Positions 1-64,000 of a stretch of 64,000 nt of DNA are shown here, in pieces (position 1 is the stretch's first letter; each line of letters opens with the position of its first letter). The notes beneath the pieces were generated by a model. That model saw only the letters and a list, made by a program, of their open reading frames with translations, searched no databases and was not told the DNA's origin. A program made the position numbers and the translations under genes. This DNA comes from Dioscorea cayenensis subsp. rotundata (lineage: Eukaryota; Streptophyta; Magnoliopsida; Dioscoreales; Dioscoreaceae), in contig NC_052478.1 of the NCBI RefSeq assembly GCF_009730915.1, positions 21,742,387 through 21,806,386 on the forward strand, read 5' to 3'.

Positions 1-353
1 CTCCGTCCGCCTCTTCTCTACTCCGCACGGCCCTTCAACCTCGGCCGGCTTTTTCTCCTGTCTACAACTCGACCGACTTTTTCTCCGCTCGGCCCCCTAT
101 TTTCTCTCTCCACTATTTTTTACTTCTTCTTCCCTTTTAACTTATAATCACTTTCAAACAAATTTTACTCCCAATGCCGCAATAATCGCAGCTGCATGTA
201 ACAATGCACTCCGTATACATGAATAGTAGCCATATATATGAATAGTAGTTATACTGAACAAGACCGTATATATGAAACAAAGATAGATGCTTTTATATTT
301 TATTCTATACTCTCTATTCTAATTACATGCTATATTATTATTTTGAAGAGAAA
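1..353. other. Unassigned sequence before the copia gag region
   Basis: The first ~130 bases are C/T-rich and the rest is AT-rich. No gene is visible. This is where the 5' LTR, primer-binding site and leader of the following copia element would lie, but I found no match to the 3' LTR at 5235-5632 and no recognisable Met-tRNA primer site. The true 5' end is therefore either outside the window, replaced, or decayed past recognition. Confidence 0.4.
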
Positions 354-3300
354 ATGGCAAATATTGCAAAAAGAGAATTTGAGGCCCTTCAAATCTCGTG
401 GAGCAATTATATATCCCTGAGCCCTCGATATCAAGCTCCATCCGAAAGCAAGAAACCCGAGTAAAACTATCGAGGCTAATAACAATGAGCCTAGTGATAA
501 TAAGGCTAAGGCCTTAATATTTATAAGGCATCACATCACGATGGCCTCAAGAATGAATACTCGACTATCGAGGATCCACAGAATTGTGGTTATCCCCAAA
601 GAGAGATTCAACATCTCGAATCGGGCTCTACTCGCCCAAAAGCACGCAATGATTGGTCAAGCCCTCGTGTTTCAAGATTTTAAAAGCTGCAAGAATATAA
701 TTCCGAAAGTCATTTAAAAATTAGTTTCAAGATTGCCTCCGGAGAAACAAATGATGTAAGGAAACGATGCTCGAGAAAAATATTTACAACATTTCACGCA
801 AGAAATGTTATATTACAACAACAATATAGAGAAAAGAATTTTTACAAAAATTCTCGAATTAATTTCTTGTCTCCTCGCGACGGAACAAAACAATGAATCA
901 TCGATCTGACACATCATCAATCCTCACCATCCGGATCACGACCACCGCCGTAAATTAATTTTGGGCAAAGAAGATGGCGTGGTCGCGCTGCTAGTTTTTA
1001 AAAACCGCGCTGACGTAGGAAATTACGGTGGTCGAGGACTCACTGGTCGTGCGGGGTCAAATAATATCGACCACGCGACAACGTAATCGATGTACATCAA
1101 TGTAAGCAAACAAAGCCACAAGACGGGGTTAGAGACAAAGAAAGATACATGCTATCGTCTAGGGCTCGGAAGGTCATCGTCCGAATTTGTAGGACCCTCA
1201 AAATATTTTGTCCATCTTTTACCAAGAATCACTTTAAAAACAAGAAAGGTAAAGATATCGAGACAAATTCTGGCTGACAACCCCATAGTTGATCCAATCG
1301 AGGATAATTCCATAAATAATTTAAATGTAACCTGAAAAATACATATTTAGATACGCTCGATTTCTATGTATCAGTTTGTAATACGCCTTTTATGTTTTAT
1401 TAAATTATGTTTATCTTTTTGTTTTGTTAGAATACTAGCCGATGATGAACGCATTATCGATCATGGACAACGCATACTATTTTTCGACAAGAAAAAAATA
1501 TATTTTATATCCTTATCAACGAGAAAGGCATATATAGTCACAATAGCGTGGTCATCGACCGGGTCAAGGTTCTCGGAGAAGCGCATTGATGTCGCTAAAA
1601 TCGAACATCCTGCATATGAAAAATGCCTCTATTCCCCAAGTCTAGGAGGAAACCTTTTAAGCTTTTGAAAGATATACGCCCTCAATGGATATCATTTAGA
1701 GATCGTTGATAAGGAAGGAAAAGAATATCTTTTATATTACACAAGTCATTTCTTCACGCCAAAAACGCAGACTTGAAAGCTTTCCTCAGATATCCTCGTG
1801 ATTATATTTTTACACGACAAAGTGACTGGATCACATACTGTGATTAACCCCTGAAGGTTAATGACCCGTAGATATTTAAAAATACGGCATGAAAAGACTT
1901 GGACATCCGGTGCTATTATGTCACACCGGATTATTACTAGTTCTCATGGACACCCAATCGAAGGATTATAAAATCCTAACACATAACGAATACGCATGTT
2001 CAAAGACGTCTCAACGGAAAGCTAATAACCGCACCTTCTATAACAAAAAGGCGATCGTTAATCTCCTAAATTTTTAGAAAGAATACATAGGAGACATTTA
2101 TGGACCAATACATCCAGCCATGTGGACCATTTAGATATTTTTATGGTTTTAATCGATGATCGACTAGATGGTCCCATGTTTCACCGCTCATGCTACGAAT
2201 GTAGCATTTGCAAGGTTATCTGGCACAAATTATCGTGCTTAAAGCACAATTTTCGTGATTATCCCATAAAGATAATTCGCCTTGATAATGCCGGGCGAAT
2301 TTTCATCAAAAATCATTTTTATGATTATCAGATGGCAAATTGAATACATGTTGAGCATCCAAGTAGTCATGCGACATACCCAATGGGTCAAGTGGAGTCA
2401 TTAATTAAAAAGACTCTGATTATCGCCTCATCCAATGTTATTAAGGACTTAAACCGCCTACAAGTGCGTGGGTCACGCTATTTTCGCATGCCGCAGCTTT
2501 TAATACTGATCCCACCCTAACGCATGTAATTCTATATTCACCACACCAACTTGTTATGGGTAAAGAGCCCCGATATTTCATATATAAGAATATTTGTTGT
2601 GCAAGATATGTGCCAATACCACCACCAAATCGATACAAAAATGGGTCCACAACGCAGACTTGGTATATATGTCTGGTTATGATTCCCTTCAATTATAATG
2701 ATATTTAGAACCATTACATGGGATGTATTTATCGCAAGATTTGCAGATTGTCATTTTGACTTTAACTGCCTTCCCCGCATTAGGGGAGAAATGATTACTC
2801 AAAACGAGCCAAAAAGAAATCGATCGAATGCATCACGATTACATACATATGATCCTCGCATCTAACGAATGTGAACTCGAAGTTCAAAGGATCATTAAAT
2901 TGCAAAATATCGCAAAATGAAATACCTCGATGCATTCACCGATACTAAAATGGTAACTAAATCATATATACCACCGCGAACGCTCCCTCGCAAGAATCGA
3001 GATTCCTAAGAATCCATCGAAAGAAAATCAAGTAGAAAATAAACCACGACAAAAACGCGGAAGACCAATTGATGCTAAAGATTCAAACTCCTAGAAAAAG
3101 GAAGCAGAAAAATAAAGAAAAGGATCTCCCATGTAAAGAGGGAGAGGAAATTTTAAAACCCTCGTAACAAGTTAACGAAGAATCAACGGGGATGATATTT
3201 CGAAAAAACGTTGAAAATTCAATTTGCACATGTAGATGACGGTCAAAGATCAATCGGCATGAGACCGAAATAAATGATATATTCATCTACAAATGTGGCT

Positions 3301-5632
3301 ACAGATATAGAAATAACACCGATAACGATCCGTGAGCCACGATCCATCAAGAATGTCGATAAAGAAACGATCGGCCAAAATGGAAAGAAGCTATCCAGCC
3401 GAGCTAAATTCCCTATCAAAAACGTGAGGTGTTCTGAGGTCGAGTAGCGCAACACTGTATGGGATAAAAACCAATGGTTATAAACTGGGTGTTTCAGGAG
3501 AAAAAGAAACGAAAATAATCAAATTATGAGATACAAAGCAAGACCCAGTCGCTCAAGGTTTTTTCTCAAACGCATGGTATTGACATGATAGAGACATACT
3601 CTCCTCAGAATGACTGGAATTACTTTTTCGATTTTTTTAATCGCTACTGGCAAAAGTAGTAATAAATTAGATACGCAAATGATGGATGTCGTCACAAAGA
3701 TATCCGTACGGATTACTTGAAAAAATGATATATATATGAAAAATCCCTCAAGGATATAGAAAAACAAACATTACAAATAATCATCATTTATACTCTATTA
3801 AATTACAGTAGATCTCTTTATGGGTTAAAACAATTCAGACGGATGTAGGTATAACCGCTCTCAAATAATATCTTATAAAAGAAGGATACCAAAATAATAA
3901 TATACGTCCCATGTGTGTTTATTAAAAGTTATACTAACGGTTTTGTCAGTGATAGCAGATATGTGGATGATTTAAATCTTGTAGGCACTCCTTCTCGAAA
4001 TTGCAAATCGCAAAGATCATATCTCGAAAAAGAATTTGAAAACGAAAGATTCTGGGAAAGACCAAATTCCCGCCTAGGTATACAAATCGAGCACTTATAC
4101 TCGGGAATATTTGTGCATCAATCAACCCTATACGTAAAAAGGTCGTCAAGAGATTCAATATGGAGAAGGCTTTATCCACTCGAGTCACGCCCAACGGTCG
4201 TCCGAACTCTCGATGTTCGTGAAAGATCCATTTCGCCCACCGAAGAAGGAGAGATCATTCTGGTCCAGAAACTCCATATTTAAGTGCAATCGATGCATTA
4301 ACGTATCTCGTAAATAATACTGCATCGGATATAGCTTTTAGCAAGAAATCTTCTAGCGAGATACGCTCTACAATCGACGCCAAAGACACCGGAAAGGAGT
4401 AAAAAGATGTGCTCACGTTATTTACTGATGAACCACTGATCTCAGGTTTATTCTATCGACAAGAATCTTCATCCAACCTCACGTGTTTTTGTCTGATGTG
4501 CGGTATCTCGTCTCGATCCTCACAAAGGGCGTATCTCAGATCGGATACATGTTTTTCTTACAATGGTACATCTATCTCATGTGCGTCCACAAAAACAAAC
4601 TCTTACGCCTACTTTATCAAATCATGTCGAAATTCTAGCTCTTCATGAAGCAAAGTCGTGAACGCTAAATGGTTACGATCTATCGATCGAGCATATATAC
4701 AATATCCCGCAAAATTACCATCAAGAATAAACAAACGCTACAAGAATTTTATGAAGACAACAACGCTTTAGTATTTCTCAAATACAAGGATGTTATATTA
4801 AAAGGGCGATGTAATCCAAAACATATATCACCAAAAATTTTTCTACACCTCACGATCTCCGTAGAAGGCGTATAAGTTCAAAAAGATTCAATCCAGGAGT
4901 AATCGTGTCGATCTATTCACAAAATCACTTCCTACAGGATTCACCAAAGACTTATATACAAAATCGGGACGAGAAGACTTAAGGATGTAAGACTGACATG
5001 AAGTTAAAAGTTATTTATTCTGAGGAGATCGCACTTTTTCCCTTCGCCATGCTTTTGTCCCCAATGGGTTTTTTTCCCGAGGTAAGGTTTTTAACTGAGG
5101 CAAGAATTCCCTCAAATGTGCTAAGGATAGTGTACTCTTTTTTTCCTTACTAGTGCTTTTTATCCCACCTGAGTTTTTTTCCTATCAAGGTTTTAACGGT
5201 GATATCCTTCTGGTCAGAGAGATCCAGGGTGAGTGTTATAAACAAATATTTTTAATGGACGCCATCGTAGCAATTTCAATCAGAAGCATTTCAAGACTAC
5301 TATAGCAACTTCTAGATATTACCGTAGTAGTCAGAACATCAGAGAGACACCATGTGGTACCCAGACAGTGCCCACCCTGCATCGCTATTATTCCACCAAC
5401 TGGTAGATTTAGATCGCTCTGATCGAATCGATCCCCGGCCGCTCATTCAACTCTCAGAACCCCTATAAATACCCCCTCATTTTAGTATACTTTGGAATAT
5501 ATAGAGAAGAGAAAGAAAAGAGAGAATAAAAGAAGTTAAGAAGCTTAATTCTTCGCGCTGGGTTTTTTGTAGAATACTCCTATCTCTATTCTTATTACTA
5601 TCTTTACATTTATAACATATATATTCTTAACA
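354..5632 (+). mobile_element. Old, broken Ty1/copia LTR retrotransposon
   Basis: Order of parts on the + strand is gag, protease/pre-integrase, integrase, reverse transcriptase, RNase H, 3' LTR, which is the copia order. A gag-like start lies near 354 (MANIAKREFEAL) and further gag homology runs to about 920. A GAG-pre-integrase/zinc region follows near 1890-2070 (LGHP start, then Cys-containing segment). Integrase core homology runs about 2090-2760. The YVDD reverse-transcriptase signature lies near 3960-3990 with the LGIQIEH region downstream. RNase H-end homology (KHISPKIF and the LFTKSLP-like stretch) lies about 4780-4960. The element is heavily broken by many disruptions and cannot be active. 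No 5' LTR was recognised, so it cannot be dated by LTR comparison; the decay suggests an old insertion. Confidence 0.88.
5235..5632 (+). repeat. 3' LTR of the copia element
   Basis: The sequence opens TGTTATAAAC and closes near TTCTTAACA, giving the usual TG...CA ends. It follows a purine-rich stretch (gagagatccagggtgag) that fits a polypurine tract. Inside is a TATA-like CTATAAATACC near 5463, as expected for an LTR promoter. Length is about 400 bases. The exact right border is estimated. Confidence 0.7.
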
Positions 5633-5879
5633 AATAATTCAACCATTGTACCTGGTAAAAATGGGTTGATAAGCTGCTATGGTGTTTAGTTTAGTTTTAA
5701 CTGTAGGTGCTAGTATAAATAGAGTTGAACAGTTAAGATTGATTATCAGTTTTCACAAATATTACTGTTTATAAACATAGTAATATTATATATGAAAATA
5801 GTATGCACGGTTGGATTTCAATCCAATCAGTGAACATTCTTATACAAAAATCCAATGATGAACAGTAAACATTAGTAAA

Positions 5880-6420
5880 TTTGTATATATATATTTATAT
5901 GAAAAACTTTATATAAAAAAAAAAATTCTGTGTTACTTTATATACATTTTTTTTTATATGCAGATTTGTAGTTATAAGTTTTACATGATTTGGTTAATGA
6001 ATAAATAATTTTGTTATTCTTTTTCAATAAAAATTAATTGGTTATTAGTTAGTGTGATCATTTATGTAGGTTAAGTTAGGCAAATAACTGAAATAAGGGA
6101 AAACTCCAAAGTCCAAACCTAGAAGAATACATGAGTAAATGGTTAATTAATGTGGAGTGATGATTGCTTTGAGATTTGTGCCATGTGAAGGATGTGCGGC
6201 CAAGATGCGGGAGAGTGCCATCAGGGCCACGTGTCGTGAAGAGAACACCGGATGTGTTACGTTGTAGTTATGATGGGGCTTTGCCGATCACGATGAATCC
6301 TGGTGGTGGTGCCGAATCATCTTAGCCGTCCAATCACCTTAGCCATTGAAAGGTTTAGCCCATTCATAAACATGTTTATGGGCTTAATAATAATTTAATA
6401 TGCACTATTTTTCTTATGTC
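5880..6420 (+). repeat. Left arm of a large inverted repeat
   Basis: This ~500-base block reappears in reverse complement at about 17650-18150. Shared landmarks include TTCTGTGTT, GTGTGATCAT, GCTTTGAGATTTGTG, CCACGTGTCGTGAAGAGAAC and TATGGGCTTAAT, in the same order in both copies. Identity looks like roughly 75-80 percent by eye, with indels. The core carries a perfect CACGTG G-box context. Homology fades near 6420 on the inner side and in AT-rich sequence near 5880 on the outer side. It does not code for anything obvious. It could be a non-autonomous transposon family, long terminal inverted repeats of one element, or an inverted duplication. Confidence 0.8.
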
Positions 6421-7701
6421 AATTTAACTATGTATTTGTGAATTTTTATAATTTTTGCCAATTTAACCATATATTTCTAATTTATTGTTTACTTTCTTAT
6501 TGCTATTATTAAACAGGCATCATGGGCTAAAGTAACATTAGATGTGAACTGGATCATAGGAAAAAAATATTATAAAATATTTATTTTCAAAAAATTGTTG
6601 AATGAAAAGTATATATATACTTCATATTTTCCAATAAAATTTAACACATTTATTAATGATAACACATTTATTAATGATAATTATGTTTTTGTCCATCCCA
6701 CAAGATATGACCGACATTAGGGGTGTTCACTATGGCATATAATGCAGTATTAGAAATAGTACGTATCATCTAGGGATGTTCACAAAAACTCGAGCGCATC
6801 TACTTGGTCAGGGTTGGATCACTATCTAACGATCTCCGTGTCCTCTAGATTCTTTTTTTAAATCTCAACCCCATATGTCCGCTTTCAATCATTAATCTCT
6901 TATTTTTTTCATCATTTATAGATATTGTAGACATTCACTTGGATCACTATCTAACGATCTCTATATCTTCTTTAAATCCCAACCCATGAAAAGTAAGAGA
7001 GAAAATGAAAAAGATAAATGAAGCTAGAATTTAAAAAGAGCATCAAGACGTTCAAAAATGATGAAAAGTAAAAGAAAAATTGAAAAAGACAATTAGAGTT
7101 AAATTTTAAAGAGAGCACAAAAAAAAAGGGGGTTCGGAGGGTGGGGAGGAAGAAAAAGGGGGATGTGGGAGCCGTTGAACGTCCCAAATGACACGTCCTC
7201 GTATGTATGTATGTATATATATCTAATCTGAATGAACTATAACCATATTAAAGTAAGTACATAAATCAATATTAACCACAGGTAGTGATTAAGACGTTGG
7301 AGGGTTTTTTTTTAAAAAAAAAAGGGAAACACTAAAACCGTTCAAATGACCAGTGGCATGAGTTAAATTGGAGCCACTCAGTCAAGATCAGGCTTGCAAG
7401 TTGTAAAGTGAAGAATAATTGACTATGCCTTTTTAAGTTGTTAGCAAGATCAGTAAAAAGTAAAAACACAAAGAAAAAGCTCATCATGAATACACAGCAT
7501 GAAGCTTTACCACTAGAGAATTTCAAAGGCTGACACTAATCTTTTCCTTCTTTATGTTTGCTTACACATTCAAAACTAACCATTCATTCTTCATCCATAA
7601 AGAACCAACAACAACAACAACAACAATCACAAAAAAACATTAATCACTAACATAAAATTCACATCAACTTCCTGCAAAAAACACACATTCTTCATTGTTT
7701 T
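6421..7701. other. Intergenic sequence with short tandem duplications
   Basis: No gene is seen. A 19-base unit (AACACATTTATTAATGATA) is repeated twice at about 6642-6679. The string GGATCACTATCTAACGATCT occurs at 6824 and 6941 with similar flanks. A purine-rich unit starting GATGAAAAGTAA/GAGAAAATGAAAA is duplicated across about 6986-7117. The 3' untranslated region of the minus-strand NPY-like gene probably lies in the right part (about 7400-7701). Confidence 0.5.
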
Positions 7702-9912
7702 TCAATTCACTATGAGACTGAATGCCTCACACTCCTTGAAGGTGTCGATTTTCCGGTCTCTGGATTGATCGAGACCGAGACTGGGCTCTCCGATGTATCG
7801 GAGCTGCTGCTGTTCTCTCCGCCTTGCGCTTTTTCCTGGCAACAACTTGCTCAGTATCTTCTTCGGCATTATAACACCCTTTGCTTTTTCATTGCCCTTA
7901 TCATCGACTACGCCGATCTTATGCACATCACTGCTGCTGCCACCACTGCTCCGCTCGCTCCCCGCGCATTTGCCTCCAGTAGTCAACCTCATCGACTGCA
8001 ATGAGTTAACCGCATCACATTCGTCGTCAGTGTTGGTGTATGAAGCAGATTTTGAGCTGCTCTTGTGAGACCCGGCATTTTTGCGTGGGAGAAGTGATCC
8101 TAAAGTTGGTAGATCACCAGTAGCCGATGCTCTCATTTGCTCAAAAAACAGGACTTGGACTACTACTCTCAACGGAAGCCGGTCATTCTGCACGGCATGC
8201 ATGCAGGCATCGGCCGAAAGCTTTTTGCAGTCCATTAGACTGCATATCTTCTTCTTCTCGCTCTTTGTCAGTTCGGTGTGTTCCTGCAACACCGTGCAAA
8301 CCTTGCGTTATATAAACAGAAAAACTATCGAAAGAATGCGTAATTTAGTTAGTTTTGAGAAATGTACCTTCAGATATATGTCAATGGCTCGATACAGACC
8401 ATCGTGCACTGGCCTAGAGGCGACAGAGATCATTTCAGCGAGCTCGATGAATTTCTGAAGAGGTAGATTGGGGTCTTTTGCAATCTCAGCGAGATATCCA
8501 TCGATCAACAGAGTTACAGCCAGTTTTGCAGTGCCAGCAACAATGCCGGAGCTCTGATTATCTTGAAGTTCTTCTGAATGATCGTCGTTGTTTTCTAGCA
8601 CCAAGAACTCCTCAACTATACATAAAACCATGTCAACATCATACACAGTGTTCTCCCCGGCCGGAGCGGGAAACAAAAAGATCTGGCATCGAAGCTTCTT
8701 CTAACTGGCGTCCAATTCTTTTTGATCAACTCTCTCTTCGTCGCTTTTCTCCGCAATCTAACAAACATGCAGCCTTGAGTAGTTTGAGCAAGAAACTACA
8801 TGAAACTGAACCTTTTTTCAGGAGGAATCAACCATAGAATTGTCTCAAGCAATGTCTGACTTTTTAGCGACATCGCCTGCTTGATTAACAATGCCTCTGG
8901 CAAACCCCCGGAAGTCTTCTATAAGTATAAGCTTTCAGAGCTTCTCCGATCACTTCCCGGTTTGTTCTTCCCTTTGTTTTAATGGCTGTAAGAATCTGTT
9001 TGTATGAATCAAGCTCAATCTCACACAAGTCTTCGACCCACCAGTCTTTAGGCACCGATTGCTGCTTTCGAACCCCATTCCAATGCGGATCGACACCATT
9101 TTCTGATGGAAGTTTCTTCCTGTTATATGTATATGACCATTCGACCTCAGAACTATCTATCGAGGCTTTCAACGCGATAGAGTCTACACAATTACTTACT
9201 ATCTTCAGGTCTTCAGACCAAGGTAACAAAGACTTCGTAGTTTGAAGAACTATTATCGAGTCTTTCCAGCTGCGAAACACACTTGAATTCAGAAAGACTT
9301 CGATTTTGTAGATGAGATTTCCTTTATCAACAGTTTCATTCATTTCAAGGTACTCTGCCGCGCAACGAGCCATGACTACATTGTAAGCATTTAGAGTGAC
9401 TATCATGCCATAACAAAATTTAGCACATATCTCGAATGCAGCCGAGCCGCCGGGTATTTCAGAAATGTCAATCTCATCATTATTATCCTCATTTGTCGTC
9501 GACATCAACCTCTTCAGGTGACCACTTTTCGACAGAAGAGGAAACTGCAGTATGGAAAAAAATCTACATAAATGAAATACAGAAAACCGACAACATTCTT
9601 CGACTACATTACAAGTATCTATGAAGCATTTTTCTTAACCAATTAAATTCTTATGAACTTATTATGTTCTCGAATGCTTATTCTGGTGACTTAAAAAGAA
9701 AGAATCATATGCCGTGTTTTTCATGCGAGGTTTTTCGAATAAAGTTTGGCAGTGTACCTTGTGTAGGTAGAACTTCACATCTCCAACTGTCACGACGATG
9801 TCGGTCGCTAATTCAGTAGCCACAAACCTGCTCAGAAAAAAATTCTATATTATATAGTATCAACAAATTAAGCATTTCTCATATTAGAACTATACATATA
9901 CACTTATTAACT

Positions 9913-9949
<37 letters not shown>

Positions 9950-10266
9950 GGATTGCCTTGAACATTTAGAACATATGAATGATATGAACTTTTGGAAGAG
10001 ATTGAAATTTTTGTTAAAAACCAACCAAAACTTAGTGCACAATCACAGAATTTATGCAAGACATAACTCAAGCATCATCATGAATCAATTTCAGAAAGTT
10101 CATTTATCTTTATAACAAGAAAAAGAACAAAATAACAAAGCATGAAGAACATAAAGCTAATAAAGCTCAAAATATTGAACCAAATGATAAATAAAGTTTT
10201 TCACCTGATATTGCTCCCTTCTGCCTGAAATGCATCCGGCTTCGATCCGAGTTTCATGTACTTCAT
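7702..10266 (-). CDS. NPY1-like BTB/NPH3 protein, frame-disrupted in this assembly
   Basis: Four exons by splice sites: 10205-10266, 9758-9827, 8368-9544, 7702-8283. The start [17 protein letters not shown] and the BTB segment ([35 protein letters not shown]) match the NPY1/MAB4 clade of NPH3/RPT2-like proteins. These act with PINOID-type kinases in auxin-driven organ formation and polar PIN control at the plasma membrane. NPH3-domain blocks follow: [55 protein letters not shown] and the [17 protein letters not shown] motif. The last exon ends in a Ser/Lys-rich tail. Exon 3 is 1177 bases, so the frame does not close (1891 coding bases in all). Between 8690 and 8885 homology hops among frames at least four times, including a compensating pair near RRELIKK. 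Exons 1, 2, 4 and the rest of exon 3 are clean. Either a young pseudogene or local sequence error. Confidence 0.85.
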
Positions 10267-11224
10267 TGTGTCAAGAAAACAGAATGCAATCCAGATCGAA
10301 AAACTGAAAACTCTCCTCCTCCTCCTCTTAACCCAGATAGTAGTTCATTGACTGCTAAAAATAAACAATTAAAATACAAGGATAAATCTTAGCAAAGATT
10401 CAAAGATATGGACTGAAAGAAAAGCTCTGTTGTTTCCCAATCTCTAAGCAAAGAGCGAAGAACTCGGTACCATACAAAGAAAGCAAAGGAGACAGCAGAA
10501 ACAGACTCTCAGTAACAGTAAACAAATACAGAAAGATCAGAGACAACCACAAGCACTAAACTGACAACCAAATAGTTTAATTATCCACACTATTCCATTA
10601 ACCTTTGCATAGAGTTCACCAAACTCATTCCTTCACTCTTTCTCAATGTTTACTGTTTAAAAAAAAAAAAATCAGAACTTCACTTGTTCTAAAGCATTAA
10701 ATCTCATAGCTTATAGGATGATTTACATTCCTTTGATTCACTCAATGCATTACATCACCTACAATGAAAGCTGAGACATAGTCTCGAAGTAAGAGGAAGA
10801 TGAAGCCTCAAATTGCAGACAAAGAGCATCTTTGTGTACTGAGGATTGGAGTTGTAGGAAAAACATATTTCTACTACTCAAAGAATCTCAACTTGTGAGC
10901 AAACAAACACAGAACAAAACATTAACTTTAAAAAAAAAGAAAGAAAGAAAGAAAGAAACACATGTGAGCACTTCTTCATTCATTAACTCCTTGTAATCTT
11001 TAACATGAAAACTGAATCAAAACACATGAACATTACAGTCATTACTACAAGCATTTCATTAGGACTTCAAAATCAGAAATGAAGCAAGGAAAAAGAAGAA
11101 GAAACTGTTGTAAAAATCCAATCTTTGGATCAAAAAAGAGTTCTTTTTAAGGAGAAAAAGGGGCCCCAACAAAAGCTAAAACCTTTTACCCCTCCATTCC
11201 AAGTGTCCAACAAGTAGCAGCAAT

Positions 11225-11255
<31 letters not shown>

Positions 11256-11999
11256 ACTCATCATGGCCCTCTTCCAATCTCCACACCTTCAATCCTCAAA
11301 TCCAATAAACCAATTTAAAAACAATAAATAATAATAAAAAAATTTAAAAAAAAAAAATCCTAAATCCAATCACTCACTAAAATCCAAGAAAAATCCCAAC
11401 TTTTGCTTGCTGTTCCTTTGTCTCAAAAACAGAGATTGCAACAATGAGATGAGTGATGTCTTCATGCATTCTTGTTGCTCTACTCCAGCTCCTCTTCCAG
11501 CTAAAGAGGTGATGAAGATGCAAAATTACAAGAACACCCTCCCTTGTCTCAAAAACAACAGAAATGCCAATGAACAGTGAGCTTGACAGTGATTGGCTCA
11601 CTCCTTTGTCTCCTCCATTGCTAAGCTTGCTTCCATTGTTACCATTTTTTTAATCAAAAATTTTTCAAAGGTCAATGCTTGGATTTTTTAGTATTTTTTT
11701 CCCACTAAAAAAATTCAACTTTTTATTGCTTTAAAAACATAAAAACAAGAACAAAGTCCACAAAGATGAATAATATATGGACAAAGTGTGAGTGTGTGAG
11801 TGATTGTGTACCTTTGAGAGAAAAGTTTGGACCATGGAGTAGTAGTACTAGTGGTTTCCATTAGAGAGCAATGGAAGCAAATGCATTGCCATCATTCATA
11901 CATCTTTGTAGCCGTTCTATGACAAACAGTGTCGGATGATTTGTCATGAGCTCATTGGTTGGTAATTTTCCTCCTCTTCTTCTGTCTTCCTTTGTTATC
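10267..11999 (-). other. Probable 5' leader and promoter of the NPY-like gene
   Basis: There is no other gene here. A possible 5' splice site on the minus strand (CAAAG followed by GTACAC at about 11810-11816) suggests a leader intron reaching toward the start codon at 10266, but no transcript evidence is available. Low-complexity tracts include AAAG repeats at about 10935-10959 and a CAG run at 11226-11255. Short open frames here show no family resemblance. Confidence 0.3.
11226..11255. repeat. (CAG)n microsatellite
   Basis: About ten CAG-type triplets with one interruption (AGCAGCAGTAGCAGCAGC start). It lies in the presumed leader of the NPY-like gene, not in a coding exon. Confidence 0.85.
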
Positions 12000-13435
12000 A
12001 TCTTGTTCTTTTATTTCTTTTTTTTTAAAAAAAATTTTTGTTTATTTTTATTTGTATGATGCTTTTGGATAATGCTTGTCAAAGTTGCTAGATATTTTTA
12101 TGTACATTTTCTTCACGTGTTATATCAATTTAATCAATTTTATTAATTATATATATGTGTGTGTATGTATGAAAGAAATGACCAACTATAATAAAAAATA
12201 ATAAAATAATAATACATGAATTTATTAAAAAACTCATAATTTAGAAAAAAAAACAACTACAAAAAAAGCTACTATATTTAAAAGTAAGTAATATAATATT
12301 GATTCATTTTGTCAAAATTATTTTATCATAATAAAATTTTAAAAAATATTTAATAGACCGTGATTCAATTGTAAGCCAAATTTTAATTTAATCTATGTCA
12401 TAATTTGACTTTGCTGTTTAAATGGATATAATCTTGTGATTATGACTCTATTCTAAAATTCTCATAATTTACACACACACATGAACCACATCATGATATT
12501 CTTGAATTTGATCAACATCTCATCTCTTTCATTTTAAAATAATTAATAAAATTTTTACCAGAGAGGTGTAAATAATTAATCCCAGAGTATTATAGACTTA
12601 CACGGTGATATACAAAGATAAATATTAATACATCAAAATCTAATTATTATAACATCTAATTGAACAATATATAGTACTGAATGATTAAATTATATTTGAA
12701 ATTTTGTTACGTGAATATCACTTGTTGATTTGGGGACCATTTTGGTTAAAAAAAGTATGAAGAACATTGATTGGGTTAGGTTTGTTAAGGTTAATAAACA
12801 ATGCTGGTTTAATCAAATCAAATCAAATCAAATCAAATTATAAAGATGATTGGACCACATTTATAATATGATGAAGAATGTGTGATTATTGTTGCAATGG
12901 TCCATATAATTATTTTAAGTCTGGATTGGACCCAATTTTTGGGTCAGAACTGGTCCACTTGGGACCAAAAGTCCCACCTAACTCAACCTACATTCTTATT
13001 CCAATGTCTCCTCTTCCCTTAGCTTGATATTTCAAATTTTCATTCACATTATCAACTTTAAAAACATTTTATGTGCATTGTTTATGAAGCATATATTTGC
13101 TTACAATTTAATAATAATAATAATAGGGAAATAATAATGGTAGATCCCTCCCATTGTTCTAATTGTATAAAAAAATCTTTTAAAATTTTCATATCTTTAA
13201 AAATGTCTCTACTTCTCAAGTTAATTATTATTTTTATTTTAAAATTTAAATTTATATACAAATTATCAAATTGTCTTTCACCAACACCTACGTCAGTGAT
13301 AAGCCAAAGGCCAAGGGGTGGAAAGGACGGTGAGGTTGCTTCAAGGTTTATATCCAAACGAAAGGTTAAGAAATTTAAGGTTTCTGTCCAAACGTAAGAT
13401 TAAAAAATTTTTGGAGCCTGTGATATAACTTTATA

Positions 13436-13468
<33 letters not shown>

Positions 13469-14368
13469 GAGATCAAAAAGGATGAAAAATTATTTAACAT
13501 AAAGAATGATAGGTAATTTTTTCCTTGTAATAATACCATAATATTCACACTAAAGTTCTTCATATTTACCATCAATGATGTGCAAGTGTAAATATAAAAT
13601 ACAAAACAATTCCTTAAAAAAAGTTCATCCGAATAAGTTAGCTCTTACATTTATTTAACCTAATAAATTGGTTATTGAAAATATCTACCACTCTTGACAA
13701 TAATTAAATTATTATTATTATTGATTTATTTGATAATATCTAATAAAATTTAAATAAGAATTAGTAATTTAAATCAATTTTTTTTAGAGTGATCTATTAA
13801 ACCATTCCAAACCATTAACACTTATATAATTTTTTTTTATATAAATCACATTTGGAATATATATATATATATATAGAGTTAATCTCTCAATATACATGTA
13901 TTATCACTTTATGTGAAGGTAGATTTAAAATTCATCTTTCCAATAAGACATGAATATTATATTAATAAATTCGATGTCAATAAACTAAAAAGTTATTAAT
14001 TTTTATATTTTTTTAAAAAACTAGAATCATATAAACATGCAATTCTAATACGTAAATGATAAATCTAATGATTTACCAAAAAAAAAAAAGTATTATATAT
14101 ATTTATATATTATCGAAAATGAATTCACATGGACTTCGATAAACATTGGAACATAAGTGAATAGAGTGATTTGAGACCATCTACCAACCCCTATGCAAAG
14201 GCTATAAGATAGGGAGGTCCTAACCTACACCCTAACCCTACTTTGGAACAAAAGGAAGCAACAAAAGTGAAAAAAAAGTGCACTTGTACTTACTAGATCC
14301 AATGTTCTTTCAAGGAAGATCCTTGCACCCTTTTTATCTTTTTCTTTTTTCTCATCATAGTTTCTTTT

Positions 14369-14406
<38 letters not shown>

Positions 14407-14575
14407 TTAAATTTTATATTTACATAGAAAATCAAATGATAAAAGTATTTTTTTTAATTATATTAAAATATTCACAAAACATTAATTCAAACAACTAACA
14501 TAAGACCGTGTGATAAAAAAAAGTATTTTTTTGGTGTTCGTTTCAGAAAAGACCCGAAATTGAACCTTATGTCCC
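12000..14575. other. AT-rich intergenic DNA, no gene seen
   Basis: Long AT-rich stretch without supported coding sequence. Contains an AATCA pentamer run near 12812-12838, a (TAA)n run at 13438-13468 and an (AT)n run at 14372-14404. An open frame at 13071-13397 has no recognisable similarity and low-complexity composition, and was not called. Confidence 0.6.
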
Positions 14576-14576
14576 T

Positions 14577-15118
14577 CTCAAGATGAGAGCACGTGGGTCG
14601 GTGTTGAGTCTTACTCCTCACACGTGTACGTCCCTGGATTTTGATACTTATTGCCTTTCTAAACAAAACAAAAAAAAATAGACATTTGGATTATTAAAGT
14701 AAACAGTTTTGAATTTAAATGTTTATTAAAATCAGTTTATTTATAAGACACTTGGTATCTCCCGTATTTTTGTCTCACCTTATTTCCTATTCTGTGAGTC
14801 AATGACCAAAAATTTATTCAAATAAAAAATTATATTAAATAAAAAAAGCTTATAATTTTAATATCAACTTAAAATAATATTGAAGCATTTGATAGCTTGA
14901 AAATATTATTCCTCCTACATTTATTGTTTGTTTTTTTATATCATTTTATTTTTCCCATACCATTATCAAATATGATGGAAAAGGCTTCAAAATAACAAAT
15001 TTTTTACTATTTTTATTAATAATATTTTTTTTTGACACATAGACCATAAGTGCCTCCATTTAAGGGTAATTTAGAAAGCGAAAAACAAAGCTCAATGCCG
15101 ACCCACGTGTCCTCATCT
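14577..15118. repeat. Candidate short transposon with ~29-base inverted ends
   Basis: CAAGATGAGAGCACGTGGGT near 14579 and ACCCACGTGTCCTCATCTTG near 15099 are near-perfect reverse complements, and the similarity continues a few bases inward (GTCGGTGTTGA versus TCAATGCCGAC). The interval between them is AT-rich and non-coding. No target-site duplication was obvious. Chance pairing of two G-box-containing fragments is possible. Confidence 0.4.
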
Positions 15119-15740
15119 TGCATAAACATAAGATTCGAGATCCAATACCAATTGACCCAAAAACCATTGATAATAATTTAAAAAAAAAACTTTATTTTTA
15201 TTATTCTTGTCAAAGAAATTCCATATCTTAATGAGTCTAACTTGATGAAATTGATGCTCCTTTTCATGATAAAAGTAAGTAAAAAAAAAAAGGGTAAAAA
15301 AGAGCATCTTGTTCTGCCCTTTTTGCATTGGTGCTCTCCACATGAAGGAATTTCATTAAAATTAATAATTTTTATTAGATCCATAGTTTTAGTTATTTAA
15401 TAATAATCAGACAAATATATCAACATTGTATTATGAATATTTATAATGATGATTAATGGTCATTAAGTTTCTCAATCATGGATTAACAAGAGCTTTTTCT
15501 ATCTAAATGCATGTGATGCTGACTCAGCAACCAGTGATCAAAACGTCTTTTTTGGGCATGCTTGACAAATGATTTTCATCAAGACAGATTTTCTTAATAA
15601 AAACTGTTTCTTAGTACCAAACTCATCATTATATTTAAAAATAAAAATAAACTAAAATTATTATATTTTTATAAATTTAATTTATATTTATAAATTTTAA
15701 TACATGTTCAAAATAGATTATTATATCATATATTCACTAT

Positions 15741-16022
15741 ATACTCTCTGCTTTACTTTTTATCCATCATAAAACTAATGTTTTTTTATATATTATTTTT
15801 AAACATTAAAAAGTATTTATTATTATTTTTTCTTCTAAAATTACCTTAACACTCTATTCAATTATCTTCTTAAAATTTAATATGAGAGAAAAATAAAGAT
15901 ATAAATTATGAGTAATTTTAAAAATATAACTAATTTTTTACTAAATTATGTAAAATAACCAACTTTCTTGGTACGTGAGATTCGGTTATTCATGGTACAG
16001 ATAAAAATGAATGAAGGGAGTG
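15741..16022. mobile_element. Stowaway-like MITE (copy 1)
   Basis: The ends resemble the CTCCCTCCGTTCC Stowaway (Tc1/mariner) terminal motif: ACTCTCTGCTTTAC on the left and GAATGAAGGGAGT on the right. Internal blocks (TTTTTATCCATCA, ACGTGAGATTCGGTTA) match the better-preserved copy at 36690-36964. It is a non-autonomous element with no coding capacity. Length is about 280 bases. Confidence 0.75.
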
Positions 16023-16249
16023 CTCTACAATTATTACTTATTTATAGTCTAAAATTTTCACATGATTAGGTACAAAATAATTACCACTTATTACTATTGA
16101 CCTTCAAATATCATACATCCAATACATTAATCCTAGTTTCAAAAAAAATAATGATCATACCCAATATTTTTAATATTAGTACAATCACCTAGAAGTAAGT
16201 TTAAAAAGCCTTTTTTTCTTTTTTCTTTTTTCTTATAATTTTAAATTCG

Positions 16250-16555
16250 AGTATAATCTCGAATTGGTCCCCTCTACTTTTTCTCTCTTCCCTTTTGGTC
16301 CCTCTATCAAAAATCGCACTCATTAATCCCTATACTCTTAAAAATGATCCAGATTTAGTCCCTCTACCTTAATCTCTTCCGATCTAGTCGTCCCTCTTTC
16401 TTGAAAAATACTATCAGAATAATTAATCTATTTTAGAGTAAAAAGGACTAAATAGAACCATTTTCAAAAGTAGAGGGACTACTTGGGAGCATTTCTGAGT
16501 AGAGGGACCAAAAGGGAAAAAGGGAAAAATAGAGGACCAATTTGGGTATTATACC
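16250..16555. mobile_element. Fold-back MITE with 10-base target duplication (MULE-like)
   Basis: The element is a near palindrome. The left end GAGTATAATCTCGAATTGG pairs with the right end, whose reverse complement is GGTATAATACCCAAATTGG, and pairing continues for over 100 bases (TTTTGGTCCCTCTA on both arms). The ten bases TTTTAAATTC lie immediately outside both ends (16240-16249 and 16556-16565), a perfect direct repeat. A 9-10 base duplication is the hallmark of Mutator-like elements. It has no coding capacity, so it would need a transposase elsewhere. Confidence 0.8.
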
Positions 16556-16608
16556 TTTTAAATTCTTTTTAATTACTACCATTATATCTCTCAAATAGAT
16601 TTATAAAT

Positions 16609-16874
16609 GGTATAATCACCAAAATAGGTCATGTATTTGTCTCTCTCCCCTCTTTTAATCCATGCATTGAAAACCACTCACATTGAGTCCTAGTACTACA
16701 TAAAATAGATAAATTAAGTCCTTGTATATTTAGTCCATGAACTCATAACCGATCACTATAAGGACCTGATTTATCCATTTTATATAGTACATGGACTCAA
16801 TGTGAATGATTTTAAGTACAAAGAACAAAATGAAAGAGAGAGAAAAATATAAGAAATATTTTAATGATTATACC
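16609..16874. mobile_element. Second fold-back MITE, relative of the 16250 element
   Basis: Ends GGTATAATCACCAAAATAGG and, in reverse complement from the right, GGTATAATCATTAAAATA. Internal arms pair through CACATTGAGTCC / GGACTCAATGTG and TAAATTAAGTCC / GGACCTGATTTA. The shared GGTATAAT terminus suggests kinship with the element 50 bases upstream. A clear target-site duplication was not found. Confidence 0.65.
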
Positions 16875-17649
16875 AAAACATATGATTTTTATAAAAAAAT
16901 GTTGTGCCAAAAAGAGATATTTAATAATTTGGGACTATATATGGTGCATATTGTAACCATGTGAATCTTTCCAAAATTCAAGCAAACAATAAAAAAATAA
17001 AATAATAATAAAAAAATTTGGACTTATTGTGAGTGTGTATACATTTCATTCACAAACATAAGATAAGGTTGCATGCCTCCTAACACAAAGCATCTACCCT
17101 TTTATCAAGCCAAACAACACCTTAAAACAAAAGAATGATCACATACACACATTATTATACTTCTTAATTTGGCCTTAATTTTTTTAATTATTTTTTAATG
17201 GTGATTAACAAGGACACGTACATAGCCTAACAACTTAAAATGAAAGGGAGACATTGCATGATGGGGGACAATTGAACAAGAACCAAACAAACAAAGTTCC
17301 AATCATAAGTGACTCTTAAACAGTCCAAACATTCATTCATCCATCATACATCCTTTTTAGCTCCTCCATTTTTTCTTTTGGTTTCTTTGGAGCTATTCCA
17401 TTCTAATATATATATATATATATAAGAAAGATAAGGGAAAGGGTTTGATCCTATCTTGTTCTCAAGTTATTTGGATGATATTTTGCAAGCAAAATTATAT
17501 CTATAAGAATAGTGTGGTGAGGATAAATAAATAGTTTATCAATATGCTTGTTATCCATATCTCTAAAATTATCTATTTAGTTGTGGAAAAAAAAATTAAA
17601 TTTATTTTTATAATAATTTCATATTTTTAAACCTTGATTAGAAATTTCA

Positions 17650-18150
17650 TAAGATGAAGTGCATGATATGATAAATTAAGCCCATAAACAAAGTTCATAG
17701 AGTCAGACCAATGGACGGCTAGGATGATTGGGCCCCACCACCAGGATTCCTCGTGATCAGCAGATCACCATCATAGCTACACTGCAACACATCTGGTGTT
17801 CTCTTCACGACACGTGGCCATGATCCGCATCTCGGCCGCACATTCTTCACATCACGCACAAATCTCAAAGCAATCACTGGACATTAACTAATTATTTATT
17901 TAATTATTTAATTATTTATTCTTCTGGGCTTGGAGTTTTCCGTTATTGTATTAGTTCCCTCATTTGAATGACTAAACCTACATAATGATCACACTAAACA
18001 AATAATTAAATTATTCACTAACAAAATCATGTTAAAATTATAGCTACGAATCTGTAAAATAATAATAAAAAAAAAACATATATAAAGCAACACAGAAAAT
18101 TTTTTTATAAATTTTTTCTTATAAAAATGCATATATATAGAGTTTTGCAA
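17650..18150 (-). repeat. Right arm of the large inverted repeat
   Basis: Reverse-complement copy of 5880-6420 with the same landmark order, including the G-box context GACACGTGGCC and the TAGCCGTCCA-type block. It lies just downstream of the formamidase remnant, where the missing 3' exons of that gene would be expected. The arm is non-coding. Confidence 0.8.
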
Positions 18151-18339
18151 AGATATTACAAGTAATTGGTTACTTTTATGTCTTAATATATATATATATA
18201 TATATATGTATGTTAAGAAAAAGAGAAAAACTTAAATAATGGAAACAATATATAAACAAATAATAAATAAGACAGGGACCTGATTGAAAATGGCAATGGA
18301 GATACTAAGATTAGTTGATAGAATTGAGCAAATGCTTAC

Positions 18340-18857
18340 TTGAGTTAAAGGAATCCACTCATTTCTATTGCTCCACAGAATGAAACTTCACCATCACCCT
18401 GAGAGAAGTGCATGTCACCTGTACTTAGATTCGCGCCATCGAAAAACACTGGAAGGTATACTTTTGAACCTCTACTGAGGTTTTTGATATCACAATTTCC
18501 GCCATTTTCTCTTCCCGGGATCGTCCTTGCAGCCTCATTCACAATCTTTTCCCATACAGAACTTCCTTCTTTGATCTACAATTTTGTTCTCATAATGCAG
18601 TAAGTAATGCACCAAAAATATCGGTTTTTATAATTCAGTGAAATGACACAAAGAAAGTGTTCTTAAATATGCAAAATGTACCATTCCAAGGAGCCAACCT
18701 TCCGCAGTCGGTGGGCAGGCTAATACGGTTTCTGGTGCAAGACTTCCACTGTCAAACAATTTTTTCTCTCTTTCATTCCATTCCATATATTTAGAAGTTC
18801 ATGCGATGTTGCCATTCCAATCACCCTGGGATGAGTTAAGCCAGGAAATCGTACTCC
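18340..18857 (-). pseudogene. Formamidase (acetamidase/formamidase family) fragment
   Basis: Two exons remain: 18683-18857 (RFPGLTHPRVIGMA, HELLNIWN) and 18340-18575 (EAARTIPGREN, NLSRGSKVYLPVF, GANLSTGDMHFSQGDGE, FCGAIEMSGFL). These are core blocks of the FmdA/AmdA family, which hydrolyses formamide to formate and ammonia in plants. Introns use normal GT-AG sites. The first exon carries a frame change between the LHQKP and CPPTAEGWLLG blocks (175 bases, not a multiple of three). In the second exon a TAA at 18345-18347 stands where family members have Glu in GFLELK. No downstream exons are found before the inverted repeat at 18150. The 5' part would lie in the N gap. I read it as a dead, 3'-truncated copy. 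Confidence 0.85.
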
Positions 18858-18905
18858 CTGTCAAACATCGGAGAGTTTTTACATTGCCAATCATTCGTGA
18901 GTGTC

Positions 18906-19905
18906 NNNNNNNNNNNNNNNNNNNNNNNNNNNNNNNNNNNNNNNNNNNNNNNNNNNNNNNNNNNNNNNNNNNNNNNNNNNNNNNNNNNNNNNNNNNNNNN
19001 NNNNNNNNNNNNNNNNNNNNNNNNNNNNNNNNNNNNNNNNNNNNNNNNNNNNNNNNNNNNNNNNNNNNNNNNNNNNNNNNNNNNNNNNNNNNNNNNNNNN
19101 NNNNNNNNNNNNNNNNNNNNNNNNNNNNNNNNNNNNNNNNNNNNNNNNNNNNNNNNNNNNNNNNNNNNNNNNNNNNNNNNNNNNNNNNNNNNNNNNNNNN
19201 NNNNNNNNNNNNNNNNNNNNNNNNNNNNNNNNNNNNNNNNNNNNNNNNNNNNNNNNNNNNNNNNNNNNNNNNNNNNNNNNNNNNNNNNNNNNNNNNNNNN
19301 NNNNNNNNNNNNNNNNNNNNNNNNNNNNNNNNNNNNNNNNNNNNNNNNNNNNNNNNNNNNNNNNNNNNNNNNNNNNNNNNNNNNNNNNNNNNNNNNNNNN
19401 NNNNNNNNNNNNNNNNNNNNNNNNNNNNNNNNNNNNNNNNNNNNNNNNNNNNNNNNNNNNNNNNNNNNNNNNNNNNNNNNNNNNNNNNNNNNNNNNNNNN
19501 NNNNNNNNNNNNNNNNNNNNNNNNNNNNNNNNNNNNNNNNNNNNNNNNNNNNNNNNNNNNNNNNNNNNNNNNNNNNNNNNNNNNNNNNNNNNNNNNNNNN
19601 NNNNNNNNNNNNNNNNNNNNNNNNNNNNNNNNNNNNNNNNNNNNNNNNNNNNNNNNNNNNNNNNNNNNNNNNNNNNNNNNNNNNNNNNNNNNNNNNNNNN
19701 NNNNNNNNNNNNNNNNNNNNNNNNNNNNNNNNNNNNNNNNNNNNNNNNNNNNNNNNNNNNNNNNNNNNNNNNNNNNNNNNNNNNNNNNNNNNNNNNNNNN
19801 NNNNNNNNNNNNNNNNNNNNNNNNNNNNNNNNNNNNNNNNNNNNNNNNNNNNNNNNNNNNNNNNNNNNNNNNNNNNNNNNNNNNNNNNNNNNNNNNNNNN
19901 NNNNN
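18906..19905. other. Assembly gap (1000 N)
   Basis: Exactly 1000 unknown bases, which suggests a fixed-size scaffold join. It separates a minus-strand formamidase fragment from the last exon of a plus-strand channel gene. A whole CNGC gene would not fit in 1 kb, so the true gap is probably larger or the join is wrong. Confidence 0.97.
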
Positions 19906-20219
19906 CATTTGAGACCACAGAGCCTACCGAGGCCTTCGGCCTCGACGCGTCTCATCTTCGGTTTATTACCGAACACTTTCGGTACAAGTTTGCAAATGAA
20001 AGATTGAAGAGAACAGCAAGGTATTACTCAGCAAGTTGGAGAACATGGGCTGCTGTTAACATTCAGCTTGCATGGAGACGCCATTGGAGAACTAATGGAG
20101 GTCTAAGAATGGAGATTGGTGGTGGTGGTGGTGGTGGTGATGATGGTGATGGTGAACGTAGACTACGTTTATGTGCAGCAGTGTTCATGTCTATTAAACC
20201 TCATGATCATCTTGAGTAG
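19906..20219 (+). CDS. CNGC2-like cyclic nucleotide-gated channel, last exon only
   Basis: The C-terminal ~103 residues are readable: SHLRFITEHFRYKF, then RLKRTARYYSASWRTWAAV and NIQLAWRRHW, which is the calmodulin/IQ region at the end of plant CNGCs. The extreme end CAAVFMSIKPHDHLE fits the CNGC2/CNGC4 group, best CNGC2. These are plasma-membrane cation channels acting in calcium signalling and immunity. A GGT run encodes seven glycines followed by acidic residues between the IQ region and the tail. Everything upstream (six TM segments, pore, cyclic-nucleotide-binding fold) is lost in the N gap. Stop codon at 20217-20219. Confidence 0.85.
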
Positions 20220-20876
20220 ATGAGAAGGTTTTTCTTGTTTGAAGTTCATGTCCATTTTTTCTTTTGGATTATTTGATCTTGTATAATACAAGACTATATC
20301 ATTATTAGTATTTTTTTACGCGTGGGTCCAAAATGATATATTAGGGTTTACTATCCGACAGTACAAATCCCCTGTCTTATAATTGTAAAATTGTGAAGAA
20401 TACGACTCATTTGTAGGGGATTCAGTACGATATCTCAACACATGAGATTTGATCTTACATTACTCATCTATCATTCAGGTGATTTACCGCTAGATCATTT
20501 AGTAATCAATTAAATATTACAATATTTAATTTTATAATATTTGGTAATCAATTAATTTTTTTATTATGTAAACATATTACCTAAGAGAAAAGTAACAACA
20601 TGCCGCTATAATATTTTTAATTTTTTAAAAGGCCTTTCAAATTTATCAAATTCTCAAAACAGGTTGATTTTCAAAATTTTTTAATTTTTTTAATTTAAAT
20701 TTAATTAAAATTATAAAATTGTCCTATCTTACTCATATGCTAGTGTCAAAGGTGTCAAATGGTATTTTTAGTATTATATTAAAATATTGAGATATCTGAT
20801 AAAAAAAATTCCAAAAATAAGGATTTACAAGAAAGAATCAGAAGGACTATGATCAGAATGAAAAATATAAAAAAAG

Positions 20877-20915
<39 letters not shown>

Positions 20916-20960
20916 GCATTATAATTTATCCAAAAATAAGTATAGAGTTTACTTGATAAT
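20220..20960. other. 3' flank of the channel gene, AT-rich
   Basis: No gene is seen. The channel 3' UTR probably covers the first ~150 bases. An (AT)n run occupies 20878-20911. Confidence 0.5.
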
Positions 20961-20964
20961 ACTT

Positions 20965-21200
20965 TGGCTTTTGGCTTTTGACAAATGCAAACAAAAGACA
21001 GCGTGTACGAAGTCGCATCAGGATTCTGCATGCGCATTGAATGACCTCCCGAGAATAATCCCCTCGCCACGCAATCGAACGGGAGGTAATCCTCACACGT
21101 AACTCCCACGAGCGAACCCTAAATATGAATCATGAACCCGAGAGGTTCGAACTGGGGACCTCTCATTTACAACCACGGTAGTACTATCTGGGCTAAATTT
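20965..21200 (-). mobile_element. Candidate tRNA-derived SINE
   Basis: Read on the minus strand, the 5' end TTAGCCCAGATAGTACTAC resembles a Pol III A box and is followed ~35 bases later by CCCAGTTCGAACCTC, a good B box. The body is clearly more GC-rich than its surroundings (about 50 percent). The tail ends in a short repeat of CAAAAGC units rather than poly-A. Target duplications could not be fixed. The two boxes, spacing and length of ~235 bases suit plant SINEs. Confidence 0.5.
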
Positions 21201-21469
21201 TCAAGATTCCTCTGTCCACTATTTTGTGTATTTCCCTATTTCTTGTATTTATTATTCAAATAAAAAACATATTTTATTGATTTTTTTTTTTTGCATATTT
21301 TTATTTTTAAACATTAAAAGCATGTTAAATTATTTATTTTGAAAATACCTTTCAAAATTTGATACCCAACTTTTAAGGGGGTATATCGCAAAAGTTAAGG
21401 TTGTATGTAATAAACCATTTATTAAGGGCTATAAATGTAAAAATGGGCAGCGAGAGAGGGTGTTAAGTA

Positions 21470-22435
21470 GACGCGTTTCATTGTCCTCTTTGGTTCCGAG
21501 ATTTCCCTTTACCTTTCGTTTGATGGATGGTATGATTTGACTCTCAATCTGATTCTCTTTGATTTGATTTTTTTCTCTATGTAAGAAGGATTTTGGTTTT
21601 CAATTTCATGCTTTATTGTGCTGTTGAGGTTTTTTGCGATTAGGAAATTAAAGTTTGATTTTTAGGGTTTTATTGATGTGTGATGTTGATTCTTGCGCGA
21701 GATGTTGATGTTTGACTCGGAAGTACTCTGGATTGCATTTTATTGATGGAGTTGGGTGTTAAAGCGGTGATCTTGATGCTGTTTTTCTTTTTTCTCTTTG
21801 TTTTAGGGTTTTGTGGTAGTGTGTTGTTGGTTTTATGCGATATTAATTGCTGATGATGAATAAAAATTAGGACTTGTGTTCATCTAAATGTTGAAGTCTT
21901 TAGAGCACAAGTGTTCTTTCGTTTTTCTGCTCAGTTATTCTATTAGTTATTTTTTTTTTTAAGTTTGCTATGTTCTATCAATTTTTGCCATCAAATTTCT
22001 CTGTAAATTTGTTCCTACTTTAGTTAATTCTTATTCTACAACTCATATTGCAGCTGTAGCACTGATAATCAATGCTCAGAGTGGGTAAATTATGTGCGGT
22101 TCCATATATGGCAAATATAGATAGATGGTAGTCATATTAGTAATTCTAGATCAATTCCAAAATGATATTTAAAGATATATAGAAAGTTAAATATCATGTC
22201 CCTTGCTCTTTTTTTTTTAATAATGTTGAAAAAAGATATTGTAGTTTATCATTGTTTATACCATGTGATGATCGATGTAGAAGATTTGTATTGTTCTGAA
22301 CCTCGATGACATGAGGATTTTTCTACTTTTTGTTTCAGCTCTTCTGCGATATTCTTTGACTTTGATATCAATCTGATCAACACATTGCACTTTATGACCT
22401 GATCATAAGAAATCTAGTGTTTCTCCACATTCACA
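21470..22435 (+). other. 5' leader of the RING gene with one intron and a small uORF
   Basis: A leader exon ends at 21529 (GGATG|GTATG) and the next begins at 22339 (TTTGTTTCAG|CT), giving an ~809-base leader intron. An ATG at 21523 would read through the splice junction as a 14-codon upstream frame (start MDALLRY) ending well before the main ATG at 22436. The transcription start near 21470 is inferred from the pyrimidine-rich context only. Confidence 0.5.
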
Positions 22436-23248
22436 ATGTGGAGGTTTACTCCAAGTTCTAAAGATGAAACTGTGGACAAGTTGAGGGGCTATCCCAAGCC
22501 TGCAAATGTAAACCTTGATTGTTCTGATGATGAGGTTTCTTCCTACTCTGCTGGTGAAGAATGGCTCGAATGCCCAATTTGCTGGGAGTCCTTTAATGTG
22601 GTAGAAAATGTGCCCTATGTCTTGTGGTGTGGTCACACTCTCTGCAAGAATTGTGTTCTGGGTCTTCAGTGGTCTGTTGTGAAGCTTCCGACTATCCCTG
22701 TCCAGCTACCCTTCTTCGTGACCTGTCCTTGGTGCAATCTACTCTCCTTCCGGCTGATATACAAGGGTGAGCTCAAGTTTCCCTGTAAGAATTACTTCCT
22801 ACTTTGGATGATTGAGAGCATGAACGGTGAAAGGGAGACTTCTCACTCTTCATTTAGTGTAGGCCACCAATCAGTCTGGAATTCTAGTATCAGCAATGCA
22901 TCAGGCAGTGCCACTGGCCAGCGCCATATTTTAAGAAGGGCCCCTAGACTCGTTCACACAGAAAATGCCCGGAGGAACCCAGATAATGCAAGACGTGTGT
23001 CTGAATACCTGAACATGGAAAGAATCCACCGTTCCTTACGCAAGTCTCTGGTTTTCTTTGTGCACATGACAGCCAAGTTCCCACTTGTCATCATATTCCT
23101 CATAATTGTCGTATATGCCATACCTGCTAGTGCTGCCATCTTGGCCTTGTATGTCCTTGTGACAATCTTGTTTGCGTTGCCTTCCTTCTTGATGCTATAC
23201 TTTGCGTATCCTAGTTTGGATTGGCTCGTTCGAGAAATTCTCAATTGA
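22436..23248 (+). CDS. RING-type E3 ubiquitin ligase with two C-terminal TM segments
   Basis: Single coding exon, 270 aa. The RING finger is complete: C46-x2-C49, C65-x-H67, C70-x2-C73 and C97-x2-C100 (CPIC, WCGHTLC, CPWC). The spacing between the third and fourth pairs is longer than in textbook RINGs. Residues ~205-256 hold two hydrophobic helices (FPLVIIFLIIVVY and LYVLVTILFALPSFL), so the protein is probably anchored in an internal membrane with the RING in the cytosol. The likely role is transfer of ubiquitin from an E2 to membrane-associated substrates; the substrate is unknown. It matches a conserved, poorly studied plant RING family. The start follows a 5' leader intron and is the first ATG of this frame. 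Confidence 0.88.
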   Translation: MWRFTPSSKDETVDKLRGYPKPANVNLDCSDDEVSSYSAGEEWLECPICWESFNVVENVPYVLWCGHTLCKNCVLGLQWSVVKLPTIPVQLPFFVTCPWCNLLSFRLIYKGELKFPCKNYFLLWMIESMNGERETSHSSFSVGHQSVWNSSISNASGSATGQRHILRRAPRLVHTENARRNPDNARRVSEYLNMERIHRSLRKSLVFFVHMTAKFPLVIIFLIIVVYAIPASAAILALYVLVTILFALPSFLMLYFAYPSLDWLVREILN

Positions 23249-26200
23249 GGTATCACTCATTTAATCAAAGCGCTGTTAGTTGGTGCAGTTTCTTAATGGC
23301 GCTCTTCTTTAATGATTGGATGATCTCTTCATCAAATCGGGATCCTTTATGTTGGTTGTAAAGGTAGATTCATGTGCCTTGTCATGATGTTATGTCCAAC
23401 CTTCTGAGGTTTGCTTCACCTGTCTACCCTTTATGCCTCTTCAGTTTAAGTTTTGGTGAGTGAAGCAAGCTTTATGTTGAAAACAGAATTTGTGTTTGTA
23501 TGTAAATGTTGGAAGAAGTTGCCTTCTTCTTTATATTGCATAGTACATAAATGTCTCCTGAATGGCATGATACGCATAAAATCCCCTCAAATCATCTTTA
23601 TTGTTGAAACTTTTCCCTGAGCCAAGGGGTATTGCTATGATGGACTGGTTTTCTACGAGTTTTGTGAAATACAATAGACTTCCTAGTTTCTATGTGATTA
23701 ACCCAATTTAATTAATGCTCTCCTAAGAATTGTTTGTCAGGACCATAACTTTCCATTGCTGGATATGTAAATGGAATGAGATTACACACAAATTTAGCTT
23801 CAGAATTTTAGAGTAAACTATACTTCTGAGATGAGATTGGTTCATTTCTTATCTATCAGAATTTTTTTTATCTTTTTAATGCATCTGTTGTTGATGATAT
23901 CTATGGAATCATTTTCAGAAGAGCATGGTGTATATGCCCTCAATCGAACATCTTTTGTCCACTTTTGTTTCCTGTTTTCACTATTGTTCCCCCTTGAAGG
24001 ACAATACAATTCAATTTATTGGGTCAATTTAATTCAGACTGATAGACACCACCACTTTCTGAGCAAGTATTCAAGATTGTCTTGAGGAAGTTCAATCCAC
24101 TTCTTCTGATTCAATCTGATCAAATCCATGCCTAACATCTAAAAACAATAATATGTTGTTCAATGTCCTTATAGGAATCAGTTTGTTATTACTTATTAGT
24201 GAACTTCATACCCAAACTTACTGTAATCTATTTGTCTAAGTGAGCATCTAATTAATGTAATATCCTGTTCTGCTGTATTGCTTTTTAATTGACTAAATTG
24301 TTTATTTTTAGTATGGTGTAACATTTGCATTTTAACTGGTGTAATATCTCATGGTTGTATGTGATTGGTCCTCCATGTCTTGAATGAAACACAATTAACT
24401 TAGTTGGAGCTGTGCCAATGGGTCACTCTGATCCATTTGTTCATGTGTCTGTTTAAATTTTAGTTGTTAATATGACCGTTCATGCATCGTTGTCAGTTTT
24501 GTGCTCTCTCCATGGCTGACAAGCCTTGCATTTTTACTGTTTTTTACCCTATTTATTATCTGATACTGATGTTTACTTGTAATCCAAGGTTGATCCTTTG
24601 TCTGCTTTCACCTCCTTTTAAATTTATAATGAATTTCTAATGCATTGATGCACACATGTTGTTTACTTTGTTGTGAGAGCAATATTTAGCCATTCTTAAT
24701 CATAATGTTCGGTTATTTGATGTTGCATATAATGATTTTTTTTTTTTTTATTATTGTTCATATCGAAGTATGATCTGATACTTAGAAAACTGAAACATTA
24801 CATTCAATCCACATTGCACACTGTGGATCAAATATTGACTAGTCCAAATCTTGTTATATGACTTGTCGGCGGCATCTTTTTTTTATAGCATTATATGATG
24901 CTATATTCTTTTCACTTCATGCATTAATTAGAATTATCTTTCTGATAATGTCTGCACCAATACCTATCATACAGGACATTGCTGTAGTCTTATCTTGGCG
25001 TAGAAATGCATTATTCATCAGATTAGTACTCACTCTTTAGTCTCTGTTTGCCGACAAAAACCAGCAGGACAATTGAAAAAAAAAAAGAGGTGAAAATGAG
25101 CTCTTATCTTCAAAGTTTTTATCATGATTCTTCTTTCTTTATATTTTAATCTAATTATTTGAACTTTTTATTTATGTTATATGCTTCTCATGAGAACTCT
25201 GATCAGACATACTCTCAAATCATGTGCTGTCATTATTTATAGCTTTTTTCAGTACCAAACTTGTTTACATTTATATATAAGACTTTCATTTACTTGAGCT
25301 TTAATCCCTCATTTATCTTGCTGTAAACATCAGTTACTAGTTTTGTATTGGTAATTTGTCATTGTGAGCAATTTCTTTCATAGTACTATAATTTGTTGAC
25401 ATTGAGATAACATTTCTTGAACTCCATTCTTACAATAAGCGATCAAAATACGAAATGATTCCTTTTATGTTTCTCATCCGTGTATTGGTAATCTGTCATC
25501 AATGATTTTGTTCATATAGAAGAACAAATTATCGTTGTATTTATTTTGTGTTAAACATAGTACAGATTATTGATCTGTTGTGGAGGACATGTTACTTGAA
25601 AAGAAAAAAAAAATGTCGGTGTATTAATTTGTCCTCATGTTATGCATGCAGAAATTATTATTATTATTATTGTTATTATTGTGTTTACTTATTGATTGAA
25701 TGAAAGACAAATGAAAAGTTGATCACATGGAAGAAGATGAAGAGGAAGAAGAAAACAGAGCAATTTTGATTATTGTTGCAGAAATGGACAGAAATTATTT
25801 GGTTGGTGGGTCACTCTCTCCACCAATTTTTTTTGGCTGAAATTTCAACCTCATTTAGGGTTTGAAGGACCCACTTAACTTGCTTTGCTTATTATTGCAT
25901 ACATGGACTTATGAACTTCTTTGATTTGAATTGGAACCTTCCTTCTTTGCCATTAATTTTTGGCTTTTTTCTTTCTTTGTGGGGGAGAATTGATCTCCTG
26001 CTTTCCTCCTTGTTCTTCTTTGTTTTATTTTATTTTATCTTATTTTATTTATTATCATTATTATTAATTTTAATCTACCTGTGTTTTTATTTAGCAACTA
26101 TGGGTTCTAAATTAGTCTGTCATAAGATATTGGGAATATATTTTTCTTTTTTTTAGTAGGTGCTTATATATATATATATATATAATTTGACCTTTTGGAA

Positions 26201-26406
26201 TATTTATGTTCATAATATGTTAATCTTAGGGTTTTTGGGGCTTGTATGACCTCACAAAATGAGTAATTCTTATTATGTCCTTGTAAAAAATATATTTGAC
26301 TAGAGGCCTTTAGAAGTGTTTGACGGCCATGAATGCGAACGAGAGAGCTCCTCCTCCAGTGAGAAACGTCTAATTTATCGCTTTATTTAATAATTAGTGG
26401 TAATAA
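23249..26406. other. Gene-poor AT-rich interval
   Basis: The RING gene 3' UTR probably ends near 23560. Nothing else is supported. A run of TTA triplets lies near 25658-25681 and (AT)n at 26167-26184. Short frames (for example 25911-26156) are low-complexity, Phe/Leu-rich and not convincing. Confidence 0.6.
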
Positions 26407-27406
26407 NNNNNNNNNNNNNNNNNNNNNNNNNNNNNNNNNNNNNNNNNNNNNNNNNNNNNNNNNNNNNNNNNNNNNNNNNNNNNNNNNNNNNNNNNNNNNN
26501 NNNNNNNNNNNNNNNNNNNNNNNNNNNNNNNNNNNNNNNNNNNNNNNNNNNNNNNNNNNNNNNNNNNNNNNNNNNNNNNNNNNNNNNNNNNNNNNNNNNN
26601 NNNNNNNNNNNNNNNNNNNNNNNNNNNNNNNNNNNNNNNNNNNNNNNNNNNNNNNNNNNNNNNNNNNNNNNNNNNNNNNNNNNNNNNNNNNNNNNNNNNN
26701 NNNNNNNNNNNNNNNNNNNNNNNNNNNNNNNNNNNNNNNNNNNNNNNNNNNNNNNNNNNNNNNNNNNNNNNNNNNNNNNNNNNNNNNNNNNNNNNNNNNN
26801 NNNNNNNNNNNNNNNNNNNNNNNNNNNNNNNNNNNNNNNNNNNNNNNNNNNNNNNNNNNNNNNNNNNNNNNNNNNNNNNNNNNNNNNNNNNNNNNNNNNN
26901 NNNNNNNNNNNNNNNNNNNNNNNNNNNNNNNNNNNNNNNNNNNNNNNNNNNNNNNNNNNNNNNNNNNNNNNNNNNNNNNNNNNNNNNNNNNNNNNNNNNN
27001 NNNNNNNNNNNNNNNNNNNNNNNNNNNNNNNNNNNNNNNNNNNNNNNNNNNNNNNNNNNNNNNNNNNNNNNNNNNNNNNNNNNNNNNNNNNNNNNNNNNN
27101 NNNNNNNNNNNNNNNNNNNNNNNNNNNNNNNNNNNNNNNNNNNNNNNNNNNNNNNNNNNNNNNNNNNNNNNNNNNNNNNNNNNNNNNNNNNNNNNNNNNN
27201 NNNNNNNNNNNNNNNNNNNNNNNNNNNNNNNNNNNNNNNNNNNNNNNNNNNNNNNNNNNNNNNNNNNNNNNNNNNNNNNNNNNNNNNNNNNNNNNNNNNN
27301 NNNNNNNNNNNNNNNNNNNNNNNNNNNNNNNNNNNNNNNNNNNNNNNNNNNNNNNNNNNNNNNNNNNNNNNNNNNNNNNNNNNNNNNNNNNNNNNNNNNN
27401 NNNNNN
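26407..27406. other. Assembly gap (1000 N)
   Basis: A second fixed 1000-base N run. Its right edge falls inside a Stowaway-like element, which suggests a repeat caused the break in assembly. Confidence 0.97.
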
Positions 27407-27535
27407 TGAAAATATAAATTAAGATTTATTTTGAAAAAATAACTATTTTTTTATAAAATTTTATGAAATAACTAAATTTTTTGATATGTAAGATTCGATT
27501 AATCACAACAAATAAAAAAAAATGAACAGAAGGAG
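27407..27535. mobile_element. Stowaway-like MITE (copy 2, cut by the gap)
   Basis: The right half matches the other two copies: AACTATTTTTTTATAAAAT, TAAGATTCGATTAATC, and a terminal AGAAGGAG followed by TA. The left half lies in the N run. Confidence 0.7.
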
Positions 27536-28718
27536 TAATATGTAATCTTAGTTTTTAAATTAAAAAAATTAATTGAATCTTGTTAAAATTTCTTGTATTT
27601 ATGATTGTTTTTTTCTTTAATTTTATGTTAAATTTCTCAACAATTATAGACGAGCATTAAAAACAAAACTGATAATATTTTTTTTATGGTATAAAAATAT
27701 ATAATTCTAGGATCAAACATTTTTAGTAATTTCCGTTGTTGAAGTATTCCCCATTTTTCATTTTGTTGATAGAAAAAATGACGGTAATTCCTTCCGCCTC
27801 TTTCGATTTCAAAAGAATCCTTCAAATTTATAAAATTCTTAAATCATAAAATGACCTATTTTAATATCTAGAAAAAAAAAATCCTTCAAATTTATTAAAT
27901 ATTATTATTTAAAAAGATTGTACCACAAGTATTTTAAACATTTTATTAAAATATTTAGAGTAAAAAAAATTAATAATATATGGAAACAGAACTTCCCTTC
28001 CATTCTCCGCAAAAATCAATCCTTTTTTTTTTAACCTAAAGAACTAGAAATAAATTAAAATAAAAAATAAATAAATTGTTATAAATATTATAAAATTAAT
28101 AGATGCATAATGTATCACATAATACTGTAATAGACGACATTACTACAACAATTTTCTAAATGTCAAATGTTATTGTACCAGCCGCCCATGTGGTACTATC
28201 TATACGACCAAAATTATAATATATAAAAGGTTTTTAATAACTTTCATTGGAAAAACATAAAAATTTTAGTCACATCCAATTTTTTCCCTTGATAATCAGA
28301 CCACACTGAAAGTGATTTATTTATTATTTTTTTAAAAAAAAAGACAAACACCAAAAGTAAAATTTATTTAAAAAAATCAATTGACAAGTTGACCACGCAA
28401 ACATAAATAGACAAGTTTAACATTTTGTGGACATGGTTTTCTTAGAAGTACACAACAAAATTATAAACTTTTATAGGTGTATATATGCACATTGATGTTC
28501 TTTTAATTCTAAATCAAATGAAAATATTATTAATGAATGGCATCATATATCAAACAATTGCTGAAACAGTATATTTATCCATCACAAGACTCCAGTGAAA
28601 ACACATTAAACATAATATGTCAGATTATTTACAATATACAAAGTAATTGATTATAGGACATGCACCAATTTACCTGGATAATGCATACATTGGAATGCAT
28701 TTGTTTAACATCGAAATC
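27536..28718. other. AT-rich interval, no gene seen
   Basis: Very AT-rich with many short homopolymers. It probably includes the 3' UTR of the minus-strand CAND2-like gene immediately before 28719. Confidence 0.6.
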
Positions 28719-31700
28719 TCAATCCCAATCAGCATCGAAGAAACCGGCGTCTTTCATCTCAGAATAGTACACATTTTCAAGCCTTAGATCATCCTCCTAT
28801 TATCAATTAGATTACGGTGATGAGATCGAATTAGAATCATTAGATGCAGCAATGATATATGAGTCTGGGAAAAGAAATACAGCGAATGGATTAATTAGGT
28901 ACCTGGAAAAAATCGGCCAGGAAGGTTACGTAGATGAGTGGAAGATAAAGGGAGTGATAGCAAACCGTTGCGAGGTTATAGAGCCTGTAAAAAGCGATAG
29001 GGTATACTGTTAACAAAGAATGTTTGACGAAATTGATCAAATTGATTCTGTATAGTTGTACCAGAATCCAAACCCAGCTCCATTTCCGGCCAGGACGCAG
29101 CCAAACAGTGCTATGACATATAACAAGAACATTGCACAGATGTAGTTGTAGAAGGCTGGCCTCGCTGTAGAGATAATAAAAGTTAAATAACATCAGCTTG
29201 ACTAAGAATAAGAAAATGCTTGATGGAGTGAAAAGTGTGTATGTGAATGAATGGTTACCAGGTAGCCTCTCCCTCCATTTTGAATGGTGCATGAATAGAA
29301 TGAAGCCGTAGATTGCTGTAAGAAGCAGCTTGTGGACAATCCATAATCCCCATTTCACCCGATTTGTAGTCTCACTTGCATCAATGAACAATGGTATCCC
29401 GAAACCAAAGATATAGATAATCTAAAAGAAGGAAAAAAATAAAATAAAATAAAGGATACTGAAACACTAGAAAAATGACATTGGAATGTAGAATAATCTA
29501 TATTGTCACAATTTTATTATGAGTAAGTTACTGTTCACATAAGAGATGCTCCACCAGAAAAGTTGACCATGATTAACACATAAAAAAATTAAGAAAGCTA
29601 CTCGTTGTAATTTATTAAAAATTGCAATAGTAAAAATTTGATTCCACGAATTACTTCACATAACAAGGGGCATGCATATGGTGTCAAAATTAGGAACATT
29701 ATGAATTAACATCTTTACATCCTAAGCAATATTCTAGAAACCTTTTTGAAGACTGTCAGGAAAAAAATTACTCTTGTTCTTAAAATCATCCTGACAGTCA
29801 ATAATTACCTGTGAGAGGAAAACATCAATCCAAACATAAAAAGGGGGACCAAGGATTGCTCACTATTATATCATGTGAGTGCAAATTTGCAAAATTTTTG
29901 AAATAGATCATACATCCAAATGTTTGTGAGAGATACCTTAATGATAATATCAGCAGCAACAATAACTCCTGAAATTACAAGGGTCTGAGTCAAGGACTCC
30001 AACCCAGTAGTATAATTTCCTTGAAGTAGAAAGGCCACCAAACTAACTTCTAAAAATAACAGCCCAGATGTTGTAAACAAAGTTAATAGATTCCAAGATA
30101 ACTCCTTGCCAGAAGTGCATTGCCAGGCCTGTGCTCCAATAACCAAAACAAAAACATTAAAAAAAAGAGGCATGCATAGGCTAAAGCTTCAATGAATAAG
30201 AATGAAAAAAGTAATATTGACATAGTCTAAAAAAACATAGCTCAGACATAGCTCAGCCAGGATAAGCACATACAGCAAATATTAACTTTGTGCTAGCAAT
30301 TTAGTGAGAAAAAAAGAGCACAAATGGCAAGATTGATTATTTATACACTTGACCATACTCATGTGAAGAGAATGAAGATACATTCTTTAAAATGACGGGA
30401 TACAACAATCACAGTTTTAATCCATCAAGTTTGATTAACATAAAGTTATATGGAGTTTAAATAAAGCAATGTGGACATAATATAGGCATATTTCATAAAG
30501 AATGAGAACAGAAGTCAAGTGGAATTCGCTCTCAAAGAACATTTATTAAACTCTCAAGAAGAATTGCATTATCAATAACATATTCTTCCAGTTGAAACAA
30601 GAACAATGAAGTCAACACCCTCAATATGTCATATAACTAACTACTAGCAGAAAGGCTAAATTTATTATGCAAAACACCCTTTGTTTTTCCAAATCAAAAC
30701 CATACAATTTAGTAATTAAAGTATTAAACTATACTCACAAAAGTTCAACCAAAACCCAATGGCTGGACAGGAAAGCATTGTCATTGACGATAAAGTAACT
30801 TCAGTGATGATAATGGTATGAATAATTGAAAAAGCCCAAGAAGACAAAGATTCAATCATTCAATAAGGCATCACACTACCATGCCCTAAAAAGGAAGTCC
30901 ATGCATACCTTCTCATTTACCATCAAGATACATCAATAAAAGATGAACACCAAATTCTCCATTGGCTACACTACAGAGAGTCAATAATACTAGATATTTG
31001 ATGTTAAACTAAATTGGTAAAAGCCCAAGATGACAAAGATTCAATCATTGAGTAGGGCATCACACTACTACTTCCTAAAAAAAAAGTCCACGCATGCCTT
31101 CTCATTTACTATCAAGATCAATCAATAAAAGATAGATCACCAAATTCTCCATCGGTTACAGAGATTCAATAATACTTGATGTTTGATGCTGAGCTAATAA
31201 TGTGAGATCGAGAACTGTATTTCTAGTGAACTTTAATGACCTAATCCCTACCGGAAAGAATTAAGAATAGACCTTCAGCAATTACCCGGAGCTTGCAATA
31301 TCACATTATTGATCGAGAAATAGATATATATATATATATATAATTTTAAAAAAAAATTGCATTTTTTTCCCGCAAAAATTGTTCTTTACGACCTAAATAC
31401 ATAAGGAAATCATTGGCCAACAAGGATATCAGCATGAAACACTACTTTTCTTTGGAAAAAAGAACACAAGAAGAGGATGGTATTGTCCGGACCTGAGCGA
31501 GACACCAAAAAAGATTGAGCACGCTGACGATCCAAAGGAGAGCGTAGTAGAGGATGATGATGTAGGAGCGACCAAAGCGGAGGGTATTGAAGCTGCGGCG
31601 AGCTTGGGAGGCAAGGTAGGCGATGAAGAGGACAGAAGGGAGGGTAAGAGCAAGGGTGTACCAGAGGCCATGGCAATCCAAGAACCAAGAGTGGAGGCCC

Positions 31701-31756
31701 CCTCCGGTCGGCTGCGCCACCTCCGGAGAGATTGGGAGCTGCTCGAGTTGCCTCAT
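28719..31756 (-). CDS. CAND2/TPRA1-type seven-transmembrane protein
   Basis: Six exons, all GT-AG, closing in frame to 293 aa: 31493-31756, 29937-30128, 29259-29421, 29062-29164, 28903-28984, 28719-28796. The protein matches Arabidopsis CAND2-like proteins (TPRA1/GPR175 family, ~300 aa) along its length. Family blocks are LHSWFLDCHG and LASQARRSF in exon 1, WQCTSGKELSWNLL and FLEVSLVAFLLQGNY in exon 2, RVKWGLWIVHKLLLTA in exon 3, AGNGAGFGFW across exons 4-5, and the acidic C-terminus ENVYYSEMKDAGFFDADW. Seven hydrophobic helices are visible. Arabidopsis CAND2 has been reported as a candidate GPCR and phytomelatonin receptor; the true function is debated. Start: MRQLEQ at 31756 suits the family, but an in-frame ATG at 31789 would add 11 residues. 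The gene appears intact. Confidence 0.93.
30829..31200. repeat. Diverged tandem duplication in the CAND2-like intron 1
   Basis: Two units of about 185 bases (30829-31018 and 31019-31200). Both run from AGCCCAAGA-GACAAAGATT through GGCATCACACTAC, CTTCTCATTTAC and CACCAAATTCTCCAT to TGATGTT, with mismatches and small indels. Confidence 0.85.
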
Positions 31757-31929
31757 TGAGGAAAGAATAGCATGGCCGGGGAGTTGCAATCGAAATCAAG
31801 GCCGGAGTTGAATTGAATCAGGAGGGGTCGAAAGGAAGAAGAAGAGAAACCCTAGAAAGAAATGAGAAATCAGGGATTGAAGAGATTAGAGAGATTTTTA
31901 ATTCATTATTATAAAAGTTGATAAAAAAG

Positions 31930-31933
<4 letters not shown>

Positions 31934-31963
<30 letters not shown>
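31934..31963. repeat. (AT)n microsatellite
   Basis: Pure AT dinucleotide run of about 30 bases between the CAND2-like gene and the tRNA gene. Confidence 0.9.
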
Positions 31964-31969
<6 letters not shown>

Positions 31970-31984
31970 AATCTATAAAATGTG

Positions 31985-31991
31985 AAAAAAA
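31985..31991 (-). terminator. Pol III terminator of tRNA-Lys
   Basis: Seven T residues on the minus strand begin 14 bases after the last tRNA base, the normal Pol III stop signal. Confidence 0.8.
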
Positions 31992-32005
31992 CCAACCTAT
32001 AATGC

Positions 32006-32078
32006 CGCCCACCGTGGGGCTCGAACCCACGACCACAAGGTTAAGAGCCTTGCGCTCTACCAACTGAGCTAGACGGGC
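32006..32078 (-). tRNA. tRNA-Lys (anticodon CUU)
   Basis: 73 bases, no intron. The minus strand begins GCCCGTCTAGCTCAGTTGG and ends GGTTCGAGCCCCACGGTG plus GGCG. The acceptor stem pairs over seven positions (with G-U pairs at the inner end). The D-loop A box TAGCTCAGTTGG and the T-loop B box GGTTCGAGCC are canonical. The anticodon stem CAAGG/CCTTG encloses the loop CTCTTAA, giving anticodon CUU. A CAA-type start motif (CACAAA) lies just upstream, as in plant nuclear tRNA genes. No CCA is encoded. Confidence 0.97.
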
Positions 32079-32850
32079 TTTGTGACTTAAATATTCTAAA
32101 TTATTATTAGATAAAAAATATAGTTTTAAATTTATCAACATCATTTAATATATGTGTGTATATATATATATATTTATATTTATAAGTACGTCTATAAAGT
32201 TTTTTGATAAAGGCCCACATAAGATGTAAGAAAAACTAAACCAAAACACTACCTAATACAATGAAAAGACACATGAGTATGAGTAAAAAAAATATTCTCT
32301 GCCATCAATACTGTAGCAATGAGAAAAGTGTAGAAGAGTGTTATATATCTCTCTCTCCACGAATACATGATAAAAAAAAAAAATTCAATTGTAAAATTAT
32401 ATTATTGATATATCATTTTTGGACATACATGACAGACTGCCATTACCCTACATGTTAAACCACCATATACAATACTATTATACATATCCTGTCTCTTTGA
32501 CAATTTTTTCTAAAACAACACTAGTTGCACAAAGATGAGAATTTTAATCAGAGATCAACCTCACACTTTACATTAAAACTCTTTTTAAAACAACAAGCTC
32601 CATCCAGTTTCATAATTTTCAAGCAACTGTAATGTAATTGCATGCAATAAATTAAATTTGTTGACAATTATACCTGCGCTAACTCTAATTTAATATGCTG
32701 AATATTAAAAATAAAATAATAATTTGAGTGAAACCAGATTAAAAAAATACATAAAATATAAAAAAGCAGACAAAACCAGAAACACAATTTTCACTAAAGG
32801 TGTACCATCATTTTTCTAATGTATCACAAGCTGCTATCAAGAAGAAATAA
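32079..32850. other. AT-rich spacer between tRNA-Lys and the 14-3-3 gene
   Basis: No gene is seen. It holds an (AT)n run at 32157-32173 and the probable distal 3' end of the 14-3-3 transcript at its right edge. Confidence 0.5.
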
Positions 32851-33037
32851 AAGCAGTAGAACAAAGCGCTACTTCAATAGAAACAGAACAGACTCAACAT
32901 GACATCAATACGTCTTCGACACAATATAGAAGAAGCCCTAGACAGACATCCATGTAAAAGGTAGGTTGCCACCGATGAAACATGAGTCCATGTACGAAAA
33001 CTCGGGGGCATGGATAAACCGACGATGCGTCATTTCT

Positions 33038-33135
33038 GCAACAATCAAGATGAGATCTTTGATTAGTACTAGAATGTGTATATTGAGACTTGAGAGACAA
33101 TATTATGCAAGAGAATCAGGTAATGTCAGTTATAC
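33038..33135 (-). other. Probable 3' UTR intron of the 14-3-3 gene
   Basis: Immediately after the stop codon (33137-33139) the minus strand reads GAG|GTATAAC, and 98 bases on it reads TTGTTGCAG|AAATG. The pair makes a credible short intron just 3' of the stop. This close spacing would not be expected to trigger nonsense-mediated decay. Confidence 0.55.
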
Positions 33136-33136
33136 C

Positions 33137-35355
<2,219 letters not shown>

Positions 35356-35470
35356 TGGACCTCAATCGAAGCAAAGATTCGAAACCCTAGCGAGAGCTTT
35401 TGGAGAGAAAAAAAGGGGGAAATGAAAAAGGAACAGAGAAAAAAAGATCCGCTAAAAAGGAGTGCAAGCG

Positions 35471-35478
35471 GGTATAAA
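35471..35478 (-). promoter_or_regulatory. Possible TATA box of the 14-3-3 gene
   Basis: On the minus strand the sequence reads CTATTTATACCC about 115 bases upstream of the start codon, with a C/T-rich leader between. The match to TATAAA is partial. Confidence 0.4.
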
Positions 35479-36215
35479 TAGGGATCTCGAGCAGTTGGAA
35501 AGACGAGAGCGCTTTGTCGGGGAGGGATGACTTTGATCCAGCCGTTCATTTGTAGGATTACAGCTTTCTGATCCAATCTCAATCGTTCATTCTCATATTG
35601 CACCGAGATCGTAGTTTCCACAATCCAACAGTGGAGCGTGATTGGCTCTACAATCCTAAATTAGAAAAAAAGGGATTTTCTCTTTAACCCCCGAAGAATA
35701 TTATTATTATTATTATTGCATGTATACCATGAAAATATCAGTTATCACGTGTTTAATCCCTGATTTGGTGTGTGAATGTGACTTTTCACCTATATATTTT
35801 TTTTTATTTTTTTATTTATATAATATAAAAAATGGTAATAAATTTTTTTTTATCTATGGAGTTGTTACAAACATTGTATTTTAATACTATTTAATACTGT
35901 TTATGAATAATCATAACTGTTGAATAATAATCCAATAATTACTATATACGTCTTTCAATAATAAGTCCTCATATATATATATATATACATGAAACATAAA
36001 TGCAATTCCAATTTTGTCATCCACATAAACACAACAAAGCCCTAATAATATCACGGATATTACCAATGATAAATGCCATTTTTTTGTTGGTTATAAAAGT
36101 AATTATCAGATTTTTTTTTTCCCTTATATTACATTCAACCTGAGAGAGTGCTGGTATGAAATAATGAAATTAATAGCTATGAAGTGGTTGCAGTTCAGCA
36201 ACAAGTTGCATTTGT
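35479..36215. other. Spacer between the 14-3-3 promoter and the alpha-amylase gene end
   Basis: AT-rich, no gene. An (ATT)n run lies at about 35699-35718 and (AT)n at 35969-35987. The alpha-amylase 3' UTR should occupy part of its right side. Confidence 0.5.
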
Positions 36216-39200
36216 TTACTGTCTTAACCAAATCTGATAATCAGAGCCCCTGTCAACAAATTTCTGCCATGTTCCATCCAAATTGTTTTCTTTGGAAGGA
36301 TTCCAATCAAAATGTCCGAGTTTCATCACGAGACTTTCGTCGACTTTAGCAACATAACCTTCATTGTTTGCATGGTATATCTTGACAGCGCTCCGGCAAT
36401 GGATTCCGGCACGCCTTCGCGCTTCGATGAGCTCTGTGATGGTGTCTCGAAGACCAAAGTCGTAGAAATGATCATAAAAGATGACAGGCTACACGAAGAT
36501 CAGCAATGTAATGTGGTTAGATGGAAATCATTTTGCCAAATTTTTTTTAGGACTTCAAAACCAAGAGAGAAAACACTTTCCTTCTAAAATACGGCAAACT
36601 CTTTAATTGTTCGTTATTTAACCTCACTAATATTTGTCATTAAAACAGTAGTCAATGAAGCACAACTATACATTGTAGTTTCTCATATACTCCCTCTGTT
36701 CCTTTTTATCTGTCACAAATCCATGTTTTTTTTTATCTGTCATTTTTTAATATTAAAAAATATTTATTATTTTTTTTAAAACTACCATTAACACTATATT
36801 CAGCTCTCTTGTTGGAATTAAATATAAGAGAGAAATATGAAAATATAATAAATTAAGTACAATTTTGAATAGACAACTAATTTTTTATAAAATCTTCTGA
36901 AATAACTAAATTTTTTGGCACGTGAGATTCGATTAACCTCGACAGATAAAAAAAACGGAGGGAGTATAATCTATGGTATTCGAATTTGCATCGGCAATGT
37001 ACTTGTTTTCTAGATATATTGATAAGTTATAAGCTAGGGCGTGTACCGTGCCGGGGTGTGTCAGAATGTATGCATAGCCTTGTCCAAGCTTCTCCCTTGG
37101 AAATGGCCAATGTCCCTGAAAGACAGAGTAACAAGAGTGGCATATAAGCATGATAAGAGTATTAGAATTTGATAAATATGGAAAGAACCTTGCTCAACAA
37201 ACCTGGGTAGATCCTGTGTCATGGTTCTCTAAAAATGTGACGGCACGGGATGCCCACCAACCCATAACGCCTGTCGGTTTCCCTTGAGGATCGATTAGCC
37301 TCCAATACTGGTTGTGCAATGCTGAGTGGAGAATGCCCTGCAGAAACAAAATTTCGAGGATTGGAAATAAGCATCAGGGAAGGAACATATACAGAACGGT
37401 CGTCACATATCATATTTTGGTAGATGATTCTTGCGGTGAAAAAGTAAATCAAAATTTTATTAGGCGAAGCACTTGAAAAGTTGTTTCTAACTAGCTTCAG
37501 TGATGGGTACCTTATGGTGAAGATTTTTTCTTTCAGCGTTGTCTCTAGTTGCACGTCTTATTCGTCCTTTTAAAAGTATGTACAAAAACCACGTTAGGCG
37601 AAGCTGAAGTTCTACCTAAAACTATGGGACTTTGGAATGATATAGACTTGAAACGTTTTTTGATTTCAGAATGAATGGTCCACCTAAAACTGTCTTAAAT
37701 TAAATCCAGGCTAGTTATATGGTCCACTTTACCAAACAATGTGGCAGAATAACTCACTTCAATGTTATGGACCCTGACGACAATTAAAACAAACTTTCCA
37801 ACGAAAATATTAAGCACATATGTTCTTTTCCCATAAATATTCATAGCAAGATTTGAAAGATTTTCTAAAACCGATCAGGTTACATTTATGAAGCTAATGT
37901 AATTATTTATTCACATAGAATACATCAACTTGAAGTTGAAAACCAAAAAAACATAGGTGCATTTGAAAGTTGAAAAAAATGATAGCCCATGAGGAAAAAT
38001 AAAAATCTGACCTCTGAAATACTCTTCAAAATTATAAAGAAAAAAATACCTCAGAGATGTACAGAGTTAGGTACAAGAAAATTCTACAACAGAATTCATT
38101 TATTCTCCCTTGGGAATGGCCAATGTCCCAACCTCTTTTAATTTTTGGGGCCAAAACAAACAAGCGCCCTTATAGGCGCCATGGTGGCTCTAATTTGAAT
38201 TGCTAACAAGTAACAACATCACAAAGGTACAGCCTCTATATAGGGATGATTAAACCAGTTGATTGCTTGGATTAGTTAAACAAACTAAAATTAAACATAA
38301 TACAATGCTAAGACATTACCTTTGTTGTGACATCAAATGCAGATGAGGTGCCACCGGTAGCATTGATCCAATTCACAATTCTTTGCCGATGAGCATCTGT
38401 TCATATAAATAGAGCTGTCACAGCAGATAGGTCTAAACAAAACAAGTGGAAGATAATGACTAAGTGGTAAAATCGATAAATAAATAAATAAATAACAGCC
38501 TAAAGAAGATTTTAAGATAAAATTTCAACTTCAGTTTTATAATTACAATTGGCGTGAATGTTTGATTAGAGGACTTTTCTTCCCCAAAATATAGAAATGT
38601 TTTTGTTACTCCATACATGACAGAATGCAGTTTCTTCCTTCTAACTAAAAGAAGCAAGTTTGACAGCCAACTCAAGTTTGAGGAACCAGGATCACATTCC
38701 ATGAAAGCAAAGGATCTAATTTGAAAGTCCCATACTCTCAGGTATAGAGTTTACAAACTTCTAATGAAAAATTACTGAAACTTTTTTAAGAGGATACAAG
38801 AATAAAGTGAGACAAAAAAGCACTAAACAATTACGTGAATCAGTGAATACCTTGATTGTAACATAAATTGCCACCTTCATATGCCAAACTATCCCAATAT
38901 TCTCCAATAGCAAATGCAGGATTCGAGGCTTCAATGTATTCCTTCACATATACACCAGCAAAGCCTCTGGCGAAAAATAAAATCACTATCAGAAAAGCAT
39001 AGTTTAACCGGACAATAAATTTCAATTTCATTTGAATATCTGTATCTCATAAATTACACAAGATGCTCCCGACTAGCACCACATATTAGCTCTGATTTTA
39101 CAGTAGTGGTCTATTTTGCTACATAAACTGAGGATCAAAGTGGCCAGAACTCTTGAGTATTCTGGCAATGTCAGGGCCCAAGTAAATATCCACTGAAAAT

Positions 39201-42200
39201 TTTTGAAGGAAAATATTTCAAAAAGCAGATCAAATTGATAGCAATGTTTCTGGCCAAATTGATGGAAATATTGCAGATGAAACCATCAGGCATCAATGAA
39301 GGCATGTATGCCAAAAAATTAGAAGCAAGTTTACAGAATCTGGTGATCATGCTGCTTAAATGGAAAGTTAAACATAAACTAGAGGCTAGTCAAGAAATGT
39401 TTGTGTATCATTCAGTTGACTTGGTGAAGGATTATCTTCAGAATGCAAGAGAGCTGTGATTGTAACATCTGATAGAATATGGAGGGCCTAAAAATGAGAA
39501 AACTAGAATGACTGCAACAACAATGATGCATTCCGAAACTTTGATCATCATAAGGTGATTAATTTTAGAATCTATGTAGTTGTGCTTTTATTTCTATGTT
39601 TGACCAACCAAACTCATGAAGATGGCAAAAATAATAAAAATAACAACAATAATAATAACCGACGAAAATTAACAATTCAGAGTTATTGCTGGAATGAGAA
39701 GAGTGAAATACCACCAAGGAACAAATATGAAACAAGGGAGAGGAATGAACCATTCACCTAACAAAGTCAAGCCGCCACCCATCAAAGCCAATATCATTTC
39801 GAAGCCAGTTCAACCATTCTTTAATATCTCTTCGAACAAAATCTTGGGAATGGTCTATGTTTGGAGCCGCATGGAAGATATCACCTATGGATTAAAGTAA
39901 ACAGCTGTCAGAATAAGTAAATAAACTAATAACAATCAAAATTGTAAGATGACTCATTTCAAAGAATCAATTGTATCAACTTTCCAATAAAAGCAAGATA
40001 CATACCAGTCGATGGATTCCCGCATCCTTGGAAATTTGGGTCATCACAGACAATGGCCTCAGGTCCCCATGCAAGCTTGCCGCCAAAGATATTCCACACC
40101 CCATTTGGACTCTGGAAAAGATCAGACACAAACCAATTGCCGATAAATATATTTAGAAATTAGAATCTTGAGAAAGTTGAAAGTTTCTGCATAATGAGTG
40201 TACATACAAACATGAACAAACTATTCAAGATAACAAACCCTCTAGATAAGGACACACATATTTCAGCATTTCTTTCAAGGCAAAACTATAAGCCAAGTCA
40301 TGCTTCATAGCTCATACGCGGACCTATATGTTTACAATAATCTAGATACCGAAACAATTCTCTAAGACAAGTCCTGCAGTGTTAATGCTCCTAACTGCAA
40401 AATTGCGGTAAAAATATACAGCCTGTAAATTCTTTATAACATGTCTTAGGTGAACTCATCACTGCAAGAACAATTTGACTCATACACAAGTAACACGACC
40501 TGTTATCATAATCCACAACATAAAAAAATAAAAATAAAAAGAGAAAATATATCAGGTATAGCAAGTATTAAAGTGTAAGAGAAAAACAAGATGTACTACA
40601 GGCTTTTGAATATCATGGCATTGGTACCAACAACATTGTTCATTATCATATTCCAAGAGCACCTTAGATTATGGAAGCAGTAGTCAGTTTAAGTGGCAGA
40701 CCTGTTTCTGTGCACATCTATGATTTAGTACAACGTCGCCCAAGGCCTGCTCAATGTCAAAGAAATTCAAAAATCTGGGATGAGTTATATTACTTTGCAT
40801 AATAATATCAAAAAGAATTATACAGATGAAGCAAAGTTGGCTACTTAGGAAAGCAGGATATGATAAGTTGATCACAGCATGCACACCACATGATATGTAC
40901 CACTCTCAGTAGAAATTTCAGTTGATATAAGTATGTATGTATTTGGGATAACATGGTATGAACAAGTTACGAGCTCACCAGAAGATCTTGATTATGCATT
41001 TCCTCAATACAGTGCTTAAGTTCCTCAATGGAACCATAAGACGAGTTCAAGTTGTAAAGATCAGAAGGCATATAACCTGAACCAAAACCAAATCAGCATA
41101 CACAACTAGCTTCCTACTAAAAACAAAATAAATCATTACTTGAACTGAATGATGGAACAGTGACTACCCAGCTCAATACATTAAAAAGCAATTTTGAACA
41201 GATATTTGTACAATTCAGAATATCCAGAAACATGTTAAACTTATAGTGCTACAAGGGGTGTGCATGTACCCATGATAAAGATAGATGTTATACTGCCAAT
41301 TTAACTAGACCTTTGAACAAACAGACATCCACAGGTGTGATATTTCTCACAGGATTTATCAACCATTGTAGCATAAATGAAAATTTTGACTCACGAAATT
41401 TGAAAAAGATGTTATGTCTTCTTTTGACCAAGAAACATTTTACATCACAAACCCGCCTTGGCTCCCCCATTCACCTTTTGAGCCTGTAACGCTAGATTTT
41501 TCATGCCCAAGGATATAAACAAATTTACCATACTATTACTCTCTTAGTGCACATGGTTTCCTTAGTTCTGGCATTTTGATCTCATGTTCATTCCAATAGC
41601 CCCAATATAACAATCAATTTCATCAAATTTTCAAGGATTAGAAAATCTGCCAAAGGATAACCATCATCGTCACAGCTGATTCCAGTAATAGACATTCTCG
41701 TGTTCAATAAAACCTTTGAATAGTAATGCCATTGTTTTCCTTCCTAGAGTGCAGATAACCAAAAAGCAAGTGCTGGAAATATGTCAAACCAACCTTGAGG
41801 TGCTACTGATTCAGTTGGTGGAGGAAACCATACAGCAGTGATCCCAGATTGAGATAAATCCTTTGCTTTAGGTGCTAGCTCCATATACCATCTCCATCTA
41901 CAGCTTTCCCAATTGAAACCTTGAAACTTTAAATATAAAGTATGTGTTACAGCTGCAAGCTATTGAAACTTGAAAGTCAATCAACATAATGCTTTTCCTA
42001 CTTTCTCCTAAGAAAACACATCAAATATGTCACAAATATGAATATGAAAGCTGCCACAATAAAATTGCACAAGAATTTCTTGACAAAGTAGACCACATGC
42101 TACTCTATGCATCATCTACTACCCTCAAGCCCTTGGCAGAAAATATAAATTAATCCTAAAAATCTAAATCATCACCATTTATTTTTAAAATAACACCCCT

Positions 42201-44255
42201 TTGTAACTTAAGCATAAAAACACTTAACAGACAGTGGTATAAAAGATTAACATATCTGAAGATATATACTAACCACAATCTCCCGCCCTGTGCCCGTGCC
42301 AGGCTCTGCACGAAAACCATGTCATAATCTTCTCATTTATTCAATGCAGTTTAAGGTATATCAACACTATATATATATATATAACATAACCATGCAGCTA
42401 AGCATATAGCCAACCTAATTTTATTTCTTCTGGAGTTCTCTGCCATTTAATAGTTTTTCTCTCTAATGCACGCTCCAAAGCTTTGCGCTTCTTCTCAATT
42501 ACTTCTTTCTCAATAAAATGGTCCACAAGCACACCCATATCCCTAGGCTTTTCTTGAGCAATAGACCATACTTCCTCGGGTTTTGGAAGGTTTAAGGACA
42601 AGGAATTTACTGACAGTGCTTCAGCTATATTAGCTTTTCTAGGTGGAAACTTAGGAAAGATTGTTCTGATTCTTCGAGTCAACCACTCTGGTATCTCTCT
42701 TCGAGGACCTTCCGCAAGTAGTTTCCACTTTTGTGAATCATCATCAGTCAGAAGATCTATTCTTCCACCCGTGCTCAGATAAGGCACATTTTCCTCCCCA
42801 GTTGATCTTTCACCATCCAAAATTGATTGAGCTATTTCTGCTTTCTGTCTCCATGCTTCCATAACAGATTCAGATGCCCTTAAGGATCTTTGCAAAGCAG
42901 TAACTCTTCTCTCATAGGCTTGGTCTTTCAAGTGAGCAGTTTCCTTGGCTGCATCCACAGCAGCCATTATGCCTTCTAGTTTAACCTTGAAAGCCTTTGA
43001 AGATGCATTTTCCCTTTCTGCTGCTTCTTCCTTCATTTTGTCCATCAAGAGCTTAACTTCCTCCTCCCTTTTGGAGGAGTGTTTCCTAGTTAGCTCCTCA
43101 AGATCAGCAAATGCTTTTTCAGCCACACTAGCACGACTATCGGAAGCTTTTGCTTGGGCTACAACTTGTTCCAAGTCAACTTTCAATCTCTCAATCCCTC
43201 TTTCTGCAACCAGTAATTTAGATTCCAAGCCACTGATAGCATTCTGCAATCCTAAATTCTGAGAACGAACTGCTGCAATCTCATCCAACAAATTATTGCC
43301 ACCAGAGGAAGTAGAAACGGCCTTTTCTGCATGGTTACTGGCTTGTCCGGCAGCAAATAAAGCTTTACATATGGCCTGTTTTGATTGATCAAGAATTGAG
43401 GATATGGTACCCTCTGTGGCATGTCTTATCTGTTCCTCAATGTGATGAACTGCTTCTGCAGCAGCAGTCTCTGCTGCAGATACCCTCAAATGTGCTTCTT
43501 CTAAAAGATGAGAAGTTGCTTGCTGAAAAGCAAGCTCTGCCAACTTCTCAACTTGCACTGCAAGCTCAACAGCTTCTTGTTTCTCAAGCACCAATTTTGA
43601 TTCCAAACCAAACTTCTCACTGATAGATCCCTGCAATGTTTCTTTGAATAAAGATTTAGCAGCTTCAATTTCAGCAATTGCTAGTTTTTTGTTATGTTCG
43701 ATTATAGAAGCATATTCCCGTTGCTTAACTTCTGACTGAGCCAACTCTTCCACAAGCCGATCTCTGTCTTTTTCAATAGTTTCTTGTATGGATCTAGCTT
43801 CAGATAAAGCAATCTTAGACTGTGAGAGCTCATTATCAGATGACAAGGAATTGCTATCTACAACGACCTCTGGCTCTCCCTGTCATATAAATGAGAATCA
43901 TCCTCAAACCTCACAATTTACTAGTAATCCACTCATTAACATGGAGGTAAGTTCACCTCAGCATTTGATACATACCTGGCTTGCATCTGATTTAAAGACT
44001 GAAGCATGGAAACCATTCCTCATGAATACACTTTTCCTGTCAACAAAAAATTCAGAATTTATAGGCTTACAGCACTATACATAGACCAAACAAATAATAG
44101 ATTAATTGTTAAAAGTTTCCAGCTACCTACCTCTTGCTCACAAAAGTAACCTTGGTGGCTGGAGGCTCCCAACAATTGCCAGCCACCATAATTGGAAGCC
44201 ATCGCTTGCGAGGAGCACACCACAGTGGTGCATGAGCAACAGTGATAATCTCCAT
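36216..44255 (-). CDS. Coiled-coil alpha-amylase fusion (GH13), probably plastidial
   Basis: Fourteen exons close exactly in frame (2862 bases, 953 aa): 44131-44255, 43976-44036, 42415-43879, 42274-42305, 41794-41926, 40979-41076, 40702-40746, 40006-40111, 39758-39884, 38851-38966, 38320-38396, 37203-37337, 37047-37115, 36216-36488. The N-terminus ([19 protein letters not shown]) is basic and hydroxyl/hydrophobic-rich, like a transit peptide. Residues ~75-420 are Ala/Glu/Lys-rich heptads, a long coiled coil. A linker ([16 protein letters not shown]) leads at ~555 into a complete alpha-amylase resembling the C-terminal half of AMY3: [26 protein letters not shown], nucleophile Asp in GWRLDFVR, acid Glu in IGEYWDSL, transition-state Asp in [13 protein letters not shown], and the plant C-terminal beta domain. 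AMY3 has starch-binding CBM45 domains N-terminally; here a coiled coil replaces them. The likely role is starch hydrolysis at a scaffolded site. Confidence 0.93.
36690..36964. mobile_element. Stowaway MITE (copy 3, best preserved) in alpha-amylase intron 13
   Basis: Ends CTCCCTCTGTTCC and, on the right, CGGAGGGAG, which is the Stowaway terminal inverted repeat. TA flanks both ends (36688-36689 and 36965-36966), the expected target duplication. Length 275 bases, no coding capacity. It lies wholly within the intron and leaves the splice sites untouched. Confidence 0.92.
38103..38129 (-). repeat. Stray copy of part of alpha-amylase exon 13 inside intron 11
   Basis: The 27 bases match 37090-37116 (the acceptor side and first codons of exon 13) with a single mismatch. 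The shared core on the + strand is GAATGGCCAATGTCCC versus AAATGGCCAATGTCCC. The flanks do not match. Confidence 0.8.
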
Positions 44256-45290
44256 CTTCTACAACCAACAGATCATGATAATGCTGTTCACCTAGTAGAA
44301 ATCAACAGCATTAGCAACTGCAACACATGAGCACAAAATGAAATTGTGCTTGTCCAGAGGCATATCAAATACTGCAGATAAAGAGAAATCATGACAAATT
44401 CCAAACAAATACAGATATGAGCCATTCTCCCTATTCTTGTTGTCCATCATAAAACACATATGCATACAAGGAAACCATGCTTGTTAAACACTATACACGG
44501 CCAGAAATTATGGATTCCGACTCCAGGGATACAAAAACAAGAAGAATCATAACTGGGATCATGCCAACAGAGACATATTCAGAGCGAATGAAGTCCCAGT
44601 TCAATATATAACCATGCGTGGTTAACATTACATGTGACCATGATTCATTGCTTCTAAGATTATAGATCCAAAAACACACAAACCAAAAAAAAAAAAAAAT
44701 TTTTTATGCAATTGGGTTCCCAACAAAGAACAAATAGATTCAAGAGCGAACTAAGGTTCACTTCAAACATTTTCCCAATAGACTAGTTATCCATAAACAG
44801 TACAAGATCATACAGTGAAACCAAGCTTGTTCTACAGTACAAAATGGCCATGATTCATAGATTCACAGCAAATGAAGTCCAAGTTAAAACATTTGCAGAT
44901 ATAGCATTGCCAAAGCTTACAATATCTCAAAACACATCATCAAACAACGAAACCAAGCTTGTTAAACACTATAAACACCCACAAATCAAAAGTCTCAAGC
45001 ATCAAAAATACAAAAAATAAATAAACAAAGGAAAGAAAACCAGGATTCCAGCACAAGCACATTTAGAGATCAAATCAGCACGAAAACAGACCAGATCGGT
45101 GCAGTGCTGACCTTGGGAAACGGATTGGAAGTGGAAAATGGATGGATTCTAGGGTTCTTTGGCCCCGTGATCATCTGGATCTCTCTCTCGATTGGATATT
45201 GGGCGGCGGGCGGCGAACACCGATCGTTCAGCATGAGAGGTTTTCGAGACTTCGAGATGGACACATAGACGAAGTGGCGGGGAGAAAACG
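44256..45290 (-). other. 5' leader of the coiled-coil alpha-amylase gene
   Basis: A leader exon from about 45270 down to 45112 ends in CAAG|GTCAGC, and the coding exon is entered at 44258 through TTGTAG|AAG just before the ATG. The leader intron is therefore about 850 bases. The GC-rich patch at 45170-45260 fits a 5' UTR/transcription-start region. Confidence 0.5.
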
Positions 45291-46105
45291 AACCTAAAAT
45301 TACTGAACTACCCTTCCATGTTTATTTTTTTTCCCAAATGTTAATGTATATATAACACTAAAATAGTAAAATACTTTAATTTTTTTTAAAAAAAAAATAA
45401 AGATTTTAAAATATATAGTAACTATGGTAACTTTTGTGTCAAAAATGATCAAAATTAATTATATGTTTATCGTCTGGGTTTTTGCAATTACAAGAAATGA
45501 TAAGAATCAATTTATAGAATCCAGTCTCTATTATTAAATTAAATATTGAGTACTTTTTGTCTCATTGTCCCAAGAAAATATGGTTATCAATTACGCAATG
45601 CTGAAGACTCTTCAACATTGATCATCTTTAGAGAACTTTTTTCTACGTGATTTTTTTTTTATGGATTATGCATTTTTATTTTTCTTTTGATAAGCAATTT
45701 TATAGTGAATATTTTTTTTAAAATATATTTTTTTTATAATTCATTTTCTAAACCATGCAATAATATTAATCAATTTACAGATACAGCAGTGACATTTCCC
45801 AGAGAGCATACATATATAATTATTAAAAATATATATATACTCATAAATATATATATACATAATTTTAGTGTAGCGTAACACTACTTCACTCAACTCCAAC
45901 ACACTCTTGTGCATTCTTAAAACATATAAGAGCTAATTAAATTAATTTCACACAACTAATTTGAAACTCAACTAAAGATAATTTTTTTTAAAAAAAAAAG
46001 AAAATAAAGGTATTTTGGTCATTTAAGTTAAACTCATTGCATGGCCAGGGGGGCTTCCCACGGGAAAAGTCCTTTTACAAACTCAGTCACGTGCGTCGCA
46101 TCACG
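45291..46105. other. Bidirectional intergenic region
   Basis: AT-rich sequence between the divergently transcribed alpha-amylase (minus) and Asterix (plus) genes. No gene is seen. Several (AT)n runs lie near 45825-45860. Confidence 0.5.
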
Positions 46106-46500
46106 GGACCTGATTCTTGATTTGATGTACCTCAGACTTCTCTTTATCACAAAAGGCAAACTTTCCGCGCGTGAAACGATGCCGGCCTTCCAACCAATGA
46201 ACGACAACCACGTGATCCCTCTACACTGTTCCGCGGATCATCTAACAAGGATCATATCATCAACCGTTGATCGACAGTTCACGTAATCTCCACCGTACAA
46301 ATAGACAGGTGGATATCCGGTCTGATGTTCCTCAGGAATGATGTCTTTACATTAAAAGGAACAGCTTAACCAGGCGTGACCCGACTGACCTTCGACCAAT
46401 GATGCACCGGCACGAGATCTCGCAACACTGTTTCGCGGGCCATCTATGATGGATAATCCACACCCTTGATCTAACAAAGAACGTATCTTGACCGTCCAAA
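46106..46500 (+). repeat. Diverged tandem duplication in the Asterix promoter
   Basis: Two units of ~195 bases. Matching blocks are GATGTACCTCAG / GATGTTCCTCAG, CGCGTGAAACGATGCCGGCC / GGCGTGACCCGACTGACC, CCAACCAATGA / TCGACCAATGA, CACTGTTCCGCGGATCATCTA / CACTGTTTCGCGGGCCATCT and the final CACCGTACAAAT / GACCGTCCAAAT. Both units carry a CACGTGATC or CACGAGATC motif and a CCAAT box, so regulatory elements have been doubled. Confidence 0.8.
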
Positions 46501-46518
46501 TCGAGACAATATTCCAAG

Positions 46519-46520
46519 GG

Positions 46521-46557
<37 letters not shown>
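46519..46557 (+). repeat. (GA)n tract in the Asterix leader
   Basis: An almost pure GA run that abuts the start codon at 46558. GA/CT tracts in plant leaders are common and can bind GAGA-type (BBR/BPC) factors. Confidence 0.9.
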
Positions 46558-46561
<4 letters not shown>

Positions 46562-49500
46562 AGGAGCCGAGCGCGTCAGCGAGCGATCCCCGGCAGCCGG
46601 CGGCGGCGAAGGTGTACGTGCCGCCGGCGGTGGCCCCTCAGGACATGCCCTTCGACTATTCCGGCTTCTTCGCCGTCATCTTTGGAGTCGCCGGCTTCAT
46701 GCTTCGGGTATGCGTTGGATCTCTCGATCTCCTCTTGGTTTTGGGATTTGAGTGCCCTTGTTGAATTATCCGTTTGATTTTCATGAAATATGGTTGAATT
46801 TGGCGATTGTGGCAAGTGATTTGCTTAGATTGTATGCTTTAATTGGAGTTTCGGTAGTAGATTCGTTCAAATTTCGTTCGTGGATTTTGATTTGCAATCG
46901 AAGATTTAGAATCAAGATTAGTATGATAATTCTATTTTAATTTTGCTTTGAAGAATATTGTATTCGATTACCCTTAAAATTTCCTATTTTGGATGATTTT
47001 GATGTGATATTGCAAGTAATTCGCACGGATCAATTGGTTAAATCTGAGTTTTTTTCACTATATTCACTCCGGTTTGTAATTAGAATCAAGATCAGTATGT
47101 TAATCTTGTTCCTTTTTGTAGTCACCACAACGGCATAATGTATATATTGCTTTACCAATTTGTAAACTACACCATTTTTGTGCTCTACCGGGCCTTGTGA
47201 AGTTGGTTTGGTTTGTGTTTGGTTGGAAAATATTTTTATTTCTTTGACGTGAGGTCCTCATGTACACAGATTAGAAATGATATGATGGAAATTGTCTTCT
47301 TTTTGTTTAGAATTTAAAATGGTACATGCTAGTTGATAATTTGTTTTCTTGAACTTCTTGCCTTCGGCTATAGAGATTTGCTGGAATTTGTAGATTGATG
47401 TGTTGGTGACTGAACTGAAATCATATTTATTTAAAATAGTGTTCTAACAGAATATATTTCTGTCTATGGGAGAACTAGGATTGCACATTGAACACCATTG
47501 TTTGCTGAATTATCACTTAACTTGCTTGAATTGTATCTTCAACATTATTGCTTGTCTAATTAGCTCCTATCTTACTTAAATTACAACCCCTTATCCAAGC
47601 TCAAGTTATGTAGGTTGATTTATTTCTGAAGTCCTAAATTCTAATTGTGGTTGGAGACAGAATGAGAACTAAGAGAAATATTAAGGTTAGTCTCTACGAT
47701 TTGAAGTTAGGTACATACATGAGATGTTAAGTAATGAGTATTATAATAAAGTGATGAAGTTAAGAAATTTTAACCAGGAGTTGTAGAAAAAGCTTGACAT
47801 ATCTAATGCTAACCATAGTTGTCTTCGTAACATGCTTCCGGACATTTCATTTATGACCGTGCTTGATACTGATTGGAATTTCCTTTTTGGGATTGCTGAA
47901 AATGAAAAATAACAATTGATGAGACACCTCTCATCGGATAGCCTGCTTTCAATTGTTACACATGCTATTCATGAAGACAATCATGCTGATGGAGGCATTT
48001 AAGCACAATTAGGATATTTTAATGCTGAAAATAAGGAATACAACATGGATAATAATGGGAAATGGATACTAAGGTTTATACCTGCAAACAGAAAGTTGAA
48101 TCAACTAAATAAGGCAGGCTAATATCAAGGAATCCCAATCAACTAAATTTTTGATGACTTGGAGATAACAAAGTGAACTAGAAGATAGAAGAGCAATCAT
48201 CTCAAACATTACAGGAAATTGTATTCGGCTGTGGTTTTGTCTATAGACTTGTCTCTTGTTAACTTTTGTAATTTTGTTTCTTACAAATATTTTTGTACTG
48301 ATTTTTTTTTTATTTCAATAAAGGATTCAGTTATTCCTCCAACAAAACTGGTCCAACTTGCCGGATAGTGAAATTAATAATCAATACAAGAATAGTGATA
48401 AAAAGCAGAATTACAAAAACAACTACAAACATGTCTCCAGACCTAGCCCCAAAGACAATTTCTTGTTATGTTTGTATCGTTGTTTGAATAAACTTTGAGG
48501 GTGGTTGTGTGATATCTTATGGTTGGGGGCATTTTTTTTTTACATGTCTTGCCATGTTTAAGTATTACTTATTTTTTTCTGGTTGAGTATCTTTTGTCTA
48601 AAACTAAAAATTGTTATTGTCAAAATGTTGTGATATGCGGATTTGCATGTGAAACTGTCAAGTACTGGGATATGTTGGTTGTATGACCTTAGTTTAGTTG
48701 TTTGTAGAACTACAGATAATTATGTATCAAAGCATTTGATGAAGCAATAGCCATTATGAGCATTATTTATTTACTGTGGTGTGACTAACTCCTGGTGTGG
48801 CAATATTCACATATGTTTGTCGTTGGATTATTATTATTATTATTATTATTATTTTTTACCAATGGCCATTTTATTTATAGTATGAAGGCATGCTAATTTT
48901 TTTCTTAATGCTAATATTTTTTGTTTTACCCTGTTTTTTTTGTGCAGTACAAGATTTGCTCATGGCTGGCTATCATATTTTCCGTTCAGGCCATTTCAAA
49001 TATGAAGAATTTTGAAAATGATTTTAAGCAGATATCTATGGCTATGATGTAAGCAAACCTTCAAGTCTATCTTCTGTTTGACAGCAGTAGTATCTCTTGG
49101 ATGTTTTGATTTTGTTTTGATGTCCATGACTAAGTTTGTTATTTCAAGTTTTACAGTTAGTTTTTTATGACTTGATTTGGAAGGAAAGGATGAATACATC
49201 ATTAGAAGCAAGATTTTTTCCAGTAGATATATGCCTGAGATTCTGATTGTTTGAGATAATCTGTTCATACTTGAATACTTTGTTCTAATCTGATGTGTGC
49301 AACGTGAACTTAATTCATATATTTTTGTATGAATGACAATTTGTAAAGCAATATTTGCTAGCATTTAAGTAATGACATACATTACTACAATTGCGAGTCC
49401 TTTGATTTCATGATGACCAAATTAGATATTATTTGTCATTATATAAAAGTATTCAACATGCATGTCAAAATGTTTGATTTCAACATGCATGTCATTACTT

Positions 49501-49771
49501 TTATATAGAGGAACATATTCATTTGGTCACATTGATACACTGCTACATATTACCTTTGTTTAAAATACCTACAATATTAACATGTTTGTGCAAAATCTTA
49601 AACAACTAGATAATAATTATTGAGAAAGAAAGATTAGACACCCTTTTTTTTATATCAATTAATATTAAATTGCGCCGCTGTGCTTATTGGTGAATTTGTA
49701 CCAGGTTTGGGATCATGGGATTGGTGGCAACTTACTTAGGCCCTGCGAGGCCGGCCAAGACCCAGAGCTGA
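46558..49771 (+). CDS. Protein Asterix (PAT complex subunit)
   Basis: Three exons, GT-AG, in frame: 46558-46707, 48948-49048, 49705-49771, giving 105 aa. Motifs are DPRQPAAAKVYVPP, DYSGFFAVIFGVAGFMLRYK, ICSWLAIIFSVQAISNM and KQISMAMMFGIMGLVATYLG, which match Asterix/WDR83OS (UPF0139) end to end. Three short hydrophobic segments are visible. In animals Asterix binds CCDC47 in the ER PAT complex, an intramembrane chaperone for multipass proteins; plant orthologues are conserved in sequence. The usual length is 105-110 aa. The first intron is 2.2 kb and contains diffuse repeat-like sequence near 47900-48330 that I could not assign. Confidence 0.95.
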
Positions 49772-51262
49772 TATTTCAGGCATGTCGCAGGGAATGAAAA
49801 ATGAAGGAGCAGAGTGAATTACTGGTTCTATACCTGCTAGAGAGTCAAAAGAGTTTTTTAGCTTAATATCTATGTTTAATTGCAGACATTGTGAATTTTG
49901 AATGTGTCCTATGTGGAATTTTTATGCTGCAGTTTGCTTTATTTTGGCAAATATTGAGTAAAACCGGTGGTTCTTTTCATAAATTTATCTGTTCTTTGTT
50001 AGGTTATGTTTTTCAGTGAATTGTTATTGAATGCAGCATGGTTGTAACTTTGATCCAGTAGGCATTTTGTGAACTTGTTTGATGTCAAGTCATGATCAGC
50101 AAGTACTCATATACGAACGTTCATATCAGCCGTTGAATTTCAATCCAATAGTTGTGCTTAATAGTATTACTTTATAGTATAATTTTATAGTATTATTGTG
50201 TTTATAAATAGTAGCACAGTAAAAATACTCTATTAAATCTATAGAAACTTTTTAAAAATCAAATCAAAACTAATTAATCTAAAGTAAAACCTAATTAATT
50301 CTCACGTCCACAGTTGTCCTATTATATATATATATATGTTTATAAAGATTCAAGTATCTATATATGTAACAATATTTTAAATAACTAACATTTGTTCATC
50401 TTAAATGAACTTAGATAATAGATTTTATAACCATATTGTAATATGATTGAAAATTGAAATAGAGAGAGAGCATGTATAGATTAAGTATTTTAAAGCTTGT
50501 TGAAACTTTAATTACAAGAATACACCTTATTTTTTATAAATAGAGTGTCTTTTGAGAAAACCATATGGATGGTATTGTTCATATTGTAGTCTATGGTTTA
50601 CAATTTACAAAAATAAAATCCTGGTTTTGTATTATTAAAATTCAACGGTTGATATTAGAGCTTTATGTTAGTTATCACACGTTAGATGTAAGAAATAATA
50701 ATGAACTTATATGATCCATGCATGCTATTTTCAAGGAAATAATGTGTTTCCTTTTTTTTTTCCATTAGTAATTAATGGTTTTTTAAAATTATATTTTAAA
50801 ATTGAAATAATGCTAAAGTTTTTTTTTACTGATAAATTTGACCCCTTACTTTGGATTTGATCAAAATAGCTAACTTTTTAATTGATTTAGTGACACTAAG
50901 GATAGATGATTTATTTAGGATAATTGTCACTTTATTGTCATCATCGCAGCAGATTAATCTTTTATTAAATTACCTCATCTTTATTATTTAGTGAATAATA
51001 TAGCATATTTTTGGTACTAGTTTTTTAATATAATATTTTTTTGTTTGGTTGTTCATTTTTCCTATAGTTGTGGAAGCAGTAGTATATCTACTTAAATTAA
51101 ATTAAAATAAAATAAAAATATAAAAAATAAATTATCTCTAAGCCCAATTTCCACAGCCAACCCTATCGAATTGGGCTAGCCTCAGAAGCCCATTGTAATT
51201 GGGCTGAAGCTGGGCTTTAAGAAGGAGAGGGCAGAATAGTAATTTAATATCCTCGCATCGTT
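49772..51262. other. Intergenic region between Asterix and eS19 genes
   Basis: AT-rich, no gene. The Asterix 3' UTR likely ends before 50100. The region before 51262 includes the eS19 promoter. Confidence 0.6.
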
Positions 51263-51263
51263 G

Positions 51264-51270
51264 TATAAAT
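51264..51270 (+). promoter_or_regulatory. TATA box of the eS19 gene
   Basis: TATAAAT sits about 85 bases before the chosen start codon. A start of transcription ~30 bases on (about 51295) would exclude the in-frame upstream ATG at 51287 from the mRNA, which supports 51353 as the start. Confidence 0.6.
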
Positions 51271-51352
51271 AGATGCTTGGGGGAGAATGGACGAAACCCT
51301 AGCGAAGGTTTGGAGGAGCTTTAGCGCCGAAGGAGAAGCAGGGGCAGCTGCG

Positions 51353-53654
51353 ATGGCGATGGAGGCGGGGAGAACCGTGAAGGATGTATCTCCGCATGAG
51401 TTTGTGAAGGCGTACTCCTCTCATCTCAAGCGATCCGGCAAGGTTTTTGATCTGCTTCATTTTTTTTCTATTTCTTTTGTTGATCTTTATTGTAATGCTT
51501 CTTTTTCTGATGGTTTTTGGAGTTCGGGATCTGTTATTCATGTTGATTTACTTTTTTTAGATCTCTCTTTGAGTGATGACGATGTGCGGAATTGTTCTTG
51601 TGTGTAGATTTGATGTTTATAGTGATAGGAAGTTTGGAACTTTGAATGCTTGTATTTTTCGACATTTTTCTCAGTAGATTTTAGAGATGTGTGAATGGAG
51701 TAGTATTGTTTCTTCGGATGTAATGAAATTCTCGTGTTACGCTTCAATTTTTTGAGTCATATTGGAATGAGAAAAAATTTCATCTTGACAGCCATTCTTG
51801 TAAATAGGGTGTTGAATTTTTAGTACTGTTACGCTAATGGTTGTTTTTGAAGGCAACAGGATATTGATTTTTTTTTTTAAGTTGATTTGAACATATTGGA
51901 AAAATTGGCACCCTTGTTTCAATTCTCTGAGCGATAGGCTCATGTCTCATAATGATGAAGTTTGTTAATTGTGTATACATAAGCAGACAACCATAGATTC
52001 TGGATCTTTAGGGCACGTAACTTGTGCTTTCCGAATAATTTTGGATTACATTATCACAACTGAAATACCTCTAAAAAATTGTGGAAGGACTTGGAAATTC
52101 TTCCCTCTTCAGTGTAGAGTTCATCTGTTGAGCAGTATTATACCAAAAGATTATGGGAAACTTTCTTGACCTTGTCAAAGTACACATACCTTTTGCATTT
52201 CTTCTCGTTAGAGTCCCATTGTTGATTCTAACAATAAAATGTAATAGTTGTTACTGTCAAATTTGTTGAGAATTGAAACTTTGGCATGTACAAGGTATTT
52301 AATTTAATTTTTCATCAGGCCACTTCAGATTGTCTTTATGCTTGCTATGATCCCTTGCCTCGTACAATTGTTTTGGTTTCTATCTTTTATGGAAACCATA
52401 AAGCTGTAATCCCAGCATATCTACCAGAATTCACTCATGCCATGATGTGCATTTGTGTACAGAGTTTTAAGTTCTTTGAAAAGCAGCAAAAGTGAATTAT
52501 GATAATTTAGGATGTATTTCATGTTAGTTGTGTGATATGCATTTGTGCCGTGCTTGAACATCTAGGGATGTCTGCTTCTCTGCATATAGAACTTTGGTTG
52601 AGTGTTAGTTTTAATTTAAGATTTTTTTTCCTATTGAACTCTTATCTTATCCTAGGTTTTACTTCCTTGCTTCATTTTCCTCTAATTGGATTGCCACATG
52701 AACAATGCTTTTCTTAGTTCCTGTTGATGTTTTTCTGGTCATCCTAGTAAAATTATAACAATTCAGCAAGTCATGAAAATTAATTGACTAGCATTTTTTT
52801 AGTCTGCTTGTTTTACAGTTATTGACTGTACGCCATTTGGTTTGTCTTGATCTTCTCTTTTGTTTTATAAACAGATGGAACTGCCACACTGGATAGATAT
52901 AGTGAAGACTGGCAGGTTCAAGGAGCTCGCTCCATATGATCCAGACTGGTACTACATCAGAGCAGGTGTGTTTACCATCTATCATTCACCTTTGTTTAAC
53001 CCATTTAATTCTTGCATTTGCTAGCCATAATCTAGCCATCTTCCCACTGCACCCATTTAATTCTTGCATTTCCCAGCCATAATTCAACCATCTTCCTGTT
53101 GTACTCATCATTAACTTCTTCATGCAGCTTCAATGGCAAGAAAGATCTATTTGAGGCAGGGGATCGGAGTAGGTGGTTTTCAGAAGATATATGGAGGGCG
53201 CAAAAGGAATGGGAGCCGCCCACCACATTTCTGCAAGAGCAGTGGGGCTATTGCTCGTCACATCCTGAAACAGTTGCATACCATGGATATCATTGAGATC
53301 GAAGCTAAGGGGTAAGGACAAACTTTCGTTTTCAATTTTGGTTTTCATTCTTGAAACATATATGCTTTCTTCCTGTTCCCTTTCCAAAGCTTGGATAGTG
53401 CATTGCATTCACTAAGATCTTATGATTGCATAAGGCGAATGTTTGACAATTTTAAGAAATGAACTTTTGAAAAGAACACTTTATGATTAGTGTATGACTT
53501 GCCATTGGATCCTTCTGATTGATTATGCATAAGTTCTCAAAACAGATAGCTTTGAAATTTTTTTTGCTTATTATGTTTCAGGGGACGGAAAATTACATCT
53601 ACCGGAAGGCGAGATCTCGATCAAGTTGCAGGAAGGATTGCAGTTGCTGCTTGA
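51353..53654 (+). CDS. RPS19: 40S ribosomal protein S19 (eS19)
   Basis: Four exons, GT-AG, in frame: 51353-51442, 52875-52965, 53128-53311, 53582-53654, giving 145 aa, the usual plant length. Motifs are [76 protein letters not shown] and [16 protein letters not shown]. It is a small-subunit protein of the 40S head needed for 18S rRNA maturation. Start at [11 protein letters not shown] fits the family (Arabidopsis MATGKTVKD). A longer in-frame ATG at 51287 would add 22 residues without family support and precedes the predicted transcription start. Confidence 0.96.
52999..53102. repeat. 52-base tandem duplication in eS19 intron 2
   Basis: Two adjacent units starting ACCCATTTAATTCTTGCATT and carrying AGCCATAAT and CCATCTTCC. 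They differ at about eight positions and end just before the acceptor of exon 3. Confidence 0.92.
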
Positions 53655-54400
53655 ACAAATTCATCAGATGATTTTGTTTATTAAGTTCTGAATTTCAATT
53701 TGTGTTTGCTGTCATCTTTGAGATTTACTGGTCCTGAAGCTCTTCTTAAGGCCTCCCAATTAAGCATACCTCTTGCAATCTATGTTCTTTAATTAAGTAC
53801 ACTTGTGTTGAGTTATTTATTAGTGTTTTGTTCAGAGTTTGCTTTCTTGGTAATTTGGTATATCTATAAAATAGTCTAATTTGGTGGAATTTAGCCTAAA
53901 AATAAGAATTGTCAATTACTGTTTCTTTCCATATTTACTACAATTCTGAATTAAATATTTTTTTTTATATTTAACCAAAGTTTTATTTTCAATTATGGTG
54001 TCCTTCGAATTCTAATTCTATAAGTTTTTTTTAAATTTTTATGTACCATTAAATTTTTTTTATTTTTGACATTAATGATTTTTAAATTTAAATTAATATA
54101 AAGTACATGGGTTGGTGCAACGGTGCAACGGTTGGAGTATTTTTATTATTACAGAAAAAATTCTAAAAATTAAAAAAAAAATAAGAAAAAAATAAATCAT
54201 TATCTTTTTTTTTTCCCTTATATATAATCCCTTCACTTAAAATCTTGCAAAAACAAAAGGACCGTTTTTATTAAAAAAAAAAAAATCCACAGCAAAATAA
54301 TAACTTTCCTTCTCCAGTAATAATAATGAATTTAATTAACAATATGAAAAATCACCTCGATTTTTCTCGATCTAAAAAGTTGGTTCTTGAAATCAGAATA
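53655..54400. other. eS19 3' flank and UGD promoter region
   Basis: No gene is seen. The 3' UTR of eS19 runs into this region (a copy of it recurs inverted at 62693). AT-rich sequence beyond has a TATA-like TTATATATAA near 54219. Confidence 0.5.
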
Positions 54401-56862
54401 GCTGCTATGCTTCCATTAAATTTCTCACTTCCCAAGACTGAAACCCTAATCTACAGAGGAAAAGGAAAGGTAAAGGTAAAGGTATATCAATTTTTTTAAA
54501 TTGCCAGCGATTTTTCATTCACAGAGTGTTTCTGGATCGAATTTTGCAGTGTTCTTCACGTCTTAAACGAACTAATCATTCAATTTGGCGAGATTTGGTA
54601 GCATTTGGCCATCCCCGTGCTTCACGCTAATCAGCCATTAATTTTTCTTATTTTCTTCTACCGGTTTGATAATCTTTGATGTTGATTTGTTTTCTTGCTT
54701 TAAAAACACTCTAAATCCTTTCTTTTTGGGCATCTGCCGTCGTTTTCACTTCTTGGTTTTTAGTTCCTTTTGATTTTTTAATCAAGAAGTGTATTCAAAA
54801 TCTTGGATCTGTTCAAAACCCTAATTAACTTTGGTGATCCTAGTTTTTTTTTTTTCTATTATTTTTTTTTTTCCAGTAAAGATTATGTTTGGAGATGTTT
54901 ATTTGGAGTTTTTGAGATTTTGCTTGCAAAAATTGAATCTTTATTGCATTAGAGCCAAACTTTGTACCACATGTGAAGGAAAAATGAGACGCTTTGACAT
55001 TTCTATTTACTAAAGTGGTTTCTAGGAAAGTTCTCTGCACAAGGTTTGGTGTCTCTTTTATCCCTTTGCTTGTGTCGGTTGAGTAATGGTGGAAAGATGG
55101 GCCTTTTTTTTAATGCAATTGAACATGCTTACTACCAATCTGCACATCATTGCTAAAGTCCTTATCTTTATGGTTTCAATATATTAAAAATTGCTGTGCT
55201 TGATGATTCAGTAATTATAATATCCCATGGTTGATATTTTGTATGTGGTTGTTGACTAGAATCTATGGGCTTGTCTCTTGCTTATGCACATCAATTATTT
55301 ATCTCATTTTACAACTCACAAAAGAAGTCTTCAACTCTGAGGTGTTGGAATAATTCCAGCTAGCTTGTCAGAAAGATGATTACTGTGCATTAGTGGAATG
55401 TTGAATTAGTATATTCTTGTTTTTGTTCTTGTGTTTATAAATCTTTTTTTTTTTTTTTAACCTTGGTTGTAGAGTAAAAGTAACTTCTTTGTTGTTGTGA
55501 AAACTCACTGCCAGTTATGGAATTCTAGAGAGCGTGTTGAATAAATCCAGCTCAGCTATTGGTGCTGACCTTTTTCATGGTTGTTTGTGAGAAGGTGGAA
55601 GGTAGATCTCACAATAGTTTTTGAGTATTTAAGGAGGTCTGAGTCTCCTCTCCTTCCCTGCAGAACTAGCACCATTCTCCATTCTTCCCAATTGTTTCCT
55701 GTTCGTGTCTTCTCTCATCCTGTTCTTCAAAGAGGGGTGCTGGTGAAGTTCCAGTTGGTAACTTTTTTATCTGAATCTTTCATGGCATCCCTAGGATTTT
55801 AAATTTTGTTCTTTGTTTTCTGAATTCCTTCTAAAACGGGTCATTTCCTTTGTTCATTGTTTTTACTTTGATTTTGAGGCTTGTGGGATATTTAGTTGCC
55901 AGATCTGTGCTTTTCCTGTATTGGTTATGTATTCTTTGAATGCAGAGGTGTCATCTCGGTAGTGAAAGCAAGAGAGGCCTTCATTTTTTATTGTGGATGT
56001 ATGCAAAGGTTTTTGCTTTTGATCCGGAGATAGAAAGGGCTTCCTGCAATACAAAGATCTGATTGTAGATGTTTGCTTTGTGCGGATATTTGAGCAGTGT
56101 GTCCTGAAGTTGTTAGATCTGGATCAAAAGATTTCAGTTTTGATTTTGCTGTTGATCCGGTTTGATGTTTTATTGAATGCATCCTTTAATTCTTAGGATT
56201 TGCTCATGTGCTGTCTGGTTTTTGCTCTTGCAGTGATTTGGAGAAATTTGGTTTAACTTCTTCGTCTTCTAATTTGTATATTGTGAAAAGCCTTTGTCAA
56301 ACTATCAGCTGTTTCTTCTCCTCCTTTGATATTTCTTCTGGCCTGTTTGTAGATCTGCAACATTTCTGTCAATCTCTGTTACAAGTTAAGAGTTATTCTC
56401 TCAATACTTTTCAAGTGCCAAATGGCAGTTGATATATGATTGTTTTGCCTTTGTTTGCCTTTTCATATTTGGAAGATCTAATGGCAATTTAGATGTCATA
56501 TGGTTTAGTTTTGTATTAGTACTCTATGTTGTACTATTCCAATATAATCGAATGTCATATCTGCAATTCTGCAGCTGGCCTTTACACATTTTTTTATGCT
56601 TTGAATTTGTTTTTTGATTTTTCTGCATTATATGCTTTGAATTTGTTTTTTGATTTTTCTGCATTAGATCATTAAGGTCATGTGAATAAAAAAAAAAATT
56701 CAAGATGTTTTATTGATGTCCTGATCTGATTAATTTTTAACCATTTGAATGAATGTTTGTAGTGTCAGATCTGTTATTCCTTTTGTCAAACAATATGTGA
56801 ATTGCAGAGTGATCTTCTTACCTCATTTTATGAACTTGTAGGTTGGACGGTAATCTGTAAAC
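54401..56862 (+). other. 5' leader of UGD with a long intron
   Basis: GAAACCCTAATCTACAGAGG near 54439 looks like leader sequence, with donor candidates in AAGGTAAAGG at 54467-54485. Acceptor candidates lie at about 56807 (ATTGCAG|AG) and 56841 (TTGTAG|GTTGG), giving an intron of ~2.3 kb. A long leader intron before a single-exon coding region is the usual plant UGD layout and often supports strong expression. Confidence 0.6.
56595..56666. repeat. Perfect 36-base tandem duplication in the UGD leader intron
   Basis: Two identical adjacent units beginning TATGCTTTGAATTTG and ending TTTTCTGCATTA. Confidence 0.97.
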
Positions 56863-58305
56863 ATGGTGAAGATCTGTTGCATTGGTGCCGGCTATGTTGG
56901 GGGGCCAACCATGGCAGTTATCGCTCTCAAATGCCCATCCATAGAAGTGGTTGTTGTCGACATCTCAGTTGCGCGCATCAACGCATGGAACAGTGACCAG
57001 CTTCCAATTTATGAACCAGGCCTTGATGATGTAGTCAAGCAATGCCGTGGCAGAAACCTCTTTTTCAGCTCGGATGTTGAGAAACATGTTTGCGAGGCTG
57101 ATATCATCTTCGTGTCCGTGAACACGCCGACGAAGACTCGTGGTCTTGGTGCTGGTAAGGCTGCTGATCTCACCTACTGGGAGAGTGCAGCTCGCATGAT
57201 TGCCGATGTCTCCAAAACTGACAAGATTGTGGTCGAGAAATCCACTGTCCCCGTTAAGACTGCCGAGGCCATTGAGAAGATCTTAAGCCACAACAGCAAA
57301 GGAATCAACTATTCCATTCTGTCGAATCCAGAATTTCTTGCTGAGGGTACCGCAATCCAGGACTTGTTCAACCCTGATAGGGTACTTATTGGTGGTCGTG
57401 AGACTCCAGAGGGCCAGAAGGCTGTTCAGGCACTGAAGGCAGTGTATGCTCATTGGGTGCCCGAAGACCGGATTATAACTACAAACTTATGGTCAGCGGA
57501 GCTTTCAAAGCTTGCTGCAAATGCTTTCCTGGCCCAGAGAATCTCGTCGGTCAATGCCATTTCTGCTCTCTGTGAGGCCACTGGAGCTGATGTTGCCGAA
57601 GTGGCGTATTCTGTTGGGAAGGACTCGAGGATCGGGCCCAAATTCTTGAATGCTAGTGTCGGTTTCGGAGGATCCTGCTTTCAGAAGGACATTCTAAATC
57701 TGGTATACATCTGCGAGTGCAATGGCCTTCCTGAGGTTGCTAATTACTGGAAGCAGGTCATCAAGATCAACGACTACCAGAAGAACCGATTCGTCAATCG
57801 TGTCGTATCCTCCATGTTTAACACTGTTTCCGGAAAGAAGATTGCCATTCTTGGATTTGCATTCAAGAAGGACACCGGCGATACAAGGGAGACCCCTGCT
57901 ATTGATGTCTGCAAAGGTCTGTTGGGTGACAAAGCGACGATCAGCATATATGACCCTCAGGTGACAGAGGACCAGATCCAGCGTGATCTATCGATGAACA
58001 AGTTCGATTGGGACCATCCGATCCACCTTCAACCGATGAGTCCCACGGCTGTGAAGCAAGTCAGTGTTACATGGGACGCATACGAGGCTACAAAAGGCGC
58101 TCATGGCGTCTGCATTTTGACCGAATGGGACGAGTTCAAGACACTAGACTACCAGAGGATCTATGATAACATGCAGAAGCCGGCATTTGTCTTCGATGGA
58201 CGCAATGTGGTAGATCATGAGAAGCTTAGGGAGATTGGATTCATTGTCTACTCCATTGGAAAGCCTCTCGATGCTTGGCTCAAGGACATGCCTGCCATGG
58301 CGTAA
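56863..58305 (+). CDS. UGD: UDP-glucose 6-dehydrogenase
   Basis: One uninterrupted 480-aa frame, the standard plant length. It oxidises UDP-glucose with 2 NAD+ to UDP-glucuronate in the cytosol, feeding UDP-xylose, UDP-arabinose and UDP-galacturonate for cell walls. NAD-binding GAGYVGG at residues 9-15, VDIS at 32-35, [10 protein letters not shown] at 85-94, [11 protein letters not shown] at 125-135, [11 protein letters not shown] with Glu161, the KLAAN segment at 216-220, and the catalytic Cys272 in [10 protein letters not shown]. The C-terminal UDP-binding domain ([25 protein letters not shown]) is complete. Codon use is more GC-rich than the surroundings, as expected for a highly expressed gene. 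Start ATG is the first in the frame and begins [10 protein letters not shown] as in the family. Confidence 0.98.
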
Positions 58306-59008
58306 AACTTAAAACCGAAGACATTACCATATACTTTGTTGTCGAATTAGGCGGAATTGACTATTCTTTATGCTTTGTTGTGTTTGTTTTACTGCAATGT
58401 AGTGTACTAGTGTTGTTGTCATACCCACCAGCCATTTAGTTGTTCTATGTGAAATGACCGTCAGATCTTTGTATGAATCTCTACTGCTATTCTTGTTTTT
58501 ATCAAAAATTCAAAAGGTTAAAATGGTTATTTCAAAGTGATTACTGTTAGGCTTTTTTTTTTTTAAAATATTAAAAAAAAAATATTTACTAAATTAAGCA
58601 TGTTTGGGATTATTTATAAAAATACGTTGATGAAAAATAAAAAAATTTATCCGTTTTCATTTTTTTTATTATTTATTTTAAAATATAAAAAATGGGAGAG
58701 TTTTTCCGTTTTCAAAATTTTATAATTTTTTTTAATTAAAAAAAAACTCATGCTGCTGTTAACTGTTAATTTTAAAAAAAATTCTTTTTATATAATTAAT
58801 TTCTTAATTAAAAAATAATTGTTGATATATATATATTTATTTATTTTAACGTTTTATTTAAAAAAAACTAGAATCTAAAAAAATATTAGAAAATGTTTCA
58901 ATATATATATCACTATTGGTTTTTCATAAAAATGAAAAATAAAAAAAATTTAAATATATATATATATATATCACCATTAGGCATTAGGGTTTTAGACGTG
59001 TTCATTAT

Positions 59009-59012
<4 letters not shown>
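58306..59012. other. AT-rich interval after UGD
   Basis: UGD 3' UTR to about 58500, then very AT-rich sequence with (AT)n runs near 58825 and 58955. No gene is seen. Confidence 0.6.

Positions 59013-59043
<31 letters not shown>
59013..59043 (+). repeat. (CT)n tract
   Basis: Pure CT run of about 30 bases ending directly before ATG 59044, with an ATTAGGGTTTTA box ~30 bases upstream of it. It is leader-like if the following frame is expressed. Confidence 0.9.
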
Positions 59044-59046
<3 letters not shown>

Positions 59047-59514
59047 GATACCTCCCCACCGTCACCCCCAACCTCACCACGACGCCGCTCTCTTTTCCGT
59101 TTCTCTTTGTCCCCACCGCCACCAGGATTATCTAATCTTCGGCTGGCCCCGCCGCCACCACCCGGGCTCTCTTTTCTTCTAATGTCCCCACCGCCATCCC
59201 CACTCCCATCCCCATCCCCATCCCCACCTCCATCTCCATCCCCATCCCCATCCCCACCTCCATTCCCATCCCCATCCCCACCTTCATCTCCATCCCCATC
59301 CCCATCCCCATCCGGGTCACCCGGGCAACTCCCATCCCCACCCTCACCCCCACCTTCATCCCCACTGGACTGGGTTTTGGTGGGGGTTTTCCTGGCAGGC
59401 ATATTTTATCACGGCCGACATTGCTCGCAGGGGTGGAGCACGGGGACTGTTCAAGCACGCACTCATACGGTTCGTCACGTTCGTTCTGCAAATGCTGGAA
59501 AAGACCGAGGATGA
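59044..59514 (+). CDS. Hypothetical Pro/Ser-rich protein built on a minisatellite
   Basis: 156-aa frame. Residues ~1-50 are Pro/Ser/Arg/Leu-rich. Residues ~50-115 are SPSP/PPP-type repeats, then a short hydrophobic stretch (LDWVLVGVFLAGIF). No known domain. In the next frame the end of the region reads RGGARGLFKHALIRF and FVLQMLEKTEDE, closing with an acidic SAETDDDE tail and a stop at 59543-59545. A short intron or frame change near 59395-59430 might join the two. The CT-rich leader and AGGGTTTT box support expression; the repeat nature argues for caution. The function is unknown. Confidence 0.35.
59183..59360. repeat. CCATCCCCA-type minisatellite
   Basis: Irregular array of CCATCC, CCCATC and CCACCT hexamers. 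All six frames stay open across much of it, so open frames here are weak evidence for coding. Confidence 0.9.
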
Positions 59515-59545
59515 GCAAAGTGCCGAGACTGATGATGATGAGTGA

Positions 59546-59990
59546 GCTGGTGGTAGTGTATTTAGCTTAATTATCAAATTGTTTATCTTAAAGTAAATAC
59601 TCTTAAATATCTGTTTGAATGTGATATGAATGTGATGTTAATTAATGAAAATGCCTGTTAATTTGAATGTTTTTAATTTATCGTTGTAATATATATATGT
59701 ATATAGGTTTTTAATTTCTAGTTCTATTAAGAACTAATCATTTAACTTTGAATCAAAGTAGAAAAAAATTTTTATCCTATTCCTATAGGAGTGGGGAAAT
59801 AAATAAAAAAAATTAAAGTAAAAAATAATAATTAAGAAAAAATATATAAAAAAAAAGGAGAGGGAGAATATATATATTGATTTAAAATAAATTAAAAAAA
59901 TGTTTGAAATTCAAAACTCAAAAATTGGCAAACCCTAAGCAATAAGGGTAGTTTTGTAATCTTCTCTCCTATGTAAACCCTAAATACCCA
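59546..59990. other. AT-rich spacer
   Basis: No gene is seen. A TATA-rich stretch with AAACCCTAAATACCC at its right edge begins the next gene's presumed promoter/leader. Confidence 0.5.
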
Positions 59991-60030
59991 ATTAATTCAC
60001 TTTCTAGGGTTTCTCACCTCACAGCAAAGG

Positions 60031-60360
60031 TTTTGGCGGCTGGCTTTCGAACTGATCTCTTCTGGGTGAGGTGAGCGTTCTTCTCTTCTTGCGATCCATG
60101 GCCAAACTCTAGATTTCTCGATTTTCTTATTAATGTCTTAATTTGCTGATGTTGTATGTTTATGATTCCTTGTTTAGTTTCACTTCGAGGGGTTCTTTCG
60201 GCGGCTGGGGATCTGATCTCCTCTCCTCTCGGTGAGCGTTCTCTTCATGGGATCCATGGCCAAGTGCTATGGACTACTCGTTGTTCTCTTATAAAAATCT
60301 TAATTTGCTGATGTTTGATGTTTTTAATGATTGCTTATTTAGTTTGTTTCTTTGAAGAGA
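60031..60360 (+). repeat. Tandem duplication in the leader of the transposase-domain gene
   Basis: Two units of ~164 bases. Shared blocks are GGCGGCTGG, CTGATCTC, GGTGAGCGTTCT, GGATCCATGGCCAA or CGATCCATGGCCAA, CTTAATTTGCTGATG and TTTAGTTT. Each unit has a potential splice donor (GGTGAGCG) and an ATGGCCAA start, so alternative first exons are possible. Confidence 0.82.
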
Positions 60361-61170
60361 TAGATTGAGATTAAATATTGATGTTTTCAGCTTGTAAACA
60401 TATTAGTGAATAATCTTGAAATTTCTTCTTTTCATTGTCACTGAATTTGTTTGACATGTTGATTTTGAAGTTTTGAGTATATATATGGTAGAGTTCATTT
60501 ATTTATTTAATTCTTTTATAATTTTGTTTTCAATGCAAACTTTCAAAATTTTGATGATAAAAAAAAAGTCCTAGTGATATTTGTGGGTCTGATGAACTCT
60601 CTATGATTGCAACACAAAACAAGCAAAATAAAATTAATCATGCAAACAGTAATACAATAACAACATTTTTTTTTTTTTTTTGGCAAAAATCAAGACCATT
60701 AATTCCAGGCCAGCTAAAATAAACTGCATTCGGTCCTGGCACTTATCTCTGAATATCCTGAAGTGCTCTGTTGTAAGTTGAGAGACCTGCTGAACAAGTC
60801 CTTTGAATAGCAACAGTCGTAATATAATTACTTGCATTCTGTTGGATCCATGATAGAATCACACTTTGATATATTTATTTTACTTTAATTGAAACATGTT
60901 TTTCCTATGTTTTGTTTTACTTTAGTACCAAATTGATTTATTTGTCCATACTAATCTTGCTTCCAGTTAGGAAGTCTTTGATAAGTGCACACTGTTACTA
61001 GGACCTTTACTCTATGTCATTGATCTTATTACAAAGCTATTGTACCTATGACTACAACCCAATTAAATAAATCTTTACTTAAATAGCATTTCATGTTTTT
61101 ATTTTAAATTTTTAATTCTCATAAATAACTCAAATCAATTGTTATTATTTCAGTTTTAATTTCTTAACTT
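60361..61170. other. Leader intron region of the transposase-domain gene
   Basis: AT-rich with a T13-type run near 60668. A GC-richer patch at 60690-60860 has an open frame on the minus strand without recognisable similarity. A 3' splice site candidate (TTATTTCAG) lies at about 61145-61153, just upstream of the start codon. Confidence 0.35.
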
Positions 61171-62103
61171 ATGGATAAGTCATGGAAAGAGCTTATAAAA
61201 GGAAGGAGGGTAGATGAAATGGAAGAGAAGGTCACCAAATTCTTCTTCCATGTCTTTGTTAGACCATCCAGAGACAGAGATGGTAAATTATGGTGTCCTT
61301 GTTTTAAATGTGGTTCTGTAAAAAGGGTGCCTAAAAGAGAAGCATTTGATCATGTTATCTGTGATGGATTTCTCCAAGGACTAGAAGTAAAGGTACAAAG
61401 GTTAAAGGCTGAGGTCCAAGTGTTGAAACAATCTTTAACTACTGTTATATCATTATTTGAAAAACAATTTCCAGGTGAGAATGAGGAAATTCTGAACACT
61501 ATTGCTTCCATGATCAATCAAAAGGTATGTAAGGGTATATATATATATATTACTGGTTTTATATACAAGTTCATTGATTTTTTAACAATTTATTTAATAT
61601 TATTTGTAGGCACCTGAGGCATCTGGTACTCAACAAATGCCATGTGGAAATGATCATCTTCCGGAATCAAGCCATCGCGTAAAACAAAATGCGGTAAGCT
61701 AATTAATTTAAGCACTGTTGCTTCCATGGTCAATGGAGAGGTATGTGATGGTAAATAGTTTTGGTTTTATGTAAAAGTTTTGTTCATTGATCTTTTGCTT
61801 TGGTAGCTATGTGTTTGATTATTTTTATTCAGTTATTGTTTGCTTTTGATGTATATGTTGTGGCTATCTTTCTTGTGGCCTTTGAGATATATTCTTTCCG
61901 TGATCAGAAGTCGCAAAATTTTGATTTTTAACTATTTGTTTAACTTTTTTTTGTAGTTGCGTAATGCATCTGGTACTCAACAAACACCAAATGGAAATAA
62001 TCATTCTCCAGTATCAAGTCATCTCGCAAATCATTTTCGTTACCTGCCTTTGGTTGCCTATTCAGTTGGTGTCTTATTTTGTATTTACAAACTTAGATCG
62101 TAA
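61171..62103 (+). CDS. Transposase-associated-domain protein with coiled coil and hydrophobic tail
   Basis: Three exons, all phase 0 with GT-AG sites: 61171-61524, 61610-61693, 61957-62103, giving an intact 194-aa product. Residues 1-70 match the transposase-associated domain of CACTA elements: MDKSWKELIKGRR start, zinc-binding-like C42-x-C44-x2-C47 (WCPCFKCG) and FDHVICDGFLQG (H61, C64). Residues ~70-100 form a short coiled coil (VQRLKAEVQVLKQSL). Exon 2 and the start of exon 3 are tandem copies (ASGTQQ-P-GN-H-P-SSH in both). The last 25 residues are a hydrophobic stretch YLPLVAYSVGVLFCIYKLRS ending in basic residues, as in tail-anchored proteins. No transposase catalytic domain and no CACTA ends are visible. 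It could be a domesticated or still-fragmentary transposon gene; expression is unproven. Confidence 0.6.
61497..61998 (+). repeat. Tandem duplication that doubled an exon
   Basis: Unit 1 begins ACTATTGCTTCCATGATC at 61499 and includes the end of exon 1, intron 1 and exon 2. Unit 2 begins ACTGTTGCTTCCATGGTC at 61714 and includes the matching intron and the start of exon 3 (GCATCTGGTACTCAACAA in both). Confidence 0.85.
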
Positions 62104-62190
62104 TCTAGTTGCAGTTGCCTGCCTTTGGTTTTCTATTTAATTAGTGTCTTGTTTTGTATTTGCAAACTTAGATTGTAATCTAGTTGCAAT
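62041..62190 (+). repeat. 75-base tandem duplication at the 3' end of the gene
   Basis: Two adjacent 75-base units, T(A/G)CCTGCCTTTGGTT to TAATCTAGTTGCA, about 85-90 percent identical. The first unit encodes the hydrophobic tail and stop codon; the second is untranslated. A third partial start (TACCTGTCTTT) follows at 62191. Confidence 0.93.
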
Positions 62191-62692
62191 TACCTGTCTT
62201 TATTTTCAACAAGTATATGTTCATAGTCGATTTTCCAACATCATTTCAATTTCTTTTATTTTTGTGTTCTGTGCATACATTAATGCCATTCCTCAATTCT
62301 GTTGTCTGTTTTTTTTTCTGCCTACATTCAACAGCTAAATGAGGCCCATTATGTTAATCTAGTTGGATGTATGCTGCTAATTTAGCTGTGATTTCTAAGA
62401 ATGATTACTTAAATGATTCTCAGGGAGTGTTTATAACAAATACTAAGTTTTAACAGTAATTTTAATTTGGTGTACAATATAGCTATATGAAATAAGTTAG
62501 TGAAGGTAAAAGCTAAAAGATAGATTGAAGAACTTTAATTTTTTTTCAACTTATTATACTAAATATTTGGAAGAGCATAAATCTGTTATCTGCTGCTATT
62601 TGGAGGTCCTTTTCTGTTATTGACTAGTTTAGACACCTTAATTGAAAATAAAACTTTGGTTAAATATAAAAAAAATGTATATTTAATTTAGA
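62191..62692. other. 3' flank, no further gene
   Basis: AT-rich; presumably the 3' UTR of the preceding gene followed by spacer. Nothing else is recognised. Confidence 0.5.
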
Positions 62693-63105
62693 AAGCAGGA
62701 ACATTTATAAAACACTAATAAATAACTCAACACAAGTGTACTTAATTAAAGAACATTGATTGCAAGAGGCATGACTAATTGGGAGGAGACTTTAAGAAGA
62801 GCTTTAGGACTAGTAAATCTCAAAGATGACAGCAAACACAATTTGAAATTCAGAACTTAATAATCAAAATCATCTGATGAATTTCTTCAAGCAGCAACTG
62901 CAATCATGTCTGCAACTTGATCGAGATCTCGCCGCCTTCCGATTGATGCAATTTTCCGTTCCGTCGCTTGAAACATAATAAGCAAAACAAATATCAACAT
63001 TCTCAGTTTTGAAAACTTATTACAGAATCAATCAGAGTGATCTAAAACAAGGTTTAGAGTCCAATAAGCATAAAATGGCAAAGTCATACACTAATCTTAA
63101 AGCAT
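62693..63105 (-). pseudogene. Inverted partial copy of the eS19 3' end
   Basis: On the minus strand it repeats the eS19 gene from mid intron 3 (about 53470) through exon 4 and ~190 bases of 3' flank. Intron matches include GATTAGTGTATGACTT and TTGCTTATTATGTTTCA. Exon 4 reads [15 protein letters not shown], with several changes and no acceptor-proximal GGGACGG. Flank matches are TTCATCAGATGATTTTG and TACACTTGTGTTGAG. Exons 1-3 are absent. As the copy contains intron and non-transcribed sequence it arose by DNA duplication, not retroposition. Confidence 0.92.
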
Positions 63106-63460
63106 TGTTAATGTAGCAATAGAAAAAAAAAACTAGGATAAAATAAGAGTTCAATAGAAAAAAAAAAAAAAAATCTTAAATACAAACTATTACACAACTA
63201 ACATATTAAATACATCCTAAATTATATTAATTTTAATAAAAGGATTTAAACATAGATTATTAATTTATGTTTTTCGTCAATATGTGTGAGCATGCAATAC
63301 CAAGAAAAAAAATATATTAAGGAAAATAATACACAGGAGCAAAAGGAAATACAAAGAAAATAATTTTTTAACATTTCAGGGAGGTATTAGCTAATATGGA
63401 AAAACCAGTCAACGGGTTCGGGTCAAAAACTGGTAGCTTATTACATAAACGGATGCTTGT
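63106..63460. other. AT-rich spacer
   Basis: No gene is seen. Long A runs near 63121-63175. Confidence 0.5.
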
Positions 63461-63466
63461 TATTTA

Positions 63467-63487
63467 AACCCGTTAAGTTAACGGGTT
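63467..63487. repeat. Perfect 21-base palindrome
   Basis: AACCCGTTAA, a central G, then TTAACGGGTT. Related AACGGGTTCGG strings occur at about 63411 and 63480, so it sits in a small cluster of CGGGTT repeats. Confidence 0.9.
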
Positions 63488-63499
63488 CGGATTCGGGTT

Positions 63500-64000
63500 C
63501 AGAGCGTAAAACCCGTGAATAGAAAGGGAAGGGATCGAAATCCCGATCTTTTCGTCCCTTTTTAGCCTCCTTCGAACACCGCGATCTTGATTGAAATCCT
63601 CCTCCAATTCCTCCGATTCTTCTTCTTGATCTTGGTATTGATCTTCTTTTCAATCTATTCATGTTCTTCTCTTCTGATTGATATCGATTTCTCTTCTTGC
63701 CGTGGTCGGGAGTAGGTTCTAGGGTTAGGGTTTCGTACCTTTTGTTTTTCGTAATCTTCGTTGGAAATCGATCAATCGGTTTCCTAAATATACTTTCTTT
63801 TGGTGTTTGTTGGCTTTTCCCTCTGTTAATTGATTCGATTTTGCTTTTTGTCGAACGTTGAAATCGAAATCTAGGGTTAGGTTTTTTTGAAATCTTCCCC
63901 GTTCTCACCAATAGATCTTTTGCTTCTGTATAGGTTCAATTCTGAAATCCCAACCCTTTTCATGCTTCAATTGCTTACAATTTTACCGATTTGATTGCTT
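63500..64000 (+). promoter_or_regulatory. Probable promoter/leader of a gene running past the window
   Basis: C/T-rich sequence with TAGGGTTAGGGTTTCG at 63719-63734 (a telo-box-like element common near plant housekeeping gene starts) and a second AGGGTTAGG near 63873. No coding exon is identifiable before the window ends. The open frame on the opposite strand (63441-63911) is Arg/Lys-rich through reading this pyrimidine tract backwards and was not called. Confidence 0.4.

Follow-up and report, generated by a model that had tools for sequence, protein, structure and literature searches.

The window, the whole 64,000-nucleotide stretch of contig C8 analysed here, contains a small gene that joins a zinc-type domain to a heptad region, ASGTQQ motifs and a hydrophobic C-terminus, and it raises the question of how these parts came together and what, if anything, their product does. 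An earlier note had described it as a domesticated DNA-binding domain attached to a membrane, in an architecture that it did not recognise. The coding sequence it proposed agrees with what we find: exons at 61171–61524, 61610–61693 and 61957–62103 are all in phase 0, have GT/AG borders and give a stop-free translation of 194 aa. The HMM search it called for places a PF13963 match in exon 1, at residues 3–71 (Pfam; E value 9.9e-8, 32.5 bits, curated cut-off 27.7). Exon 1 sits in a stop-to-stop stretch of 149 codons, equalled in only 3 of 2000 mononucleotide shuffles of 60001–62700 read in six frames, and this open stretch is beyond chance.

Neither the tnp2 transposase (PF02992) nor any other transposase domain matches within the 194 aa, as the note had also stated, and Transposase_24 (PF03004) gives no match to the product in Pfam; comparisons with PDB sequences and with NCBIfam returned zero matches each. 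Among viral contigs, five stretches fitted a pattern and none was confirmed. A single-sequence AlphaFold model of exon 1 (mean pLDDT 61.7) renders the zinc domain poorly and with low confidence, and predicts a helix at residues 65–99, with pLDDT values of about 83–90 over residues 71–100. The features of the gene are collected in Table 1.

Table 1. Features of the window gene and its leader, in window coordinates; L040 is a CACTA locus taken whole from the same genome, and the C15 copy is the second fused locus.
Feature	Position	Strand	Relation or basis
Leader, 5' non-coding	60409..61170	+	In patches common to the C15 copy
Last 73 bases of leader, TTTCAG acceptor-like site before ATG		+	Common to full-length CACTA elements
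Start of exon 1, PF13963 zinc-type domain, CACTA 5' exon	61171..61380	+	Pfam; L040 DNA
Kept residues of the PF13963 part			Cys42, Cys44, Cys47, His61, Cys64
Joint	61381..61392	+	L040 1822–7128 absent; aligns gap-free to the C15 copy
End of exon 1, coil of CACTA 3' exon	61393..61524	+	L040 homology; predicted helix 65–99
Exon 2, ASGTQQ-type	61610..61693	+	Homologous to CACTA exon L040 7745–7826
Second copy of intron 1 and the end of exon 1, lying in intron 2	61713..61829	+	Like C15 intron 1
Proposed exon 3, first part	61957..62032	+	Second copy of the ASGTQQ exon
Hydrophobic tail and stop	62033..62103	+	Overlaps 75-base tandem repeat

The two halves of the gene are the ends of a CACTA coding unit

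We searched the 584-Mb assembly (2249 contigs) with the 194-aa product, obtaining 338 candidates, of which 150 were scored. Besides the window itself, matches to residues ~1–71 and matches to residues ~74–118 occur apart, often on the same contig and strand; the matches listed (20 N-terminal, 25 coil) include nine such same-strand pairs, and seven of the nine are spaced 5.0–5.6 kb. Three of these loci (L040, L041 and L042) were taken whole, and each has a PF13963 exon, about 5.3 kb of further DNA, the coil, and then an exon that reads PDASSAQQTPRGNNHSHESSHQVNPNA or a close variant of this. The coil of the window gene is 61–67% identical to that of CACTA elements. Between its two halves L040 has matches to PF02992 (320.6 bits), DUF4218, DUF4216 and, weakly, Peptidase_C48; Transposase_24 also matches immediately ahead of the coil, though below threshold (23.5, cut-off 28.7).

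Aligned as DNA, the window gene and L040 match in the same order, and the matches take in some intron sequence and the 73 bases that precede the ATG; the main blocks have 71–79% identity, with 73% between 61098–61380 and L040 1548–1821, and 5.3 kb of L040 with the transposase inside is absent at the joint. Because the match is in order and this centre is absent, we conclude that the window gene is a CACTA coding unit lacking its central part, and we regard its CACTA origin as close to certain. It has a PF13963 domain together with homology to both the 5' and the 3' exons of the elements, and the ends of the coding unit stand in order with the middle gone, as in dSpm-like derivatives. In CACTA elements the C-terminal exons of this same coding unit supply both the heptad region and the ASGTQQ exon, so that the architecture consists of the two ends of one transposon gene whose middle was lost. 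It is thus not an unrecognised one, since both halves lie about 5.3 kb apart in a single coding unit of the same genome, and it is explained without a membrane and without need of domestication.

The note had also reported seeing no CACTA inverted ends, and we likewise find no convincing pair of CACTACAA and TTGTAGTG ends with at most one mismatch in 55001–64000, a search that diverged or more distant ends would escape.

A TNPA-type arrangement in the DNA

Several known systems resemble this arrangement. One study (PMC2613891) describes tnpA and tnpD of maize En/Spm as alternatively spliced, with TNPA binding to subterminal repeats, and reports for soybean Tgmt* a mosaic mRNA, in which the first 346 bp of exon 1 are joined to exon 11, that may encode a TNPA-like protein; dSpm elements are generally internal deletions according to the same study. 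In the window gene, as in the Tgmt* mosaic transcript and maize En/Spm TnpA as described there, the start of CACTA exon 1 is joined to far 3' exons without the transposase, and judged from its sequence it has the TNPA/TNP1-type arrangement, with the start of exon 1 and the 3' exons in one frame. The likeness is one of arrangement: the Tgmt* and TnpA joints are made by splicing the transcript of an intact element, whereas that of the window gene is in the DNA. In addition, a lettuce study (PMC8195511) describes TnpA as a regulatory protein binding subterminal repeats and recognises its homologues by Transposase_24, a mark for which the window product has no match.

Deletion derivatives of the dSpm type are similar in that the centre of the coding unit is gone and both coding ends are kept, but differ in that for the window gene no terminal repeats were found, the frame across the joint is open and the fusion is present at two unlinked loci. 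FAR1/FHY3, DAYSLEEPER and MUSTANG are likewise transposon-derived, of low copy and without terminal repeats found; these domesticated genes derive from MULE and hAT transposases, according to PMC2528002, whereas the window gene derives from CACTA. We found no description of a genomic PF13963–coil fusion in the open-licence literature searched.

The explanation that we favour, and think somewhat more probable than otherwise, is that the window gene is a hard-wired TNPA-type mosaic form, produced by deletion of the centre of a CACTA (En/Spm-type) element and perhaps acting, if it is expressed, as a nuclear regulator of CACTA elements. A CACTA coding unit has lost its central 5.3 kb, including the transposase; what is left in one frame is the acceptor of the leader and the PF13963 zinc-type domain from one end, with the C-terminal coil and the ASGTQQ-type exon from the other. 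In intact CACTA elements, splicing between the beginning of exon 1 and distant 3' exons gives a similar arrangement in a TNPA-type mosaic mRNA; here the arrangement is fixed in the DNA. The product, if made, would most likely be a small soluble nuclear protein whose coil may pair with itself or with element proteins and whose zinc domain may engage CACTA DNA or protein complexes; because it has no transposase, inhibition of transposition would be a likelier effect than its promotion. The function is much less sure than the origin, and we put it forward tentatively. The lack of a Transposase_24 match in the product counts against the explanation, as do the lack of an ASGTQQ exon at the second locus described below, the poor modelling of the zinc domain and rates of protein change that do not show selection. 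Should the protein be produced and have an effect on CACTA elements, a deletion would have made permanent in the DNA what active elements obtain by splicing, and the result would have been retained as a regulator; control in trans of a plant transposon family could then be tested in this case.

A second locus with the same fusion

The same fused exon 1 is present on contig C15 (C15:23032517–23032867, within L039), where it has 42% protein identity to the window gene over 118 residues and its own PF13963 match (34.0 bits). Sequence upstream of the fused exon is also common to both, in patches. The second exon of the C15 copy is short and different, and no ASGTQQ motif or exon is present at that locus; conversely, patches of the CACTA 3' region are seen at C15 (L039 4309–4371 against L040 8156–8219) and none at the window locus. 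Of the 150 matches scored, these two are the fused loci, and what is unusual is the presence of this fusion, with an open frame, at two places that are unlinked. When 30.9 kb around the C15 copy was compared with the 64-kb window, only the gene block was in common. Since their surroundings over this distance are otherwise unlike, we consider the two to be dispersed copies, and rejected the idea that they were duplicated together with their neighbours.

In a tree of the PF13963 part (23 rows, 21 from elements) the window and C15 copies split from all element rows with 97% ultrafast bootstrap, and in a tree of the coil (8 rows, 6 from elements, two with stops, and no outgroup) they split off with 87%. 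This is as one fusion would give, and together with the gap-free joint it suggests that a single fusion gave rise to both copies. However, two independent fusions are possible, because the window gene is nearer to the C18 sequence than to C15 in the PF13963 part (NG86 dS 0.60 and dN 0.38, against 0.78 and 0.52) and equally near to both before the ATG, where in 79 aligned columns it agrees with C18 at 62/78 and with C15 at 61/79.

The distribution of the fusion also bears on whether the host domesticated the CACTA ends as a gene of its own that serves a purpose other than transposition, such as that of a chromatin or transcription factor. This would fit the low copy number, the open frame, the lack of ends nearby and the genic neighbourhood, with an apparently intact single-exon UDP-glucose dehydrogenase gene at 56854–58302, just upstream; against it, the two copies show no synteny in the 30.9 kb compared, as expected if a mobile unit had dispersed, and their proteins diverge fast. 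We consider such a host role improbable. Of the domesticated, membrane-bound DNA-binding domain proposed in the earlier note, one part stands as a possibility, a co-opted zinc-domain protein, because the gene is CACTA-derived, is without transposase or recognisable ends, and has a frame open at two loci; the membrane part does not stand, for reasons that concern the C-terminus.

Internal duplications and the hydrophobic tail

A tandem duplication covers the end of exon 1, intron 1 and exon 2, and recurs in intron 2 and exon 3, the duplicated blocks being 61574–61686 and 61921–62033 (74% identity) and 61497–61541 and 61713–61757 (82%). Because the region is internally duplicated, the two ASGTQQ motifs, which are present as the note had said, are one motif doubled. 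Of the 28 codons compared between the copies in exons 2 and 3, 14 show non-synonymous differences and 2 synonymous ones. A further tandem repeat of 75 bases (62039–62113 and 62114–62188, 88%) spans the end of the coding sequence and the 3' flank. These internal duplications look like decay, and count against our favoured explanation of a TNPA-type regulator.

With exon 3 the product ends in LPLVAYSVGVLFCIYKLRS, a stretch with a basic end that averages 1.77 on the Kyte–Doolittle scale over 17 residues, and it was this that suggested a zinc domain held on the membrane by a C-terminal tail anchor. Equally or more hydrophobic ends are found on 30 of 237 plus-strand and 22 of 231 minus-strand ORFs of the window (at least 45 aa before the stop) and on 1567 of 7950 ORFs in shuffled sequence (at least 30 aa), so that 10–20% of chance frames in the AT-rich DNA here match the tail. 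The tail also depends on the putative splice between exons 2 and 3; with intron 2 unspliced the protein ends ...RVKQNAVS, at a stop at 61700–61702, and has no hydrophobic tail. Copies in the elements end in a hydrophilic ...SSKLLLSPNEKKA followed by a stop (L042 and several other loci). At several element loci a T-rich stretch past the element's own stop reads as hydrophobic, and the tail of the window gene is therefore possibly just T-rich 3' sequence of this kind.

The DNA past 62032 has no counterpart in the CACTA elements compared, and this is the part of the gene best explained by chance. Searching the genome with the C-terminal 76 aa gave a list of 51 places with E values of 10 or less; of those outside the window, the best match (E value 1.6e-4) and the others that were re-aligned rest on the ASGTQQ part. 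We rejected the tail anchor on the grounds of its chance-level hydrophobicity, the hydrophilic element ends and the putative splice, and regard a membrane-held zinc domain as highly improbable.

Selection or drift

Exon 1 of the window gene differs from that of the C15 copy at 113 of 348 aligned sites, and both frames are open. In neutral simulations from either copy (20000 runs under each of six settings) both were stop-free in 0.0001–0.0003 of runs, a probability that counts substitutions only, assumes one fusion and is weaker if divergence arose inside mobile, selected elements. Gaps between the two copies are of 3 and 3 in exon 1, against 5, 5, 3, 7, 13 and 3 in adjoining non-coding sequence. 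The five Cys/His columns (Table 1) are kept in both copies, 5/5 against 15/62 of the other columns (Fisher P 0.0016), it being understood that these five, near-invariant in 12 element rows, were picked by us as likely zinc ligands. The alignment behind this comparison used 12 of the 21 element rows, and the PF13963 tree all 21, from which matches with stops and short matches had already been dropped.

Rates of protein change do not show selection. Between the window and C15 copies the NG86 dN/dS is 0.75, with a bootstrap interval of 0.47–1.24 that includes 1; it is 0.67 in the PF13963 part and 1.33 in the coil. Against three elements the corresponding values, in the same order, are 0.63–0.89 and 0.32–0.41 for the window gene and 0.86–1.02 and 0.50–0.77 for the C15 copy. 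NG86 values are quoted because ML and YN00 estimates were lacking or saturated for some pairs. Exon 1 (61171–61524 against L039 2018–2365) is identical at 235/348 sites (67.5%), less than the preceding 270 bases (199/254, 78.3%), a contrast that is possibly overstated because that non-coding stretch is the best-conserved local one; it may reflect either fast protein change or local upstream constraint.

These data weigh on the reading that the gene is a dead relic, a functionless CACTA deletion derivative that drifts neutrally and is still open by chance. A dN/dS interval that includes 1 would be expected of a relic, and the excess of non-synonymous codons between exons 2 and 3, the tandem duplications inside the gene, the lack of transposon ends in 55001–64000 and the great abundance of CACTA coding remains in this genome (1004 PF13963 candidates, 150 of which were scored) are all on its side. 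Against it are the two open fused frames at such divergence, the gap lengths in exon 1 and the kept Cys/His residues, evidence that weakens if the divergence arose partly inside mobile, selected elements. The relic reading thus stays strong, and we rate it as a real possibility that is nevertheless below an even chance. Were it correct, the locus would illustrate how a transposon gene that has had its middle removed can be mistaken for a novel host architecture if a single window is considered apart from the genome around it.

One extension of the favoured explanation, a deletion-fixed regulator of CACTA elements, is more speculative. The fusion may be a plant counterpart of deletion-derived transposon repressors, in which a CACTA gene without its transposase retained both interaction ends in one frame, spread to at least two loci and was kept while diverging fast, since its small zinc and coiled-coil product would inhibit CACTA elements in trans; we hold this to be rather unlikely.

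Transposon ends and surroundings

Some further observations concern the neighbourhoods of the fused genes and of the elements. Similar frames, by eye 6-phosphogluconolactonase-like, flank the C15 fused gene (L069 3920–4438 and L070 4537–5106, corresponding to C15:23020419–23020937 and 23042037–23042606), perhaps reflecting a local duplication that spans it. Upstream of the window gene, 60042–60328 holds a tandem duplication of about 161 bases that is leader-like and has GGTGAGCG donor-like sites; it was not seen at C15 or in the elements compared. Farther away in the window, broken frames at 2062–4280 appear by eye to be remains of a copia-type retrotransposon, two of which gave no Pfam match at E 0.01, and runs of N (X in translations), either assembly gaps or stretches withheld, occupy about 18900–19900 and 26400–27400.

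The 5' end of the full-length elements that we fetched was looked for and not found. At the other end of L040, repeated motifs (e.g. CCGTTGGTATA) at 8330–9021 precede an end TTGTAGTA, which is likely a CACTA 3' end with a diverged first base, and a 16-base pattern of this 3' end occurs eight times in the genome.
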